Positions 1 to 64,000 of a stretch of 64,000 bases of DNA are shown in pieces. The notes under the pieces are model-generated. The model did no database searches, was not told the origin of the DNA, and saw only the letters and a program-made list of their open reading frames with translations. The translations under genes and the position numbers were made by a program. The stretch's first letter is position 1. Each line of letters opens with the position of its first letter. The DNA is from Devosia beringensis (GTDB lineage Bacteria > Pseudomonadota > Alphaproteobacteria > Rhizobiales > Devosiaceae): contig NZ_CP045422.1 in the NCBI RefSeq assembly GCF_014926585.1, positions 3,130,001 through 3,194,000 of the forward strand. The letters are read 5' to 3'.

Positions 1-117
1 CCCACGCGTGAGGCGCTTAGTGAAAACCGGCTGCCCGAAGTGGCCATTTTCTACCAGCCCACCGGCACGACCGAAGTGCCCGTCGGCACCCGCCCCTTCC
101 TTCGCCGCGCCTCCTGA
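1..117 (+). CDS. C-terminal end of an unidentified protein (partial)
   Basis: An open frame runs from the first base of the window to a TGA at 115-117, giving 38 residues that end in PFLRRAS. It is entered already open, so the gene begins upstream of the window. The tail contains the stretch NRLPEVAIFYQPTG, which I cannot assign to a family. It lies 92 bases upstream of the ferredoxin reductase gene on the same strand. That it is coding is an inference from the open frame and the lack of any better feature here. Confidence 0.4.
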   Translation, partial: PTREALSENRLPEVAIFYQPTGTTEVPVGTRPFLRRAS

Positions 118-173
118 TATAGGGGAAGCGCGAGGCTTTCCCGAGCTTGCGCCCGTCGCATTTTCCGCAATGA

Positions 174-1234
<1,061 letters not shown>

Positions 1235-1235
<1 letters not shown>

Positions 1236-1555
1236 TGAAGATCCTGGTAACCGATCAGGCGGGGGACGAGCACGAGCTCGAAGGGCTTGACGGCTGGCGG
1301 ACCATGGAAGTGATCCGCGACTGGGGCCTCAACATCAAGGCGGAATGCGGTGGCGCCTGTTCCTGCGCCACCTGCCACGTCTATGTCGAGGATGGCTGGT
1401 TCGACAAACTGCCGCCGCCCAGCGACGATGAAGAAGACCTGCTCTATTCGACGCTCGACAAGAAGCCCAATTCCCGCCTCAGCTGCCAGATCCTGCTGTC
1501 CGAGGATCTGGACGGCATGAGAGTCACCCTGGCCCCGAGTTCGGCCAAGGAGTGA
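1235..1555 (+). CDS. 2Fe-2S ferredoxin, adrenodoxin type
   Basis: A 106-residue ferredoxin. The cluster ligands follow the classical pattern: C39, C45 and C48 within ECGGACSCATC, and a fourth cysteine (C84) in RLSCQI. The length and the acidic central loop (DDEEDLL) match the vertebrate adrenodoxin/bacterial FdxB-like group that serves hydroxylases or iron-sulfur assembly. It starts inside the stop codon of the reductase gene (TGATG), so the pair probably forms one electron-transfer module reductase to ferredoxin. No P450 or isc gene is adjacent, so the final acceptor is unknown. Confidence 0.9.
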
Positions 1556-1567
1556 CCGCTTTTTTGC

Positions 1568-1594
1568 TTGATGACAAATTGTCGCAGGTATAAA
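1568..1594 (+). promoter_or_regulatory. Possible promoter of the DUF2269 gene
   Basis: A TATAAA at 1589-1594 lies 15 bases after TTGATG (1568-1573). A short palindrome, GACAAATTGTC (1573-1583), sits between them where an operator could lie. The spacing is shorter than the ideal 17 bases, so this is a weak prediction. Confidence 0.3.
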
Positions 1595-1651
1595 AGCTGC
1601 GCCCAACTTCGCTCGCGCCATTGCGGCTGAGTGTTTTGCTTGGGGGTTGCT

Positions 1652-2203
1652 ATGGACTTCTACCTGATCATCAAATTGCTGCATGTATTGACGGCGACCG
1701 TCTGGGTCGGTGGCGGCTTTGTCTTCATGGTCGCAGCGGAAGTGGCGCAGCGGGCGCCGGGCCCGGTCTATGGCGGGTTTTCCGCCGTTGGCGCCCGGCT
1801 GGGCAATTTGGTGTTCGTGCCCGCCGCGATGCTGACGCTGCTGCTCGGCATCGTGCTGACGATCATGTCATGGAGCTTTGGCGATCTGTGGATTCTGCTG
1901 GCGCTGGTGGGCATTGCGGTCAGCATCGGCCTTGGCTTGATTGTCATCAAGCCGGGCTCTGACAAGATTGCCGAACTGGCACAGAGTGAAGGCCCCGACA
2001 GCCCGCGTGTTCGCGACATGAGCGCTGCCCTGTTGCACAGGGGGCGTTTTGATCTTGTCCTGATGGCCGTGATCATCGCCGACATGGTGTTCAAGCCCGG
2101 CTATGGCGACGTGGTGATCCTGTCGATCATGGGGGCCGTGCTGGCGGCGGGAGCGGTCGCATTTCTGGTGGTCAAGCCGCAGCCTGCCGCAGTTGCAGCC
2201 TGA
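1652..2203 (+). CDS. DUF2269-type integral membrane protein
   Basis: A 183-residue protein with four or five hydrophobic helices (approximately residues 5-27, 45-65, 70-95, 130-150 and 155-178). It begins MDFYLIIKLLHVLTATVWVG, the N-terminal signature of the DUF2269 (COG5528) group of predicted inner-membrane proteins, distantly like CopD. The HVLTATVWVGGG segment with its histidine recalls haem- or copper-binding four-helix membrane proteins, but no function is established. The start at 1652 is preferred over 1631 because MDFYL begins directly before the first helix. It stands alone between the ferredoxin and EAL genes. Confidence 0.7.
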   Translation: MDFYLIIKLLHVLTATVWVGGGFVFMVAAEVAQRAPGPVYGGFSAVGARLGNLVFVPAAMLTLLLGIVLTIMSWSFGDLWILLALVGIAVSIGLGLIVIKPGSDKIAELAQSEGPDSPRVRDMSAALLHRGRFDLVLMAVIIADMVFKPGYGDVVILSIMGAVLAAGAVAFLVVKPQPAAVAA

Positions 2204-2347
2204 CGGTCAGGCCGCGCGAAGAGTACTGCATGGTTCCAGGCAGCTCATTGTGCGGCTTTGTACGGCCTATGATAGACGGTTTATTAGAAGTCGTTCGGCA
2301 AGATGGCGTCAGCGTCAGAACCATCATGATTGCTACCAGGATTTGGA

Positions 2348-3118
2348 ATGACGACACCGACCAGCTGCGAAGGCTGCCGCAATACCGATGCGAGCAGCTT
2401 TGCCATCCCCTTCACCATGGCTTTCCAGCCTATCATTGACGTTTCGGCCGGCGCGATCTGGGGATATGAAGCCTTGGTGCGCGGCACCGGAGGCGAGGGG
2501 GCTTTGCAGGTGCTCAGCCAGGTCACCGACCAGAACCGCTATGCCTTCGATCAGGCGTGCCGGGTCAAGGCGATCGAACTGGCCGGCAGGGCCATTGGCG
2601 ATCAGCACACCAAGCTCAGCATCAACTTCATGCCCAATGCCGTCTACGAGCCCTCGGCCTGTATCCGCGCCACTCTGGCAGCAGCGGCGCGCACGCAGTT
2701 CGATACCAACCGGCTGATGTTTGAATTCACTGAAAACGAGCACATTGCCGACGCGGCGCACGTCAATCACATCGTCGCGGAATATCGGCGGATGGGCTTT
2801 ACCACCGCCATCGACGATTTCGGCGCGGGCTATGCCGGGCTGTCGCTGCTGGCGCGGTTTCAGACCGATCTGATCAAGATCGATATGGAGCTGGTGCGCG
2901 ATATCGACGGATCCAAGGTCAAGCAGGCCATCGTGCGAGCCCTGGCGGGGCTGGCCAGCGAACTGGGCATTACGCTGCTCGCCGAAGGGGTGGAAACAGC
3001 GGCCGAACTGAACGTCCTGCGGAACCTCGGCATTGCCCTGTTTCAGGGCTATTATTTCGCCAAGCCCAGGCTTGAAGGGTTCACCACCAGCAGCGAGCTG
3101 ATCCACAAGGCGGCCTGA
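2348..3118 (+). CDS. EAL-domain cyclic-di-GMP phosphodiesterase
   Basis: A 256-residue protein that is almost only an EAL domain. Visible motifs in order are YEALVRG (the EAL signature), NFMPNAV, FEFTENE, the metal-binding DDFGAGYAGL, DLIKIDMELV, AEGVET and QGYYFAKP. The catalytic set looks complete, so it should hydrolyse c-di-GMP to pGpG in the cytosol. A short N-terminal segment contains a CxxC-like pair (SCEGCRN), which might bind metal or sense redox state; there is no PAS, GGDEF or membrane segment. The start at 2348 follows an AGGA about six bases upstream. c-di-GMP turnover would suit the flagellar and curli genes nearby, although no direct link is shown. Confidence 0.88.
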   Translation: MTTPTSCEGCRNTDASSFAIPFTMAFQPIIDVSAGAIWGYEALVRGTGGEGALQVLSQVTDQNRYAFDQACRVKAIELAGRAIGDQHTKLSINFMPNAVYEPSACIRATLAAAARTQFDTNRLMFEFTENEHIADAAHVNHIVAEYRRMGFTTAIDDFGAGYAGLSLLARFQTDLIKIDMELVRDIDGSKVKQAIVRALAGLASELGITLLAEGVETAAELNVLRNLGIALFQGYYFAKPRLEGFTTSSELIHKAA

Positions 3119-3136
3119 CTCACCTGACAGCTGCGC

Positions 3137-4147
3137 CTACTTGGCCGCGTCACCAGCCAGCTTGGTCAATTCCGGGATGAAGTCCCGGACCATGGGCTGC
3201 GGTTGCGTTTCAAAAGGCAGGGGGCGGACCACCCGGATGGCGGCGATGCCGACGCGGACGGTCATTAGCCCGTTGACCACGCCCTCGCCCAGCCGCGCCG
3301 AGAGCTTGGCGGCGAGGCCCTGGCCGACGAGCTGTTCAACCAGGCCATCGGTGAGCACCAAGCCACCGGTGACGGCCAGATGCGCCAGCACCGCGCCGGT
3401 AAGCCGCCAGAAGCCAAAAAAACCCGGCCGAGCGCCATAAAGGGCGGCAATGGCGCCGGCGAGGCGGACGCTCTCATAGATGACAAAGGCAATATCGACC
3501 AAAGCGCGCGGCGACACGGCGGTGACCAAGGCGACGCGGCGCGCCGAGGCGGCGGTGAGCGCCTTGGCCCGGGCATCGAGCGGCGCCATCAGGGTGCGCT
3601 CGGCCATGGCGATGATTTCGGTACCGTCAAACAGATGCGGCAGGTGATCGGCAACGGTCTGGCGGGCGCGGGCCTGCTCGGGATGGTCGGCATAGATGGC
3701 AGAGAGCCGGTCCGTGACCTGGGTGGCCTTGCTCTGATCGTTGTCGGCGGTCGCCAGAGCCGCATCGCTACGCAGGGCATCCAAGACGCGCAGGCGGCGC
3801 AGGGCGAAGGCTTCGCGCGCCGCCAGCACCAGCACTGCCAGCAGAAAGATGCCCAGCACGCCCAGGCCGAGCCAGCCCAGCGCTTCATTGGCGGCAAAGA
3901 GGTCGCGGATCAGGCGGTCAGCGGCCAAGCCAAGGCCGGCCGAAACCAGGATGCCGCCGGTGGTCCAGACGAGGCGTCCGAGCCAGCCCATACGTTTGGG
4001 CAGGGGCGCTACCAGCGTTTCGTCATCGACCGTATCGAAGGGGTTGTCGCTGAGTTCGACGGCGGCGGGGGCAAAGGCGCGGGGCGCCCGGATGAGCGCA
4101 TCGGTCTCGGCAGTGATGGCGGTGGGTCGAGCGGCCGGACGTTTCAT
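3137..4147 (-). CDS. YcjF-like inner-membrane protein (TIGR01620/DUF697)
   Basis: A 336-residue membrane protein of the YcjF/TIGR01620 family. A polar N terminus of about 50 residues is followed by two adjacent hydrophobic segments (near 55-75 and 88-112), a soluble helical middle, and further hydrophobic stretches in the C-terminal half (for example VLAHLAVTGGLVLTDGLV). It overlaps the end of the upstream ycjX-like gene by four bases, the arrangement seen for ycjX-ycjF in many proteobacteria. The molecular role is not known; in Escherichia coli the pair belongs to a stress-induced region. The final residues overlap nothing: the convergent EAL gene stops 18 bases away. Confidence 0.82.
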   Translation of the reverse strand: MKRPAARPTAITAETDALIRAPRAFAPAAVELSDNPFDTVDDETLVAPLPKRMGWLGRLVWTTGGILVSAGLGLAADRLIRDLFAANEALGWLGLGVLGIFLLAVLVLAAREAFALRRLRVLDALRSDAALATADNDQSKATQVTDRLSAIYADHPEQARARQTVADHLPHLFDGTEIIAMAERTLMAPLDARAKALTAASARRVALVTAVSPRALVDIAFVIYESVRLAGAIAALYGARPGFFGFWRLTGAVLAHLAVTGGLVLTDGLVEQLVGQGLAAKLSARLGEGVVNGLMTVRVGIAAIRVVRPLPFETQPQPMVRDFIPELTKLAGDAAK

Positions 4148-5595
4148 GCGAGCCAGTCTCCCACCAGATAATCTAGTGCCCGGTCGAAGCGGATATGGGG
4201 CAGCACGATATCGCCGCTGGCATTGCGATCGAGCTTTTGCGGCGGGGCAAATCGCAGGAAGTTCAGCGCCACCGGGTTGCCGTCCTCAAACAGTGAATCG
4301 GGGCGATCGGGCAAGTCCCCGGGAAACAAGGCAATTTCGGTCTTGCCGTCATAGCTGGTGCCATCGAGGCTCTCGCCCTGTAGCGGCGTGCCGATAATGG
4401 TGTTGAGCGTCTGCCCGCCTTCGGAAATCGTGCCTTCCTGCGTGGCGCGAATGCCGGCCAGGGCGATCGAACGCGTCTCGGTGCCGGCAAAGCGGGCGCG
4501 CTTGCTGGCATTGGCCACCAGCCGGTTGAGGATGGTTTCGAGGCGGTCGTGACTGCTGTGGTGCACGTGGTCCGCCTTGGTCGCCGCGAACAGGATCCGG
4601 TCGATGCGGCGGGCGAAGGGGCGAAGCAGCGGGTTGGTCTCGCCCTGGCGGAAACAGGCCAGCACCGAAGTCAGCGCGGTTTCGAGATCGGCCACGGCGG
4701 CCGGACCGGCATTGAGTGCCCGCAGCGTGTCCACCAGCACGATCTGGCGATCGAGCCGGGCGAAGTGATCGCGGAAGAAGGGGCGCACGACCTGTGCCTT
4801 GTAGGCCTCGAAGCGGTGTTCGAGCATGGCGTAGAGGCTGCCGCTGCGGACCGGTTGGGCCGGCGCGGTAAGTGGCGCGAAGGTCAGTGCCGGCGATCCT
4901 TCAAGGTCGCCGGGCAGGAGGAACCGGCCGGGGGGCAGGGTGGAAAGGGCGCCATGTTCGCGGCTGCGCCGCAGATAGTCGGTAAAGGCGGCGGCCAGGC
5001 GCTCGGCATCGGGGTCACTGGCGTCCTTGCGCGGATCGACGGCGGCGAGTTCGGCCAGGAACGGCGCCGCCTCCTTGCCCGAACCCGGCCGGCGGGCGCG
5101 CTCGAGGGCTTCGGCGCTCCAGTCGGCAAAGCTCATGCCCAGCAAAGGCAGGTCAAGCAGCCATTCGCCGGGATAATCGACGATGTCGAGGTTGAGGGTC
5201 GAAGGCCCCCGCAGGCCGGCATACCAGTGCCTCGACTGGAATTTCAGGACAATGCGCAGTTGGGAGATGCGGCGCGTCCCCTCGGGCCAGACGGGGTGCT
5301 TGCCGGTCAGGGACTCCAGATGCTGCTCATAGGCAAAACGGGGAATGGTCGCGTCGGGATAGTCGGCCAGCCGGGCGCCGATGAAGCGGCCTTCGGCCAT
5401 GGCGGCAAAGCCGGGCATGCGGCCGCCGGTGAGCAGATTGTGCACCAAGGCGGTGATGAAGATGGTCTTGCCGGCGCGGCTCAGCCCGGTGACGCCGAGG
5501 CGCAAAGTGGGCGTAAAGGCGCCGGTTGCGGCATCGGCCAGATTGGAGAGGGCAATGCCCAGTTCATCGGCGATGGTGGTTGGCGGTTGCGGCAC
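4144..5595 (-). CDS. YcjX-like P-loop NTPase
   Basis: A 483-residue protein of the YcjX (DUF463) family of GTPase-like proteins. The Walker A motif GLSRAGKT is at residues 37-44, followed by an extended helix-rich region; LNLDIVDYPGEWLLDLP supplies the DxPG-type switch sequence, and VDTLRALN and FAATKADHVH supply later nucleotide-binding elements (the latter resembling a TKAD base-specificity motif). It starts an operon with the YcjF-like membrane protein (ATG/TGA overlap of four bases). The biological role is undefined. Confidence 0.85.
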   Translation of the reverse strand: MPQPPTTIADELGIALSNLADAATGAFTPTLRLGVTGLSRAGKTIFITALVHNLLTGGRMPGFAAMAEGRFIGARLADYPDATIPRFAYEQHLESLTGKHPVWPEGTRRISQLRIVLKFQSRHWYAGLRGPSTLNLDIVDYPGEWLLDLPLLGMSFADWSAEALERARRPGSGKEAAPFLAELAAVDPRKDASDPDAERLAAAFTDYLRRSREHGALSTLPPGRFLLPGDLEGSPALTFAPLTAPAQPVRSGSLYAMLEHRFEAYKAQVVRPFFRDHFARLDRQIVLVDTLRALNAGPAAVADLETALTSVLACFRQGETNPLLRPFARRIDRILFAATKADHVHHSSHDRLETILNRLVANASKRARFAGTETRSIALAGIRATQEGTISEGGQTLNTIIGTPLQGESLDGTSYDGKTEIALFPGDLPDRPDSLFEDGNPVALNFLRFAPPQKLDRNASGDIVLPHIRFDRALDYLVGDWLA

Positions 5596-5648
5596 GCAGG
5601 GCTCTCCCGGAGAACCCGCAAGATAGGGATTTGTGCAGAAGGTTCAAT

Positions 5649-5672
5649 GGGCCCCGCGCTCTGGCGGGGCCC
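5649..5672 (-). terminator. Hairpin downstream of metA
   Basis: A nine-base-pair GC-rich stem, GGGCCCCGC/GCGGGGCCC, with a six-base loop, lies eight bases after the metA stop codon on the minus strand. The following U-tract is poor, so termination may be partial. Confidence 0.55.
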
Positions 5673-5680
5673 GGTGTCCA

Positions 5681-6601
5681 CTATTCTGCCTTGGTGCCGA
5701 TCTCGGCCATGTCATAGGGCGTGGTCTGGTAGATCTGGTTGATCCAGTTCTGGAACAGCAGATGGGCATGGCTGCGCCAGCGGTTTTCCGGCGTGGCGGT
5801 CGTATCTCCATCGGGAAACAGATTGGCGGGTGTCGCGGTATCAAGGCCCGCCTTGACGTCGCGCTCATATTCATCGACGAGCGAACGATTGTCATATTCG
5901 AGATGGTTGAGCATGTGGATGGCGCGGTGTTTGGGATCGTCCACCATGCAGATGCCGAAATCGGTATTGTCGATGAGGATTTCCAGATCCGGCCCAAGCG
6001 AGGTGCGGTCGATATCGTTGATGCGCGATACCGGGATCATCGGGCTGTCGGAGAAGCCGCGCAGAAAAGGCGAGCGGTCGCCCGTCAGCTGATGCCGGAA
6101 CACGCCAAAGGCCTTTTGCGGCATGCGATAACGCCGGGCGCCGTGGAAATGGTGCAAGGCCGCCTGGGCGCCCCAGCAGATGAACATGGTGTGGTGCACA
6201 TGAGTCTGCGTCCAGTTCATGATCTCGACCATTTCGGGCCAGTATTTGATTTCCTCGAACGGGATATGGGCGATCGGCGCGCCGGTGACGATGAAGCCGT
6301 CGAACTTGCGGCTGCGCACCTCTTCCCAGGTGCTATAGAAGGAGTTGAGGTAGTCCTCGGAGGTGTTCTTGGACTGGTGATCGGTTACCCGCACCAGCGT
6401 CAGATCAACCTGCAGCGGGGTGGCGCCGATCAGCCGGGCGAACTGGGTTTCGGTCCGCTCCTTGTTGGGCATCAGGTTGAGCAGGCCGATTTCGAGCGGG
6501 CGGATGTCCTGGCGCGCGGCGCGCGTGGAATCCATCACATTGACGCCCTCGTCCTCGAGGGTTTTGCGGGCAGGCAGGTTGTCGGGAATTCGGATAGGCA
6601 T
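5681..6601 (-). CDS. metA: Homoserine O-acyltransferase MetA
   Basis: A 306-residue MetA that acylates homoserine at the first dedicated step of methionine synthesis. The catalytic cysteine is C142 in FICWGAQAALHH, with the conserved KNTSEDYL and the later FRHQL and EYD blocks of the family. The start at 6601 gives the canonical MPIRIPDNLPA N terminus; the longer reading frame adds 13 unrelated residues. Position 111, which in characterised enzymes is Glu (acetyl-CoA users) or Gly (succinyl-CoA users), is Ala here (TGAPIAH), so the acyl donor cannot be read from the sequence. The rest of that loop (HIPFEEIKYW) looks like the acetyl type. I saw no SAM-II riboswitch-like sequence in the 67 bases upstream. 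Confidence 0.92.
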   Translation of the reverse strand: MPIRIPDNLPARKTLEDEGVNVMDSTRAARQDIRPLEIGLLNLMPNKERTETQFARLIGATPLQVDLTLVRVTDHQSKNTSEDYLNSFYSTWEEVRSRKFDGFIVTGAPIAHIPFEEIKYWPEMVEIMNWTQTHVHHTMFICWGAQAALHHFHGARRYRMPQKAFGVFRHQLTGDRSPFLRGFSDSPMIPVSRINDIDRTSLGPDLEILIDNTDFGICMVDDPKHRAIHMLNHLEYDNRSLVDEYERDVKAGLDTATPANLFPDGDTTATPENRWRSHAHLLFQNWINQIYQTTPYDMAEIGTKAE

Positions 6602-6645
6602 GGCAGCCTCTTGGATGGCGATAATGACGAAGCTATTCAAGCAGT

Positions 6646-6669
6646 GCGCGTCTCCCCCAGGGGACGCGC
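6646..6669 (-). terminator. Hairpin after the P-loop ATPase gene
   Basis: GCGCGTC and GACGCGC arms with extra C/G pairs inside form a strong hairpin that begins at the stop codon of the ATPase gene and lies before metA. There is no clear U-run. It may reduce read-through into metA. Confidence 0.4.
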
Positions 6670-7535
6670 TAGCGCATTCGCTGCTCGATCGCTGCCGCCA
6701 TCAGGTCGATGAATTCGTCGCCGTCGCGGACCAGGGCCAGATCCGACGCTTCCACGACATAGCCGAAATTGTCGGCCAGCGCCTGGTAGCGCGGCAGCCG
6801 GTCATGCAGCAGGGCCTCAAAGCCCCAGGCGCCGAAGCCCGCCGGATCGACATCGTTGTCGTCGTGAATGCCGTGGATCAATTTGTACTCGGCCCATTTC
6901 TCGATGAGAAACCGGGGCGGATAGTACATGGGCTTGGGGCTTTTCTTGTAGCGGCGGATCAGTTCGGCCGCATCCTTGCCGGTGCCGCGGATATAGAGCA
7001 TGGCGGTTGAGGCCGCGAGCGTGCTGATCACCGGATCGTCCGGATTGGCCGGGTCGACCACCTCAATCAGCGAGCCGCCGGTATCGGCGATGAAATTGTC
7101 ATAGCCATAGAGCTGTTTGGCACGTTCGATGAAGTGCGACACATCCTGCAGGGCCGCAATTTCGGCGATGCGATGCTGCTCCTGGCGGCGCTGATACTCG
7201 ACCAGCGGCAGGCCGTGCTTGTCCGGGTCGCCGGGCGTGCCGAGATAGCTCGACAGCGGATCGAGGTTCTCGAAGGTCAGGTTCGACGAGATATAGATCG
7301 AGTCCGAGCGCAGCAGTTCGGCCAGGAACGGCACCTTCATGGCTTCGCGCTTGAAGTTGTCGACGATGGCTTCACCCATATAGCGCGTGCCGATGCGGTA
7401 ATCGGCCGAATAGTGAAACCAGTTCGAGGCCCGCAGCATGGCCGACAGGCGCGTCTTGCCGACGCCCGCCATGCCAAACACCGTCACGGCGCGGCGGGGT
7501 GACTTGATGAACTCGTCGGCGGATTGAAACAGCAT
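6669..7535 (-). CDS. Uncharacterised P-loop ATPase
   Basis: A 288-residue protein with a clear Walker A motif, GMAGVGKT, at residues 21-28 directly after a short beta strand (RAVTVF). Other notable segments are HYSADYRIGTRYMGEAIVD, which looks like a conserved substrate or lid region, and FIADTGGSLIEV, a likely Walker B-like strand. It has no membrane segment or signal. I recognise it only as a conserved alphaproteobacterial ATPase/kinase-like protein of unknown role. It is 67 bases upstream of metA on the same strand, separated by a hairpin, so co-transcription is possible but not proven. Confidence 0.65.
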   Translation of the reverse strand: MLFQSADEFIKSPRRAVTVFGMAGVGKTRLSAMLRASNWFHYSADYRIGTRYMGEAIVDNFKREAMKVPFLAELLRSDSIYISSNLTFENLDPLSSYLGTPGDPDKHGLPLVEYQRRQEQHRIAEIAALQDVSHFIERAKQLYGYDNFIADTGGSLIEVVDPANPDDPVISTLAASTAMLYIRGTGKDAAELIRRYKKSPKPMYYPPRFLIEKWAEYKLIHGIHDDNDVDPAGFGAWGFEALLHDRLPRYQALADNFGYVVEASDLALVRDGDEFIDLMAAAIEQRMR

Positions 7536-7695
7536 AAAAAGCCCCTGGCGTCAGGCCTTTCCCAATAAGGCAACGGCCCCGTGTTCACAAGCGGGCGGCA
7601 ATTTCTGCCGCCATGTCGGACTCTTTTGCCTGTTGCAGTGGGCGCGCCGTCGGTTCGGCGTCAGATTATCCAACACAATCAAGGGGCAACGCGGT

Positions 7696-7711
7696 TGGCA
7701 CTGTACTTGCA
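7696..7711 (+). promoter_or_regulatory. Sigma-54 promoter of the flgE operon
   Basis: TGGCACTGTACTTGCA matches the sigma-54 consensus TGGCAC-N5-TTGCA at every defined position, with the -24 GG and -12 GC correctly spaced. It lies about 54 bases upstream of flgE. Hook genes of Caulobacter are class III sigma-54 genes driven by FlbD, so the assignment fits. Confidence 0.85.
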
Positions 7712-7764
7712 GTTATACGGTGGACCAGGCGCAACCAGGCGCAAAAAGTTTTCGGGAGTGATTG

Positions 7765-9546
7765 ATGGGTATCTATGGCGCGCTTTCCAGTGCGGTGACG
7801 GGTCTGCGGGCCCAGGCGCATGCGCTGGAAAACATCTCGGGCAACATCGCGAACTCGCAGACAACGGGTTACAAGCGCATCGAAACCGATTTCATCGACC
7901 TGATCCCCGATGCGCCGATCAAGCGACAGGTGCCCGGCGCCGTGCTGGCGCAGTCGCGCGGTACCAATGATATCCAGGGCGATATCAAGACGGTGTCGAA
8001 CGAAACCTTCATCGCACTGAATTCGAGCGGCTTCTTTGTGGTTGAGCCCAAGGTCGGCCAGTCCGACGGCAATTCGGTGTTTGCCGGCACCAATTTCTAT
8101 ACCCGCCGCGGCGACTTCGAAATCGACAAGGACGGTATGCTCGTCAACGGCGCCGGCTATTACCTCAAGGGTCTGCCGATCGACACGACGACGGGCAATA
8201 TTTCTGGTTCGGTGCCTGAAGTTATCCGTTTGTCCAACGCTTTCCTGCCAGCACAGAACACGCAGCGCATTGCCTATCAGGCCAACCTGCCACAGTTGCC
8301 CAAGACGACCAATTACAACGCCACCGTCTATAACAGCGAATTGCTCGAGCCAAACAGCTATGCCGGCTATGCCGGTGGTTCGGTCACCTCGGTGATGAAT
8401 GGCACGGTCAACACGCTGACCGATGCCACCACCGCCACCCCGCTGCTGGCGGATGGACAGTTCATGACCCTTGAGGTCAATGGCACCTCGGTTACCTTCG
8501 AGTTCACCACCGACGGCACCGTTGCGACCGGTCGCCAGGCCATCGATATTTCCGGTGCCGCTAACATCGGCACGGTCCGGGCGGAAATGCAGGCAGCGCT
8601 GCGCTCCTCCGGCGGCCCGGCAGCGGCGAGCGCCAATGTGGTGCTCACTGGCTCGCCTGGTGCTCTCAGCATCAATCTGGGAAATGACTACCACGCCCAG
8701 TTCAAGGTGACCGACGGCACGCCCGCGGCCCTGACTGCTCTGGGGTTCACTGATCCCAGCACGTCGATTGCGCCAACGCGGCCAGCCATCACCACGATTG
8801 CCGCCAGCAACGACGCGCTGTTCAAATCCAATTCGGTCGCCGGCGGCGCCATCACCGTCTATGCGGCGAACGGCGCGCCGGCAAACGTGCAGATGCGCTG
8901 GGCCAAGGTCGACAGCGCCGCGGCGGGCGGCAAGGATACCTGGAACCTGTTCTACATGTCCGACAGCAAGGCCACCGGGGCGTCCCCGATGTGGACCAGC
9001 ACCGGCGAAGTCTACACCTTTGGCTCCGACGGCTCCCTTGAGGCGCCGGGAGTGACGAGCAGCACGCTGAGCAACCTGACCATCAATGGCGTGGTCATTG
9101 GCGATGTCGAGCTCAAGCACGAGACCAATGGCGTTTCCCAGTTCGCTGACGTCAACGGCACCGTGAACGTGTCCACGCTCAACCAGAATGGCTATGGCGC
9201 CGGCGAGTTCGTTTCCGTGGCTATCAATGACAGCGGTCGTGTGGTCGCCACCTATTCGAATGGCGAGCGTATCGATATGGCACAGGTGGTGACAGCGCAG
9301 TTCAGCGCCATCAACCAGCTCAAGCGGCTCGATGGCGGCGTATTCTCGTCGACCTCGGAATCCGGTGAAGCCATTCTCGATCTGTCCGGCGAGGGTATCC
9401 TGGGCGGCGCGCTGGAAGCGTCAAACACGGATATTTCCGACGAGTTCACCAAGCTCATCGTGACCCAGCAGGCCTATGCCGCCGGCACCCGCATCGTCAC
9501 CGCGGCTGACAAGATGCTGCAAGAAGCACTGAACATGATCCGCTGA
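7765..9546 (+). CDS. flgE: Flagellar hook protein FlgE
   Basis: A 593-residue hook protein. The N-terminal D0 segment MGIYGALSSAVTGLRAQA continues into NISGNIANSQTTGYK, and the C terminus (DEFTKLIVTQQAYAAGTRIV and KMLQEALNMIR) supplies the other D0 helix. FALNSSGFFVVEP-like and FYTRRGDFEIDKDG blocks are typical of FlgE/F/G. It is longer than the roughly 400-residue enteric FlgE because of inserts in the D1-D2 region, among them a beta module near residues 228-320 (FMTLEVNGTSVTFEF). It polymerises outside the cell to form the hook. The first in-frame TTG at 7762 is passed over because ATG at 7765 follows GGGAG. It heads flgE-flgK-flgL. Confidence 0.95.
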   Translation: MGIYGALSSAVTGLRAQAHALENISGNIANSQTTGYKRIETDFIDLIPDAPIKRQVPGAVLAQSRGTNDIQGDIKTVSNETFIALNSSGFFVVEPKVGQSDGNSVFAGTNFYTRRGDFEIDKDGMLVNGAGYYLKGLPIDTTTGNISGSVPEVIRLSNAFLPAQNTQRIAYQANLPQLPKTTNYNATVYNSELLEPNSYAGYAGGSVTSVMNGTVNTLTDATTATPLLADGQFMTLEVNGTSVTFEFTTDGTVATGRQAIDISGAANIGTVRAEMQAALRSSGGPAAASANVVLTGSPGALSINLGNDYHAQFKVTDGTPAALTALGFTDPSTSIAPTRPAITTIAASNDALFKSNSVAGGAITVYAANGAPANVQMRWAKVDSAAAGGKDTWNLFYMSDSKATGASPMWTSTGEVYTFGSDGSLEAPGVTSSTLSNLTINGVVIGDVELKHETNGVSQFADVNGTVNVSTLNQNGYGAGEFVSVAINDSGRVVATYSNGERIDMAQVVTAQFSAINQLKRLDGGVFSSTSESGEAILDLSGEGILGGALEASNTDISDEFTKLIVTQQAYAAGTRIVTAADKMLQEALNMIR

Positions 9547-9614
9547 GATTAACCTGCCAGTGCGGTTCGGGGCTCTGTGCTCCGGACCCAGTCCCTCTTT
9601 GAGGAGCCCGTGAT

Positions 9615-11462
9615 ATGGGTCTGACGACATCCCTTACCAATGCTGTGTCTGGTCTGAAGGTCAATCAGGACTCGCTGGCGCTGGTCAGCCGCAACATCTC
9701 CAATTCGGGGACGCCGGGCTACCACAAGCAGTCACTCAATGTCGTCGACTATAATTCCCAATCGAGCAGCTATGCGCGCAGCGTGGGGGCCAACCGGGCA
9801 TTCAATACGAGCCTGCAGACCTATTACAACCGGCAGGTGTCCGACACGGCCAATTCCACCGTGCAGGCCAACTATCTCAACCGCGTCCAGGGATTTCTGG
9901 GCAAGCCCGGTTCAACCGGATCGTTGGACACGATCTTCAGTGACCTGCAGAACTCACTGCAGGCCATTGCCACCAGCCCCGATGACTACACGTCGCGCTC
10001 CAATGCCGTGGCGTCGGCCCAGACCATGGCCGAGACGCTGAACCGGCTGTCCAGCACCATCCAGGGCATGCGTCAGGAGACCGAAGGTCAGATCGCCTCC
10101 GACGTCCACAACATGAACGGCATGCTGAACTCCCTTTCGGAGGTCAACAAGCGCATGCTTGACTTGGGCATGACCGACAGTGCCCGTTCTGCGCTGCTGG
10201 ATCAGCGCGATCGGCTGGTGGGTTCGGTGGCAGAACTCATCGATGTCAGGGCTGACTATCGTGGCGACGGCACCGTGGCGCTGATGACCCGTTCGGGCGT
10301 GGGCCTGCTGGACAATGGCGTATCGACCTTCAGCTTTGAAAGCGCCGGCAGCCTGTCGGCCAATTCGGTGTTTGATCCGAACTCTGCCGAGACCAAGGTT
10401 GGCAAGCTGACACTTACCACACCGTCGGGGCTGACGATCGACCTGGTGACCCAGGGCGTGCTGCAGGGCGGGCAGTTGGGCGGCCTGGTTGCCCTGCGTG
10501 ACAAGACCCTTGTGGAGGCGCAAGAACAGCTCGACGAAATCGCCTCCGGCCTGGCGCTGGCCTTTTCGACCGTCAAGAATCCAGGTGTTGCGGCGAGCGA
10601 CGGCGTCGTTCCACCAGCGACCGGCTTCGACATCGATCTGTCCGTGCTCAAGCCCGGCAATGACGTGCTGTTCACCTATACCGAGGGTGGCGTCAGCAAG
10701 CAGGTTCGTGTGGTCAATTCGATTGACCCGGTTGATTACAAGGATGCCTCGGGCCAGCGGGTGATCGGCATCGACCTGTCGGGCAATTCTACCGCGGCCG
10801 CGGCGGCGTTGAGCGCCAAGTTGCCGGGTCTGGCCATTACCAGCACGGGGGCGGGCAATCTGCGCATCCTTGATGATGGCGCGACGGGCAATACCGACGT
10901 CAAGAGCGCCGTGGCGCGCTCGACCTCGACCGGGCTGCAGGGCGCCGGGCTGGCATTCAACCTGTTCGTGGACCAGGGCAATGCGGTTTATACCAATGAC
11001 CTGGATGGCGACCCACCGCAGAAGCAGGGCTTCGCCGCCCGTATCTCGGTCAATAGTGCCATTGTTGCCAATAACAAGCTGATGGTTCAGCACGAGGTTG
11101 GCGGCACGCTGGGCGATGCCGACCGGGCCAATTACATCATCGACCAACTCGCCAGCATGAGCTTTACCTCAGGGGGCAATCCAGCCGCCAATGCCGACAA
11201 GTTCCAGCTGACCGGCAAGCTCAGCGAAGTGATCGGTCAGGTCATCGGTTTCCAGGGTGCCAGCATCAACGCGGCTTTGACCAAGGCCGATGACCGGCAG
11301 CTGACGCTCGACACCATCTCCGACCAGATGCAGACCGAGTATGGCGTCAACCTCGACGAGGAAATGGCCCGGCTGATGGAACTGCAGAATGCCTATTCGG
11401 CCAATGCCCGGGTTATCTCGGTGGTCAAGGAACTGCTCGATGCCCTGCTGGCCTCAGTTTGA
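9615..11462 (+). CDS. flgK: Hook-associated protein 1 FlgK
   Basis: A 615-residue HAP1 that joins hook to filament. The N terminus MGLTTSLTNAVSGLKVNQDSL with SRNISNSGTPGYHKQSL and the C terminus (EEMARLMELQNAYSANARVI) are the paired D0/D1 helices of the family. The centre contains the expected ALLDQRDRLVGSVAELIDV segment and a variable exposed domain. The length is within the normal range for the group. It lies 68 bases downstream of flgE and 14 bases before flgL, so it is probably part of the same sigma-54 transcript. Confidence 0.95.
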   Translation: MGLTTSLTNAVSGLKVNQDSLALVSRNISNSGTPGYHKQSLNVVDYNSQSSSYARSVGANRAFNTSLQTYYNRQVSDTANSTVQANYLNRVQGFLGKPGSTGSLDTIFSDLQNSLQAIATSPDDYTSRSNAVASAQTMAETLNRLSSTIQGMRQETEGQIASDVHNMNGMLNSLSEVNKRMLDLGMTDSARSALLDQRDRLVGSVAELIDVRADYRGDGTVALMTRSGVGLLDNGVSTFSFESAGSLSANSVFDPNSAETKVGKLTLTTPSGLTIDLVTQGVLQGGQLGGLVALRDKTLVEAQEQLDEIASGLALAFSTVKNPGVAASDGVVPPATGFDIDLSVLKPGNDVLFTYTEGGVSKQVRVVNSIDPVDYKDASGQRVIGIDLSGNSTAAAAALSAKLPGLAITSTGAGNLRILDDGATGNTDVKSAVARSTSTGLQGAGLAFNLFVDQGNAVYTNDLDGDPPQKQGFAARISVNSAIVANNKLMVQHEVGGTLGDADRANYIIDQLASMSFTSGGNPAANADKFQLTGKLSEVIGQVIGFQGASINAALTKADDRQLTLDTISDQMQTEYGVNLDEEMARLMELQNAYSANARVISVVKELLDALLASV

Positions 11463-11476
11463 CGGAGTAGCGTAAG

Positions 11477-13417
11477 ATGATCGTCAACAAATCAATGTTC
11501 CCGCTGCAGACCGGTTTTGGCGTCATCACCAAGATGCAGGACCGCTTCGCCGATCTGCAGATGCAGCTTGGTACGGGGATGAAGGCATCAACGCTGGCCG
11601 ATATGGGGCGGGACCTGCCGCTTTCGCTGTCGGTGCGCTCGCGCCTCGCCAAGATCGAGGGCTTTTCGGCCAATATCGCCACGGTCGATCTGCGCATGAG
11701 CTTTCTCGACAAGACCTTGTCCCGCCTCGATACAATGGAGAGCGAGGCGCGCAACTCGGCGGTGCAGGGCCAGTACGGCACCAACAATATCAACATGGCC
11801 ACGCTGCCAAGCCTCTCCAAGGCGCGGCTGGACGAGCTGGTGACGCTGCTGAACTCCGACGTCAACGGGCGCTACCTGTTCGGCGGCTCCAATACCGACA
11901 CCGCGCCGGTGCCTGACACCACCACGCTGCTCGAAGGGCAGGGCGGCAAGGCCGGGTTCAAGGCGGTGCTGAGCGAGCGCCGGGCGGCCGATGCCGGCAC
12001 GCTGGGCAATGGGCGTCTGGCGAGTGCGCACACGGTTGGCACGGCGACGGTGTCGTTGGCTGAAGATGGCCTGCATCCCTTCGGGATGAAGCTGTCCAAC
12101 ATCTCGACGACGGCACCGAACACCGCCCTGACCTATACGGCGCCGGTGACGACGGTCCCCGCCACGGCCAAGAGCCTGGACGTAACCTTCGCAGATGTGC
12201 CCGATCTGATCGTGGCGGGCAATACCATCACCATGGGCTTCGCTCTGCCCGACGGAACGGAAACCCAGGTTACCCTGCGGGCCGTCACGACGGCGGCGGT
12301 ACCGCCAGCGCTGGACGAGTTCGTCATCGGCGTCGATGCCGATACGACAGCCGTCAACTTCAAGGCGACGCTGGACGCCAAGCTGGTCGATGTCGGCTCC
12401 AAGGAGCTCTCGGCAGCCTCCAATTTCGTGGCGTCCGAGAGTTTCTTCAATGGCCCAGGTGAGCCCGTCCTGCGTGTCGCGGGTGGCAATCCTGCTACAG
12501 CGACGGCGCTGCGTGTCGCCGACGAGAGCGATACCATCATGTGGTACCAGGGCCAGTCACCCGCTGTCGCGGCCGAGGGGCTGGGGCGCATGGGTATCGG
12601 CACGGTCACCGATACGGTGACGCTGTCCGGCAAATTGCCGGTAACGGACAAATACGGCTTCCAGATTACGGCGGTGTCGGCAGACACGGCCCATATTGAT
12701 ACGACCTTTACCGCCGCGACCGCGACGTCCGGAGCCTCGACCAGTTTCAAGTTCGACCCTGCCCTGGCTGCCAATGAAGCCGTCAAGGTGACGCTTTCCG
12801 AGCCTGGCGGGGGCACGCGCACGCTGACGTTGACGGCTGTGAGCGGCAAGGCCGGGGCAGGGCAGTTCTCCATTGGCACCAATGCCAATGAGACGGCTGC
12901 CAATTTCGCCAAGGCCCTCGACATTGTCGCCTCCGAGGCTGCGATGACGGCAGAAGGCAATCCGCGCGCCACCGTCACCTCCCAGATCGATGACTCGACC
13001 CGGGTGGCCTATGGCATTGAAGCCAATGAATCGGGCCTGCTGCGCCTGGTGCGCAGTCAGGCGTCGATGGCGGTGGAGAACTTTCTCGACACCGATGCCG
13101 GCACCGAAGCCGATTCCAAGGCACGCTATGACGCCATGGCCCGGCGGCAGCAGCTGCAGTTGTCGGAGAGCCACAATTCCGAGCGCGGCTCGATCGAAAT
13201 CCTCACCATGGAAATGGCGATTGCCCGCAATTCGCTGAAAAGCGCCACGACCCGGCACACCGACTACAAGGCCCAACTGGACAATCTGCTCAGCGATGTC
13301 GAAACGGTCAGCAAGGAAGATGTGGCGATGGAAATCCTGGCGCTGCAGACCCGGCTGCAGGCCAGCTACCAGGTCACATCCATGGTCAGCCAGTTGAGCC
13401 TCTCCAAATATATGTAG
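11477..13417 (+). CDS. flgL: Hook-associated protein 3 FlgL, enlarged by inserted modules
   Basis: A 646-residue FlgL, about twice the usual 300-350 residues. The N-terminal helices (FGVITKMQDRFADLQMQLGTG, continuing to about residue 140 with NGRYLFGGSN) and the C-terminal core (VAYGIEANESGLLRLVRS from residue 510, then a helix ending LSLSKYM) are clearly the flagellin-like D0/D1 parts. Between them I see two related beta-rich modules, near 233-327 (LPDGTETQVTLRAV, then FVIGVDADTTAVNFKATLD) and 422-500 (GGGTRTLTLTAV, then FSIGTNANETAANFAKALD). They look like a duplicated domain. The protein forms the hook-filament junction. The gene ends just before a bidirectional terminator. Confidence 0.88.
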   Translation: MIVNKSMFPLQTGFGVITKMQDRFADLQMQLGTGMKASTLADMGRDLPLSLSVRSRLAKIEGFSANIATVDLRMSFLDKTLSRLDTMESEARNSAVQGQYGTNNINMATLPSLSKARLDELVTLLNSDVNGRYLFGGSNTDTAPVPDTTTLLEGQGGKAGFKAVLSERRAADAGTLGNGRLASAHTVGTATVSLAEDGLHPFGMKLSNISTTAPNTALTYTAPVTTVPATAKSLDVTFADVPDLIVAGNTITMGFALPDGTETQVTLRAVTTAAVPPALDEFVIGVDADTTAVNFKATLDAKLVDVGSKELSAASNFVASESFFNGPGEPVLRVAGGNPATATALRVADESDTIMWYQGQSPAVAAEGLGRMGIGTVTDTVTLSGKLPVTDKYGFQITAVSADTAHIDTTFTAATATSGASTSFKFDPALAANEAVKVTLSEPGGGTRTLTLTAVSGKAGAGQFSIGTNANETAANFAKALDIVASEAAMTAEGNPRATVTSQIDDSTRVAYGIEANESGLLRLVRSQASMAVENFLDTDAGTEADSKARYDAMARRQQLQLSESHNSERGSIEILTMEMAIARNSLKSATTRHTDYKAQLDNLLSDVETVSKEDVAMEILALQTRLQASYQVTSMVSQLSLSKYM

Positions 13418-13450
13418 CGCCTGTGACGGCAGACCGGACAGACAAACAAA

Positions 13451-13474
13451 AACCCCCGCAGCGATGCGGGGGTT
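13451..13474. terminator. Bidirectional terminator between flgL and flaF
   Basis: AACCCCCGCA and TGCGGGGGTT arms enclose a GCGA tetraloop, with A-rich sequence on the left and T-rich on the right. It can stop both the rightward flgE-flgK-flgL transcript and the leftward flbT-flaF transcript. Confidence 0.9.
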
Positions 13475-13495
13475 TTGAATTTGGCAGGTCTGTTA

Positions 13496-13870
13496 TCAGG
13501 CGCCGCGCAGGCCGGTGGCGATCTGGCGGTTCAGCCGCACCAGAATGTCGAGGCGCTGCGGCTCGGGTGCCGCTTCAAGCAGGATTTCACGGGTCTCGTT
13601 GAGAATGAACAGGCCCAGATTGGCGATGTTCTGGCGAATTTCCTGGGGCAGGAGGCTGTCTTCCTTGGTCACGGAAGACATGAAGATGGTCCACAGCTTG
13701 CGATTGAAGGTCAGGGCGATCTTGAGTTCCTCGCGCGACCCTGTCGCCCACTCGTCCTTGACGCGCTGGATGCCGGCCGCAGCCTTCATCAACAGGGCGG
13801 ATTCACGCTCGCGGGGGTTCTCAACTGCCTTGGTCGTCTGCTGGTAAGCGTGGGCGCCCTGCTGGTGCAT
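13496..13870 (-). CDS. flaF: Flagellin biosynthesis regulator FlaF
   Basis: A 124-residue FlaF, a small alphaproteobacterial protein needed for flagellin translation and secretion. The family pattern is visible: AYQQTTKAVENPRERESALL at the N terminus, then ALTFNRKLWTIFMSSVTKED, LPQEIRQNIANLGLFILNET and LDILVRLNRQIATGLRG. It is entirely helical with no membrane segment. The start overlaps the end of flbT by 50 bases, much more than a normal stop-start overlap. FlaF and FlbT act oppositely on flagellin mRNA in Caulobacter, and the two flagellin genes follow upstream, so local regulation is expected. Confidence 0.92.
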   Translation of the reverse strand: MHQQGAHAYQQTTKAVENPRERESALLMKAAAGIQRVKDEWATGSREELKIALTFNRKLWTIFMSSVTKEDSLLPQEIRQNIANLGLFILNETREILLEAAPEPQRLDILVRLNRQIATGLRGA

Positions 13871-14246
13871 GTTTCAAGAGATCCTGTTCATACTCAATCA
13901 GCCGATGCGCGGCCTTCAGAGCTTTGTAGAGGGCCCCGGTTAATATCTCGTTATTGATTTCATTGACTATTTCAGCGGCTGACGGGACCGCGGCCAGAAA
14001 CTCGTTGATCAGCCCGAAATAGGTTTCCTGCGTCGTGCCGATATCGTCGTCGATATACATCAGCTGCACGGCCAGATAGATGCGCTTGGCGGGGGAGTTC
14101 GCCTTGGCCGGGGTCAGGATATCCTTCTCGCGCAAGATGGGCGATTTGCCGTCGATAAACAGCCGCGTGCGCTGGTCGGAATTGGTGATGATGCAATTGC
14201 CCACCAGCAGCCTCTCGCCGGGCTTGAGTTCAACCTTGAGCGCCAT
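13821..14246 (-). CDS. flbT: Flagellin mRNA regulator FlbT
   Basis: A 141-residue FlbT. The N terminus LKVELKPGERLLVGNCIITN, then RTRLFIDGKSPILREKDIL, AKRIYLAVQLMYIDD and TYFGLINEFLAAVPSA are hallmark blocks. In Caulobacter FlbT binds the flagellin 5' leader and destabilises the message until the hook is complete. The C-terminal 16 residues lie in the sequence that also encodes the start of FlaF. It is transcribed leftward and separated from the flagellin gene upstream by that gene's terminator, so it likely has its own promoter in the 66-base gap, which I could not identify. Confidence 0.92.
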   Translation of the reverse strand: MALKVELKPGERLLVGNCIITNSDQRTRLFIDGKSPILREKDILTPAKANSPAKRIYLAVQLMYIDDDIGTTQETYFGLINEFLAAVPSAAEIVNEINNEILTGALYKALKAAHRLIEYEQDLLKHAPAGRPRLPADDQGS

Positions 14247-14312
14247 GGTAGCAGTCTCCCAGATTCGGGTTCAGTCACTGACCTCTAGCCTGCAATACCG
14301 GCGAAAACAACA

Positions 14313-14334
14313 AAGGCGGGCCTAAGCCCGCCTT
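14313..14334 (-). terminator. Terminator of flagellin gene 1
   Basis: AAGGCGGGC and GCCCGCCTT arms form a nine-base-pair stem. On the minus strand the hairpin is followed by TTGTTGTTTT, so it looks like a rho-independent terminator for the flagellin gene that ends at 14361. Confidence 0.85.
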
Positions 14335-14360
14335 GGTCACGTAACTGCCTTGCCTGGTGC

Positions 14361-16145
14361 TTAACGGAGCAGCTGCAGGATGGACTGGTCGGCCTGGCTG
14401 GCCAGCGAGAGCGAGTTGGACGACAGCTGCTGGCGGGTCTGCAGGGCCAGCAGGTTGGCGGCTTCTTCGTTCATGTCGGCCAGGGTCAGGTTGCCGGCGC
14501 CGGTCTCAAGAGTACTGATCATCGCCTTGGTAAAATCCTGGCGGTTCTGCACGATCGACAGATTGGAGCCGAAGGTCGATGCCTGCGAGCGGACATCGTC
14601 GAGGGCTGACTTCATGTCCATGAGCAGGGAGTCGATGTTAGCGTCGCTGTCGAGCTGCTTTTCCTCAAGCTGGGTCGGCACGCCCAGATTGGAGGCGTTG
14701 ATGGTCTGACCGTTCTTGGTGCGGATGTCGATCGACGAGGTGCCGGTCTCGTTGAAGGTGATGGTCAGATTATCGCCGCGCATCAGGTTGATGCCGTTGA
14801 AGGACGCGTCATCCGCCAGCTTGTCGAGCTGATCGCGCAGCTCATTGAACTGGCTGGCCAGGCCGGCACGCACGGAATTGCCTGCAACTTCAGTGCGGGC
14901 AACGGTCGAACCGTTAATGTTGCCCGCAGATGCGCCAATGATGTCCAGCTTCTGGGTCGACTGGTTCTCAAGGCGGAGCTTGCCATTGTCGTTGGACGCA
15001 CGGACACGGCCGACTAGCGCGGTGTTGGCGTTAATGCTTTCGACCAGTTCGTCGGCGGTCTTGGACATATTCTTGGTGGGTGGGGCAGCGACCAGTGCTT
15101 TTGGGGCTACGCCGGCCTGGGTGGCGGCAGTGGGAATGCTCAAGCCGCTGGTGGTGGCTGCACCGGCGCCTGAAACCGTGAATGCTTCGCCGTCCGCACG
15201 GGTGATCGTCACGGTATTGCCCGCAACCGAGGCATAGAAGCCGGTCTCACCCTGAGACTGCAGGCCATCATTGATTTCCTGGGCGGCCCGCGTGGAGTTG
15301 GTGGTTGCCGTGTCAGCAGCGCTACCGGCTGTCAGGGTCACGGTCTTGCCGCCGATGACGATGTCGCCACCGGTAAAGGTTATGCCAGACCCTACGGTGG
15401 CCGTGCCGACGCGGGTTTCAGCCGTGGCAGTGGCAGCAGTCTGAGCGGAGAGGCCCACAAGTTCGCCACCGGTGAAGACGCCGAAGGTCGTGTTGCTCGA
15501 ATTGGTCAGCTTCAATTGGCCGTTTTCTACTTCGGCCTTTACCACTGAGCCGCCAAGGGTCAGTGCCATCTTCTCATTGATCTTCTTGGCAACGTCTGCG
15601 GCGGTGTCACCCTTGGCGAAGTTTACGGTATTGGCATTGCCATTGTTCACGCCGACTTGGGTAAAGCTGAATGCGCCTGCGGCCTGAGTCCTGCCCCCGG
15701 CAGCTGCAAAGCCTCCATTGCCGGTAACCACTGCTTTTTGCACATTGGTGGAGATGGCTGTGCTGCCGACCGAGCCGCCTGCAATCGTCAAGTTGCCGGT
15801 GGCGGCCGCATCAATACCGAGCGAGGTGGTCTGGAACGATTTGTCCTGGCGCGCCTGGCGCAGCGTGGATTGCATCGATTCCAGTGTCTTGGTCATGGCG
15901 CTGAGGCCATTGTCCGCGGCCTTGAGGGTCTGGATGCCATTGGCCATGGAATCCATGAGCGCATTGAGATCACTCGACCGGTTGGTCAGCCCCTTGGCGG
16001 TGAACCAGTTGCTCGGATTATCAAGAGCCGAGTTGACCTTGTTGCCGGTGGAGAGGCGATTCTGGGCGGTCGCCATCATGTCGGCCGTGCCCTGCAGCGC
16101 AAGAAGGTTCGACCGGACGGCCTTTGAGAGTGAGATATCTGACAT
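14361..16145 (-). CDS. Flagellin, first of two tandem copies
   Basis: A 594-residue flagellin. The N-terminal D0/D1 region (LSKAVRSNLLALQGTADMM, then NRLSTGNKVNSALDNP) and the C-terminal region (LSIVQNRQDFTKAMISTL, then LADMNEEAANLLALQTRQQL, ending SILQLLR) are conserved. The exposed middle of about 260 residues is large for a rhizobial flagellin and contains beta modules near 155-232 and 255-335 plus a shorter one near 355-415. The protein lacks a signal peptide and is exported through the flagellar channel. It is similar along its whole length to the copy at 16378-18162, and has identical length. The leader between the ATG and the TTAA-N7-TTAA site is about 60 bases, with AAGGA before the start. 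Confidence 0.95.
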   Translation of the reverse strand: MSDISLSKAVRSNLLALQGTADMMATAQNRLSTGNKVNSALDNPSNWFTAKGLTNRSSDLNALMDSMANGIQTLKAADNGLSAMTKTLESMQSTLRQARQDKSFQTTSLGIDAAATGNLTIAGGSVGSTAISTNVQKAVVTGNGGFAAAGGRTQAAGAFSFTQVGVNNGNANTVNFAKGDTAADVAKKINEKMALTLGGSVVKAEVENGQLKLTNSSNTTFGVFTGGELVGLSAQTAATATAETRVGTATVGSGITFTGGDIVIGGKTVTLTAGSAADTATTNSTRAAQEINDGLQSQGETGFYASVAGNTVTITRADGEAFTVSGAGAATTSGLSIPTAATQAGVAPKALVAAPPTKNMSKTADELVESINANTALVGRVRASNDNGKLRLENQSTQKLDIIGASAGNINGSTVARTEVAGNSVRAGLASQFNELRDQLDKLADDASFNGINLMRGDNLTITFNETGTSSIDIRTKNGQTINASNLGVPTQLEEKQLDSDANIDSLLMDMKSALDDVRSQASTFGSNLSIVQNRQDFTKAMISTLETGAGNLTLADMNEEAANLLALQTRQQLSSNSLSLASQADQSILQLLR

Positions 16146-16207
16146 CTATGCGATCCTTGCCCTGGGCCCGTCGCGGCCCCGTTGCAATATGGTTAACAGG
16201 AATTTTA

Positions 16208-16222
16208 TTAATGGGGTGTTAA
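16208..16222. promoter_or_regulatory. CtrA-type site upstream of flagellin gene 1
   Basis: TTAA TGGGGTG TTAA is a perfect TTAA-N7-TTAA CtrA recognition sequence, 63 bases upstream of the flagellin 1 start. The copy-2 flagellin gene has no such site and carries a sigma-28-like promoter instead. Confidence 0.6.
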
Positions 16223-16320
16223 CCGCGGTCGCCATTGTCAGGGAAAGCAAATTAAGTTCGCATCAATCTCCCTTAATAGATGATGCCGAATTGGGGTGAT
16301 GCCGGGCCGGGCGCAATAGG

Positions 16321-16350
16321 GAAGGGGCGGACCTTGCGGCCCGCCCCTTC
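16321..16350 (-). terminator. Terminator of flagellin gene 2
   Basis: Ten-base arms GAAGGGGCGG and CCGCCCCTTC enclose a ten-base loop, 27 bases after the stop codon of the upstream flagellin gene. No long U-run follows on the minus strand, so it may act mainly as an mRNA end-stabilising hairpin. Confidence 0.7.
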
Positions 16351-16377
16351 TTAATAAAGCTCAGTTATTTCTGAGGC

Positions 16378-18162
16378 TTAACGGATCAGCTGGAGAACCG
16401 ACTGGTCCTGCTGGCTAGCCAGCGAGAGCGAGTTGGAGGCCAGCGACTGACGGGTCTGAAGCGCCAGCAGATTGGCGGCTTCCGAGTTCATGTCAGCCAG
16501 GGTCAGGTTGCCAGCGCCATCCTGGAGGGTGCTGATCATCGAGTTGGTGAAGTCCTGACGGCCCTGCACGATCGAGAGATTCGAACCAAAGCTCGAAGCC
16601 TGCGACCGCACGTCGTTGAGGGCGGTCTTCAGCTTGCCCAGCTGGGCATCGATGTTGGCATCGCTGTCAAGATCCTTGGCTTCGATGGTCGTGGAGACAC
16701 CGAGGTTGGCGGAGTTGACAGTCTTGCCTTCCTTGGCCTGGATGTCGATCGAGGACGTCCCGGTTTCGTTGAACGTGATGGCCAGCTTGTCGCCGCGCAG
16801 CAGGTTGATACCGTTGAAGGAGGCATCGTCCGACAGCTTGTCGAGCTGATCGCGCAGTTCGTTGAACTGGTCGGCCAGGCCGGCACGCACGGAGTTGCCA
16901 GCAACTTCGCTCTTGGCGCTGGTGGCGCCCGTCACGTTGCCGCCGGAAGCGCCGCTAATGTTCAGCTTCTGGGTCGACTGGTTTTCGATGCGCAGCTTGC
17001 CATTGTCGTTGGAGGCAAGAACCTTGCCGGCCAGCGATGCATTGCTGTTGATGCTTGCGACCAGTTCGTCAGCTGTCTTGGAGACATTCTTGGTAACAGG
17101 AGCGGTTACGGCCGACTTCGCCAAGACGCCGGCCTGTGTAGCGGCGGTTGGAATGTCGAGACCGCTGGTGGCAGCGGCGCCGGCACCGGTAACGGTGAAG
17201 GCCTGACCGTCGGCACGGGTGATGGTCACGATATTGGTGGCCACCGATGCATAGAAGCCGGTTTCGCCCTGGGCCTGCAGGCCTTCATTGATTTCCTGAG
17301 CAGCGCGGGCAGAGTTCGTTGCGGCGGTATCGGAAGCAGTACCAGCGGTCAGAGTAACGGTCTTGCCGCCGATGACGATGTCGCCGCCGGTAAACGCTGC
17401 TGCAGCGGCAACAGCGTTGGCGCCGACACGTGTTTCTGCCGTCGCATTGGCAGCCGTCTGAGCGGAAAGGCCGATGAGTTCGCCGCCCGTGAGCGTGCCA
17501 AAGGTCGTGTTGCTGGAATTGGTCAGCTTCAGCTGGCCATTTTCAACTTCAGCCTTCACCACGGAACCGCCGAGGGTCAGTGCCATCTTGTCATTGATCT
17601 TCTTGGCGACGTCAGTGGCAGTGTCACCCTTAGCAAAGGCGATGCTGTTGGCGTTGCCGTTGTTCACGCCGGTCTGGGTGAAGCTCAGCGTGCCGGCTGC
17701 CTGGGTCTTGCCACCGGCAGCTGCAAAGCCGCCATTGCCAACGGCAACTGCCTTCTGAACCTGGGTTGAAACGGCTGCCTCGCCGACCGAACCGCCCGAA
17801 ATGGTCAGGTTGCCCGAAGCGGCTGCATCGATGCTCAGCGAGGTGGTCTGGAACGACTTGTCCTGGCGGGCCTGACGCAGGGTCGACTGCATCGATTCAA
17901 GGGTCTTGGTCATGGCCGAGAGGCCATTGTCCGCAGCCTTGAGGGTCTGGATGCCGTTAGCCATGCCGTCGAGGAGCTGGTTCAGATCGCCAGCGCGGTT
18001 GTTGAGGCCCTTGGCAGTGAACCAGTTGCTCGGATTGTCGAGAGCCGAGTTGACCTTGTTGCCGGTGGAGAGGCGGTTCTGCGTCTCAGCCATCATCGAG
18101 GCAGTCGATGTCAGCGAGTTAAGGTTGGCGCGAACGGCTTTCGAGAGGGAGATATCAGCCAT
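16378..18162 (-). CDS. Flagellin, second tandem copy
   Basis: A 594-residue flagellin paralogous to the one at 14361-16145. Terminal regions are nearly the same (LSKAVRANLNSLTSTASMM; NRLSTGNKVNSALDNP; LADMNSEAANLLALQTRQSL; SVLQLIR) and the central modules are collinear, with differences concentrated at residues 120-160, 240-290, 340-420 and 478-510. The constant length and even scatter of changes point to an old duplication kept under selection, not to a fresh copy. AAGGA precedes the ATG by about eight bases. The promoter at 18225-18251 is of the sigma-28 kind. Both copies can enter the same filament or be used at different times. Confidence 0.95.
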   Translation of the reverse strand: MADISLSKAVRANLNSLTSTASMMAETQNRLSTGNKVNSALDNPSNWFTAKGLNNRAGDLNQLLDGMANGIQTLKAADNGLSAMTKTLESMQSTLRQARQDKSFQTTSLSIDAAASGNLTISGGSVGEAAVSTQVQKAVAVGNGGFAAAGGKTQAAGTLSFTQTGVNNGNANSIAFAKGDTATDVAKKINDKMALTLGGSVVKAEVENGQLKLTNSSNTTFGTLTGGELIGLSAQTAANATAETRVGANAVAAAAAFTGGDIVIGGKTVTLTAGTASDTAATNSARAAQEINEGLQAQGETGFYASVATNIVTITRADGQAFTVTGAGAAATSGLDIPTAATQAGVLAKSAVTAPVTKNVSKTADELVASINSNASLAGKVLASNDNGKLRIENQSTQKLNISGASGGNVTGATSAKSEVAGNSVRAGLADQFNELRDQLDKLSDDASFNGINLLRGDKLAITFNETGTSSIDIQAKEGKTVNSANLGVSTTIEAKDLDSDANIDAQLGKLKTALNDVRSQASSFGSNLSIVQGRQDFTNSMISTLQDGAGNLTLADMNSEAANLLALQTRQSLASNSLSLASQQDQSVLQLIR

Positions 18163-18224
18163 AGTACTGGTCCTTTTCTAGGAGTACTCAAAACAAACGC
18201 CTCTTTCTGAGGCATCCCCACAAT

Positions 18225-18251
18225 CATCCGGCAGCCTCTAAAGAAACGTTA
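18225..18251 (-). promoter_or_regulatory. Sigma-28-like promoter of flagellin gene 2
   Basis: Read on the minus strand, TAACGTTT is followed after exactly 11 bases by GCCGGATG. The FliA consensus is TAAAGTTT-N11-GCCGATAA. The -35 element differs by one base and the -10 element retains GCCG. It lies about 63 bases upstream of the start codon. Confidence 0.5.
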
Positions 18252-18307
18252 AATGGGCGATGAAATTTTGGGCAAATTCCAATGAGGTTGTTATCGCGCC
18301 GAAATGC

Positions 18308-18332
18308 AAAAAGCCCCGGTGGCCGGGGCTTT
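18308..18332 (-). terminator. Terminator upstream of flagellin gene 2
   Basis: Eight-base-pair arms built on AGCCCCGG/CCGGGGCT are followed on the minus strand by a run of five T. It ends the transcript of the small gene at 18418-18768 and insulates the flagellin promoter. Confidence 0.85.
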
Positions 18333-18417
18333 GAGACAAGGTGCAGCGGACGGTTGGTCACGATCTATTAAGGAAGTGGGCAAGGGATGCATTCCTGGCC
18401 ATGCCGCCGCAGCTGGT

Positions 18418-18768
18418 TCAGGCGATCAGGTCCTTGAGGCGCGCCTGTGACTCCTCGGGAATGATGCTAGCACCGATGCGGATGATCAGTTGCTCCATGG
18501 TCTGAGGGGTTGGCGACAGGGCGCCAGCGATGACGGCCGCGGCAAAGGTCGAGGTGCGATCGCGATCGGGCGGGCTTGGCTTGAAGTCCTCGCTCGGCTG
18601 CGCTTCTGACTTGGGAAACTGGCCGCCATTGCTGGCGGTCGAGCTCTTGGCGACTGTCGGCGTGCTGTCGGCCAGAATCGGCCGTTCGCCGGCGGCTGGC
18701 CGCTGGCGAACTTCCTGAACGGCGATGGACCCCGATAGAGCCACGTGGGGCATTACTGGACTGATCAT
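18418..18768 (-). CDS. Small protein of unknown function in the flagellar block
   Basis: A 116-residue protein I do not recognise. The first 75 residues are rich in Pro, Ser, Thr and charged residues and look disordered; the last 35 (TMEQLIIRIGASIIPEESQA, RLKDLIA) could fold as two helices. It has no signal peptide or cysteine. The start at 18768 has AGGA about nine bases upstream, and a terminator follows. It lies between flagellin 2 and the FlgN-like gene on the same strand, with a 103-base gap before it. The position suggests a flagellar accessory or regulatory role, but nothing in the sequence proves it. Confidence 0.55.
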   Translation of the reverse strand: MISPVMPHVALSGSIAVQEVRQRPAAGERPILADSTPTVAKSSTASNGGQFPKSEAQPSEDFKPSPPDRDRTSTFAAAVIAGALSPTPQTMEQLIIRIGASIIPEESQARLKDLIA

Positions 18769-18871
18769 GACGCTATCCTCGCATCAACAAAATGCCATCG
18801 AATAGCGTTGCGACAAAGGATTTTAGAATCGATTACTTGGTTTGCTTAAAGTTGAGTCAAAATGATGCGAG

Positions 18872-19339
18872 TCAAAGGGCGCGGTTGACTGCAATTCCCC
18901 GCGCAGAATTGGCTGGGTCTGCTGTTATCGTGCCGGCGCGACCATAAGCCTTTGCCTTGTCCTGCTGGCCGACCATGCGCGCCACATCGGTCAGGATGTC
19001 CTCGGTGACGGTGCGGGCGGTGGCAAGGACGCGCAGGTTCTCGGCCATCTGCGTGGCTAGGGCCTCGTGTCCGTGCCGCAGGCGATCGATGGCCTGGGGG
19101 GCTTCGCGCTTGAGCCGTTCGGTCTGGCGCTGCACGGAGCGGGCGAAGCTGACATAGTCCTGCGCCAACCGCGCCTTGTCGGGCGTGAGTACACTGGCTT
19201 GGCGCAGGTGACCGGCGCGCAGCAGGGTAGTTTCCTGGTTCATGACATTGACCAGGGCGGCCAGGGCGGATTCGGCCATCTGGCACAGCTCGTTGGCTGG
19301 CAGATTGTCGAGGGCGGCGAGGCGGGCTGCAGCGGTCAT
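18872..19339 (-). CDS. FlgN-like flagellar export chaperone
   Basis: A 155-residue all-helical protein. The pattern VNVMNQETTLLRAGHLRQA, then LTPDKARLAQDYV, resembles the FlgN family of chaperones, which deliver FlgK and FlgL to the export gate. The C-terminal end SARGIAVNRAL is typical of alphaproteobacterial members. There is no signal peptide. The start overlaps the rod-binding gene by four bases (ATGA), so it is translated from the flgI operon. Sequence similarity across the FlgN family is low, so the call rests on pattern and context. Confidence 0.65.
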   Translation of the reverse strand: MTAAARLAALDNLPANELCQMAESALAALVNVMNQETTLLRAGHLRQASVLTPDKARLAQDYVSFARSVQRQTERLKREAPQAIDRLRHGHEALATQMAENLRVLATARTVTEDILTDVARMVGQQDKAKAYGRAGTITADPANSARGIAVNRAL

Positions 19340-19665
19340 TTATAGGCTCCGGTCGTCGGCATGATATTGTTCTGGTTATTGGCCGCTTCCTGCATGGCGA
19401 GCAGGTCGGGCAGCAATTGTTCGGCAATGCCCAGGCCGCCATTCTGCGCCATGGTGTCGGCGATCTGTTCGGCCTGCATCGAGCGCCAGGTATCCTCGCC
19501 AAAGCCGCCGCCCATGACGGACTCATCGGTCTTGATGGAGGAGAAGAGCTGCTTGGTGAGGGTATTGAGGAAGACGCCCTCGAATTCCTCGGCCTGCTGG
19601 CGGACCTTGGCGATCTGCCGCGGGGTGAGGCTGGAGTCGGGGCGGTTGGCGTTGAGGATATCCAT
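19336..19665 (-). CDS. Rod-binding protein (FlgJ N-terminal type, CheL-like)
   Basis: A 109-residue protein equal to the N-terminal rod-capping half of enteric FlgJ. The family core is visible: QAEEFEGVFLNTLTKQLFSS, then GGFGEDTWRSMQAEQIAD and NGGLGIAEQLL. The muramidase domain of enteric FlgJ is absent, as is normal in alphaproteobacteria, where the gene was also called cheL. The protein acts in the periplasm during rod growth, although it carries no signal peptide and travels by the flagellar export system. It starts within the last base of flgI and overlaps the next gene by four bases. Confidence 0.85.
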   Translation of the reverse strand: MDILNANRPDSSLTPRQIAKVRQQAEEFEGVFLNTLTKQLFSSIKTDESVMGGGFGEDTWRSMQAEQIADTMAQNGGLGIAEQLLPDLLAMQEAANNQNNIMPTTGAYK

Positions 19666-20789
19666 CAGATCACCTCGATTTCGGCCTGCAAGGCGCCGGT
19701 AGCCTTGATGGCCTGCAGGATGGCGATCAGGTCACGCGGCGAAATGCCCAGGGCGTTGAGGCCATCCACTAGCTGCTGCAGCGTGACGGACTCATCGACG
19801 ACGGCGAGCGCCGTTTCCGAGAGGTTGGCATTGATCTGGGTATTGGGCTCAACGGCGGTCTGGCCATTGGTCAACGGGTTCGGCTGCACCACTGTCGGGT
19901 TTTCCGCAATGGTGACGGTCAGGTTGGACTGGGCGACGGCGACGCTCGAAACACGCACATCCTTGCCCATGACGATGATGCCGGAATTCTCGTCGATGAC
20001 GATCTTGGCTGTCTGATCGGTTTCCACCATCAACTGCTCGATATCGGTCAGCAGGTCGACAATGTTGCCGTTGAAGCCAGGCGGAATGGTCACGCGCACG
20101 GTGGCCGGATCCTCCGGCGTGGCGGTGGGGGCGCCGATGAAGTCGTTGACGGCCATAGCAATGCGGCGCGCCGTGGTCAGGTCCGGGTTGCGCAAAGCCA
20201 GGCGCAGCGAGGTCTGGGCGCCCAGGTGAAAGTCGATCTCGCGCTCGATCAGGGCGCCTGAGGCGATGCGGCCGGTGGTGGGGACACCAGAGACGATGCT
20301 GGCGGCATCGCCGCCGGCGCTGAAGCCGTTGATCAGCACCGGCCCCTGGGCAATGGCGTAAACCTCGCCGTCGGCCGCCAGCAGGGGGGTGACCAGCAGG
20401 GTGCCGCCCTGCAGGCTGTCGCTGTCGCCCAAAGCGGCCACAGACACATCAAGGCGGGTGCCCTGTGTGCCGAAGGCCGGCAGGTTGGCGGTGACCATGA
20501 CGGCGGCGACATTGGCGGTGCGGACATTCTCGCCGGCGGTGTTGACGCCGAGGCGCTCCAGCATGGATTGCAGGGATTGCTTGGTGAAGGGCGCATTGTT
20601 GAGACTGTCGCCGGTGCCGTTAAGACCGACGACGAGACCGTAGCCGACCAACTGGTTATCGCGCACGCCTTCGAAGCTGACAATGTCCTTGATACGGGCG
20701 GCGGCGGCCTGGGCCGGGACGTTCGGGATCAGCGCCATGGCCGTATAGAGCGCCGCCAGGATCAATCTTGGCATCAATGTTCTGGTCAT
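19665..20789 (-). CDS. flgI: Flagellar P-ring protein FlgI
   Basis: A 374-residue P-ring subunit. A signal peptide (MTRTLMPRLILAALYTAMA, cleaved near AQAAA) leads to the signature RIKDIVSFEGVRDNQLVGYG and VVGLNGTGDS. Later blocks VMVTANLPAFGTQGTRLDV, NDFIG, VVDESVTLQQLVDGLNALG and SPRDLIAILQAIKATGALQ are typical. I chose the start at 20789, preceded by GGGGA; the longer frame adds 17 residues that do not look like a signal sequence. It is the first gene of flgI - rod-binding protein - FlgN-like and is divergent from fliX, as in Caulobacter. Confidence 0.95.
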   Translation of the reverse strand: MTRTLMPRLILAALYTAMALIPNVPAQAAAARIKDIVSFEGVRDNQLVGYGLVVGLNGTGDSLNNAPFTKQSLQSMLERLGVNTAGENVRTANVAAVMVTANLPAFGTQGTRLDVSVAALGDSDSLQGGTLLVTPLLAADGEVYAIAQGPVLINGFSAGGDAASIVSGVPTTGRIASGALIEREIDFHLGAQTSLRLALRNPDLTTARRIAMAVNDFIGAPTATPEDPATVRVTIPPGFNGNIVDLLTDIEQLMVETDQTAKIVIDENSGIIVMGKDVRVSSVAVAQSNLTVTIAENPTVVQPNPLTNGQTAVEPNTQINANLSETALAVVDESVTLQQLVDGLNALGISPRDLIAILQAIKATGALQAEIEVI

Positions 20790-20845
20790 GCTGGTCCCCG
20801 ATCTGGGCCGCACCATCCCCATGGCGTGGCATTCGGGCATTGCAT

Positions 20846-20861
20846 TGCGAAAACTGTGCCA
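20846..20861 (-). promoter_or_regulatory. Sigma-54 promoter of the flgI operon
   Basis: TGGCACAGTTTTCGCA (minus strand) fits TGGCAC-N5-TTGCA with one mismatch; the -24 GG and -12 GC are at the correct distance. It is 57 bases upstream of the flgI start codon. Confidence 0.7.
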
Positions 20862-20967
20862 GTTCGCTATGGATGGTCTATCTATTTGATATTAAACGTT
20901 GTTATCGCTGAGTTTAGATGCCGCTGCCCGTTGCCAGACGGTGACCAAGCAATTCTTGCCGGGTATG

Positions 20968-20982
20968 TTAAAGCCTTGTTAA
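20968..20982. promoter_or_regulatory. CtrA-type site upstream of fliX
   Basis: TTAA AGCCTTG TTAA is a perfect TTAA-N7-TTAA element, 54 bases upstream of fliX. In Caulobacter fliX is under CtrA control, so position and identity agree. Confidence 0.65.
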
Positions 20983-21035
20983 GGGTTTGCGGCAGATTTT
21001 GCCGGCACATCATCAAGATGATTTGAGTCCAGCTT

Positions 21036-21455
21036 TTGCGCATCGACACCAATAATCGCACCACCGGCGTCGGCAAGAGCGGCTCAGCCGGCCGCTCGGG
21101 CACCCGTGCGGACTTTGTGCCTGCAGGGACGGACGGACCGGCGCGCGTGGCCGGATCGGCGCCAGTAGCCGGCACCACCGGCATTGATGCCATCCTGGCG
21201 CTGCAGGCCGTGGATGGACCGCTCGAGGGCAAGAAGAAGGCGCTGCGGCGGGGCCGGACGCTGCTCGATACTCTTGATGAGATCAAGGCCGATCTGCTGG
21301 TCGGGCAGGTGAGCGCGGAGCGTCTTGATGCCCTGAGCGCCATGTTGGCCCAGGTGCGCGAACGCTCCGAGCCGGCGCTTGATTCCGTGCTCGACGACAT
21401 CGACCTGCGGGTCCGGGTGGAACTGGCCAAGCTCGGGCGCTATCCGGCCCCCTGA
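21036..21455 (+). CDS. fliX: Flagellar assembly regulator FliX
   Basis: A 139-residue FliX, the class II protein that couples completion of the early basal body to activity of the sigma-54 activator FlbD. After a variable Gly/Ala-rich N terminus, the conserved C-terminal half is present: IDAILALQAV, KALRRGRTLLDTLDEIKADL, LDALSAMLAQVRER and LDDIDLRVRVELAKLGR. The start codon is TTG at 21036 (MRI..., the usual FliX N terminus); the ATG at 21018 runs into a stop. The gene is divergent from flgI, the Caulobacter arrangement, and has a CtrA-type site in front. Confidence 0.85.
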   Translation: MRIDTNNRTTGVGKSGSAGRSGTRADFVPAGTDGPARVAGSAPVAGTTGIDAILALQAVDGPLEGKKKALRRGRTLLDTLDEIKADLLVGQVSAERLDALSAMLAQVRERSEPALDSVLDDIDLRVRVELAKLGRYPAP

Positions 21456-21605
21456 GAGTCAGTCATCAAAGTGTTGCTGATGGTGGGCTATGCGCCTGCA
21501 GCGCAGGCATTTTGCATATTAATCACAGCAAATTTCGGCGCTTGCGAGGGTGGCCAAGCGCGCATATAACGCGCGTTCAGGGGCACATTGGAGTTGAGTC
21601 TGCCG

Positions 21606-22025
21606 ATGACTTCGATTGCAGAAGTAGTTGAATACCGGCCCAGTGACGACGAGCCGTTCATGAACCCGCGCCAGCGCGAATATTTTCGCGGCAAGCTGAA
21701 TGCGTGGAAGGAAGATATCCTGCGCGAAAGCCGGGAGACTCTGGACAGCCTGCAGGAAGAGAACCAGAATCATCCGGACATGGCCGACCGCGCCAGTTCG
21801 GAAAGCGACCGGTCGCTTGAACTGCGGACACGCGATCGCCAGCGCAAGCTGATTTCCAAGATCGATGCTGCGCTCAAGCGCATCGAAGACGGCAGCTACG
21901 GCTATTGCGAGGAAACCGGCGACCCGATCGGCCTGGCGCGGCTGGATGCTCGACCGATTGCCACGCTGAGCCTGGAAGCCCAGGAAATGCACGAGCGCCG
22001 CGAAAAGGTCTATCGCGACGAATAG
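21606..22025 (+). CDS. dksA: RNA polymerase-binding regulator DksA
   Basis: A 139-residue DksA. The coiled coil is built from PRQREYFRGKLNAWKEDILR to the DMADRASSESDR tip, which contains the two acidic residues that enter the polymerase secondary channel. The C-terminal zinc-finger region keeps only one of the four zinc cysteines (YGYCEETGDPIGLARLDARP); such cysteine-poor DksA proteins are common in alphaproteobacteria. Together with ppGpp it should adjust transcription of rRNA and biosynthetic operons. I use ATG 21606 and not the TTG 18 bases earlier. A strong terminator follows. Confidence 0.9.
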   Translation: MTSIAEVVEYRPSDDEPFMNPRQREYFRGKLNAWKEDILRESRETLDSLQEENQNHPDMADRASSESDRSLELRTRDRQRKLISKIDAALKRIEDGSYGYCEETGDPIGLARLDARPIATLSLEAQEMHERREKVYRDE

Positions 22026-22043
22026 AGAGCGACGAAATTTCTC

Positions 22044-22069
22044 AAGGGCCCGCAGCGATGCGGGCCCTT
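22044..22069 (+). terminator. Terminator of dksA
   Basis: AAGGGCCCGCA and TGCGGGCCCTT arms with a GCGA tetraloop are followed by TTTGTGTTT. It separates dksA from the convergent arsenic operon. Confidence 0.9.
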
Positions 22070-22101
22070 TTGTGTTTGCAGAACAGCCGCCCTGATCCCG
22101 G

Positions 22102-22809
22102 CTATGCCTTGGCCGGATCGATTGCTGCTGCCTGCTTTTCGGCGTCCTGCTTGCGCTCGCTATAGCGCGAGGTGAGATAGGGGGCGATGCCGCGATTGAC
22201 GAGGGTGAACTTTACCAGTTCCTCCATCACATCGACCACCCGATCATAATAGGACGAGGGCTTCATCCGCCCGGCTTCGTCAAATTCCTGAAATGCCTTG
22301 GCGACCGAGGACTGGTTGGGAATGGTGACCATGCGCATCCAGCGGCCCAGAATGCGCATCTGGTTGAGGGCATTGAAGGATTGCGAGCCGCCCGACACCT
22401 GCATGACGGCGAGAGTTCGCCCCTGGGTGGGGCGGATCGAGCCGCCGGGCAGGGGGATCCAGTCGATCTGGGCCTTGAGCACTGCGCTCATGGCGCCGTG
22501 CCGCTCCGGGCTGGTCCAGACCTGGCCTTCCGACCACAGCATCAGTTCGCGCAGTTCCACGACCTTGGGATGGGTGTCTGGCGCGTCATTGGGCAGCGGC
22601 AGGCCATTGGCGTGAAAGACCTTTACCTCGGCGCCAAAGGCCTCGAGCAGGCGCTGCGCTTCAAAGGTCAGGAAGCGGCTATAAGAGCGCTCGCGCAGCG
22701 AGCCATAGAGCATCAGGATACGCGGCTTGTGACCGGTGGGGCGGTCAGCGAGCTGGGTCAGATCGGGGATGGCGAAGGCGGCGTCACGGATATTGGGCAG
22801 ATCAGACAA
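22102..22809 (-). CDS. arsH: Organoarsenical/NADPH-dependent flavoprotein ArsH
   Basis: A 235-residue ArsH. The flavodoxin-like phosphate loop [11 protein letters not shown] binds FMN; downstream blocks [44 protein letters not shown] and [13 protein letters not shown] are diagnostic. Characterised members oxidise trivalent methylarsenicals to less toxic pentavalent forms using NADPH. It is the last gene of the arsenic operon, and its start overlaps the end of the glutaredoxin-type arsC by eight bases. Confidence 0.93.
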
Positions 22810-23220
22810 GGCGCCGGCCCTGGGCGTCGATGATGACTTCCCCGTCTTCCTTGGTGAAGGGGCCGATCTCCGGGTTTTCCAGAATATCGAGGACCAGTTC
22901 GGACGGGCGGCACAGGCGCACGCCGCGCGGGGTCTCGACGAAGGGCCGGTTGATCAGGATGGGGTGTGCCAGCATGGCGTCCAGCAGGGCATCATCGGCC
23001 AGCGCCGCATCGCCGAGGCCAAGCTCGGCATAGGGCGTATCCTTCTGCCTTATGGCCTGGCGGACGGTGAGCCCGGCATCGGCGATCAGCTGCTGCAGGC
23101 GGGTACGGCTGGGCGGGTTGGTGCGATAGTCGATGATGATCGGCGCGACGCCGGACTGGCGGATCATGGCCAGGGTGTTGCGCGAGGTGCCGCATTCTGG
23201 ATTGTGATAGATGGTGACGG

Positions 23221-23224
<4 letters not shown>
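22802..23224 (-). CDS. arsC: Arsenate reductase, glutaredoxin-coupled type
   Basis: A 140-residue ArsC of the E. coli plasmid type. The catalytic cysteine is C11 in [10 protein letters not shown], and the basic triad residues are visible in [19 protein letters not shown]. It reduces arsenate to arsenite with glutathione and glutaredoxin. It overlaps the upstream transporter gene by four bases and arsH by eight. It is the second arsenate reductase type of the operon; the other is a tyrosine-phosphatase-like ArsC. Confidence 0.92.
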
Positions 23225-24279
<1,055 letters not shown>

Positions 24280-24282
24280 GGA

Positions 24283-24810
24283 TCAGGCCACGCTGGCAGG
24301 TTTGCTGGTGGAGCCTTCCATGGCGCCGATGGTCTTGAGGCTGGCCTTGAGTGCCAGCCGGTCGATCGAGGCGTGGGGCAGGCTGGCAAAGGCGGTTATG
24401 CGGTTGCGCATGAAGCGCAGGGCGTCCTCGAAGGCGGCGCGCTGCTTGAATTCAGGGGGCGGTACGGAGGCCGGGTCGCTGATGCCCCAATGGGCGGTCA
24501 TGGGGTGGCCGGGCCAGATCGGGCAGGTTTCGCCGGCGGCGTCGTCGCAGACGGTGAAGATGAAATCCATGGTCGGCGCATCGGGAGCGGCGAATTCTTC
24601 CCAGGATTTCGAGCGCAGGCCGGCGGTGGAGATGCCGGCTTTGTCGAGCATTTCGAGGGCCATCGGGTTCACTGCACCTTTAGGGTGCGAGCCGGCCGAA
24701 AAGGCGCGAAAGCGCTTATCATCGAGATGGTTCATCACCGCTTCGCCGATGATGGAACGGGCCGAGTTGCCGGTGCAGAGGAACAGGACGTTATAGACAC
24801 GCTCAGACAT
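24283..24810 (-). CDS. Arsenate reductase, low-molecular-weight phosphatase type
   Basis: A 175-residue protein with the PTP-like loop LFLCTGNSARS (nucleophile C12). Other cysteines lie in FIFTVCDDAAGETCPIWPG, which in this family carries the disulfide relay to thioredoxin. The start at 24810 (MSERVYNVLF) is preferred; the longer frame overlaps arsR completely. It gives the operon a thioredoxin-coupled reductase besides the glutaredoxin-coupled one. It overlaps arsR by eight bases. Confidence 0.92.
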   Translation of the reverse strand: MSERVYNVLFLCTGNSARSIIGEAVMNHLDDKRFRAFSAGSHPKGAVNPMALEMLDKAGISTAGLRSKSWEEFAAPDAPTMDFIFTVCDDAAGETCPIWPGHPMTAHWGISDPASVPPPEFKQRAAFEDALRFMRNRITAFASLPHASIDRLALKASLKTIGAMEGSTSKPASVA

Positions 24811-25159
24811 GATGCGCCTCCTTGGGGGTGCAGCAGGGGGTGATATCGGCGATGAGGGGATTGCAGAGCTCGGGGCGGCCGCCACAGCAGTCCTGCACCA
24901 GGAAATTGGCGATCTCGCGCACCCGCTCAAGCACGGCGCGATAGACGATCGAACGGCCCTGGCGGTCGGCCTCGATCAGGCCGGCCCGCGTCAGGATGGC
25001 CAGGTGGGTCGACATGGTATTTTGCGGAATATCGAGCTGGCGCGCGATCTCGCCGGCCGGCAGGCCGTCCGGCTCCTGGGCCATGATGAGCCGGAACGCG
25101 TCGAGGCGGGTAGCCTGCGAGAGCGCGGTGAAGACATCGATGGCGTGGCTGGTTTCCAT
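24803..25159 (-). CDS. arsR: Arsenic-responsive repressor ArsR
   Basis: A 118-residue ArsR/SmtB winged-helix repressor. The DNA-recognition part is LPAGEIARQLDIPQNTMSTH. Candidate arsenite ligands are C91, C92 and C99 (DCCGGRPELC), placed after the dimerisation helix, with a further C109-C110 pair near the end. A C-terminal CC-x-C site resembles that of Acidithiobacillus-type ArsR and not the N-terminal site of plasmid R773. It is the first gene of the operon and starts directly beside an inverted repeat, so it should repress its own transcription until arsenite binds. Confidence 0.92.
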   Translation of the reverse strand: METSHAIDVFTALSQATRLDAFRLIMAQEPDGLPAGEIARQLDIPQNTMSTHLAILTRAGLIEADRQGRSIVYRAVLERVREIANFLVQDCCGGRPELCNPLIADITPCCTPKEAHHV

Positions 25160-25180
25160 ATATCGGGATTTATCGATATA
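25159..25180. promoter_or_regulatory. Probable ArsR operator
   Basis: Arms TATATCG and CGATATA enclose eight bases right at the arsR start codon. The position suits a repressor site and implies a very short leader for the ars transcript. Confidence 0.55.
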
Positions 25181-25247
25181 ATGGACTGTTGTAAAGAGGC
25201 GCCAGGTGGCGAGGCCGGTCGGCCCCGCCAGATCGGTGCCGTGCGGC

Positions 25248-25667
25248 TCAGAAGCCGAATACCGTGGTCACGCCCGACTGGTTGTCGCCAAACTGGCCGC
25301 ACTGGCCCTGGCTGTTATTGCCGAACTGGAACAGGGCGCAATTGTTGTTATTGCCGCGCTGGTCGATGGTGCCCCGATGACCATTGCCGTCCTGGACGAT
25401 CAGGCCGGTATTGTTGCGGCCCTGCTGATTGAAGCCGGCGCTGTTGAAATTGCCGTTCTGCCGTACCGTGGCGCCGGGTTCGGATACACCATTGACCAAA
25501 GCAAGCGCCAAGAGCCCGAGGCCGAGCACCTGCTGCTCCTGCGCGCCCTGCGGGGCGAAGCTGAAGCTGAACTGACCATCAGCCATGGCAGGGGTCGACA
25601 GGCTCGCGGCACTGATGACCAGGGCTGCCGCGGCGACAGCAAGGGTTTTGATGAACTTGGTGGTCAT
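25248..25667 (-). CDS. Curlin-like amyloid repeat protein, second copy
   Basis: A 139-residue exported protein. After a signal peptide (MTTKFIKTLAVAAAALVISA, cleavage near PAMADG), the C-terminal half has degenerate curlin repeats: VRQNGNFNSAGFNQQGRNN, then VQDGNGHRGTIDQRGNN and FQFGNNSQGQ. The spacing of Gln, Asn and Gly is that of CsgA/CsgB. A Leu-rich segment (VLGLGLLALALVNG) separates signal and repeats, which is unusual and may be an anchor or nucleator feature. Two cysteines occur in the repeats. It is downstream of csgH and the other curlin gene on the same strand. Confidence 0.75.
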   Translation of the reverse strand: MTTKFIKTLAVAAAALVISAASLSTPAMADGQFSFSFAPQGAQEQQVLGLGLLALALVNGVSEPGATVRQNGNFNSAGFNQQGRNNTGLIVQDGNGHRGTIDQRGNNNNCALFQFGNNSQGQCGQFGDNQSGVTTVFGF

Positions 25668-25782
25668 GGCAGGTCTCCGGGTGATCATGTGTGGCTGATG
25701 ACTGAAGTTTAGGAGCTGGCGGCTGAACCGGTCTGGAGCGGGGCGTTCATTTGCGGTTCAGCCGCCGGTCGGGCCGCGGTCC

Positions 25783-26166
25783 TCACGTGAAGAGGGCGCC
25801 TGGCTGTGTGCAGTCGATGCTCTGTCCGTCCAGGGTGATCGAGAAATCAACGCTGTAGCGTGCATCGTCCCCGATCATCATCTGGCCGACGGCAATGGTC
25901 TGATTGGCTGGGACGGTGAAGCTGCCACCCTGGCTGATGTTTGAGGAATTGCCGCCACCCCGACTTTCAAGGACCAGGCGATAGTCGCCGCTGGCCGGTT
26001 TGGGGCTGGTGACCATGGCCTCGATGGTGCGCATGCCGTTCTGGCTATGCTCGACAATTTCGCACTGAACAGTGCTGCCATCGGGGCCGGCCAGGCCGGC
26101 CGTTGCGGCGGCTGCAGCCAGGCCCAGGCCGACAAGCAGGGGCAGGGCGCGGGTAAGCTGGCTCAT
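25783..26166 (-). CDS. csgH: CsgH-type curli chaperone
   Basis: A 127-residue exported protein with a signal peptide (MSQLTRALPLLVGLGLAAAA) and a small beta-sandwich. The segments VQCEIVEHSQNGMRTIEAMV, GDYRLVLESRGGGNSSNISQ, GGSFTVPANQTIAVGQMMIG and YSVDFSITLDGQ match CsgH, the alphaproteobacterial counterpart of CsgC that prevents premature amyloid formation in the periplasm. Two cysteines (C35 and C119) may form a disulfide. The start at 26166 was taken from the signal peptide; the open frame extends much further upstream. It sits between two curlin genes. Confidence 0.85.
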   Translation of the reverse strand: MSQLTRALPLLVGLGLAAAAATAGLAGPDGSTVQCEIVEHSQNGMRTIEAMVTSPKPASGDYRLVLESRGGGNSSNISQGGSFTVPANQTIAVGQMMIGDDARYSVDFSITLDGQSIDCTQPGALFT

Positions 26167-26236
26167 GGGGGTCACTCCTTGTGGTGGCGATGGTTCGTAG
26201 CTGGCGAAGGGTAATGCCGTTTCCGCTGGGCGGGGA

Positions 26237-26668
26237 TTAGTCGCAGACCTGGACAAAGGCGGTGACATTGCCCGAGCCGCCCTGGACGACATTGGCGTTG
26301 CAGCCATTGCCGACCTGCACGCCGGCAGCAATATTGCCATTGCCGTCCTGGGTGATGACGCTGGTGTGGTTGTCGCCGAACTGGCCGATGCCGGCAGCGT
26401 TGCGGTTGCCGCGCTGGATGGTTTCGGCGCGGTTGTAATTGCCCTCCTGGCCGATGGCGCCGATATTGCGATCGCCGGTCTGGCGGCCGGTGGCGGTGTT
26501 CCAGTTGCCGCGCTGCTGCACGCCGAGGCGGTTGTACCAGCCGGTCTGGCTGCCGCCGGCGCTCTGGCTGAAGCCGTACTGATTGATGAAGACATCATTG
26601 GCCATGGTGGGGACGGCGCTGACGGCGATGAGGGCGGCGATCGCGGTGGTAATGATGGTGCGCTTCAT
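26237..26668 (-). CDS. Curlin-like amyloid repeat protein, first copy
   Basis: A 143-residue exported protein with a signal peptide (MKRTIITTAIAALIAVSAVP, cleavage near TMAND). The mature part is made of five or six curlin repeats: INQYGFSQSAGGSQTGWYNR, VQQRGNWNTATGRQTG, IGQEGNYNRAETIQRGN, IGQFGDNHTSVITQDGN and VQVGNGCNANVVQGGSGN. This is the CsgA/CsgB pattern. It is the first gene of the curlin-csgH-curlin group. No csgD, csgE, csgF or csgG is in the window, so secretion parts must be elsewhere or the fibre uses another route. Confidence 0.82.
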   Translation of the reverse strand: MKRTIITTAIAALIAVSAVPTMANDVFINQYGFSQSAGGSQTGWYNRLGVQQRGNWNTATGRQTGDRNIGAIGQEGNYNRAETIQRGNRNAAGIGQFGDNHTSVITQDGNGNIAAGVQVGNGCNANVVQGGSGNVTAFVQVCD

Positions 26669-26764
26669 GGTGGCTCTCCTGGATGGCTGCGCTCCCGGCG
26701 AAGCGCTTCTTGCCGATGCCCCAGAGATAGTCCCCTGCCGCCGAACCGAGCCTGAACCTGCAAT

Positions 26765-28372
26765 TCAGACTGGGTTCAGCATTGGCGCGGCGCCCAGCGT
26801 GACGGTGCGGGTGATGCCGATGGCGTCGAGAAAGGCCGCGTCATGGCTGACCACCAGCAGGGCGCCGTCGTAACCGCGCAAACCGGCTTCGACCTGGGCG
26901 ATGGCGTCGATATCGAGGTGATTGGTCGGTTCGTCCAGGATCAGCAATTGCGGCGGGGCATTGTCACCAATGGTGCAGGCGAGGCCCGCCCGCAGGGTTT
27001 CGCCGCCGCTGAGCGTGCCAACGGCTTGCAGTGCCGCATCGGCGCGGAACATGAAGCGGGCCAGAGCCGCGCGGCAGGTATTTTCGTCGGCAGCCGGGTT
27101 AAGAGCGCGGAAATTGTCTCGGATGCTGAGGGCAGGGTCGAGCAGGCTGACAGTCTGGTCGAGCAGGGCGAAGGCGACGTGGATGCGGGCGGCGCCGGAT
27201 ACGGGCGGCAGGTCACCGGTGAGCAGGCGCAGCAGGCTGGTCTTGCCCGAGCCATTGGGGCCGATGATGGCGAGGCGCTCGGGACCCGTAAGCTGCAGGG
27301 AAAAGTCGCGGATGACCGGATCGGTACTGTCGGGGCCGCCGCTGAGCGTATCGGCCTGCAGCACGCTGCGGCCCTGGGGCAAGTTGGTGGGCATGAGGGA
27401 AACCGTAAGGGGCGTGAGCACTTCCACCCCGGCGCGGGCGGCGCCGGCGGCCTCGGCGGCATCGCCGCGCAGCCGGTTGGCCAGTCGCGCGCTTTCGCCA
27501 CTGGTGTTTTCGGCATTCTCCTTTCTGCCGCCGAGCAGGATTTTGGGCGTGCCGCCACGCGCGGCCTGGCGCTTGCCGGCGCCGTCCTTGCGCGCCTTCT
27601 TCTCGGCCACGGCCTGCAGCTTGCGGTCGATCTCGGCAACCTTGCGCTCCGAGGTGGCCAGGTCGTGCTCGGCCGCGGCCAGCTCCAGTGCCTTTCGTTC
27701 GGCGTAGAGATCCCAATTGCCGCCATAGGTGCGGGCGCCCAGGCTGGTCAGCTCGACGATGGCGTCCATTTCGCGCAGCAGAGCGCGATCATGGCTGACG
27801 ACGATGGCGGCGCCCCGCCATGAACGGAGCAGGTCGGCCACCGCCTGGCGGCCATCGGCGTCGAGATTGTTGGTGGGCTCGTCGAGCAGGATGATGTCGG
27901 GCTGGGCAAGGATCAGCCGGGCCAGCGCCAGGCGGGTGCGCTGGCCGCCGCTGAGCGTATCGAGGCGTCGCTCGGGGGCGAGTTGGGGCAGGCCGACCTG
28001 CTGCAAAGCCGCCTCGATGCGGCCGGGCAGGGACCAGTCCGCCGCGCCGGCATCCTCGATAGTGCCCAGGCCCTGTTCGAGCCGGTCGAGCAAAGCCATG
28101 GCCTGGGAAACACCGAGATGGTCGGCGACGGCAGCATCGTGTTCCACTTGTACCGATTGCTCCAGCATGCCGAGCGTTCCGGCAAGGGTAACCGATCCGG
28201 CGGCAGGGGGGACAAGTCCGGCAATGAGGCGAAGCAGGGTGGATTTGCCCGTGCCATTGCGGCCGATCAGGCCGGTGCGGTGCGGACCGAAGGAGAGCTC
28301 GAGATCGGTGAAAAGCGGCTGGTTATCGGGCGTGGACCAGGAGAGCTGGTGCAGGGAAACGGAGGCGGGCAT
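26765..28372 (-). CDS. ABC-F family ATPase (translation factor type)
   Basis: A 535-residue soluble protein with two ABC cassettes and no membrane domain. The first has GLIGRNGTGKSTLLRL, LSGGQRTRLALARL and ILLDEPTNNLD; the second has IIGPNGSGKTSLLRL, LSGGETLRAGLAC and LILDEPTNHLD. Between them is the charged helical linker (AERKALELAAAEHDLATSER) that in ABC-F proteins reaches the ribosome. Members rescue stalled ribosomes or give resistance to ribosome-binding antibiotics; which applies here cannot be told. A 34-codon upstream reading frame overlaps its start in another frame. A rhizobial-type intergenic repeat lies 150 to 250 bases upstream. Confidence 0.88.
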   Translation of the reverse strand: MPASVSLHQLSWSTPDNQPLFTDLELSFGPHRTGLIGRNGTGKSTLLRLIAGLVPPAAGSVTLAGTLGMLEQSVQVEHDAAVADHLGVSQAMALLDRLEQGLGTIEDAGAADWSLPGRIEAALQQVGLPQLAPERRLDTLSGGQRTRLALARLILAQPDIILLDEPTNNLDADGRQAVADLLRSWRGAAIVVSHDRALLREMDAIVELTSLGARTYGGNWDLYAERKALELAAAEHDLATSERKVAEIDRKLQAVAEKKARKDGAGKRQAARGGTPKILLGGRKENAENTSGESARLANRLRGDAAEAAGAARAGVEVLTPLTVSLMPTNLPQGRSVLQADTLSGGPDSTDPVIRDFSLQLTGPERLAIIGPNGSGKTSLLRLLTGDLPPVSGAARIHVAFALLDQTVSLLDPALSIRDNFRALNPAADENTCRAALARFMFRADAALQAVGTLSGGETLRAGLACTIGDNAPPQLLILDEPTNHLDIDAIAQVEAGLRGYDGALLVVSHDAAFLDAIGITRTVTLGAAPMLNPV

Positions 28373-28513
28373 GGACGGATTCCAGATGAGCGATGCGGGT
28401 GAGGCAGTCGGTCATCGTGCAATCCATTGGGTACCGTCCGGTCAGTGCTGCGGGTGGCGGAAAGATAGGGGAGGTGGCGGAGATGTCAAGGTTGGGGGGG
28501 CTTGCCCAAACGC

Positions 28514-28617
28514 CCCCCACCCTTAATCCCTCCCCACGAGGGGGAGGGAGACGATGAACAATGGCATCGGATCTAGCGCCTCCCTCCCCTCGATGGGGAG
28601 GGACCGAGGGTGGGGTG
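28514..28617. repeat. Intergenic nested inverted repeat (rhizobial palindromic repeat type)
   Basis: An outer pair CCCCACCCTTAATCCCTCC / GGAGGGACCGAGGGTGGGG and an inner pair GAGGGGGAGGG / CCCTCCCCTC surround a central ACGATGAACA-containing segment. The architecture is that of a short, non-coding mobile repeat found in intergenic regions of Hyphomicrobiales genomes. Only one copy is in this window, so its repetitive nature is from knowledge of similar sequences and not shown here. Confidence 0.6.
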
Positions 28618-28633
28618 GCGGGTTGGGCTGGAT

Positions 28634-30124
28634 CTAGGCCAGGTACCTGGCCCTGAGATGGGCCTTGAAGATGTCCGCGTTGAGCGGCTGACCGGTCGCT
28701 TTGGTGATCAGTTCGGGGGTCGAACAGCGCGAGCCCTGGCTCCAGATATGCTCGCTGCGCCACTGGTTGACGCCGGTGAAATCGCCCTGGGCGACGTCGG
28801 CGCGCAGGCTGGGCTGGGCCTGTTCGAGGGTCGCCCATTGCTGTGCCGCGATCATGGCGCCCAGCGTATAGGAGGGGAAATAGCCGAAGGCGCCGCCGGG
28901 CCAGTGCACGTCCTGCATCGGGCCATCCTTGGGGTCGTTGATGGTCGAGATGCCAAGATATTCGGTCATCTTGGCGTCCCAGGCCTGGGGGATCTGGCTG
29001 GCTTCGAGCTTGCCGGTCACCAGGTCCTGCTCCAGTTCGTAGCGCAGGATGACGTGCAGCGGGTAGGTGACCTCGTCGGCATCGACGCGGATATAGCCGC
29101 GCTCGACGAAGTTGACCTCGTTGAGCACGTCGGCGACCTCCCAGCCGGGAATGGCATCGGGCCCCAGATGCTGATGCACCAAAGGCAGAGCGAACTGCCA
29201 GAATTCGGGGCTGCGGGCGAGCTGCATCTCGACGAAGAGACTCTGGCTCTCATGGATGCCCATGCCGCGCGCCTTGCCGAGCGGCCAGTGCGACCACTCC
29301 TTGGGCAGGCCCTGCTCATAGAGCGCGTGACCCGTCTCGTGCAGCACGCCCATCAGCGAAGAGAGGAATTCATCAGTGCGGTAGCGCGTGGTCATGCGCA
29401 CATCGGTGGGCACGCCGCCACAGAAGGGGTGGTGCGAGACGGCGAGCGAGCCATGGGTGAAGTCGAAGCCCACGGCGCGCATGGCGGCAAGGCCCAGCTC
29501 GCGCTGCCTTTCGATCGGATAGGGGGCGTTGAGGCTCTTGCGCGGGCGGCGGGCGAGGCGCGCTTCCTGGGCGGCCAGGGCCTCGGGCACGAAGCCCTTG
29601 AGGAAGTTCTTGAGATCGGCGAACAGCGGATCGAGCTCGGCGGTGCGGTTGCCCGGATCGTACTGGTCCATCAGCGCGTCATAGGGTGCCAGGCCCGTCG
29701 CATCGGCGCGCAGTTGGGACTCCTCGCGCACCAGGGCGATGACGCCTTCGAGCGCGGGCAGGAAGCTGTCCCAGTCGCCCTTGGCGCGCAGTTCGCGCCA
29801 GAGCTGTTCGGAGCGCATGGTGGCCGCCGTCTTGCGCTCGACGAATTCGGTGGGCAGGCAGGTGGCGCTGACATATTGGCGCTTGAATTCGGCGATTGCC
29901 AGACGCTGGTCCTCGCTTTCGGGGCGGGCGGCCTCGATCCAGTCGGCGATTTGGGGGGCGGTGGCCTGGGCGTGATACATGCCGGCCAGGTTGGCCATGG
30001 CCTCGGCGCGCTTCTCGCCGCCGCCGACGGCCATATGGGTGGCCTCGTCGGCCCCCAGAATGGACAGCGCGTGCTCGAGGGATTCAAGCTTGCGGCCAAG
30101 GTCGTCGAGTTTTTGGAAGGACAC
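28634..30124 (-). CDS. Metallocarboxypeptidase, M32 family
   Basis: A 496-residue M32 (Taq-type) carboxypeptidase. The zinc-binding HETGH is at residues 262-266, with HESQS downstream supplying the third ligand region; FTHGSLAVSHHPFCGGVPTD, RYRTDEFLSSLMGVLHE and FGYFPSYTLGAM are family blocks. It is cytosolic and removes C-terminal residues from peptides with broad specificity. The open frame is 676 codons, but the family N terminus begins at a GTG at 30122-30124 (VSFQKLDDLGRKLESLEHAL), which gives the normal family length. Confidence 0.92.
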   Translation of the reverse strand: MSFQKLDDLGRKLESLEHALSILGADEATHMAVGGGEKRAEAMANLAGMYHAQATAPQIADWIEAARPESEDQRLAIAEFKRQYVSATCLPTEFVERKTAATMRSEQLWRELRAKGDWDSFLPALEGVIALVREESQLRADATGLAPYDALMDQYDPGNRTAELDPLFADLKNFLKGFVPEALAAQEARLARRPRKSLNAPYPIERQRELGLAAMRAVGFDFTHGSLAVSHHPFCGGVPTDVRMTTRYRTDEFLSSLMGVLHETGHALYEQGLPKEWSHWPLGKARGMGIHESQSLFVEMQLARSPEFWQFALPLVHQHLGPDAIPGWEVADVLNEVNFVERGYIRVDADEVTYPLHVILRYELEQDLVTGKLEASQIPQAWDAKMTEYLGISTINDPKDGPMQDVHWPGGAFGYFPSYTLGAMIAAQQWATLEQAQPSLRADVAQGDFTGVNQWRSEHIWSQGSRCSTPELITKATGQPLNADIFKAHLRARYLA

Positions 30125-30227
30125 GGGCAGACTCCGGAAAGTGGACCGCCGAGATGTTCCACAGGCACGGCCGAGGAGCAAGCGTGCCAAGGCGCCGCCT
30201 GAAGATGCGGTTGTCACATGGCAGCGA

Positions 30228-30288
30228 GCCCCGAGGCGGGTTTCGCCCCTGGTAAATTTAAAAAATGAGACGGAAACCGCCTCGGGGC
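30228..30288. repeat. Inverted repeat with 12-base perfect arms
   Basis: GCCCCGAGGCGG at 30228-30239 pairs with CCGCCTCGGGGC at 30277-30288; further TTTC/GAAA matching extends the arms. The loop is AT-rich (TAAATTTAAAAAATG), in contrast to its surroundings. It could be a large stem-loop in RNA, a terminator for the M32 upstream region or a relic of a mobile repeat. Confidence 0.6.
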
Positions 30289-30519
30289 GCCGGTTTTTGG
30301 AACTGTTCGGCGGCACGGGATCGCTCGTCCTCGCACGGCCGTCTCGGAACCTGTGGAAGAGGCAAAACCTCCACCCGGCCCACCCCACCACTGTTCGCCT
30401 GCAGGCCGCCGCGTGGGGTGATGGCATGAGTATAATCGCATCGGCGCTGCCGGGGATTACATCTTTACGGCGCTGTTCCTGCGCTGCTTTTTGCGAGGTA
30501 GCAGGCGGACAAAGGAAGA

Positions 30520-30591
30520 GGCGCAGCCCGGGGGGGCTGCGCCGGGTTTCTTGCTTGAGAGGGAAGAGGCGCAGCCGGGGGGCTGCGCCTC
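30520..30591 (-). terminator. Two tandem hairpins downstream of flgH
   Basis: Two near-identical units, GGCGCAGCC-G-rich-GGCTGCGCC (30520-30543) and AGGCGCAGCC-GGGG-GGCTGCGCCT (30567-30591), each form a stem of nine or more base pairs. The preceding GGAAGAG is duplicated too, so this is a tandem duplication of a terminator-like hairpin. They lie after the last gene of flgF-flgG-flgA-flgH on the minus strand; on that strand short T-rich stretches follow each. Confidence 0.6.
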
Positions 30592-30703
30592 TGGGGAGGG
30601 CCGTTTCTGTTCTGGAAGTGGCCGGGTCGCGGCTTCCGCGCGACCGGGAGCCTGGCTGCACCATTGGGGGAATGTGCGGCCAGGAAGGGGAGGGGGAGCC
30701 TGC

Positions 30704-31441
30704 CTAGAAGGGCAGGATGGCGTCCATCACCTGCTGGCCATAGCGGGGCTGCTGCACGTCGGTGATCTGGCCGCGGCCGCCGTAAGCGATGCGGGCTTCG
30801 GCGATCTTGGAGGAGGGAATGGTATTGTTGGCCTGGATATCGGAGGGGCGGACAATGCCGGCCACGACCAGATCACGCACTTCGAAGTTCACCCGCACTT
30901 CCTGATGGCCCTCGATGACCAGGTTGCCGTTGGGCAGGACCTGGGTGACGATGGCGGCAACCGAGGTCTGCAGGCTTTCCGAGCGGTTGACCGAGCCCTT
31001 GCCGGTATTGGCCATGCCGGAATTGAAGTCGACAGCATCGGTGGTGTCGATGGTACCGGCCGAGGCGGTGTCGACGATGCCGCCCAGTATGCCGCCCATG
31101 CCGGCCGAATTGGTGGAGTTGCGGCTCGACTGGGTGGTGTTGGCGATCTTGGCGCTGTCATTGACGGTGACGATGACCGTGACGATGTCGCCGATGCGGT
31201 GGGCGCGCTCGTCCTTGAAGAAGCCCTTTGCCGAGGTGCGATAGAGCGAATTGGCCTGGTAGGTATCGGCAATGGCCTGCGGCATGGGCATGTTGATCGG
31301 CTGGTAGCCGGCGGTGGTGGTGGGATCGGTGATCGGGCTCAGGGCCGGGGCGTTGCCGACATTGGCCAGGCGATCCATGGTGCCGCAGCCGGCCAGAGCC
31401 AGGGTCAGCGTCAGGAGGGTTGCGAGCTTGCGAATGGTCAT
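30704..31441 (-). CDS. flgH: Flagellar L-ring lipoprotein FlgH
   Basis: A 245-residue outer-membrane ring subunit. The lipoprotein signal MTIRKLATLLTLTLALAGC places the acylated cysteine at residue 19. Family blocks follow: SLYRTSAKGFFKDERAHRIG, DIVTVIVTVNDSAKI, QVLPNGNLVIEGHQEVRVNF, then VVAGIVRPSDIQANNTI and the C-terminal QPRYGQQVMDAILPF. It is the last gene of flgF-flgG-flgA-flgH, 21 bases after flgA, and is followed by tandem hairpins. Confidence 0.95.
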   Translation of the reverse strand: MTIRKLATLLTLTLALAGCGTMDRLANVGNAPALSPITDPTTTAGYQPINMPMPQAIADTYQANSLYRTSAKGFFKDERAHRIGDIVTVIVTVNDSAKIANTTQSSRNSTNSAGMGGILGGIVDTASAGTIDTTDAVDFNSGMANTGKGSVNRSESLQTSVAAIVTQVLPNGNLVIEGHQEVRVNFEVRDLVVAGIVRPSDIQANNTIPSSKIAEARIAYGGRGQITDVQQPRYGQQVMDAILPF

Positions 31442-31462
31442 TTTGGGTTCTCCTGAGAGCTT

Positions 31463-32407
31463 TTAGAGGCCGGCCAGAGCGAGCGGTTCGGCGCTCACTT
31501 CAACGGCACCGGCGGCGATGGCAGTGGCGCTGATGACGCGCCGGGACATGAGGTTGAGCACCTGGAGCGGGGCTCCGAGCGCCGCGCCGGTGACGGCCTG
31601 GCCCTTGACGGTCAGCGTCATGGGGCCGCGGCGGAAGTAGATGGTGACGGCGTCGTTCTTGGCGATGGTCAGGGGCGTGCTGAGATCGGCAGGCTTGAGC
31701 ATCATGCCTTCGCGGCTCTGGCGGCTGAGCGCCTTGCCGACAATATCTTCCAGCCGGGCGACGCCGCTGGCTTCGGCAAAGCGCAGCGGCACCGGCCGCA
31801 TGACGATGTTGTCGGGGGTGAGGATGGTGCCGGCGGTGGTGTTGGTGGCCAGGTGCGGCGCGTCGATCATCAGCTCGATCGAGCCCGAGAGATCGAGCGG
31901 CTGGTCGAAGCCGGCAATGGCAAAGCGCGCGGTGAAGGTGCCGTTGGCTGGCGCATAGCGCAGACTGGTCAGGCTTGCGGGGGTGTCGACAGCTGCGGCG
32001 TTGAACGCGGTGAAGGCCGTGGCGAACTGGGTATTGGCGCTCATGCCGGCGGTGAGAATGCCGCGATTGGCGAGGTCGGCACGGATCAGTTCGGCCAGGT
32101 CGGTCTGGCCGATCATGGTGGCGGCGCGGCTGACGCGGATGCTGTCGAGACCGCGGCTTTCAAAGGCCTCGATGCCGATACGGGCGGCGGCGGCCTTGAT
32201 GTCGCGCAGGGTGACATTGCCGGTCGTGCCCGGCTTGGGCGCCCGGAACAGGGCGTCTTCGGCGGCAAGGCCGGGCTCATCGAACATGTCGCCGACGGTG
32301 ATGACGCCGGCGGTTACGGTGATGTCGCCCTTGAGCGCAGGGGCGGCCAAGGCGGTGGCGCTGAGCAGCAGCAAGGCGAGCGTGGCGAAAGCGGAGCGGA
32401 TGATCAT
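31463..32407 (-). CDS. flgA: P-ring assembly chaperone FlgA
   Basis: A 314-residue periplasmic FlgA with a signal peptide (IIRSAFATLALLLLSATALA). The C-terminal SAF-type domain is recognisable from LATNTTAGTILTPDNIVMRP, ARLEDIVGKALSRQSREGMM, LKPADLS and AVTIYFRRGPMTLTVKGQAV. It promotes polymerisation of FlgI around the rod. The N-terminal half (GDITVTAGVITVGDMFDEPG) is longer than in enteric FlgA (about 220 residues), which is usual in alphaproteobacteria. It lies between flgG and flgH. Confidence 0.92.
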   Translation of the reverse strand: MIIRSAFATLALLLLSATALAAPALKGDITVTAGVITVGDMFDEPGLAAEDALFRAPKPGTTGNVTLRDIKAAAARIGIEAFESRGLDSIRVSRAATMIGQTDLAELIRADLANRGILTAGMSANTQFATAFTAFNAAAVDTPASLTSLRYAPANGTFTARFAIAGFDQPLDLSGSIELMIDAPHLATNTTAGTILTPDNIVMRPVPLRFAEASGVARLEDIVGKALSRQSREGMMLKPADLSTPLTIAKNDAVTIYFRRGPMTLTVKGQAVTGAALGAPLQVLNLMSRRVISATAIAAGAVEVSAEPLALAGL

Positions 32408-32420
32408 CTGGATAGCTCCC

Positions 32421-33206
32421 TTAACGCAGCTGGCTGGTGGCTTGCATCATCTCGTCAGCGCCGGAGATGACGCGGGCGTTCATCTCGTAGGCACGCTGGG
32501 CGGCGATGAGGTCGGCGATTTCGGTGACCGAGTTGACGTTGGACATTTCCAGGTAGCCCTGCATCAGATTGCCGGTGCCGTCGGCATTGGGCACGCCGAT
32601 CTGGGCGGGGCCGCTGGCGGGGGTGTCCATGAAGAGGTTGTCGCCCAGCGATTCCAGGCCCGACTTGTTGACGAAGCGGGCGAGCTGGAGCTGGCCAAGC
32701 TGGACGGGCGTGCTGTCGGTGCCCACATAGGCCGAGATGATGCCGTCCTGGGAAATGGCGACCGAGGTGGCGTCGCCGGGAATGGTGATGCCCGGATCGA
32801 TGGGGTAGCCGTTGGAGGTGACCAGTTCGCCGTCGGGCGAGCGCTCGAAGGAACCGTCGCGGGTATAGGCGGTGCGGCCGTCGGGCATCTGCACGCCGAA
32901 GAAGCCTTCGCCGCGAATGGCGACGTCGAGCTCGCCCTCGGTCATGTTGACACTGCCCTGGCTCATGATGCGCGGGGTGGAGACGGTGCGCACACCCGAG
33001 CCGATCTCGACGCCGGCTGGAATGACCGAGCCCGTTGCCGAGCTCTGCGAGCCGGCGCGGTTGATCTGCTGGTACAGCAGATCCTCGAATTCGGCACGGG
33101 CGCGCTTGTAGCCCGTGGTGCGCATGTTGGCGATATTGTTGGAGATGACTTCAACGTTGCGTTCCTGGGCGCTCATGCCGGTCGACGCGATATAGAGAGC
33201 TTTCAT
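32421..33206 (-). CDS. flgG: Distal rod protein FlgG
   Basis: A 261-residue distal rod subunit. MKALYIASTGMSAQERNVEV and NNIANMRTTGYKRARAEFED form the N-terminal D0 helix; the C terminus NSVTEIADLIAAQRAYEMNA completes it. The FlgG-specific stretch GSGVRTVSTPRIMSQGS is present, and the length is standard (E. coli has 260). It is exported through the flagellar system without a signal peptide. It lies 15 bases after flgF. Confidence 0.96.
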   Translation of the reverse strand: MKALYIASTGMSAQERNVEVISNNIANMRTTGYKRARAEFEDLLYQQINRAGSQSSATGSVIPAGVEIGSGVRTVSTPRIMSQGSVNMTEGELDVAIRGEGFFGVQMPDGRTAYTRDGSFERSPDGELVTSNGYPIDPGITIPGDATSVAISQDGIISAYVGTDSTPVQLGQLQLARFVNKSGLESLGDNLFMDTPASGPAQIGVPNADGTGNLMQGYLEMSNVNSVTEIADLIAAQRAYEMNARVISGADEMMQATSQLR

Positions 33207-33221
33207 GGCCGGTCCTCAGGG

Positions 33222-33962
33222 TTAGGCGTTGGCGTCGCCAAGACGCTGGATGGCAGAACGGCGCAGTTCGTCCTGCTTGGTGGCCAGCGAGGCGGCCGAT
33301 TCATAGGCGCGCTGCACGCGGATCATATCGGCCATCTGGGTGACGCCGGAGACGTTGGATTTCTCGATGAAGCCCTGCATGACGCCGGTCTCGGTGGCGG
33401 TCACCGGGGTGCCGCCGGCCCACAGATTGCTGCCGTCGCGGGTCAGGGCCTGGGGATTGTCGAACTCGACAAGGCGCAGGCTGCCCTTGGCGCCGGCGCT
33501 GGAGCTGACCGAGCCGTCCTTGCCGATCAGGATACCGGTTTCTTCCGGGCCGAACTGGATGGGGCCGCCCTGGCCGAGCACGGGATTGCCATTGGCGTCG
33601 ACCAGCGTGCCACCGGCATCGAGCTGGAAGGCGCCGGATTTGGTCCAGCGCTCGCCGGCCGGCGTCTGCACGGCAAAGAAACCTTCGCCATTGAGCGCCA
33701 CATCCAGCTCGCTGCCGGTCTGCACCATGGCGCCGCCCGAGAGATCATGAATGGTGGCCCAATCCTGCACATAGCTCAGCGGCTGATCGCCGGACTGGAA
33801 ATCCTGGTCGCGGGCCACCGGCATGACGAATTCTTCAAACAGCAGGTCTTCGGCCTTGAAGCCGGCCGTGTTGATGTTGGCCATATTGTTGGCCACGACA
33901 TCCATCTGCCGCTGCAGCGCGATTTGCCGGCTCAGGCCTATCAGTTGCGCATTTTCGATCAT
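33222..33962 (-). CDS. flgF: Proximal rod protein FlgF
   Basis: A 246-residue rod protein of the FlgF type. The N terminus has LIGLSRQIALQRQMDVVANN and MANINTAGFKAEDLLFEEFV; the C terminus has NVSGVTQMADMIRVQRAYES. SGGAMVQTGSELDVALNGEG and FFAVQTPAGERWTKSGAFQL are typical of the F/G family. It is the first gene of the flgF-flgG-flgA-flgH operon, whose sigma-54 promoter lies 70 bases upstream. Confidence 0.95.
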   Translation of the reverse strand: MIENAQLIGLSRQIALQRQMDVVANNMANINTAGFKAEDLLFEEFVMPVARDQDFQSGDQPLSYVQDWATIHDLSGGAMVQTGSELDVALNGEGFFAVQTPAGERWTKSGAFQLDAGGTLVDANGNPVLGQGGPIQFGPEETGILIGKDGSVSSSAGAKGSLRLVEFDNPQALTRDGSNLWAGGTPVTATETGVMQGFIEKSNVSGVTQMADMIRVQRAYESAASLATKQDELRRSAIQRLGDANA

Positions 33963-34031
33963 TGCTGATCCCCGGTGTTAACATCTCCGAGACCGGCCAC
34001 TTCCCCAAGCGGATGGTCTCGCCGATTACCT

Positions 34032-34047
34032 TGCAGGAACCGTGCCA
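34032..34047 (-). promoter_or_regulatory. Sigma-54 promoter of the flgF operon
   Basis: On the minus strand TGGCACGGTTCCTGCA matches TGGCACG-N4-TTGCA with one mismatch and correct spacing. It is 70 bases upstream of flgF. Confidence 0.75.
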
Positions 34048-34165
34048 TTCCGAAAATTTTAATAAAATCATACAGATAGACGTATCGATGGATGCGTCTT
34101 GCTGGGTCATGCTGGGCAAGGTCGGCAAAACTTACCCGGCAATATCTGCCGCACAGGGGTAATTT

Positions 34166-34180
34166 GTAACCATTCGTTAA
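34166..34180. promoter_or_regulatory. CtrA-type site upstream of fliL
   Basis: GTAA CCATTCG TTAA differs from TTAA-N7-TTAA by one base and lies 67 bases upstream of fliL. The sequence just after it (CCATGGGGCG) resembles the sequence after the site at 42470 (CCATAGGGCG), as if the two promoters share a common core. Confidence 0.6.
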
Positions 34181-34246
34181 CCATGGGGCGCTTAGCTGGT
34201 CGAACAACCGGAATCGCCCGGAAAACCTTGAGTTGGCAGGTGCCCA

Positions 34247-34750
34247 ATGGCCGCTGAAGCGGAAATCGAAGACGGCGCAGAGCCCAAAAAGGGGATCCCC
34301 AAGCTCTTCATCATCATTGGTGCGGTTGCCGTGGTGGTCCTGCTGGGCGGCGCGGCGGCGTTCTTCTTCCTGTCCTCGGGCACGGCGGAAGCCGAGCATG
34401 GCGCTGAAACCACCGATGCGCATGGCGGGGTCATCGAGGCTGCGCATACCTTCATCTTCAACCTGCCGCCGATGATCATCAACCTCAACAACGAGGCCGA
34501 TGGCGAGGCCTTCATGAAGCTGACCGTGGCGCTTGAAGTGGCCAATGAAGAGATGATGCTGGAAATCCAGCCGCGCATGGCCAAGGTGATCGACGCGTTC
34601 CAGGTCTATCTGCGCGAGCTGCGCAAGTCTGACCTCGACGGTTCGGCCGGGGTGTACCGGCTCAAGGAAGAGCTGCTGCGTCGCGTCAACGTGGCCATCT
34701 ATCCGTCGCGGGTCGAGTCCGTGCTGTTCAAGGAAATCCTGGTGCAGTAA
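34247..34750 (+). CDS. fliL: Flagellar basal body protein FliL
   Basis: A 167-residue single-pass inner-membrane protein. A 15-residue acidic N terminus precedes the membrane segment (LFIIIGAVAVVVLLGGAAAF); the periplasmic domain shows NLPPMIINLNNEADGEAFMK, LTVALEVANEEMMLEIQPRM and INVAIYPSRVESVLFKEILV-like blocks. It associates with the stator and affects torque. It begins the operon fliL-fliM-DUF6468-motE-TPR, and its stop overlaps the fliM start by one base. Confidence 0.94.
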   Translation: MAAEAEIEDGAEPKKGIPKLFIIIGAVAVVVLLGGAAAFFFLSSGTAEAEHGAETTDAHGGVIEAAHTFIFNLPPMIINLNNEADGEAFMKLTVALEVANEEMMLEIQPRMAKVIDAFQVYLRELRKSDLDGSAGVYRLKEELLRRVNVAIYPSRVESVLFKEILVQ

Positions 34751-35925
34751 TGGCAGACCCCAGCGAACAGGACAAACTCAGCGACGATTGGGGGCTGGAT
34801 GACACGGTCATCCCGCTCGACGTCGAGGTCGAGCAGTCCGACGAGGAAAAGGCCGCCGAAGCCACTGCCGAATGGGCAGCCATGCTCGAAGGCGATACCG
34901 GGGACGGCGAGGGCGGTCCCGACCGCGTGCTCAACCAGGACGAAATCGACAGCCTGCTCGGCTTTGACTCCAGCATCGGCAGCAATATCGAGCTGACGGG
35001 CGTACAGGCGCTGATCAATTCGGCGCTGGTGAGCTATGAACGCCTGCCGATGCTCGAAATCGTCTTTGACCGCCTGGTGCGGCTGGCGACGACGAGTCTG
35101 CGCAATTTCACCTCCGACAATGTGGAAGTGACGCTCGATTCCATTTCGTCGGTGCGGTTCGGCGATTATCTCAACTCGATCCCGCTGCCGGCCATCCTGT
35201 CGGTGATCCGGGCCGAGGAATGGGAAAATTACGGCCTGCTCACCGTCGATTCCAGCCTGATCTACTCGATGATCGACGTGCTGCTGGGCGGTCGCCGTAT
35301 CGGCGGCAATATCCGCATCGAAGGCCGGCCCTATACGACCATCGAGCTGGCGCTCGCGCGGCGGATGATCGAGGTGATCCTCGACGACACGCATCGCGCC
35401 TTCGAGCCGGTGACCAATGTCAATTTCAAGCTCGAGCGCATGGAAACTAATCCGCGCTTTGCTGCGATCTCGCGGCCGGGCAATGCGGCCATCCTGATCG
35501 AGCTGCGCATCGAGATGGACGACCGCGGCGGCAAGATCGAAATCCTGCTGCCCTATGCCACCATCGAACCCATCCGCGAACAGCTGCTGCAGATGTTCAT
35601 GGGTGAAAAATTCGGCCGCGATGCCACCTGGGAAGGCCATCTGGCCACCGAGATCTATTCGGCGGACGTGACGGTCGACGCCATCCTGCACGAGCAGGAT
35701 GTGCCGCTGTCGAAGATGATGGCGATCCAGCCCGGCGACACCTTGATGTTCGAGCGTTCGCCCAATGATCCGGTCCGGCTGCGCTGCGGCGGGGTCGAAC
35801 TGACCGAGGCCATCATGGGCCATATCGGCAATCTGGTCTCGGTGCGGGTTACCCGCCCGCTCAATCCGCCCAAGGTGACCATGGAAGCCTTTGAAGCAAT
35901 AGACGAAAAATCGGAAGGACGATGA
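34750..35925 (+). CDS. fliM: Flagellar motor switch protein FliM
   Basis: A 391-residue FliM. The usual C-terminal SpoA domain (SADVTVDAILHEQDVPLSKM, then MAIQPGDTLMFERSPNDPVR) follows a CheC-like middle (SNIELTGVQALINSALVSYE, then LTVDSSLIYSMIDVLLGGRR). The N-terminal 60 residues are acidic (DDTVIPLDVEVEQSDEEKAA) and include LNQDEIDSLLGFD, the CheY-P binding motif. It forms the C-ring and sets rotation direction. It overlaps the next gene by four bases (ATGA). Confidence 0.95.
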   Translation: MADPSEQDKLSDDWGLDDTVIPLDVEVEQSDEEKAAEATAEWAAMLEGDTGDGEGGPDRVLNQDEIDSLLGFDSSIGSNIELTGVQALINSALVSYERLPMLEIVFDRLVRLATTSLRNFTSDNVEVTLDSISSVRFGDYLNSIPLPAILSVIRAEEWENYGLLTVDSSLIYSMIDVLLGGRRIGGNIRIEGRPYTTIELALARRMIEVILDDTHRAFEPVTNVNFKLERMETNPRFAAISRPGNAAILIELRIEMDDRGGKIEILLPYATIEPIREQLLQMFMGEKFGRDATWEGHLATEIYSADVTVDAILHEQDVPLSKMMAIQPGDTLMFERSPNDPVRLRCGGVELTEAIMGHIGNLVSVRVTRPLNPPKVTMEAFEAIDEKSEGR

Positions 35926-36359
35926 TGTTCGGCTTGCCCCTTGGACTGTTCGTGGAAAGTGCAGTGGCCGTTCTGCTGGCGCTGACAATCGGTTACTGCA
36001 TCGTGCTCAATCACCGGCTGAAGATGCTGCATGCCGACAAGGACGTGTTGCGGCAGATGGTGGCCGACCTGGTGGGGGCCACCAATCTGGCCAACCAGGC
36101 GATCAAGGAGCTCAAGCAGACGGCGGTTGAAGCCGATCTGTCACTGAATTCGCGGCTGGAAGAGGCTGAGCGGTTCGGCATCGAGCTGGCCAATCACGTC
36201 AATGCCGGCACGGTGCTGATGGAGCGCATCGCGCGCATCACCAGCGTGGCGCGCCACAGCCAGGCCATCGAGCCAATCGAGCAGCCGGTGCCCAACAAGG
36301 TGCAGTCCGCGCTCGAACAGCTGCAGTCCCGGGTGCGGACACGGGGAGCGGCAGCGTGA
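35922..36359 (+). CDS. DUF6468 membrane-anchored flagellar protein
   Basis: A 145-residue protein with one N-terminal membrane helix (FVESAVAVLLALTIGYCIV) followed by a long alpha-helical region likely to form a coiled coil (LGATNLANQAIKELKQTA-like heptads). It belongs to the DUF6468 group found next to fliM in Hyphomicrobiales. Its role is unknown; position and topology suggest a stator- or switch-associated protein. It overlaps fliM and motE by four bases each. Confidence 0.75.
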   Translation: MMFGLPLGLFVESAVAVLLALTIGYCIVLNHRLKMLHADKDVLRQMVADLVGATNLANQAIKELKQTAVEADLSLNSRLEEAERFGIELANHVNAGTVLMERIARITSVARHSQAIEPIEQPVPNKVQSALEQLQSRVRTRGAAA

Positions 36360-37447
36360 CAACTATCCGCCTGCTGCCGGTCGTCGTGCTGGCCATTGGT
36401 GCCCTGCTGGTGTTCAAGACCATGGGGCTGGTCACCAATGGCAGCTATGTGCTGACCGGCGCGCGGCAGGCACAGGCATCGGGCGCCGCGGCGCCCGCGG
36501 CTGGCGCTGAAGGCGAAGACGCGCTGGCCTTGCCGCAAGAGCATACAATGGAAGACACCAGCCCGACGCTGGGCGATCAGGCGCCAACCATGAAACCGCA
36601 AAGTGCCGCGGCTGACCATGGCGCTGCGGCGCCTGCTGCGGGTGACCACAGTACACCCGAAGCGGCGGCGGGAGACCACGCGGAGACCGATCCCGCGGCA
36701 GTCGATGGCGCCGTCCCGGCGACCGACGCGGTTCCGGCAGTGGTCAGCGGCACCTATTGCCTGGATTCCGATGCCGCCATCGATGCCGAGGGCAATGTGC
36801 AGCTCAATCCGGCCAAGGCCGTCGAGGGCGCGGCGCATGGCGCGGAAGAACCGGCCGTGCCCCCGCGCAGCGGCGACCCGATGCCGGCCTTTGCCGCCTC
36901 CATGGCAGACTGCCTGCCGACCGGCGACGCCGTACCGCTGCTGATCGACGGGCAGGGCGGTTCGGAGCCGCTGCTGTCGACCGACACGGCCACCGATACC
37001 GAGCAATTGCTGCTGCAGCGGCTGTCGGCACGGCGCGACGAGCTCAAGAAATACGAAGACGACCTGACCCTGCGGTCTTCCATCGTCGATGCGGCCGAAA
37101 AGCGCATCGAAGAGCGTACCGCGACGCTGACGGCACTCGAGGCGCAGATATCGACGCTGGTGGATCAGCGCACGGAGATGGAGAGCGGCCAGTTCGCCGG
37201 GATCGTGGCGATGTACGAAACCATGAAGGCCAAGGATGCTGCGCTGATCTTCAACAATCTGGACATGGAAGTGCTGCTGCAAGTGGCCAAAACCATGAGC
37301 CCGCGCAAGATGGCGCCGATCCTGGCGGAGATGGATACGGCCCGCGCACAGGAGCTGACGGTCAAGATGGCGGCCCTGGCGGACCGTCCGGTATCGGAGA
37401 TGGCGCCCGAAGATCTGGCCGCCTTGCCACAGATCGTGGGTCAGTAA
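36356..37447 (+). CDS. motE: MotE-family protein (MgtE_N-like)
   Basis: A 363-residue protein with an N-terminal export or anchor segment (TTIRLLPVVVLAIGALLVFK). Residues 30-160 are Ala/Pro/Thr/Glu-rich and probably disordered. A coiled coil follows (TEQLLLQRLSARRDELKKYE) and the C-terminal MgtE_N-like domain shows FAGIVAMYETMKAKDAALIF, NNLDMEVLLQVAKTMSPRKM and LAEMDTARAQELTVKMA. In Sinorhizobium, MotE is a periplasmic chaperone of the motor protein MotC. This copy is longer than usual because of the disordered linker. The next gene encodes a large exported protein that may be its client. Confidence 0.78.
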   Translation: MTTIRLLPVVVLAIGALLVFKTMGLVTNGSYVLTGARQAQASGAAAPAAGAEGEDALALPQEHTMEDTSPTLGDQAPTMKPQSAAADHGAAAPAAGDHSTPEAAAGDHAETDPAAVDGAVPATDAVPAVVSGTYCLDSDAAIDAEGNVQLNPAKAVEGAAHGAEEPAVPPRSGDPMPAFAASMADCLPTGDAVPLLIDGQGGSEPLLSTDTATDTEQLLLQRLSARRDELKKYEDDLTLRSSIVDAAEKRIEERTATLTALEAQISTLVDQRTEMESGQFAGIVAMYETMKAKDAALIFNNLDMEVLLQVAKTMSPRKMAPILAEMDTARAQELTVKMAALADRPVSEMAPEDLAALPQIVGQ

Positions 37448-37463
37448 GGCTTTGCCCTCAGGA

Positions 37464-37478
37464 GTAAGGCGCCGTTAA
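37464..37478. promoter_or_regulatory. CtrA-type site upstream of the TPR gene
   Basis: GTAA GGCGCCG TTAA differs from TTAA-N7-TTAA by one base. It lies between motE and the large TPR gene, so that gene may be transcribed separately from the fliL operon. Confidence 0.4.
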
Positions 37479-37586
37479 GCCCGGGCCGCTAGGGTGCGCA
37501 GCACGAATATCGTGTCATCCTGCGCGTCTTGCCGGCCCAGAACAGGGTACGGGACACGCGCCTTGCGTCGGGGCGGGCAGAAGCCG

Positions 37587-40500
37587 GTGAAGAGCGCTTT
37601 CCTTGCAGGTCTGGTGCGGGTCCGAAAGGTCTTGGCGCTTCTGGCCGCGCTGACGGTGCTGGGGCTTGCCGGGCCGGTCGCCAGCGCCGAGCAGGGTCAG
37701 CTGCTGGGTACCGAGGAAGACGGCTATGGCCGGCTGATCCTGAGCTTTCCGGGGCGCGATTCCCTACCCACCTATACGATGCGGATCGAAAATGGCGTGC
37801 TGTCGCTGGAATTCGACGAGCCGATCGCGGTAATCCTGCCCGATGTGGGCACCGTGATGCCGGACTATCTGTCGGTGGCCCGGGTCGATCCGGACGGTCG
37901 CGGCCTGCGCATCGGCCTGCGGTCCGCCTTCAGCTTCAACCGCATCGAGGCCGGCGAGAAGCTCTATATCGACTTGCTGCCGCTGGACTGGCAGGGGCAG
38001 CCGCCGCCGCTGCCGCAAGACGTGATTGCCGAGCTGGCCGAGCGCGCCAGGCTGGCGGCGATCAAGGCCGAGCAGGAGCGCAAGGCGGCGGGGGTGATCG
38101 AGCTCAACCCGCAGGCAAGCGTGCGCATCGGGCGCAATCCCACCTTCCTGCGCGTGCAGTTCGACTGGAACGTGCCCACCACCGGCGCCTTTGTCCAGGA
38201 CGGCGATATGGGCATGATCGGCTTTGAATGGCCGGTCGGCATCGACCTGCGCGACCTGGCCATCGACCTGCCGCCCGAGCTGCTGACGGTGGAAAGTGCG
38301 GTCAACCCGGATGGCGCCACCGTGACGCTGCAGCTGGCCGAGGGGGTCAAGCCGCGGTTTTACGAGAATTCGCCGCGGCAATATATTCTCGACATCGATA
38401 TCGCCGGGGACGGTCCGCCCAGCTTTGATGCAGCGACCCTCGCCGATGGCGTGGCCAAGCAGGATGCCGCGGCAGGGGAGCCGCCATCCACCGATCCGCT
38501 GGTGGGCATGCTGTTCCCCGAATCGGCCGGCAAGACGGTCACGCCCTTTGTCAGCGTGCTGGGCTCCACAGTGCGGGTGGTATTTCCGTTCGAGCAGGAC
38601 ACGCCGGCAGCGGTGTTCCGGCGCGGCAATACGGTGTGGATGCTGTTCGACACCGTGTCGGGAATTGCGCCGCCCACGCAGTCCGATGAGCTCGATGCCC
38701 TGGCCAGCGAATTTGCGGTGGTCGCCTCGGGCGACACGCAGGTGGTGCGGGTCGAGCTGTCGGAGGAAAGGCTGGCGACGCTGGGATCGGAAGGCATGGC
38801 CTGGGTGCTGTCGCTGGGCGACATCATGCTGACGCCGACCGAGCCGATCGAGCTCAGCCGCCGGCGCGACGTCGAAGGCAATTTCGAAGTTGTGGCCCAG
38901 ATGGACCGGCCGGCACGGGTGCATGATTTCCGCGACCCCAATGTCGGGGATGTGCTCAAGGTCGTCACCTCCTATCCACCGGCGCGCGGCCTGTCGCGTT
39001 CGCTCGACTATGTGGATTTTTCAGCCCTGCGCAGTGTGCATGGTCTGGTCATCAAGCCCGAGAGCGAAGACTTGTTGGTCAGCGTCGAGAACGATCTGGC
39101 CGTGCTGAGCGTCCAGGGCGGGCTGACGGTATCGACCATCGACGGTCCCCGGTCGGTGGGCAATGGCATTACCGAAGCGATGCGCGGGGGCTTTGTCGAT
39201 CTGGCGCGGCTGGAGCAGCCCGATTTCGGCCTGTTCGCCGAGCAGCAGCATGAAATGCAGTCCAAGGCCGCCAATGCCGAGGGGGAAGCGCGCGATCCTG
39301 CCCGCCTCGATCTGGCCCAGTATTACATTGCCAACCAGTTCCCGCAGGAAGCCATCGGCGTGCTCGAGGTGCTCGAGCAGGACCTCAAATCGACGGACCT
39401 GACCGGCAAGATGCGGCTGTCGCGGGCGATTGCCGACACCATGGCCAGCCGGCCGCTGGATGCCCTCAAGATCCTCAATACCGCCTCGATGGGCAAGGAA
39501 GTGGATGCGCTGGTCTGGCGCACCATCGCGCGCACCGAAAGCTATGACTACAAGGGCGCGAAGAGCGATGCGCTGGAGGGGCTGTCCGTCGTCGACAACT
39601 ATCCCATCTGGGTGCGCAACCGGTTCTACTTCTCGGCGATCCGCTCGGCCATCGAGGCCGGTGATCCCGACATGGCCGAGCGCGTCCTGGGGCAGATCGA
39701 CTTTCCGAGCCTTGATGCCGAGGACAGCAGCCTGTTCCATCTGCTGTCGGGGCGGATCGACGAGGCCAATGGGCGGGTCGCCGAGGCCATCGACACCTAT
39801 GGCCAGGTGATTGCCGCCGATTTCAGGCCGACGCGGGCCGAGGCCATCTACCGGACGCTGCATCTGCTCGATGAAGCCGGCAAGCTCAACCTGGCCAAGG
39901 CTACCGAGACACTCTCGGCGGAATCGCTGCTGTGGCGCGGCAATCCGCTCGAGGCGGATATGCAGAAGCTGCTGGCGGAACTGTATTTCCGCAATGGCGA
40001 CTACCGCCTGGGCTTTGAAACCGTCAAGCAGGCGGTGGCCAACTATCCCGAGAGCCCGCCGATCAATGCGCTGCGCGACGAGGCCCAGAGCATGTTCGGC
40101 GAGCTGTTCCTCAATGGCGTGGCCGATTCACTGGGGCCGGTGGATGCCCTTGGCCTCTATTACGACTTCCGCCAGCTGACCCCGCCGGGCGCGCGCGGCG
40201 ACGAGATGATCCGCAACCTGGCGCGCCGGCTGGTGCGGGTGGATCTGCTGGCGCAAGCGGCCGAACTGCTCGATTATCAGCTCAACAACCGGCTGCGCGG
40301 CATTGCCAAGACGCAGATCGCGGCCGACCTGGCGGTGATCTACCTGGCGGACCGCAAGCCGCAGGATGCCATCAGGGTGCTCAATGCGACCCGCATGGAA
40401 GGCATGCCGGAATCGCTGGCGCGGCAGCGGCGCGTTCTGGAGGCGCGGGCGATGATCGATGGCGGGCGCGATCAGCTCGGCCTCGACCTGATTCGCGACC

Positions 40501-40931
40501 TGGATGGGCTGGACGTGACGCTGATGCGCATCGACGCGCATTGGAAGGCGAAGCGCTACAGCCAGGCGGCCGAGATGATCGAGGCGCTCTATGCCGGTCC
40601 GACGACCGATGCCGCGCTGAGCCAGCCGGCGCGGATGGGCGTGATCCGGGCGGCGGTGGGCTATGTGCTGGCCAATGACCGGATGGGCCTGGCACGGCTG
40701 CGTTCCAAGTTCGGCGAAGCCATGGTGACATCACCGGAATGGCCGATGTTCGACCTGGTGACGGGCAATGTCGAGGTGACGAGCCTCGAATTCAAGACGG
40801 TCGCGGCCCAGGTGTCGGGCGTTGAAGGCATCAATGCCTTCCTCGCCTCCTATCGCGATACTTATGGGCCCGATGGTGCGCTGGCGCCCATGGTGGCGTC
40901 AGACGCCACGACGGGTAGCGGGAACGTCTGA
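37587..40931 (+). CDS. Large exported TPR-like protein in the flagellar motor operon
   Basis: A protein of about 1,114 residues, not assigned to a named family. A signal peptide (VKSAFLAGLVRVRKVLALLA, cleavage near ASAEQ) leads to three beta-rich segments: about 40-140 (RLILSFPGRDSLPTYTMRIE), 175-275 (TFLRVQFDWNVPTTGAF) and 315-420 (VRVVFPFEQDTPAAVF). From about residue 565 it is helical with TPR-like units (LAQYYIANQFPQEAIGVLEV; IDTYGQVIAADFRPTRAEA; DLAVIYLADRKPQDAIRVLN). The start is a GTG at 37587; the open frame reaches 37494. It follows motE by 139 bases and converges with fliP. I infer a periplasmic motor-associated scaffold, perhaps the local MotC equivalent. The beta domains recall AMIN-type domains. 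Confidence 0.7.
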   Translation: MKSAFLAGLVRVRKVLALLAALTVLGLAGPVASAEQGQLLGTEEDGYGRLILSFPGRDSLPTYTMRIENGVLSLEFDEPIAVILPDVGTVMPDYLSVARVDPDGRGLRIGLRSAFSFNRIEAGEKLYIDLLPLDWQGQPPPLPQDVIAELAERARLAAIKAEQERKAAGVIELNPQASVRIGRNPTFLRVQFDWNVPTTGAFVQDGDMGMIGFEWPVGIDLRDLAIDLPPELLTVESAVNPDGATVTLQLAEGVKPRFYENSPRQYILDIDIAGDGPPSFDAATLADGVAKQDAAAGEPPSTDPLVGMLFPESAGKTVTPFVSVLGSTVRVVFPFEQDTPAAVFRRGNTVWMLFDTVSGIAPPTQSDELDALASEFAVVASGDTQVVRVELSEERLATLGSEGMAWVLSLGDIMLTPTEPIELSRRRDVEGNFEVVAQMDRPARVHDFRDPNVGDVLKVVTSYPPARGLSRSLDYVDFSALRSVHGLVIKPESEDLLVSVENDLAVLSVQGGLTVSTIDGPRSVGNGITEAMRGGFVDLARLEQPDFGLFAEQQHEMQSKAANAEGEARDPARLDLAQYYIANQFPQEAIGVLEVLEQDLKSTDLTGKMRLSRAIADTMASRPLDALKILNTASMGKEVDALVWRTIARTESYDYKGAKSDALEGLSVVDNYPIWVRNRFYFSAIRSAIEAGDPDMAERVLGQIDFPSLDAEDSSLFHLLSGRIDEANGRVAEAIDTYGQVIAADFRPTRAEAIYRTLHLLDEAGKLNLAKATETLSAESLLWRGNPLEADMQKLLAELYFRNGDYRLGFETVKQAVANYPESPPINALRDEAQSMFGELFLNGVADSLGPVDALGLYYDFRQLTPPGARGDEMIRNLARRLVRVDLLAQAAELLDYQLNNRLRGIAKTQIAADLAVIYLADRKPQDAIRVLNATRMEGMPESLARQRRVLEARAMIDGGRDQLGLDLIRDLDGLDVTLMRIDAHWKAKRYSQAAEMIEALYAGPTTDAALSQPARMGVIRAAVGYVLANDRMGLARLRSKFGEAMVTSPEWPMFDLVTGNVEVTSLEFKTVAAQVSGVEGINAFLASYRDTYGPDGALAPMVASDATTGSGNV

Positions 40932-40938
40932 TTGCGCC

Positions 40939-41733
40939 TCAGGTGCTGACGAAGCTGCGCACCAGCGAGCCGGCCACCAGGTACCAGCCGTCGACCAGCA
41001 CGAAGAAAATTAGCTTGAACGGCAGCGAGATCACCACCGGGGGCAGCATCATCATGCCCATGCTCATCAGCACCGAGGCCACGACCATGTCGATGACTAC
41101 GAAGGGCAGGAACAGCAGGAAACCGATCTCGAAGGCACGCCGCAGTTCGGAAATCATGAAGGCCGGGATCAGCAGCTGCAGCGGGATGGCTTCGGGCTCG
41201 TTGGGTGGCTCGGCCTCCGACAGGGCGAAGAACAGCGACAAATCCTGCTCGCGCACATTGGCGCGCATGAATTCATGCAGCGGCGCGCTGCCCTGCTCGA
41301 AGGCCTGGGTGATCTCGATGTCGCCAGCGAGCAGCGGGGCAATGCCCTGGTCATAGGTGGCCTGCAGCGTGGGCTGCATGACGAACAGCGTCAGGAAGAG
41401 GGCAAGCGACACCATCACCGAATTGGGCGGCGCGGTCTGCAGGCCGATGGCGGTGCGCAGCAGCGACAGGACCACGACGATACGGGTGAAGCTGGTCACC
41501 ATCACCAGGATGGAGGGCGCCAGCGACAGCAGGGTGATCAGCCCGATGATCTGGACGGCGCGTTCGGTAATGGTGGTGTCGTCGCCGAAATCGATCGACA
41601 GATCCTGGCCAAGGGCCAGGCTTGGGGTCAGGGCCAGAACCAGCAGTACGGCCGGGCCGACATAGCGGGCAAGGGGGCGCTGCCGCCGCGGGGCGACGTC
41701 AGTTCCGCTGGGTCTCGCTGCTGCCGTCGCCAA
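40939..41733 (-). CDS. fliP: Flagellar export gate protein FliP
   Basis: A 264-residue FliP, a core of the type III export gate. A cleavable signal region (VGPAVLLVLALTPSLALGQD) precedes the conserved part: LITLLSLAPSILVMVTSFTR, IVVVLSLLRTAIGLQTAPPN, MVSLALFLTLFVMQPT, then LLIPAFMISELRRAFEIGFL and MGMMMLPPVVISLPFKLIFF. No ATG fits. The best start is a TTG at 41731-41733, which follows GAGGG and lies inside the end of fliO, so the two are translationally coupled. The start is the uncertain part; the identity is not. Confidence 0.93.
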   Translation of the reverse strand: MATAAARPSGTDVAPRRQRPLARYVGPAVLLVLALTPSLALGQDLSIDFGDDTTITERAVQIIGLITLLSLAPSILVMVTSFTRIVVVLSLLRTAIGLQTAPPNSVMVSLALFLTLFVMQPTLQATYDQGIAPLLAGDIEITQAFEQGSAPLHEFMRANVREQDLSLFFALSEAEPPNEPEAIPLQLLIPAFMISELRRAFEIGFLLFLPFVVIDMVVASVLMSMGMMMLPPVVISLPFKLIFFVLVDGWYLVAGSLVRSFVST

Positions 41734-42364
41734 GGTGCGTGCCCTCGATCTCTGCCTGTCCGACGTCCTCTTTAGCTGAGTCGGGGCCCGGCTGAGCGGT
41801 GGGGGAGGCGAATTCAGGGGAAACCGGCAAATCCGTGTCACTGACCGGGCGCAGGAGCCCGGTATGGCGCAGCGAGAGATGGGCACGCTTGCCGGTGGAA
41901 CGACCCTGTTTCTGCAATTCCGCCAGCACGGTGCCGGGCGCGCCGGCCGGTTCGACGGCAACGGGGGCGGGCACCGGCGCCGGCGCGACCGCGACGGGGG
42001 TGGGGGGCTGTGGCGCGGCAGGCGCGGGCTGGCGCGGCGGCACCATGGGCACGGGCCGGCGCGTCGGCGGCACCGGCGCCTTGGCATCCACGGCAATGCC
42101 GGTTTCGATCACCAGGTCCTGCGGACCGCCGGTGAGAATGAGATGGTCGACATTGTCGCGGCGGATGATCAGCAATTGCCGCTTGGGATCGAGGGCCAGG
42201 CTTTCCACCACGGCAAGGCGCCGGTTGCGGCCGCGCGTCGCCCTGCCGGTGGCACCCTGCAGCAATTTGAGCAGCCAGAGCACCAGGACGATGCCGACAA
42301 TGACCACGGCAAGGGCAAAGATGGCGTTGACGATTCCACCAAAGGGGGTGGTGATGATGTCCAT
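41699..42364 (-). CDS. fliO: Flagellar export protein FliO
   Basis: A 221-residue FliO. One N-terminal membrane helix (IVNAIFALAVVIVGIVLVLW) is followed by the conserved cytoplasmic motif LAVVESLALDPKRQLLIIRR, then DNVDHLILTGGPQDLVIETG. The remaining 120 residues are Pro/Ala-rich and probably unstructured. FliO helps assemble the FliP ring. It is transcribed divergently from flgB, with a perfect CtrA-type site in the shared intergenic region, and overlaps fliP. Confidence 0.88.
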   Translation of the reverse strand: MDIITTPFGGIVNAIFALAVVIVGIVLVLWLLKLLQGATGRATRGRNRRLAVVESLALDPKRQLLIIRRDNVDHLILTGGPQDLVIETGIAVDAKAPVPPTRRPVPMVPPRQPAPAAPQPPTPVAVAPAPVPAPVAVEPAGAPGTVLAELQKQGRSTGKRAHLSLRHTGLLRPVSDTDLPVSPEFASPTAQPGPDSAKEDVGQAEIEGTHLGDGSSETQRN

Positions 42365-42469
42365 GTCGGCTCCAAATCGCTGTCGCCGCGAATCCGGGCG
42401 GCATATCTTGCCTAGTTAGGCGGGTAAATGTGCAGATTGCGAGGCTTCTGCCGCGCAAAACCGCTTCGG

Positions 42470-42484
42470 TTAACACTTGATTAA
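42470..42484. promoter_or_regulatory. CtrA-type site between fliO and flgB
   Basis: TTAA CACTTGA TTAA is a perfect TTAA-N7-TTAA site. It is 55 bases upstream of flgB and 106 bases upstream of fliO, so one CtrA dimer could serve both directions. Confidence 0.7.
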
Positions 42485-42538
42485 CCATAGGGCGGCAAGA
42501 ATTGCCCATCGGACGAGCAGACTCGCGGGGAACGGCCA

Positions 42539-42943
42539 ATGGGCCTGATGAACATGCCGGTCTTTACGGCGCTGACGGACAAGATGCGCTGGCACCAGAC
42601 CCGTCAAGGCTTACTGGCAGAAAATGTCGCCAATGCGGAGACGCCCGGATTTCGCGGGCGTGATCTCAAGCAGTTCAACTTTGCCGAGACGTCCGGGGCG
42701 TTTTCGGTGGCCTCGGTGACGACGACGGCAACCCAGCCGATGCATTTTGCGGTCGGCGGGCAGGGCGACAGCGCCTTTGGCGCGCAGCAGATGGCCAATT
42801 TCGAGATCACGCCGGAAGGCAATGGTGTCTCGCTCGAAGACGAGATGATGAAGGTCACCACCAATATGATGGATTACCAGGCGGCCACGGGCCTCTACCA
42901 GAAATCGATCAAGATCCTGCGCACCGCCATGGGCAGGTCGTAA
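42539..42943 (+). CDS. flgB: Proximal rod protein FlgB
   Basis: A 134-residue rod subunit. FTALTDKMRWHQTRQGLLAE followed by NVANAETPGFRGRDLKQF forms the N-terminal D0 helix with the characteristic NxANAxTPGF motif; the C terminus MMKVTTNMMDYQAATGLYQK completes it. Length is standard. It starts the operon flgB-flgC-fliE, which probably continues to fliQ, fliR and flhB. Confidence 0.94.
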   Translation: MGLMNMPVFTALTDKMRWHQTRQGLLAENVANAETPGFRGRDLKQFNFAETSGAFSVASVTTTATQPMHFAVGGQGDSAFGAQQMANFEITPEGNGVSLEDEMMKVTTNMMDYQAATGLYQKSIKILRTAMGRS

Positions 42944-42965
42944 GACCGCCAGAAAGTTTGCGACC

Positions 42966-43376
42966 ATGGACTTCTCTTCTTCCCTTCGGATTGCCGCTAC
43001 AGGCCTGCATGCGCAGACCGCGCGCATGCGCGTGATCGCCGAAAACCTGGCCAATGCGGACTCCGCCGGCAAGGCGCCGGGCGATGAGCCCTATCGCCGT
43101 CGCATTCCGACCTTCGAGACGAGCTTTGACGCCGAAGTGGGCGGCAAGATCGTCGAAGTGGGCAAGCTTGCCTATGACATGAGCGACTTTTCCAGCCGCT
43201 ACGAGCCCGGCCACCCGGCCGCGGACGCCGCCGGCTATGTGCAGTATCCCAACGTCAATACGCTCATCGAGACGATGGACATGCGCGAGGCCCAGCGCAC
43301 CTACGAGGCCAATCTCAACGTCGTCACCGTTACGCGGCAGATGCTCGGGCGCACGCTCGACATCCTGCGCGGCTAA
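42966..43376 (+). CDS. flgC: Proximal rod protein FlgC
   Basis: A 136-residue FlgC. The N-terminal segment SLRIAATGLHAQTARMRVIA, followed by ENLANADSAGKAPGDEPYRR, matches the family; the C terminus PNVNTLIETMDMREAQRTYE, then ANLNVVTVTRQMLGRTLDIL, is the diagnostic FlgC end. It lies 22 bases after flgB and 17 bases before fliE. Confidence 0.95.
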   Translation: MDFSSSLRIAATGLHAQTARMRVIAENLANADSAGKAPGDEPYRRRIPTFETSFDAEVGGKIVEVGKLAYDMSDFSSRYEPGHPAADAAGYVQYPNVNTLIETMDMREAQRTYEANLNVVTVTRQMLGRTLDILRG

Positions 43377-43393
43377 TCGGCTAGGAAACCAGC

Positions 43394-43729
43394 ATGGCCA
43401 TCACCACACCGTTCAACGCCGCTGCCGCCGCCTATGGCAGTGCCAGCCGACTGATCCAGCAGGCAGCCAAGCCGGCTGCCGACCTGACCGCCTTGGCGCC
43501 CACAGCGGGCGGGCAGAACTTTGCCGACATGCTGGCCAGCCAGGTGCAGGGCGTGGTCGATACCGGCCGCACCAGCGATGCCATGGCCATGGACATGGTC
43601 AATGGCAAGGCCAATGTGGTCGACATGGTGACGGCGCTGAGCGAAAGCGAAATGGCCATCGAAAGCATGGTCACCGTTCGGGACCGTGTGATCTCGGCCT
43701 ATGAAGAAATCATGCGGATGCCGATCTAG
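43394..43729 (+). CDS. fliE: MS-ring/rod adaptor FliE
   Basis: A 111-residue FliE. The family core is visible in the second half: NFADMLASQVQGVVDTGRTS, DAMAMDMVNGKANVVDMVTA and LSESEMAIESMVTVRDRVIS, ending YEEIMRMPI. It links the MS-ring to FlgB in the rod and is an early export substrate. It follows flgC by 17 bases. Confidence 0.93.
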   Translation: MAITTPFNAAAAAYGSASRLIQQAAKPAADLTALAPTAGGQNFADMLASQVQGVVDTGRTSDAMAMDMVNGKANVVDMVTALSESEMAIESMVTVRDRVISAYEEIMRMPI

Positions 43730-43817
43730 CCCTGCCGTCGGCGCCGCCCTGCAGGTATCCCTGCCTGGACTGAGCGGCGCCCTGAACGCCGCGTTCCACC
43801 ATCGCCGAAGCGCTGCG

Positions 43818-43832
43818 TTAGGACTATCTTAA
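43818..43832. promoter_or_regulatory. CtrA-type site upstream of fliQ
   Basis: TTAG GACTATC TTAA differs by one base from TTAA-N7-TTAA and lies 32 bases upstream of fliQ. The 134-base gap between fliE and fliQ is much larger than other gaps in this cluster, which agrees with a separate promoter for fliQ-fliR-flhB. Confidence 0.55.
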
Positions 43833-43863
43833 CCCAGCGCGATTCGTGCGCAGCGAGACGATC

Positions 43864-44130
43864 ATGACCGGCGCCGAAGTCCTCGACATTTCCAGTGACG
43901 GTATCTGGGTGCTGATTATCGTATCGGCACCGATGATGATCGTGGGCCTGGTGGTGGGCGTGATCATCGCGCTGTTCCAGGCGCTGACGCAGATCCAGGA
44001 ACAGACCCTGGTCTTTGTGCCCAAGATCATCGCCATTTTCCTGACCATGCTGCTGACGCTGCCCTTTCTGGGCGCGACCATGAGCGGCTACATGAACCGC
44101 GTGATCGACATGATCATCGTGGGCGGTTGA
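43864..44130 (+). CDS. fliQ: Flagellar export gate protein FliQ
   Basis: An 88-residue membrane protein with two hydrophobic helices (IWVLIIVSAPMMIVGLVVGV and PKIIAIFLTMLLTLPFLGAT) around the conserved loop FQALTQIQEQTLVFVPK. It is the smallest part of the FliPQR export gate. The start is ATG 43864 and not the in-frame codon at 43846. Three bases separate it from fliR. Confidence 0.95.
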   Translation: MTGAEVLDISSDGIWVLIIVSAPMMIVGLVVGVIIALFQALTQIQEQTLVFVPKIIAIFLTMLLTLPFLGATMSGYMNRVIDMIIVGG

Positions 44131-44133
44131 GCC

Positions 44134-44901
44134 ATGACGATCGGGCTCGACTGGCTGCCCAATACCGCCTTTGTCTACCTGCTGCTGTTCATGCGCATCG
44201 GGGCGATCCTGATGCTGATGCCGGCGCTGGGCGAGGACATGATCCCCATGCGCATGCGGCTGAGCTTTGCGCTGGCCTTCACGCTGGTGGTCTATCCGCT
44301 GCTGGCGCCCGACATGCCGGCCATGCCCGATGCCCTGATGGGGATCACGGCGCTGATCTTTCATGAACTGGCCATCGGCATCATGCTGGGGGCGATTGCG
44401 CGGATCACCGTAATGGCGACCAGCCTGGCTGGCGCCGTCATCGCCTTCCAGACCGGGTTGTCGAGCGCCATGGCCGCCGACCCCACCCAGGCGGGGGTGC
44501 AGGGCGCCGTGTTCGGCAGCTTTCTCGGCTTTCTGGGCATGGTGCTGATCTTTGCCACCGACCTGCACCACATGGCGCTGGCCGCGACCTTTGACAGCTA
44601 CATCGCGTTTCCGCTCGATGCGCCGATCATGTTCGAGGATGCGGCGCAGCTGGCGCTGCGCACCGTGGCCAGTGCCTTTACCATCGGCATCCAGATGTCG
44701 GCGCCGTTCATTGTCTTCGGCCTGGTGTTCAACCTGGGCGCCGGCATCCTGGCGCGGCTGATGCCAGCCATGCAGGTCTATTTCGTGCTGATGCCGGCCA
44801 ATATCATGGTCGGGCTGATCCTGTTCGCGCTGCTGCTGACCATGATGATGGGCTGGTACCTGACCGGGTTCGAGAACCATCTCGCGATGTGGAGGGGCTA
44901 G
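44134..44901 (+). CDS. fliR: Flagellar export gate protein FliR
   Basis: A 255-residue FliR with six hydrophobic segments. Family features are FVYLLLFMRIGAILMLMPAL near the N terminus, then FQTGLSSAMAADPTQAGVQG and AAPFIVFGLVFNLGAGILAR-like segments. It caps the FliP-FliQ helix and contacts FlhB. It ends with the base before the flhB ATG. Confidence 0.95.
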   Translation: MTIGLDWLPNTAFVYLLLFMRIGAILMLMPALGEDMIPMRMRLSFALAFTLVVYPLLAPDMPAMPDALMGITALIFHELAIGIMLGAIARITVMATSLAGAVIAFQTGLSSAMAADPTQAGVQGAVFGSFLGFLGMVLIFATDLHHMALAATFDSYIAFPLDAPIMFEDAAQLALRTVASAFTIGIQMSAPFIVFGLVFNLGAGILARLMPAMQVYFVLMPANIMVGLILFALLLTMMMGWYLTGFENHLAMWRG

Positions 44902-45984
44902 ATGTCAGACGAAGCTCCCGAACAATCCTCCAAAACCGAAGACCCCTCGCAAAAAAAGCTCGAGGACGCCCATGCCAAGGGCGACGTCGCCAAGAGCCAG
45001 GAGGTGGTTACCTGGTTCATGTTGCTGGGCTCGGCGGCGATCTTTTCCATGATGGCGCCGGGGGCGGCCAAGGAACTGATGGCCTCGCTCGAGCTGGTGA
45101 TGATGAATGCCGACCGCATTTCCCTCGAGGGGGATGGCTTTGGCGCCTTTCTCAACAACCTGGCGCTGGCGCTGCTGTTTCCGGTGATGATCCCGCTGGT
45201 GGTGCTGTCATGCTGCGCCATTGCCGCCAATCTGATGCAGCACCGGTTCCTGTTTTCGGGGGAGTCGCTGAAGCCGAAATTATCCAAGATTTCGCCGCTG
45301 GCCGGCGCCAAGCGGCTGTTTTCCAGCGAGTCGCTGGTCAACTTCGTCAAAGGGCTGCTCAAGATCGGCGTGGTGGGCACGGTGGTGGTGGCCACGGTCT
45401 GGCCCGAGCGCGACCGGCTCGAGACCATGGTGACTTCCGATCCGCTGATCATCCTGGCCGACTTTGTCGAGATGGGTACCAAGATCTTCCTCGCGACCCT
45501 GATGATCGTCACGCTGATCGCCTTTGCCGACTACCTCTATGTCCGCCAGAAATGGTGGAAGAAGCAGATGATGACGCTGCAGGAGACCAAGGACGAGTAC
45601 AAGCAGATGGAGGGCGACCCGCATATCAAGGGCAAGCTGCGCCAGCTGCGGCAGGAAAAATCGCGCCGGCGCATGATGCAGGCCGTGCCCGACGCCACCG
45701 TGGTGATCACCAACCCGACCCACTTTGCCGTGGCACTGCAATATGACAAGGCCATGGGCGCCCCCAAATGCGTGGCCAAGGGCGCCGATGCGGTGGCGTT
45801 CCGCATCCGCGAAGTGGCCAAGCAGCACGATGTGCCGATCGTGGAAAACCCGCCGCTGGCGCGGGCGCTCTATGCCAGCATGGAGATCGACGACACCATT
45901 CCCAATGAGCACTTCAAGGCGGTGGCCGAGGTGATCGGCTTCGTCATGCGCCTCAAGAAGGGGGCGGGCTGGAAGTCGCGCTAA
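44902..45984 (+). CDS. flhB: Export substrate-specificity switch protein FlhB
   Basis: A 360-residue FlhB. The N terminus has the characteristic KTEDPSQKKLEDAHAKGDVA; four membrane segments follow (about 34-56, 84-112, 150-168 and 188-212). The self-cleavage site NPTH is at residues 271-274, followed by FAVALQYDKAMGAPKCVAKG and the C-terminal VPIVENPPLARALYASMEID. Cleavage at NPTH switches export from rod/hook to filament proteins. It is the last flagellar structural gene of the window. Confidence 0.96.
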   Translation: MSDEAPEQSSKTEDPSQKKLEDAHAKGDVAKSQEVVTWFMLLGSAAIFSMMAPGAAKELMASLELVMMNADRISLEGDGFGAFLNNLALALLFPVMIPLVVLSCCAIAANLMQHRFLFSGESLKPKLSKISPLAGAKRLFSSESLVNFVKGLLKIGVVGTVVVATVWPERDRLETMVTSDPLIILADFVEMGTKIFLATLMIVTLIAFADYLYVRQKWWKKQMMTLQETKDEYKQMEGDPHIKGKLRQLRQEKSRRRMMQAVPDATVVITNPTHFAVALQYDKAMGAPKCVAKGADAVAFRIREVAKQHDVPIVENPPLARALYASMEIDDTIPNEHFKAVAEVIGFVMRLKKGAGWKSR

Positions 45985-46008
45985 GCCGACCTCCAGCCGG
46001 CGATCCGC

Positions 46009-46434
46009 TCAGGCCGCCGTGGGGGCAGGGATGGGGAAGATCCGGTCATAGGCCAGGTTGAAGACGAAGGCATAGACCATGTAGAACAGGGCGAAGGCCA
46101 CATCCATCAGCAGCGCCTGCCACAGGCTGATGCCCAGATACCAGGCGATCAGCGGCATCAGCGCGATGAGCAGGCCCAGCTCGAAGAGCACGGCGTGCAA
46201 TACGCGCAGCAGCAGGGTCTTTTCCGTGTGGCCGCGCCAGCGCAGCATCAGACGGTCGAAGCCGTAGTTGTAGATGTAGTTCCATGCCATGGCCACGGTG
46301 GCGCTGAGGGCGCCGATAATGCCGATGTCGTGCAGGGGCATGGCAAAGGCAAGGGCGCCGAGCGGCGTGACCAAGGCCAGGCCAAGGATTTCAAACCAGA
46401 TGGCGTGGCGAATGCGGTCGCGATTGGTGCGCAT
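46009..46434 (-). CDS. PACE family small efflux transporter
   Basis: A 141-residue inner-membrane protein with four helices arranged as two bacterial-transmembrane-pair repeats: IRHAIWFEILGLALVTPLGA, then AWNYIYNYGFDRLMLRWRG, and RVLHAVLFELGLLIALMPLI, then FALFYMVYAFVFNLAYDRI. The conserved W-N-x-x-Y/F-N and F-x-x-x-Y-x-F-x-F-N motifs identify the PACE family (AceI-like), which exports biocides such as chlorhexidine or short polyamines. The start at 46434 is the normal family start. It is convergent with flhB. Confidence 0.88.
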   Translation of the reverse strand: MRTNRDRIRHAIWFEILGLALVTPLGALAFAMPLHDIGIIGALSATVAMAWNYIYNYGFDRLMLRWRGHTEKTLLLRVLHAVLFELGLLIALMPLIAWYLGISLWQALLMDVAFALFYMVYAFVFNLAYDRIFPIPAPTAA

Positions 46435-46760
46435 GAGAAGTGTCCCGAAACGATCGGGACGTCCCGAATGCAAATGCCAGAAGGGGGCGAGGTCGTCCTC
46501 GCGGCTCCAGATATCGTAGCTGGGGCGGAAAAGGCAAGGTCTGTGCCGTTGGCGACGCGCCGACGGGCAGGGGCTTGCGGCAGAAATGCCACCCGAGGGA
46601 AGCCGGGCCGGTGGCGCGATGGTCGTTTGCCCCATAGACTGGGGCCGCGAGCGCGCGGTGTTGAAAACGCCGCGCGGCCTCCCGCAGGGGGAGGGCATTT
46701 GCTAGACCTTGTACAGCGCCTGATTCGGCCCGACTGACTGGCTACGGAGCAGATTGAACC
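46435..46760. other. 326-base intergenic region between PACE and cckA
   Basis: The region is shared by two divergent genes. Near its PACE end is an inverted repeat with an extra half-site (46442-46467). The rest is GC-rich with several short palindromes; I find no convincing gene, CtrA-type site or sigma-54 site. A cckA promoter presumably lies in 46600-46740 but I cannot place it. Confidence 0.45.
46442..46467. promoter_or_regulatory. Inverted repeat upstream of the PACE gene
   Basis: GTCCCGA (46442-46448) pairs with TCGGGAC (46454-46460), followed directly by a third half-site GTCCCGA (46461-46467). It begins eight bases before the PACE start codon and could be a repressor site for the transporter. 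Confidence 0.4.
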
Positions 46761-49334
46761 ATGGCATTGACGCCCCTCGGCGAGGACTCCTATCCCGATC
46801 CGCTCATTGCCAATGGCCGCAATGGCGCCGGCCTGTGGCGGGTGGTGCTGCTGGGCGTGGTGCTGGTGGGCATTGCCGTGGGCTTTGCGCTGTTCGGCGA
46901 CCAGGTCTCGCCCGACCTGATCATGACTTTTGTCGGCGTGCTGGCGGTGGTGGGCGTGTTCTGCCTGTTCGCGCTGGCCGCCGGGCTGTTCCGCTTTGCC
47001 AATGGCGAAGAACGGCGGACGATTTCCAATGCGGTGGTCGACAGCCTGCCCTTCGGCGCCGTGGTGGCCGATCGCGATGGCAAGATTGCCTATGTGAATG
47101 CCCATTACGGCAGCTTTGCCGGGGCCCTGACCAATGGGCTGCCGGTGGGCGTGCCGCGGCTGTTTGCCGGTCAGTCCGACGCCAGCGAGGCCATCTACCG
47201 GCTGTCGCGGGCCGCCAAGGACGGACGCGCCGCCATCGAGGATATCCGTATCATCGGCGGGCTGGGCGGTTCGCAGGCCAATGCCAACAAGGCCTTCTGG
47301 TATCGCGTCATGGTGCGGCCACTGCCGGAATCGGACGAGGCCAGCAAGCCCATAGTGATCTGGTCGGTGGAGGACATCACCCGCGACCGCGACAGCAATG
47401 AGAGCGCCTTCCGCGACCTGCAGCGGGCGATCGACTATCTCGACCATTCGCCGGCCGGCTTCTTCTCGGCCGATGCGCATGGCCGCATCCAGTACCTGAA
47501 CTCGACGCTGACCGACTGGCTGGGCTATGACCTGGCCGAATTCAATTCGGGCCAACTGGGCATGTCCGACATCGTGCGCGGCGACGGCGCAACGCTGCTG
47601 ATGCGCGGCCGTGGCGATGGCGAGATCCGTACCGAGATCATCGATATCGACCTGGTGCGCCGCAATGGCACCAGCCTGCCGGTGCGGCTGCTGCATCGTG
47701 CAGCGCGGCTGGCCGATGGCGAGCTGGGCGAGACGCGTACCCTGGTGCTCGACAAATCCAATGCGCCGGACAATGAAGAGGAACTGCGCGCGGCCGAGGT
47801 GCGGTTCTCGCGCTTTTTCAACGACACGCCCTTTGCCATTGCCACGCTCGACGCCGATGGGCGGATCATCCGCACCAATGCGCCGTTCGGGCGGATTTTC
47901 CACTGGGCGGGCGAGGAAAAGAGCATCGAGATGGAGCCGCTCAGCGCGCTCATCGGTGAGGGCAGCCGCGAGCGCTTCGGCAAGGCCGTCGGCGAGGCGC
48001 TGGCGCATCGCAGCGAGATCGAACCGGTGGACGCGCTGCTCAGCGTCGAGGGCGATCATGCCGTGCGGCTTTATCTGTCGGCCTCAGAAATGAGCGCCGG
48101 CTCGCCCGAGCAGATCAATGTCTATGCGCTGGACATGACCGACCAGCGCAAGCTGGAGGCCCAGTTTGCCCAGAGCCAGAAGATGCAAGCCGTGGGCCAG
48201 CTGGCCGGTGGGGTCGCACACGATTTCAACAACCTGCTCACCGCCATTATCGGCTTTTCCGACCTGCTGCTGCTCAAGCACAAGCCGGGCGACCCCTCGT
48301 TCAGCGAGCTGATGCAGATCAAGCAGAACGCCAATCGCGCCGCGGGCCTGACCCGGCAGCTGCTGGCCTTTTCGCGCCGGCAGACGCTGCGGCCGCAGGT
48401 GCTCGAACTGCCGCTGATCGTCGACGATCTGACGGTGCTGCTCAAGCGCATGATCGGCGAGAAGAACACGCTGACCGTGCAGCATGGCCGCAATATCTGG
48501 CCGGTGCGCGCCGATGTGGTGCAACTCGAACAGGTGATCATCAACCTGGTGGTCAATGCGCGCGACGCCATGGACAAGGGCGGCTCGATCACGCTGCGCA
48601 CCGCCAATGTCGATCGCTCGGAAGCGGCGACGCTCAATTTCGAGGGCATGGTGCCGGCCGATTATGTGCTGATCGAGGTGCAGGATACCGGCACCGGCAT
48701 GACGCCCGAAGTGATCGCCAAGATCTTCGAACCGTTCTTCACCACCAAGGAACTGGGGAAGGGCACGGGCCTGGGCCTGTCGACGGTCTATGGCATCGTC
48801 AAGCAGACCGAGGGTTTCATCTATCCCGTCTCGGTGGTGGGTGTGGGCACGACGTTCAAGATCTTCCTGCCGCGGCATGTACCGGACGAGAACGAAGTGG
48901 CGGCCAAGGTGGCAGCCGCGGCGGCGCCGGTGCGCGACCTGACCGGGCATGAGCGGATCCTGCTGGTCGAGGACGAGGAAAGCGTGCGCGCCTTCTCGGC
49001 CCAGGCGCTGCGTGCCACCGGCTATGAGGTGTTCGAGGCCGATGGCGGCGAAGAGGCCATGGAAGTGCTGGCCGATATCGACTTCAAGATCGACCTGATG
49101 ATCTCGGACGTGGTGATGCCGGAAATGGACGGTCCGAGCCTGCTCAAGGAAGTGCGCAAGACCATGCCGCATCTCAAGGTGATCTTCGTGTCCGGCTATG
49201 CCGAGGAAAGCGTGCGTCGCGATATCGAGGACGACCAGAGCGTGGAATTCCTGCCCAAGCCCTATTCGCTCGACCAGATCAATTCCAAGGTCAAGCAGGT
49301 ACTGCAGAAGCTCGGCAAGGACGAGGTGCATTGA
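46761..49334 (+). CDS. cckA: Cell-cycle hybrid histidine kinase CckA
   Basis: An 857-residue hybrid kinase. Two membrane helices (about 26-46 and 53-76) are followed by PAS-like regions (about 88-205, 222-333 and 345-460), then the HisKA domain with phospho-acceptor H487 in LAGGVAHDFNNLLTAIIGFS, the HATPase domain (NLVVNARDAM, DTGTGMTPE, GKGTGLGLS) and a receiver domain with D783 in MISDVVMPEMDG and K833 in LPKPYS. The order and the HDFNNLLTAI box identify CckA, the kinase/phosphatase that controls CtrA through ChpT. It lies downstream of flhB, an arrangement seen in other alphaproteobacteria, and CtrA-type sites precede the flagellar operons in this window. Confidence 0.93.
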   Translation: MALTPLGEDSYPDPLIANGRNGAGLWRVVLLGVVLVGIAVGFALFGDQVSPDLIMTFVGVLAVVGVFCLFALAAGLFRFANGEERRTISNAVVDSLPFGAVVADRDGKIAYVNAHYGSFAGALTNGLPVGVPRLFAGQSDASEAIYRLSRAAKDGRAAIEDIRIIGGLGGSQANANKAFWYRVMVRPLPESDEASKPIVIWSVEDITRDRDSNESAFRDLQRAIDYLDHSPAGFFSADAHGRIQYLNSTLTDWLGYDLAEFNSGQLGMSDIVRGDGATLLMRGRGDGEIRTEIIDIDLVRRNGTSLPVRLLHRAARLADGELGETRTLVLDKSNAPDNEEELRAAEVRFSRFFNDTPFAIATLDADGRIIRTNAPFGRIFHWAGEEKSIEMEPLSALIGEGSRERFGKAVGEALAHRSEIEPVDALLSVEGDHAVRLYLSASEMSAGSPEQINVYALDMTDQRKLEAQFAQSQKMQAVGQLAGGVAHDFNNLLTAIIGFSDLLLLKHKPGDPSFSELMQIKQNANRAAGLTRQLLAFSRRQTLRPQVLELPLIVDDLTVLLKRMIGEKNTLTVQHGRNIWPVRADVVQLEQVIINLVVNARDAMDKGGSITLRTANVDRSEAATLNFEGMVPADYVLIEVQDTGTGMTPEVIAKIFEPFFTTKELGKGTGLGLSTVYGIVKQTEGFIYPVSVVGVGTTFKIFLPRHVPDENEVAAKVAAAAAPVRDLTGHERILLVEDEESVRAFSAQALRATGYEVFEADGGEEAMEVLADIDFKIDLMISDVVMPEMDGPSLLKEVRKTMPHLKVIFVSGYAEESVRRDIEDDQSVEFLPKPYSLDQINSKVKQVLQKLGKDEVH

Positions 49335-49726
49335 CCGAGCAGGGGCGGTTTGCCGGGCCGACTGAACTCAATGTGCTTGGTGAGGCGCTGCAGCCCTGTT
49401 CGCACGATCCGCTGACCGGGTTCTACCGCACCGGCTATTGCGCGGCGGGGCCCGACCATGCGGCGGTGCACCTGGTGTGCATCGAGGCCAGCGACGCCTT
49501 TCTGACCTATTCCAAGGCGGTGGGGAACGACCTGAGCACGCCGATGCCGCAATTCGGCTTTGCCGGGCTGGTGGCGGGCAACCGCTGGTGCCTGGTGGCC
49601 GGTCGCTGGATGCAGGCGCATGTTGCCGGCACGGCGCCGCGCGTCTATCTGCGCGCCACCAACAAGGAAGTGCTGGGCCTGGTGCCGATGGCGATCCTTC
49701 GGGCCTACGCGCTCGACCTGAACTGA
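49331..49726 (+). CDS. DUF2237 family protein
   Basis: A 131-residue protein of the DUF2237 family. Conserved blocks are LNVLGEALQPCSHDPLTGFY, RTGYCAAGPDHAAVHLVCI, YSKAVGNDLSTPMPQFGFAG and GNRWCLVAGRWMQA. The conserved cysteines (in PCSHD, GYCAAG and RWCLV) suggest a metal or redox role, but no function is known. The start is a TTG at 49331 that overlaps the cckA stop by four bases, so it is translationally coupled to cckA. Confidence 0.82.
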   Translation: MTEQGRFAGPTELNVLGEALQPCSHDPLTGFYRTGYCAAGPDHAAVHLVCIEASDAFLTYSKAVGNDLSTPMPQFGFAGLVAGNRWCLVAGRWMQAHVAGTAPRVYLRATNKEVLGLVPMAILRAYALDLN

Positions 49727-49736
49727 CCGACGACGC

Positions 49737-50750
49737 TCAGGCCAGGCCGCCGGGAATGGGCGTGCCGGGGGCCAAGAGGCCCTTGGCGGCCAGGCTGGTC
49801 CAGAGTTCGTGCGGGATGGTGATGTCCCACCAATCGAGAATGCCGTTAAGCTCGGCCGGGGAACGCGGCCCGGGCAGGACGTTGCAGACCACCGGATGGG
49901 TCAGCGGGAACTGCAGGGCGGCAGCCGGCAGCGGCACCCCAAAGCCCTGACACACTTCCTCGATTGCCCTGACGCGGGCGACCACGGCGTCAGGCGCCTT
50001 GGCATAGTTGAATTTATCGCCGCCCACCAGAATGCCCGAATTGAACGGGCCACCGACTACGACCGAGGCGCCGCGCTGGGCGCAGGTGGTCATGAACGGG
50101 GCGAGCGCGGTCTGTTCGAGCAGGGTATAGCGCCCGGCCAGGAGGAAGACGTCCCAATCGCCCAAGGCGAAGGCGTCCATCAGCACTTCCCATTCATTGA
50201 CGCCAAGGCCAATGGCGCTGACGAGGCCGCTGTCGCGCAGTTCGCGCAGGGCGCGGTAGCCGCCGCCGGCCAGCTGCGCCCAATAGGCCGCGTTGGCCGT
50301 GCCATGGGTGGCGGTGCCGATGTCGTGGACATAGAGAATATTGACGCGGTTGAGGCCGAGGCGCTGCAGGCTGTCCTCGAAGGAGCGCATCACGCCGTCA
50401 TAGGTGTAATCGTAGAGCTGGTCGAAGGGCAGGGGATCGACCCAGTTGCCCTTGTCCTGCATGGCGGGATCGACCGGTTTGAGCAGGCGGCCGACCTTGG
50501 TGGAGAGCACTGCCTCGGACCGCCGAGAGCGCAGCACGTCGCCCACCAGGTGTTCCGAGCGGCCCAGGCCATATTGCGGGGCGGTGTCGAGATAGGTGAG
50601 ACCCTGGTCGAGCGCATGGCTGACCGTGGCGCGGGCCTGGTCGGCCGGCACGGCGGAGAAGATGCCGGCAAGGCTGGCGCCGCCGAGGCCCAGCGTGGTG
50701 ATCTGCAGATCGGTCCGGCCGATCCGGCGCTTTTCAAAAGTTCGTGCCAT
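49737..50750 (-). CDS. Aldo/keto reductase, sugar dehydrogenase type
   Basis: A 337-residue aldo/keto reductase of the D-threo-aldose 1-dehydrogenase/pyridoxal dehydrogenase-like group. The barrel starts with IGRTDLQITTLGLGGASLAG; the catalytic Asp and Tyr are in LTYLDTAPQYGLGRSEHLVG, the Lys is in AVLSTKVGRLLKP, and the His region is in VNILYVHDIG. NAD(P)H-binding residues follow near the C terminus (NVLPGPRSPAELNGILDWW). It lies downstream of the GguC-like gene on the same strand, 72 bases apart, with a short hairpin between. Together they suggest oxidation of a sugar such as L-fucose or arabinose. Confidence 0.85.
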   Translation of the reverse strand: MARTFEKRRIGRTDLQITTLGLGGASLAGIFSAVPADQARATVSHALDQGLTYLDTAPQYGLGRSEHLVGDVLRSRRSEAVLSTKVGRLLKPVDPAMQDKGNWVDPLPFDQLYDYTYDGVMRSFEDSLQRLGLNRVNILYVHDIGTATHGTANAAYWAQLAGGGYRALRELRDSGLVSAIGLGVNEWEVLMDAFALGDWDVFLLAGRYTLLEQTALAPFMTTCAQRGASVVVGGPFNSGILVGGDKFNYAKAPDAVVARVRAIEEVCQGFGVPLPAAALQFPLTHPVVCNVLPGPRSPAELNGILDWWDITIPHELWTSLAAKGLLAPGTPIPGGLA

Positions 50751-50822
50751 GGTATTTCCCCCCGCCTCGCAAGGCGGAGGGAAACTGACATGTTAGTGTC
50801 GGGGCGGCAAGCGGGTAGCGGG

Positions 50823-51818
50823 CTAGTAGACATTGCCGATGATCAGGGGATGCTCATCCTGCTGGCGCAGCGGGTTGCGCAGGGCGGCGCCGAAGGGGGC
50901 GGCCTCAAGCTCGAAAATGTCATTCGGCTGCGTGGCAATGCCATCGGCAAAGCTCAGCGTGGCGGTGCCGAAGCAATGGACATGCACATCGCCGGGATTG
51001 CGGAACAGCTCATATTTGAAGTGGTGATATTCAAGATTGGCGATGGTGTGGCTCATATTGTCCTCGCCCGAGACGAAGGGCTTTTCCCACAGCACCTTGC
51101 CGTCGCGCCAGATGCGCGAGGTGCCCTCGACATGGGCGGGCAGGTCGCCCAGGCGCAGTTCGGGGCCGAAGGAACAGGCGCGCAGCTTGGAATGGGCCAG
51201 GTAGAGATAATTCATCCGCTCGGTGACGTGATCGGAGAATTCATTGGCCAGGACAAAGCCCAGGCGACGCGGCTGACCGTTCTGGTCGATGACATAGATG
51301 CCGGCGATTTCGGGCTCTTCGCCGGCGTCCAGGGCAAAGCCGGGGGAGGGGATGGGATGGCCGGGGCGGGCCACGGTATAGCCATTGCCCTTGTAGAACC
51401 ATTCCGGCTGCACGCCATGGCCGCCATCGGTGGGCTTGCCGTGTTCAAGGCCCATCTGGAACATCTTCATCGAATCGGTGAGCTCGCCGGCCGGCTTGCT
51501 GCCGCTGGCCTTATGCATGGCGTCGCGGGTGGCGGCCGAGCCGAGATGGGTGAGGCCGGTGCCGGTGACGTAGAGATGAGCCGGATCGGGATGGTCGATG
51601 GGGGAAAGCATGCGCCCCTCGGCCAGGATGGCGGCGCGATCGACGGTGTCGCCCAGGCCGCGGGATGCGATCAGGGCGGCGAGGCCGCCATGGCTGGAGA
51701 GCGCGGCAATGGTCAGCTCATAGACACTGGCGGTGTCATTGACCGTCCGGGCTACCCCGTCCTGCACGGCAGCCACGGCGCGATGGCCATTGAGATCGAA
51801 GAACTGGATGAGATTCAC
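50823..51818 (-). CDS. GguC/AraD1-like FAH-superfamily protein
   Basis: A 331-residue protein of the fumarylacetoacetate hydrolase superfamily, closest in pattern to GguC of Agrobacterium (AraD1 family). Visible blocks are VNLIQFFDLNGHRAVAAVQD, LYVTGTGLTHLGSAATRDAM, YKGNGYTVARPGHPIPSPGF, AGEEPEIAGIYVIDQNGQPR, LGFVLANEFSDHVTERMNYL and DVHVHCFGTATLSFADGIA. The metal-binding acidic residues are in the EEPEIAG segment. A GTG start at 51818 gives the family N terminus; the longer frame adds 29 unlike residues. Members take part in pentose or deoxy-sugar acid catabolism. It is paired with the aldo/keto reductase gene. Confidence 0.82.
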   Translation of the reverse strand: MNLIQFFDLNGHRAVAAVQDGVARTVNDTASVYELTIAALSSHGGLAALIASRGLGDTVDRAAILAEGRMLSPIDHPDPAHLYVTGTGLTHLGSAATRDAMHKASGSKPAGELTDSMKMFQMGLEHGKPTDGGHGVQPEWFYKGNGYTVARPGHPIPSPGFALDAGEEPEIAGIYVIDQNGQPRRLGFVLANEFSDHVTERMNYLYLAHSKLRACSFGPELRLGDLPAHVEGTSRIWRDGKVLWEKPFVSGEDNMSHTIANLEYHHFKYELFRNPGDVHVHCFGTATLSFADGIATQPNDIFELEAAPFGAALRNPLRQQDEHPLIIGNVY

Positions 51819-51970
51819 GGCGCGGCTCCTGCGCAACAAGGCCCCTGGGGCACGATTGCGGGCATAAAACGCAACATGGCCCCGCGACGCAAGTGCAAAA
51901 ATCATACTTATGATGCGCAGCTGGGCCGAGCGAGCGATTCTTCAGAGTCTATGGCCAAGAACTAACCGAT

Positions 51971-51985
51971 GTTCTCATTTTGTCC
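51971..51985. promoter_or_regulatory. Second, imperfect LexA-type box
   Basis: GTTC TCATTTT GTCC differs by one base from the alphaproteobacterial SOS box GTTC-N7-GTTC and lies 14 bases before the perfect one. The spacer TCATTTT is nearly the same as that of the perfect box (TCATATT), so it may be a partial duplication. Confidence 0.5.
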
Positions 51986-51998
51986 ATTGACGAGACGG

Positions 51999-52013
51999 GA
52001 ACAATATGAGAAC
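51999..52013. promoter_or_regulatory. LexA (SOS) box of recA
   Basis: GAAC AATATGA GAAC is a perfect inverted form of GTTC-N7-GTTC, the LexA box of alphaproteobacteria. It lies 83 bases upstream of the recA start. Confidence 0.85.
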
Positions 52014-52096
52014 AAATAAAGCACATTGTATGCACCCCCAGCTCAGGCATCCGCGCGTTGCGCCGCCCTCCGGAGCGTGGAATAAGGAGAGAATTG

Positions 52097-53170
52097 ATGG
52101 CTAACGCGTCGCTTCGTGTTGTTGAAGGTGGATCGATGGATAAGGACAAGGCACTTGCCGCGGCGCTCAGCCAGATCGAGCGCAATTTCGGCAAGGGGTC
52201 GATCATGCGCCTGGGCGAGGCGGCAGCGATCGAAGTCGAGTCGATCTCGACCGGCTCGCTCGGCCTCGACATTGCGCTGGGCATTGGCGGCCTGCCAAAG
52301 GGCCGTATCGTGGAGATTTTCGGGCCGGAAAGCTCGGGCAAGACCACATTGGCGCTGCATGTGATTGCCGAGGCCCAGAAGGCCGGCGGCATCTGCGCCT
52401 TTGTCGATGCCGAGCATGCGCTCGACCCGATCTATGCCCGCAAGCTGGGCGTCAATGTCGATGACCTGCTGATCTCGCAGCCCGATGCCGGCGAGCAGGC
52501 GCTGGAAATCACCGATACGCTGGTCCGCTCAGGCGCCATCGACGTGCTGGTGATCGATTCGGTGGCGGCGCTGACGCCGCGGGCCGAGCTCGAAGGCGAA
52601 ATGGGCGATTCACTGCCGGGCCTGCAGGCCCGCCTGATGAGCCAGGCCATGCGCAAGCTGACCGGCTCGATCTCCAAGTCCAAGTGCCTGGTCATCTTCA
52701 TCAACCAGATCCGTATGAAGATCGGTGTGATGTATGGCTCGCCCGAGACGACGACGGGCGGCAATGCGCTGAAATTCTACGCTTCGGTGCGCCTCGACAT
52801 TCGCCGCATTGGCGCGCTCAAGGATCGCGAAGAGATCGTGGGCAACCAGACGCGAGTCAAGGTGGTCAAGAACAAGCTGGCGCCGCCGTTCCGCCAGGTC
52901 GAATTCGACATCATGTATGGCGAAGGCATTTCCAAGACCGGCGAGCTGCTCGATCTGGGCGTCAAGGCCGGCATCATCGAAAAGGCCGGCGCCTGGTTCT
53001 CCTGGGACAGCCAGCGGCTGGGCCAGGGGCGCGAGAATGCGCGGCAATATCTCAAGGACAATCCGGATGCCGCCCGGACAATCGAGCAGAGCGTGCGCGA
53101 AAGCTCGGGCTTGCTGGGCGAAGTGCTGCTGGTGGCCGGTGGCGACGACGCCGTGGGCAGCGACGAATAG
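52097..53170 (+). CDS. recA: Recombinase RecA
   Basis: A 357-residue RecA. The Walker A motif GPESSGKT is at residues 76-83, with [20 protein letters not shown] (Walker B and loop), [20 protein letters not shown] and [20 protein letters not shown] (DNA-binding loop L2) all intact. It carries out strand exchange and stimulates LexA self-cleavage. AAGGAGA at 52084-52090 before the ATG 52097 decides the start; the upstream in-frame extension has no such site. A strong terminator follows at 53211-53240. Confidence 0.97.
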
Positions 53171-53210
53171 GTTTCGTCCCAGGTCATTCTTCCCATGCAG
53201 GGTATTTTGA

Positions 53211-53240
53211 GGGGCATCGCACAAGCGATGCCCCTTTTTT
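53211..53240 (+). terminator. Terminator of recA
   Basis: GGGGCATCGC and GCGATGCCCC arms with an ACAA loop are followed by six T. It is a clear rho-independent terminator. Confidence 0.95.
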
Positions 53241-53411
53241 GTCCGCGGGGTGCGGTGGTGATCCGGTCTGGCCGGCCGCCTGGGATGCGCGCGGCGGGCA
53301 GGGGGTACCGCATTGCTGCCGCAATGCTGGACATTTCGGCAGGCCACGCGATAGAAAGCCAGCCGACCTCTGCGGCGCGTCCGTGCCATTCTCCCGAATG
53401 AAAGTCCGTCC

Positions 53412-56051
<2,640 letters not shown>

Positions 56052-56073
56052 TCGAATTGACCCCATAGATAGA

Positions 56074-56101
56074 AAGGCTCCCGCCATGGCGGGGGCCTTT
56101 T
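56074..56101 (+). terminator. Terminator of alaS
   Basis: AAGGCTCCCGCC and GGCGGGGGCCTT arms with a two-base AT turn are followed by TTTTGCTTTT. It lies 23 bases after the alaS stop codon. Confidence 0.9.
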
Positions 56102-56254
56102 GCTTTTGGGTGCGCGCCGAGGGCGGTGGGCGGCAGAAGGCAATACCCTCTTGCTGGTCCCGTCAAATCTGCTTAAATTGCCGATATGAGGTACGTACCT
56201 CAGAAATTGACCTGAACGGGAGATCAGGTCAGGACCAAGCCGGGGGAGGCGGGT

Positions 56255-56905
56255 ATGGGCGATTTTGCGGCACGGCCGGAACATGTCATTGGCGACGAAG
56301 CAGCGTTGCGGGCGCTGTTTCCGGAAACCCACACGCTGGCGGCGCTGAAGAGCCAGCCGTTTCTGGATGCGCATGCCCAGGCCTTTATCCGGCGCTCGCC
56401 GTTCCTCTGCCTGGGGACGCAAAGTGCAACGGGCCGAGCCGATGTCAGCCCGCGCGGCGACCCGGTGGGATTTGTTCGCATCCTCGACGCACACACGCTG
56501 GCGATACCGGACCGGCCGGGCAATAATCGGCTCGACAGCCTCGTCAACATCATCGCCAATCCCAGCGTTGGCCTGCTTTTTCTCATTCCGGGCTTTGACG
56601 ACACGCTGCGGGTGAACGGCCAAGCCAGCGTGGTGACCGATCCGGTTCTGCTCGAGAGCATGCGGGTCAATGACCGGTTGCCCCGGGTCGCTATCGTGGT
56701 CAGGGTCGAGGAGGCGTTTCTCCATTGCGCCAAGGCCTTCCGGCGCGCGCATCTGTGGGACCCGAGCCACTTCCAGGACCGCGCAGAGATGGCATCGCTG
56801 ATGCAGATCCTGCTCGACCAGACGACCGGTGCGCCCGACGACGCGGCGGCAATGCGCAAACTGGATGAGGATCTCGAGGCCGACTACAAGACCTCGATGT
56901 ATTAG
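56255..56905 (+). CDS. FMN-dependent PPOX-type flavoprotein
   Basis: A 216-residue protein of the pyridoxamine-phosphate-oxidase fold, resembling the MSMEG_1061 group. The beta-barrel segments are FLCLGTQSATGRADVSPRGD, PVGFVRILDAHTLAIPDRPG, NNRLDSLVNIIANPSVGLLF and VNGQASVVTDPVLLESM. The C-terminal tail (FRRAHLWDPSHF) helps bind FMN. The substrate is unknown; related proteins reduce flavin-type or F420-like compounds. The gene stands alone between alaS and a DMT gene pair on the other strand. Confidence 0.8.
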   Translation: MGDFAARPEHVIGDEAALRALFPETHTLAALKSQPFLDAHAQAFIRRSPFLCLGTQSATGRADVSPRGDPVGFVRILDAHTLAIPDRPGNNRLDSLVNIIANPSVGLLFLIPGFDDTLRVNGQASVVTDPVLLESMRVNDRLPRVAIVVRVEEAFLHCAKAFRRAHLWDPSHFQDRAEMASLMQILLDQTTGAPDDAAAMRKLDEDLEADYKTSMY

Positions 56906-56919
56906 TGGGGTCCAGCCGC

Positions 56920-57804
56920 CTATAGGCCGGTGCGGAAGAAGAACAGGCGCGGCTTCCAGCGCATCGGCCGGCGGTCGCTCAGCACGTTGAGCAGGCCGCT
57001 GGTGACGACGATCAGCATGCCGACAATGGCGATCCAGTCGGGATATTCGCCAAAGAACAGCGCGCCGAACAGGATGGCCCAGATCAGCTGGCTATACTGC
57101 ACGGGGGCGACGAGGTTGGCCGGGGTGGTCTTGGTGGCCGCGATCAGCAGTAGGCCGCCAAGGCCGCCCAGCAGGCCGATGCCCAGGAAAATGGCCAGTT
57201 GCAGCAGATTGGGCATGACGAAGCCGGGCAGCATCAGCAGGCCGTTGACTAGGGCCGAATAGAGCACCTGCAGGCCGACCAGGCTGACGCGCCGCTCGGT
57301 GGGCGCGACATGGCGCAGGATCACAGTGGTGATGGCGCCCAGGCAGGCGCCGACCATGATGACGAAATGGCCGGTCTCCAGCGCGCGCAGGCCCGGGCGG
57401 ATGACGATGACTACGCCGACAAAGCACAGCAACAGCAGCAGCCAGCGCTGTGGCGTGACGTTTTCCTTGAGCAGCAGTACCGAGAGCAGCGTCACGAAGA
57501 TCGGCGTGGCAAAGCCGATGGCATAGACGTCGGCAAAGGCAATGTGGGTGAAGGCATACATGACGCAGGCGGTGCCGGCGATGGCCGTGGTGCAGCGCAG
57601 GTGCACTAGAAAGGGGTGGCGCAGGCGGTAGAGGTCGCGCCAGCGCTCGTTGCGATTGGTCAGCAGCAGCGGCAGGATGGAAAAGCTGGTGGTGAAGAAG
57701 GCGATCTCGAAGACCGACATGCCCGGCCCGATATGCTTGATCAGGGCATCAGCCGTGGAAAAGCTGGCATAGCCGAGAAAGGCCAGGATGACGCCGGTCG
57801 GCAT
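56920..57804 (-). CDS. EamA/DMT-family transporter, copy 1
   Basis: A 294-residue inner-membrane protein with ten hydrophobic helices in two EamA repeats. The start MPTGVILAFLGYASFSTADA leads to the conserved IGFATPIFVTLLSVLLLKEN and, in the second repeat, IWAILFGALFFGEYPDWIAI. It is likely an exporter of small metabolites; the substrate cannot be inferred. It is paralogous to the next gene (57884-58816), with the same FSTADALIKHIGPGMSVFEI-type start and matching motifs, 79 bases apart on the same strand. Confidence 0.87.
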   Translation of the reverse strand: MPTGVILAFLGYASFSTADALIKHIGPGMSVFEIAFFTTSFSILPLLLTNRNERWRDLYRLRHPFLVHLRCTTAIAGTACVMYAFTHIAFADVYAIGFATPIFVTLLSVLLLKENVTPQRWLLLLLCFVGVVIVIRPGLRALETGHFVIMVGACLGAITTVILRHVAPTERRVSLVGLQVLYSALVNGLLMLPGFVMPNLLQLAIFLGIGLLGGLGGLLLIAATKTTPANLVAPVQYSQLIWAILFGALFFGEYPDWIAIVGMLIVVTSGLLNVLSDRRPMRWKPRLFFFRTGL

Positions 57805-57883
57805 TGATCAGTCCGGGAAAGAGGGGGAGTCGCGCAATGAAAGTACCATACAAGCAGGCACGGCAGGCGTCGAGGGCCACTGC

Positions 57884-58816
57884 CTAAATTTCAGGCCCCT
57901 GCACCTCGGTGATGTTGGAGGGTGGGCCCGGGCGAGTGGCGCGATATTCGGCAAAGCGGCCAGCAATGCGGGTGCGGGCGCCGTCGAGGAAGACGTTGAC
58001 CAGGCCCGACAGCACCACCACGCCCAGGCCGATATAAGCCAGCAGATCTGGGTATTCGGCAAAGAAGAAGGCGCCCAGACCAATGGCCCAGACGATCTGC
58101 ACATATTGGATCGGCGCCACCTGGCTGGCGGGGGCATTGCGGGTGGCGGCGATGAGCAGGATATGGCCCATGCCCACCAGGCTGCCGCTGGCGGCCAGGA
58201 GGCCGAACTGCTGGGCGGTCGGCCAGACAAAGCCGGGCAGCATCAGCACGGCATTGGCCACGATGAGATGGAGCGCGGGCAGGGCGATCAGGCTCACGCG
58301 CTGTTCGGTGGGGGCGATGACGCGCAGCACCGTGGTGGTGGTGGCACCGAAAAAGGCGCAGCATACGGCGGCCAGGTGGCCCAGCTTCAGCTCGCGGAAG
58401 CCGGGTTGCACCACCATCATGACGCCGAGAAAGCCCAGTGTCAGCATGGCCCAGCGCAGCCTGTCGACGCGTTCCTTGAGGATCAGCACCGACATGACGG
58501 TGATGAAGAGCGGCATCAGGAAGACCAGAGAATAGGTCTCGGCGAAGGGAATGGTGACGAAGGCATAGGTGACCAGGGTCGAGGAGGCGAGGCCGCTGAA
58601 CGAGCGCAGATGCACCAGGCGCGCATCCCTGAGCTTGAAGCTGTCGCGCCAGCGCTCGCTGCGTGGCTTGGCGAAGGCGGCCGGGATCAGGCTGAAGACG
58701 GCGATGAAGAAGCCGATCTCGAAGACCGACAGGTTCTGTCCGAAGCCCTTGATGATCGCGTCGCCGCAGGAATAGACCGAATAGGCGACGACCGCATAAA
58801 TCACGCCGACCGGCAT
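57884..58816 (-). CDS. EamA/DMT-family transporter, copy 2
   Basis: A 310-residue member of the same family, with ten helices. MPVGVIYAVVAYSVYSCGDA starts the protein and LMPLFITVMSVLILKERVDR ends the first repeat; VGMGHILLIAATRNAPASQV and IGLGAFFFAEYPDLLAYIGL belong to the second. It differs from copy 1 by a hydrophilic C-terminal tail of about 30 residues (RTRIAGRFAEYRATRPGPPS). The start is at 58816; the open frame continues far upstream without a signal. Copies 1 and 2 are a tandem duplication. Confidence 0.87.
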   Translation of the reverse strand: MPVGVIYAVVAYSVYSCGDAIIKGFGQNLSVFEIGFFIAVFSLIPAAFAKPRSERWRDSFKLRDARLVHLRSFSGLASSTLVTYAFVTIPFAETYSLVFLMPLFITVMSVLILKERVDRLRWAMLTLGFLGVMMVVQPGFRELKLGHLAAVCCAFFGATTTTVLRVIAPTEQRVSLIALPALHLIVANAVLMLPGFVWPTAQQFGLLAASGSLVGMGHILLIAATRNAPASQVAPIQYVQIVWAIGLGAFFFAEYPDLLAYIGLGVVVLSGLVNVFLDGARTRIAGRFAEYRATRPGPPSNITEVQGPEI

Positions 58817-58934
58817 GGCAGGATCCGAACATAAAAGGGAGTGGCAATAGCGGCACGCTAGCGGGCGGCGGCGATGCCAGCAAGGCCGAAACGTGGGGAT
58901 CGGTACGCCTGGCAGGCTGCGACTGAAATGACGA

Positions 58935-58965
58935 GGGGCCGCCCGGTGGCATGCCGGACGGCCCC
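58935..58965 (-). terminator. Terminator of the FadL-like gene
   Basis: GGGGCCGCCCGG and CCGGACGGCCCC arms (one mismatch) with a seven-base loop lie 24 bases after the FadL stop codon on the minus strand. No strong U-run. Confidence 0.65.
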
Positions 58966-58989
58966 TGTGAGTGCCAGAATGGGCTGAGG

Positions 58990-60096
58990 CTAGAACGAGG
59001 CCTTGATTCCGCCGCTGACGGCATAGACATAGCCGGTATCCCAGCGTTCGCCGCGGGCATTGGAGCCGGCGCCCAGCAGGCTGGCCGAGACGCCGCCGGT
59101 GAGCTGGACATTGGGGGAGAGGTTGTAGCTGCCGCCCAGGGCGACGCCATAGCGATCTGTCTGCGTGCCGGCGGTCAGTACGTCGTTGGTGCCGGGTGTC
59201 GAGGTGCCGCGATCCCAGCTCAGGGTGCCGACGACGCTGAGCTGCTCGTTGACGGCGTGGCCCACGCCCGCAGTGACGGTCCAGCCGTCGCGATAGTCGA
59301 AGGCCGAGACCAGCGGCCCGCCAATGGTATTGACGGTGAGGCGCTGCAAGGTGGACCAGTCCATCCATTTCACCGAACCCAATGCCAGCCAGCCGGGGGC
59401 TATGCCGGTCTGGCCGCGGACTTCAAAGGACTGCGGCGTGGTGACGTCGGCCGAGGCCGCGCCGCCATAGGCGGTGCCGTTGAGGGTATAGTGCACCGGT
59501 GCATTATAGATGGCGCTGACCCGCAGGGCGTATTCGGGGATTTCATAGGCCAGGCCGGCGCGCCAGCCGGTGGACCAGCCATTGATCGAAATGGGCGTGC
59601 TCGTGGTCAGGGTCAGCGGCGCTGCGGCCTGGTAGTCGAGATTCTGTGCCGAAACGCCAGCGATGACGCTGATGACGCCGGGACCGACCTGGGCGCCGAC
59701 GGCGCAGGTGAGGCCGGTATCGGTGGAGCGGATGGATTCGCTGACCGCCTGGGTGGTCGAAGCGGCATAGGCATTGGTGCGCGATGTGTCCGAGCCGAAG
59801 GGGTTCTGCACGGTCACGAGGCAAGAGGCCATGTCGAAGATGTCGGCCTTGAAGCCGGTGTTGTAGTGGACGCGGCCGGGCGTCGTGGACACCGTGCCGG
59901 CGAAGCCGGGACGCGTCACGTTCTTGTCGATATGGACATAGGTGGCGCTGGCCTTGGCCGAATAGGGCGCCGGATCAAACAGCTGATCCCAGTCATAGCC
60001 ATTGGCCTCAAGCCCGCCGGCATGGGCCCCGGCCACCAGCGGCAGGGTTGCGGCCAATCCGGCCACGGCGGCGATCAGACGTCGCTTGGTATTCAT
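58990..60096 (-). CDS. OmpP1/FadL-family outer-membrane transporter
   Basis: A 368-residue outer-membrane barrel. The signal peptide (MNTKRRLIAAVAGLAATLPL, cleavage near AHAGG) leads to GLEANGYDWDQLFDPAPYS, the FadL-type hatch start; beta strands with alternating hydrophobics fill the rest (GWRAGLAYEIPEYALRVSAI; WLALGSVKWMDWSTLQRLTV), ending in the C-terminal signal GGIKASF. It should admit long-chain fatty acids or other hydrophobic compounds. A GAGGAGG site precedes the ATG. An inverted repeat at 60214-60229 may be its operator. Confidence 0.85.
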   Translation of the reverse strand: MNTKRRLIAAVAGLAATLPLVAGAHAGGLEANGYDWDQLFDPAPYSAKASATYVHIDKNVTRPGFAGTVSTTPGRVHYNTGFKADIFDMASCLVTVQNPFGSDTSRTNAYAASTTQAVSESIRSTDTGLTCAVGAQVGPGVISVIAGVSAQNLDYQAAAPLTLTTSTPISINGWSTGWRAGLAYEIPEYALRVSAIYNAPVHYTLNGTAYGGAASADVTTPQSFEVRGQTGIAPGWLALGSVKWMDWSTLQRLTVNTIGGPLVSAFDYRDGWTVTAGVGHAVNEQLSVVGTLSWDRGTSTPGTNDVLTAGTQTDRYGVALGGSYNLSPNVQLTGGVSASLLGAGSNARGERWDTGYVYAVSGGIKASF

Positions 60097-60213
60097 GTGG
60101 TTCCTCCTCAGTCACCGATGCGGTCAGTGCGGCGCGGACGCGACGCGCCAGCCCGGTCTTGCCCGCAGGACGATTGACCTTTGCGGCAATCACTCCTCCT
60201 TCCCGTGGGCAAG

Positions 60214-60229
60214 TTGACCATTACGTCAA
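60214..60229. promoter_or_regulatory. Inverted repeat upstream of the FadL-like gene
   Basis: TTGAC-N6-GTCAA with arms of five bases lies 118 bases upstream of the FadL start codon. A related half-site TTGACC lies at about 60174. It may bind a fatty-acid-responsive TetR- or GntR-type regulator. Confidence 0.35.
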
Positions 60230-60381
60230 TTAGGGAGGCTCAGGCTGGCGCCGTCAACACACGATGCCCGTTCTGAGGGTCGCCGGGCGGTGGTTTGTCA
60301 CAACAATGTCACAATGTGGCCACTTGGCGGCCCGGTGAGGGCCGCCAGTTCTGCTGACGCAGGGCTGTGAGGGCGGAGGGT

Positions 60382-61119
60382 TCAGTCGTCGAGGTCGATG
60401 CTGCCGCCGCTCGATTCGTCGATATCGCGCGTGCCCGGATGGCCCGAGACATCGATATCGCCGCCACTGGAGGCCCTGGCCCGAATGCTGGCTGTAGCAT
60501 GGACCGAAATTCCCGCGCCGCTCGAGGCGGCAGCGGTGACCGTGCTGGCCCTGAGGTCGTCGGCATCGATATCGGCGCCGCTGGAGGCGTCCGCCGTCAG
60601 GGTCTCTGTGGTGCCGGCAATCTCGACATCGGCGCCACTGGAAGCCTTGATCGTCACGCTGCCCAAGGCGGCGTTCTCGGCCCGGATATCGGCGCCACTG
60701 GAAGCGTCCAGGGCCAGCCGGTCGGCGCGGATGGCCATGAGGTCGACATCAGCGCCCGAGCTGGCCGAGACGCCAGCCAAAGCGGGCAGGGTGATGTCCA
60801 CGGTCACGGCATTGCCGCTGCTGAGCAGCATGCCGACCAGGCCACCGCTGATGATGAAGTCGATAAAGCTCTGATCGATGCGCGCCTGCAGCACGCCGTC
60901 GACGACCTTGAGGTCAAGATTATCGAGCGCATCCTGGCTACGCGATTGCGCGGTGACCTTGAAGGCTTCGCCCAGCATCACCCTGGCGTCGAGGCCGGTG
61001 GCGATGTCGAGACGATCGAAACCGGCAAGGTCGAAATCGCGGCTTTGCGCGAAGCTTGTCGTGCTCATCAGCAGACCCGCCGTGGTTGCCAAAATGGTCG
61101 CTGCCGTCAGTTTACGCAT
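60382..61119 (-). CDS. GIN-domain (DUF2807) exported protein
   Basis: A 245-residue exported protein. The signal peptide (MRKLTAATILATTAGLLMST, cleavage near SFAQS) precedes a head GIN domain built of a right-handed beta-helix: FDLAGFDRLDIATGLDARVM, then at least six copies of a degenerate A-S-S-G-A-D-x-x turn (GVSASSGADVDLMAI; LDASSGADIRAENA; IKASSGADVEIAG; ADASSGADIDADD; AASSGAGISVH; RASSGGDIDVS). Such proteins sit in the periplasm or on the surface; no function is known. The start is the ATG at 61119; the open frame continues upstream without a signal. Confidence 0.82.
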   Translation of the reverse strand: MRKLTAATILATTAGLLMSTTSFAQSRDFDLAGFDRLDIATGLDARVMLGEAFKVTAQSRSQDALDNLDLKVVDGVLQARIDQSFIDFIISGGLVGMLLSSGNAVTVDITLPALAGVSASSGADVDLMAIRADRLALDASSGADIRAENAALGSVTIKASSGADVEIAGTTETLTADASSGADIDADDLRASTVTAAASSGAGISVHATASIRARASSGGDIDVSGHPGTRDIDESSGGSIDLDD

Positions 61120-61251
61120 GTGTGTCCCCGCTGTCAGATTGTCCCGACGTCCGGGATATGGGCGGGCGGCACCGTGCCGGAAAGGCCGAAACGGCGTAAA
61201 ATTTTGGATCATTGGGCTTGATCGGTACAGGCCCGTACCAGGGGGCACAAA

Positions 61252-61279
61252 AAAGCCGGGCCCCAAGGGACCCGGCTTT
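61252..61279 (-). terminator. Terminator of icd
   Basis: AAAGCCGGG and CCCGGCTTT arms with a ten-base loop are followed on the minus strand by TTTTTT-type sequence. It lies 22 bases after the icd stop codon. Confidence 0.9.
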
Positions 61280-61301
61280 CAATTCGGTTCGGCGCGACAG
61301 C

Positions 61302-62516
61302 TTAGGCCGACATGGCCTTCTGCAGATTCTGGTCGATGGCGTCGAGGAAGCCCAGGGTCGAAAGCCAAGGCTGGTCGGGACCGACGAGCAGGCTCAGATC
61401 CTTGGTCATCTTGCCTTCTTCGATGGTGTCGACGGTGACCTTTTCCAGCGTCAAAGCGAACTTGGCCAGCGCCTCGTTGTCGTCGAGCTTGGCGCGGTGG
61501 GCGAGGCCACGCGTCCAGGCAAAGATCGAGGCGGTGGAGTTGGTCGAGGTTTCCTTGCCGGCCTGATGCTGGCGGTAGTGACGGGTCACCGTGCCATGGG
61601 CGGCTTCGGCTTCCACCGTGCGGCCATCGGGGGTGGCCAGGACCGAGGTCATCAGGCCGAGCGAGCCAAAACCCTGGGCGACGATGTCGGACTGCACGTC
61701 GCCATCATAGTTCTTGCAGGCCCAGACATAGCCACCGCTCCACTTGAGGGCGGAGGCGACCATGTCGTCGATCAGGCGGTGCTCGTACCAGATCTTCTTG
61801 GCTTCGTACTTTTCCTTGAACTCGGCCTCGTAGATCTCCTGGAAGATATCCTTGAAGCGGCCGTCATAGGCCTTGAGGATGGTGTTCTTGGTCGAGAGGT
61901 AGCAGGGGACGCCGCGGTCGAGCGCGTAGTTCAGGCTGGCATAGGCAAAGTCGCGAATCGAATCGTCGAGGTTGTACATGGCCATGGCGACGCCGGCGCC
62001 GGGGGCCTGATAGACCTCGTGCTCGATGACCTTGCCATCTTCGCCGGTGAACTTGATGGTCAGGGTGCCCTTGCCGGGGAACAGGAAGTCGGTGGCCTTG
62101 TACTGGTCACCAAAGGCATGGCGGCCGACGATGATGGGCTGGGTCCAGCCGGGCACCAGGCGCGGCACGTTCTTGCAGATGATGGGCTCGCGGAAGATCA
62201 CGCCGCCCAGGATGTTGCGGATGGTGCCATTGGGCGACTTCCACATCTTCTTGAGCTTGAACTCTTCGACGCGCTGCTCATCGGGGGTAATGGTGGCGCA
62301 CTTGATGCCCACGCCATGCTTCTGGATGGCATGGGCAGCGTCTATGGTGATCTGATCGTTGGTGGCGTCGCGGCTTTCGACGCTGAGATCGTAATATTCA
62401 ATGGGCAGATCGAGATAGGGATGGATGAGTTTGTCCTTGATCGCCTGCCAGATGATCCGGGTCATCTCATCGCCGTCGAGATCGACGACCGGGTTGGCGA
62501 CTTTGATTTTGCTCAT
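61302..62516 (-). CDS. icd: NADP-dependent isocitrate dehydrogenase
   Basis: A 404-residue isocitrate dehydrogenase of the eukaryote-like type II. It begins [20 protein letters not shown]; isocitrate- and metal-binding blocks are [51 protein letters not shown] and [20 protein letters not shown]; and [20 protein letters not shown] binds NADP. It converts isocitrate to 2-oxoglutarate in the citric acid cycle. It is a single-gene unit with its own terminator. Confidence 0.96.
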
Positions 62517-62634
62517 CGGAAATATCTCCCTGAAATCCGTACCTTGACCCGCGGGCCGTGTTCCCCGCCCCTATAGCATTGGGTTTGGCACGGCGCAAAG
62601 GTGGCATGGGCAAGGGGCCATGCCAGTTGACACC

Positions 62635-62646
62635 GTGCATATGCAC
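62635..62646. promoter_or_regulatory. Palindrome upstream of the MarR gene
   Basis: GTGCATATGCAC is a perfect 12-base palindrome just upstream of the chosen MarR start (62662) and directly after a TTGACA (62627-62632). It is a likely self-regulatory operator; a clear -10 element is missing. Confidence 0.45.
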
Positions 62647-62661
62647 GCCTACCTGTCGGGC

Positions 62662-63078
62662 ATGAATAGCGAGTTTGATTTGTGTGTCGTGCTCAATGCG
62701 CGTATGGCGGCGCGGGCCGTCACGCGACTGGCGGACCGCAATCTGCGGCCCTATGGGATCACCGCGGCGCAGTTCAGTATCCTGACCTCGCTGCTCGATC
62801 ACCCGGGGCGCTCGGTCACCCAATTGGCCAGCGCCATCGCCATGGACCGCAGTACGCTGTCGCGCAACCTGACGCTGCTGGAGCGGCGGGGCCTGGTGAC
62901 GACAGCGCCTGCAGAACGCGGCAATGGCCGGGTGAGCGCGCTGAGCGCGGCGGGGAACAAGGTGCTGGCGGCGGCTATTCCGCAATGGCGGGCCCAGCAG
63001 GCCACGCTACGGGGCGCGCTCGACGACCCGGAATTTACGACCGTGATTGCCTCCCTGCGGCAGTTGGCACGGCTTTGA
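62662..63078 (+). CDS. MarR-family transcriptional regulator
   Basis: A 138-residue MarR regulator. The winged helix is TAAQFSILTSLLDHPGRSVT, then QLASAIAMDRSTLSRNLTLL, ERRGLVTTAPAERGNGRVSA (wing) and LSAAGNKVLAAAIPQW. N- and C-terminal helices for dimerisation are present. In-frame ATG codons also occur at 62620 and 62641; I chose 62662 because the family N terminus begins there and because a TTGACA and a palindrome lie just upstream. It lies 52 bases upstream of the ketoacyl synthase gene, which it may control. Confidence 0.85.
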   Translation: MNSEFDLCVVLNARMAARAVTRLADRNLRPYGITAAQFSILTSLLDHPGRSVTQLASAIAMDRSTLSRNLTLLERRGLVTTAPAERGNGRVSALSAAGNKVLAAAIPQWRAQQATLRGALDDPEFTTVIASLRQLARL

Positions 63079-63129
63079 GACGATCCCGGCCTGCCGGGAC
63101 ACAGATTTGAATTGAACAGGAGCAAGTGC

Positions 63130-64000
63130 ATGCTGAAGCCAGATCCAAGCGATCCCATCGTTGTCACCGGCATGGGCGTTGTCAGCCCCCTGGGCGTGGG
63201 CGTGCCGGTCATGTGGGGCCGGCTGATCGCGGGCCGCAGCGGCGTGGTGCAGAACGATCGCTTCGACACTGAGGGCTTTGGCGCCAGCATTGCCGGGCTG
63301 GTGCCGGCCAAGGCCAATGACCCCGAGGGTTTTGATCCGGTCGATTTCATCGATGGCAAGGACATCAAGAAGATGGACCTGTTCATCCAGTATGGCATTG
63401 CCGCGGCGGCCGAGGCGCTGAACCAGGCCAACTGGCACCCGACCGAACTGGCCGACCAGATGGCCACAGCCACCATTATCGGCTCGGGCGTGGGCGGTTC
63501 GCCGGTCATGGGCCGGGCGGTGGAGACCATTCAGACCAAGGGCGCGCGGCGTCTGTCGCCCTTCACCATCCCCTCGTTCCTGGCCAATCTGGCGGCCGGC
63601 TGGCTGTCCATCCTGCACAGTTTCCGCGGTCCCATCGGCACGCCCGTCACGGCCTGCGCCGCCTCGGCCCAGGCCATTGGCGACGGCATGCGGCTGATCA
63701 TGACTGGCGAAGCCGAAGTCGCCGTGGTCGGCGGGGCCGAAGGCTCGGTCGATCCGATCTCAGTGGGTGGCTTTGCCGCCTCGCGGGCGCTGGCCACCTC
63801 GTTCAACGACCGGCCGCAGGAGGCCTCGCGCCCCTTCGACAAAGGTCATGATGGGTTTGTTTTGGCCGAAGGCGCTGCCGTGCTGGTGATCGAAAAGCTC
63901 AGCCATGCCAAGGCACGCGGCGCGACGCCACTGGCGATCCTGGCCGGCTACGGCACCTCGGCCGATGCCTATCACCTGACCTCGGGCTCGCCCGATGGCG
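63130..64000 (+). CDS. Beta-ketoacyl-ACP synthase, FabF type (truncated by the window end)
   Basis: The first 290 codons of a ketoacyl synthase. VVTGMGVVSPLGVGVPVMWG at the N terminus and the nucleophile cysteine in GTPVTACAASAQAIGDGMRL identify a KAS II (FabF)-type condensing enzyme; EASRPFDKGHDGFVLAEGAA is a second conserved block. The C-terminal His-His pair is outside the window. It condenses malonyl-ACP with acyl-ACP. AGGAG precedes the ATG 63130. Its position after a MarR gene, not beside fabG/acpP, suggests a specialised paralogue, though the housekeeping role is not excluded. Confidence 0.88.
   Translation, partial: MLKPDPSDPIVVTGMGVVSPLGVGVPVMWGRLIAGRSGVVQNDRFDTEGFGASIAGLVPAKANDPEGFDPVDFIDGKDIKKMDLFIQYGIAAAAEALNQANWHPTELADQMATATIIGSGVGGSPVMGRAVETIQTKGARRLSPFTIPSFLANLAAGWLSILHSFRGPIGTPVTACAASAQAIGDGMRLIMTGEAEVAVVGGAEGSVDPISVGGFAASRALATSFNDRPQEASRPFDKGHDGFVLAEGAAVLVIEKLSHAKARGATPLAILAGYGTSADAYHLTSGSPDG

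Follow-up and report, generated by a model that had tools for sequence, protein, structure and literature searches.

Two alphaproteobacterial proteins are the closest described counterparts of the gene analysed here. FssB of Caulobacter (CC_2058) is reported to carry a Sec signal and tetratricopeptide repeats (TPR) and to be needed for stator activity; upon deletion of fssB the motor is described as unable to turn the filament (PMC7885107). In Cereibacter, MotK and MotE are both reported to be required for rotation and to interact with MotB2, and MotK is said to need MotA2 and MotB2 in order to localise (PMC10954123). MotK is described as stable without MotE, whereas MotE needs MotK. In Campylobacter jejuni, FlgY reportedly uses its long helix to bind PflA, a protein that is itself reported to carry an AMIN domain, and FliL is described as interacting with the isolated AMIN domain of PflA, but not with whole PflA (PMC11870540). 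A preprint and a review from 2025-2026 depict proteins of this class as spokes on the MotE/FlgY E-ring. Because sequence similarity is low, they reportedly rely on structural resemblance when grouping MotC, MotK and CC_2058 with PflA. In tomograms of Caulobacter, periplasmic rings whose components have yet to be assigned are reported (PMC7534056), and our literature search for tomography of a Devosia motor retrieved a single, unrelated paper.

Here we describe a gene, called X below, in a window of 64,000 nucleotides of the Devosia beringensis genome (contig NZ_CP045422.1). X is very likely the Devosia counterpart of alphaproteobacterial FssB/MotK, i.e. a periplasmic motor scaffold of the PflA type. 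The first-pass annotation had called the protein uncharacterised, which is outdated at the level of the family, as mutants of its FssB and MotK counterparts have been published. The family and its role in rotation were thus known already, and the Devosia member is new.

Gene order and reading frame

X is the final gene of the run fliL-fliM-DUF6468-motE-X (Table 1). The four genes from fliL to motE overlap each other by 1-4 bases, and a gap of 139 nt free of terminator-like sites separates motE from X. The placement of X directly after motE in a motor operon, as first annotated, is upheld. Judged from the published gene order, the DUF6468 gene appears to occupy the place of PflI. The MotE-like protein combines an N-terminal hydrophobic segment, recognised by eye, with an MgtE_N region (E 1.2e-4). 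It also matches the model for FlbB of the spirochaete collar (E 5e-6); neither score reaches the curated cut-off. Searching PDB sequences with the motE family profile returned only TatA-type and coiled-coil matches. The genes flgF-flgG-flgA-flgH adjoin the operon divergently.

A single long open reading frame on the + strand spans 37494-40931 and contains 1,145 codons counted from its first GTG. Since conserved coding among Devosia relatives begins around GTG 37587, X most likely starts at this codon, which with the stop at 40931 predicts a protein of 1,114 amino acids. Further 5', the frame is variable among these relatives except for a short stretch immediately before the codon. The same comparison speaks against 37494 as the start, and the left edge annotated initially, 37464, falls on GTA, which is no start codon. 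In six comparisons within the Devosiaceae, third codon positions of X were the most divergent. Together with class-wide homologs, this indicates that X is under selection, and the protein of about 1,100 residues proposed at this place is the product of a real gene.

Table 1. Features of the fliL-X region, in window coordinates
Feature	Position	Strand	Basis
fliL	34247..34750	+	domain match
fliM	34750..35925	+	domain match
DUF6468 protein, in PflI's position	35922..36359	+	Pfam PF20072 5.2e-20
MotE-like (FlgY/FlbB class) protein, proposed E-ring partner	36356..37447	+	MgtE_N region; hydrophobic segment by eye
X, probable FssB/MotK-type spoke protein, 1,114 aa	37587..40931	+	ORF, Devosia-relative start, AF2 model
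putative signal peptide, residues 1-34 (ASA|EQ)	37587..37688	+	by eye; model helix
beta domain 1, AMIN-like repeat, residues 36-132	37692..37982	+	model, repeat comparison
linker helix, residues 144-168	38016..38090	+	model
beta domain 2, AMIN-like repeat, residues 177-271	38115..38399	+	model, repeat comparison
beta domain 3, AMIN-like repeat, residues 321-411	38547..38819	+	model, repeat comparison
beta domain 4, residues 422-509	38850..39113	+	model
TPR-like helical superhelix, residues 539-1093	39201..40865	+	model, Pfam
most conserved block of the family, residues 860-960	40164..40466	+	conservation; docking role inferred

Domain architecture

In the AlphaFold2 model of X (pLDDT 85.8, pTM 0.54), a signal helix is followed by four beta domains and then by TPR-like helices that span about 555 residues. 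Inspection of the translation by eye revealed a putative signal peptide, in which a hydrophobic stretch is followed by ASA|EQ at residues 32-34; the model has a helix at residues 2-26. Beta domains 1-3 are mutually homologous (pairwise hhalign E 4.6e-29, 2.7e-13 and 1.6e-15), and hhalign detected no sequence relation between them and domain 4. The three beta-rich segments expected initially have therefore become four, the first three being repeats. Where some 500 residues of TPR-like helices had been estimated, the model has residues 539-1093, and the Pfam TPR_14 match exceeds its cut-off. Matches to SctY and PrsT were under cut-off and confined to the TPR part, and were dismissed. The most conserved block, determined from 41 class-wide and 30 Devosiaceae sequences, is proposed to be the end that docks on MotE and the E-ring.

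At E<=0.1, Pfam AMIN-like was found in 22/41 and AMIN in 8/41 family members, with zero Pfam AMIN matches in the Devosia protein itself. When the beta part alone was compared with PDB structures, PilQ 3jc8 ranked first (E 1.9e-3, prob 0.99) and AmiC 4bin ranked 24th (prob 1.00, rmsd 4.1 over 111 columns), with no match better than E 0.001. This likeness to the AMIN domains of PilQ and AmiC, together with weak PilQ profile matches, would fit a peptidoglycan or outer-membrane secretion component, secretin- or amidase-associated, that lies in a flagellar cluster by chance. A good part of the PilQ sequence matches is accounted for by Ala/Pro-rich sequence, and X is tightly linked to motE and to the presence of FliM. 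The first-pass annotation had named a secretin match as one outcome that would speak against its proposal; the beta domains are indeed PilQ/AmiC-like, yet neither Pfam nor NCBIfam yielded a secretin or amidase domain for X at E<=1. We consider a secretion component hardly credible.

Among the 1,535 PDB matches of the complete model at E<=10, Foldseek ranked the C. jejuni periplasmic scaffold chain 9hmf_K first (E 1.1e-9), ahead of a runner-up at 7.7e-7 and TPR proteins of many kinds at around 1e-6. Judging from its length of 773, this chain is probably PflA. The superposition is poor (TM 0.15/0.20, rmsd 31 Å over 904 columns). With the X sequence, phmmer matched no 9hmf chain at E<=1, nor did any appear among the best 60 of the 63 matches of the X family profile. 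Synteny, co-occurrence with FliM, the AMIN/TPR model and the top Foldseek match point towards a motor scaffold of the PflA-like design suggested earlier; the PflA match itself superposes poorly.

Relatives across Alphaproteobacteria

Of 190 alphaproteobacterial genomes, 104 encode a relative of X, and FliM is also found in 99 of these; five genomes have only X, nine only FliM and 77 neither, a tally for which the Fisher test takes no account of kinship. A motE gene precedes X on the same strand in 40/40 loci, which were chosen among stronger hits, and in 75/80 named loci. Near X, motE was undetected in 7/11 X-bearing loci of a second set and in 5/10 loci of a third, locus L087 being common to both. 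The order fliL-fliM-motE-X recurs in two of the six loci fetched for family f65, where X has about 970 amino acids, and motE was undetected in the other four. In family f149, which belongs to the same taxonomic order, X is absent from all 13 listed genomes and FliP is present in all 13; MotC may take over the role of X in this family.

The link to MotK runs through the protein of locus L211, which has the published motK gene order (fliL, motE, motA, X), and not through Cereibacter MotK itself. This protein matches the X family profile (E 1.1e-9 in its genome) and gives a pairwise hhalign alignment over 618 columns (6.7e-13), and its N-terminal AMIN domain aligns with repeat 2 of X (E 7.8e-10). 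As the family profile picks up unrelated TPR proteins used as controls too, with values down to 1.2e-8, similarity in the TPR part was rejected as proof of homology, and the link rests on the AMIN part and on gene order. X thus shares with FssB and MotK the position downstream of motE in a fliL-pflI-motE operon, an N-terminal AMIN-like region and a helical/TPR C-terminus, in addition to sequence homology to a protein in motK gene order.

The number of AMIN-type repeats varies: three are present in Devosia, one was detected in the MotK-order relative and in that of Azospirillum brasilense, and apparently none in the sphingomonad-like relative at L073, which suggests that these repeats are not essential everywhere. 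The L073 protein is similar to plasmid proteins of Erythrobacter and Sphingobium, and was rejected as a MotK. The Azospirillum relative (pairwise hhalign E 1.4e-40) is encoded directly upstream of motA-motB.

In 22 of the 40 relatives' loci, motE and X are separated by MotB-like genes. As an unexpected by-product, a tandem MotB-like pair was seen before X in 20 of these 40. One member of the pair keeps the proton-binding aspartate (20/20), and the other is without it (19/20). Our literature search retrieved no published account on point of such a pair.

Proposed function in the motor

X combines AMIN repeats and TPR with a signal-peptide-like N-terminus, is encoded with motE and is tied to flagella across Alphaproteobacteria. 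By analogy with its counterparts, FssB/MotK-family proteins, including X, most likely form spokes between the inner ring and the torque-generating stators. X would be exported by Sec to the periplasm, where the conserved block at its C-terminal TPR end may dock on the MotE dimer, at its coiled coil, in the E-ring around the MS-ring. The superhelix would extend outward as a spoke, and the AMIN-type repeats might contact FliL, the periplasmic domain of MotB and/or peptidoglycan, and in this way keep stators in place at the rotor and open them. A flagellum lacking X is expected to be assembled but unable to rotate. The MotE-partnered motor scaffold proposed at the outset agrees with synteny, FliM co-occurrence, the model and the published need for FssB and MotK in rotation; both docking and the stator role in Devosia are, in our view, plausible by analogy.

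Alternatively, X could mainly be a stator activator or client like Sinorhizobium MotC, stabilised by MotE and binding MotB to open the channel, with no spoke or ring. The reported dependence of stator activity on FssB, the MotB2 contacts of MotK and MotE, the MotA2- and MotB2-dependent localisation of MotK, and the motAB or MotB-like genes that adjoin X in relatives all point in this direction. The stability relationship reported for Cereibacter is the reverse of that in a chaperone-client pair, and the length and TPR architecture of X would better suit a scaffold, which makes an activator possible, but rather unlikely. A basal-body assembly or placement factor outside the torque machinery, acting for example on the P/L-ring or in polar positioning, is suggested by DUF6468 in the place of PflI, which is reportedly implicated in flagellum positioning, and by the divergent flg genes next to the operon. 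As fssB and motK mutants are reported to build flagella that do not rotate, such a factor is very improbable.

For the spoke, the profile that unites X with the MotK-order protein and the conserved fliL-fliM-DUF6468-motE-X locus define a single deletion target in many species. Likewise, variation in repeat number and the paired MotB-like genes provide testable handles on stator anchoring. X may even belong to a stator scaffold that is new as a unit, in which a lineage-varying AMIN-repeat count tunes the hold on stators and a heteromeric pair of MotB-like partners takes part in many lineages, although we regard this as doubtful. If true, repeat number would set how far or how firmly stators are held, and Devosia would represent a long spoke without the MotB-like pair.

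Comparison with known systems

PflA of Campylobacter jejuni has an AMIN-like beta-sandwich followed by a long TPR superhelix, a design that X probably resembles, and its partner, the E-ring protein FlgY, is assigned to the MotE class. Different from X, PflA is described with one AMIN domain, 16-17 TPRs and PflB as a rim partner, and sequence similarity between the two is undetectable. MotC of Sinorhizobium meliloti is a periplasmic protein that depends on MotE. FssB of Caulobacter crescentus, likened to X by published description and gene order, has TPR, as X does, and a Sec signal, to which the putative signal peptide of X would correspond. Its gene adjoins the motE-like CC_2059, and its AMIN-like region is reported at residues 36-132, which coincides in numbering with beta domain 1 of X. 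MotK of Cereibacter sphaeroides is described with a MotE partner, a signal peptide, an N-terminal AMIN-like domain and a helical C-terminus; X has the last two, a putative signal peptide and a proposed MotE partner. MotK is shorter (652 amino acids), with one AMIN-like domain reported against three in X, and motA lies between motE and motK in Cereibacter, whereas in Devosia X follows motE.

Gene context of X

X is a conserved protein that combines AMIN repeats with TPRs, has a signal-peptide-like N-terminus, is linked to motE and is tied to the flagellar gene set. In the 4.05-Mb genome that carries the window, fliL, fliM, a DUF6468 gene, a motE-like gene and X follow each other on the forward strand, with overlaps of 1-4 bases between neighbours among the first four genes and a spacing of 139 nt between motE and X, in which no terminator-like site was seen. 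Comparison with relatives places the start of X at GTG 37587, which gives 1,114 residues; judged by X, the nearest named relatives are Devosia (top identity 82%). From sequences and gene order, we take the divergent genes ahead of fliL to be flgF-flgG-flgA-flgH and the convergent genes behind the X operon to be fliP and fliO. Beyond the flagellar cluster, past flhB and an opposite-strand ORF, lies the gene for the cell-cycle kinase CckA (46761-49334), and flhB followed by a cckA-like gene is also seen in 6 of 40 relatives' loci.

Features of the X operon, of the X protein model and of related loci
Feature	Position	Strand	Basis
fliL	34247 (start)	+	ORF and family match
fliM	34750 (start)	+	ORF and family match
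DUF6468 gene	35922 (start)	+	ORF and family match
motE-like gene	36356 (start)	+	ORF and family matches under the curated cut-offs
X signal helix	N-terminus		AlphaFold2 model
X beta domains 1-4	residues 36-132, 177-271, 321-411, 422-509		AlphaFold2 model
X helix	residues 144-168		AlphaFold2 model
X C-terminal helices	residues 539-1093		AlphaFold2 model
Tandem MotB-like pair directly before X	relatives' loci L037, L039, L041, L042, L044-L047, L052, L054, L057, L058, L060, L061, L063-L066, L068, L071		

Among 40 loci picked from 104 X-positive genomes, mostly with stronger hits, a same-strand motE lies upstream of X in every case (within 300 nt in seven; median distance 1,474 nt). It is likewise present in 75 of 80 named loci, and four of the other five start at a contig end; at locus L178, no motE was detected in the 5.8 kb upstream of X. 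Of the 11 X-bearing loci in a second set, fetched for absent or weaker X hits, 4 had a detected motE, as did 5 of the 10 in a third set; L087 belongs to both sets. On an Azospirillum brasilense plasmid (locus L096, 6630-9014), an X relative of 794 aa with TPRs and one detected AMIN-type domain is encoded immediately 5' of motA-motB, and no motE was detected in the fetched stretch. A CheY-like receiver of ~128 aa occupies the motE-X interval in 13 of the 40 loci (including L044, L058, L070 and L074), and CheZ is present in both loci with such an interval that were scanned for it.

An iterated search with six seeds revealed MotB-like genes in the motE-X interval of 22 of the 40 loci, 20 of which have two. 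The second copy keeps the proton-binding Asp of MotB in all 20 pairs, while Ser, Gly or Ala replaces it in the first copy in 19. Pfam MotB_plug scored above cut-off in the three downstream copies scanned; for four upstream or single copies, it was below cut-off in three and gave no match in one. The tandem genes look like a heteromeric MotB-type pair, and such a pair preceding X was not found in the literature searched. The Devosia genome lacks the pair and has only one MotB-plug gene, which adjoins motA ~375 kb from X.

Domain architecture

The AlphaFold2 model of full-length X, based on an alignment of 41 relatives, has a mean pLDDT of 85.8 and a pTM of 0.54; the beta part, remodelled separately with 40 sequences, reached 88.5 and 0.49. 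Pairwise profile comparison revealed beta domains 1-3 as mutual repeats (E 4.6e-29 for 1/2, 2.7e-13 for 1/3 and 1.6e-15 for 2/3) and domain 4 as unrelated to them (E 0.095-0.19), with two TPR controls at 0.23 and 0.26. Foldseek with the beta part returned no match better than E 0.001; PilQ (3jc8) ranked first (E 1.9e-3, prob 0.99) and AmiC (4bin) 24th (prob 1.00, rmsd 4.1 over 111 columns). At E<=0.1, Pfam AMIN-like matches 22 and AMIN 8 of the 41 family members, and Devosia X itself matches neither. By alignment occupancy, repeats 1, 2 and 3 are largely absent from 6, 4 and 1 of the 41 members, respectively, and on this evidence the AMIN-type repeats are not common to the whole family. Devosia X is a long form because of its added AMIN-type repeats. 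Sphingomonad-type relatives of ~550 aa (L073, L095) apparently lack these repeats, and one of the two is encoded on an Erythrobacter aureus plasmid bearing a flagellar cluster. The best-conserved stretch comprises residues 860-960, where the modal frequency is >=0.8 at 31 of 100 columns among 41 class-wide sequences and at 64 of 100 among 30 Devosiaceae sequences.

Co-occurrence with flagella

A one-sequence search matched X in 104 and FliM in 108 of 190 alphaproteobacterial genomes. Both occur in 99, X only in 5, FliM only in 9 and neither in 77, the odds being inflated by kinship. Profile search recovered X in three of the nine FliM-only genomes (G057, G112, G152). G045, which is 85% complete, gave no X profile match, and its contig stops shortly past motE. 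The other five (G008, G012, G104, G142, G150) have no X profile match below 0.01 and no motE profile match at E<=1, and their flagellar locus is ordered differently. In five X-negative alphaproteobacterial genomes (loci L079-L083), FliM is divergent and its locus, which also contains fliP, fliQ, fliR and flhB, has a different gene order; this suggests a different flagellar lineage.

At E<=1e-15, the X profile matched 34 of 299 genomes of the phylum, every one of the same class. In a larger class sample, it matched 164 of 289 genomes at E<=1e-6, the weakest of which may be generic TPR matches. X is missing from the 13 listed genomes of f149, a family of the same order, all of which have FliP.

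Relation to MotK

In Cereibacter, according to Velez-Gonzalez et al. 2024 (PMC10954123), the periplasmic proteins MotK and MotE are required for rotation and interact with MotB2; the gene order is fliL-pflI-motE-motA-motK, the MotK N-terminus is AMIN-like, and no BLAST similarity between MotK and the Caulobacteraceae proteins was found. Locus L211 has the MotK-like order fliL, motE, motA, X, as compared for these four genes. Its X relative (747 residues) matches the X profile with E 1.1e-9 in its genome at profile positions 161-356, i.e. the AMIN part, and a genome of the same family (G022) yields two stretches (E 1.2e-9 and 2.1e-7). In hhalign, where E-values refer to single comparisons and not to a database, the L211 protein aligns with the X family over 618 columns (E 6.7e-13). 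Its AMIN domain matches repeat 2 (E 7.8e-10), repeat 1 (1.3e-5) and, less well, repeat 3 (0.0039), but neither X domain 4 nor TPR controls. Because generic TPR proteins reach E 1.2e-8 against the TPR part of the X family, the MotK link is carried by the AMIN match and gene order. A sequence-level link of the X family to a protein in the MotK order was not found in the literature searched.

Proposed working and comparison with known motor scaffolds

Among 1,535 PDB matches of the full X model, Foldseek placed chain K of the C. jejuni motor scaffold (9hmf) at the top (E 1.1e-9, TM 0.15/0.20, rmsd 31 A), followed by an IFT-A complex chain (E 7.7e-7). The low TM and high rmsd to 9hmf_K may be expected of a flexible superhelix and leave a shared fold unproven. 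Chain K is probably PflA, judging from its length and the PflA construct numbering in PMC12222027. As described in PMC11870540 and PMC12222027, PflA combines a single AMIN-like beta-sandwich with 16-17 TPRs, FliL and FcpO interact with its isolated AMIN domain and not with whole PflA, and the long helix of FlgY is needed for the FlgY-PflA interaction. A 2026 review (PMC13023049) proposes that MotE is homologous to FlgY/FlbB and that MotC, MotK and CC_2058 are PflA counterparts. In PMC7885107, CC_2058 is named FssB, and its deletion inactivates the motor. At E<=0.01, MgtE_N matches 40 and the FlbB model 39 of the 41 motE family members, so the window MotE appears to fit the FlgY/FlbB class, its own scores for both models lying under the curated cut-offs.

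By analogy with these counterparts, for which a requirement in rotation and interactions with MotE, MotB or FliL have been published, the conserved C-terminal block of X would dock on the MotE coiled coil, its TPR superhelix would form a radial spoke and its AMIN-type repeats would hold FliL, MotB or the cell wall. This kind of protein is already known, and Devosia X is newly added to it. PflA joins an AMIN-like beta-sandwich to TPRs, and the predicted structure of Devosia X joins AMIN-like beta domains to TPR-like helices; PflA has a single AMIN-like domain, Devosia X three AMIN-type repeats.
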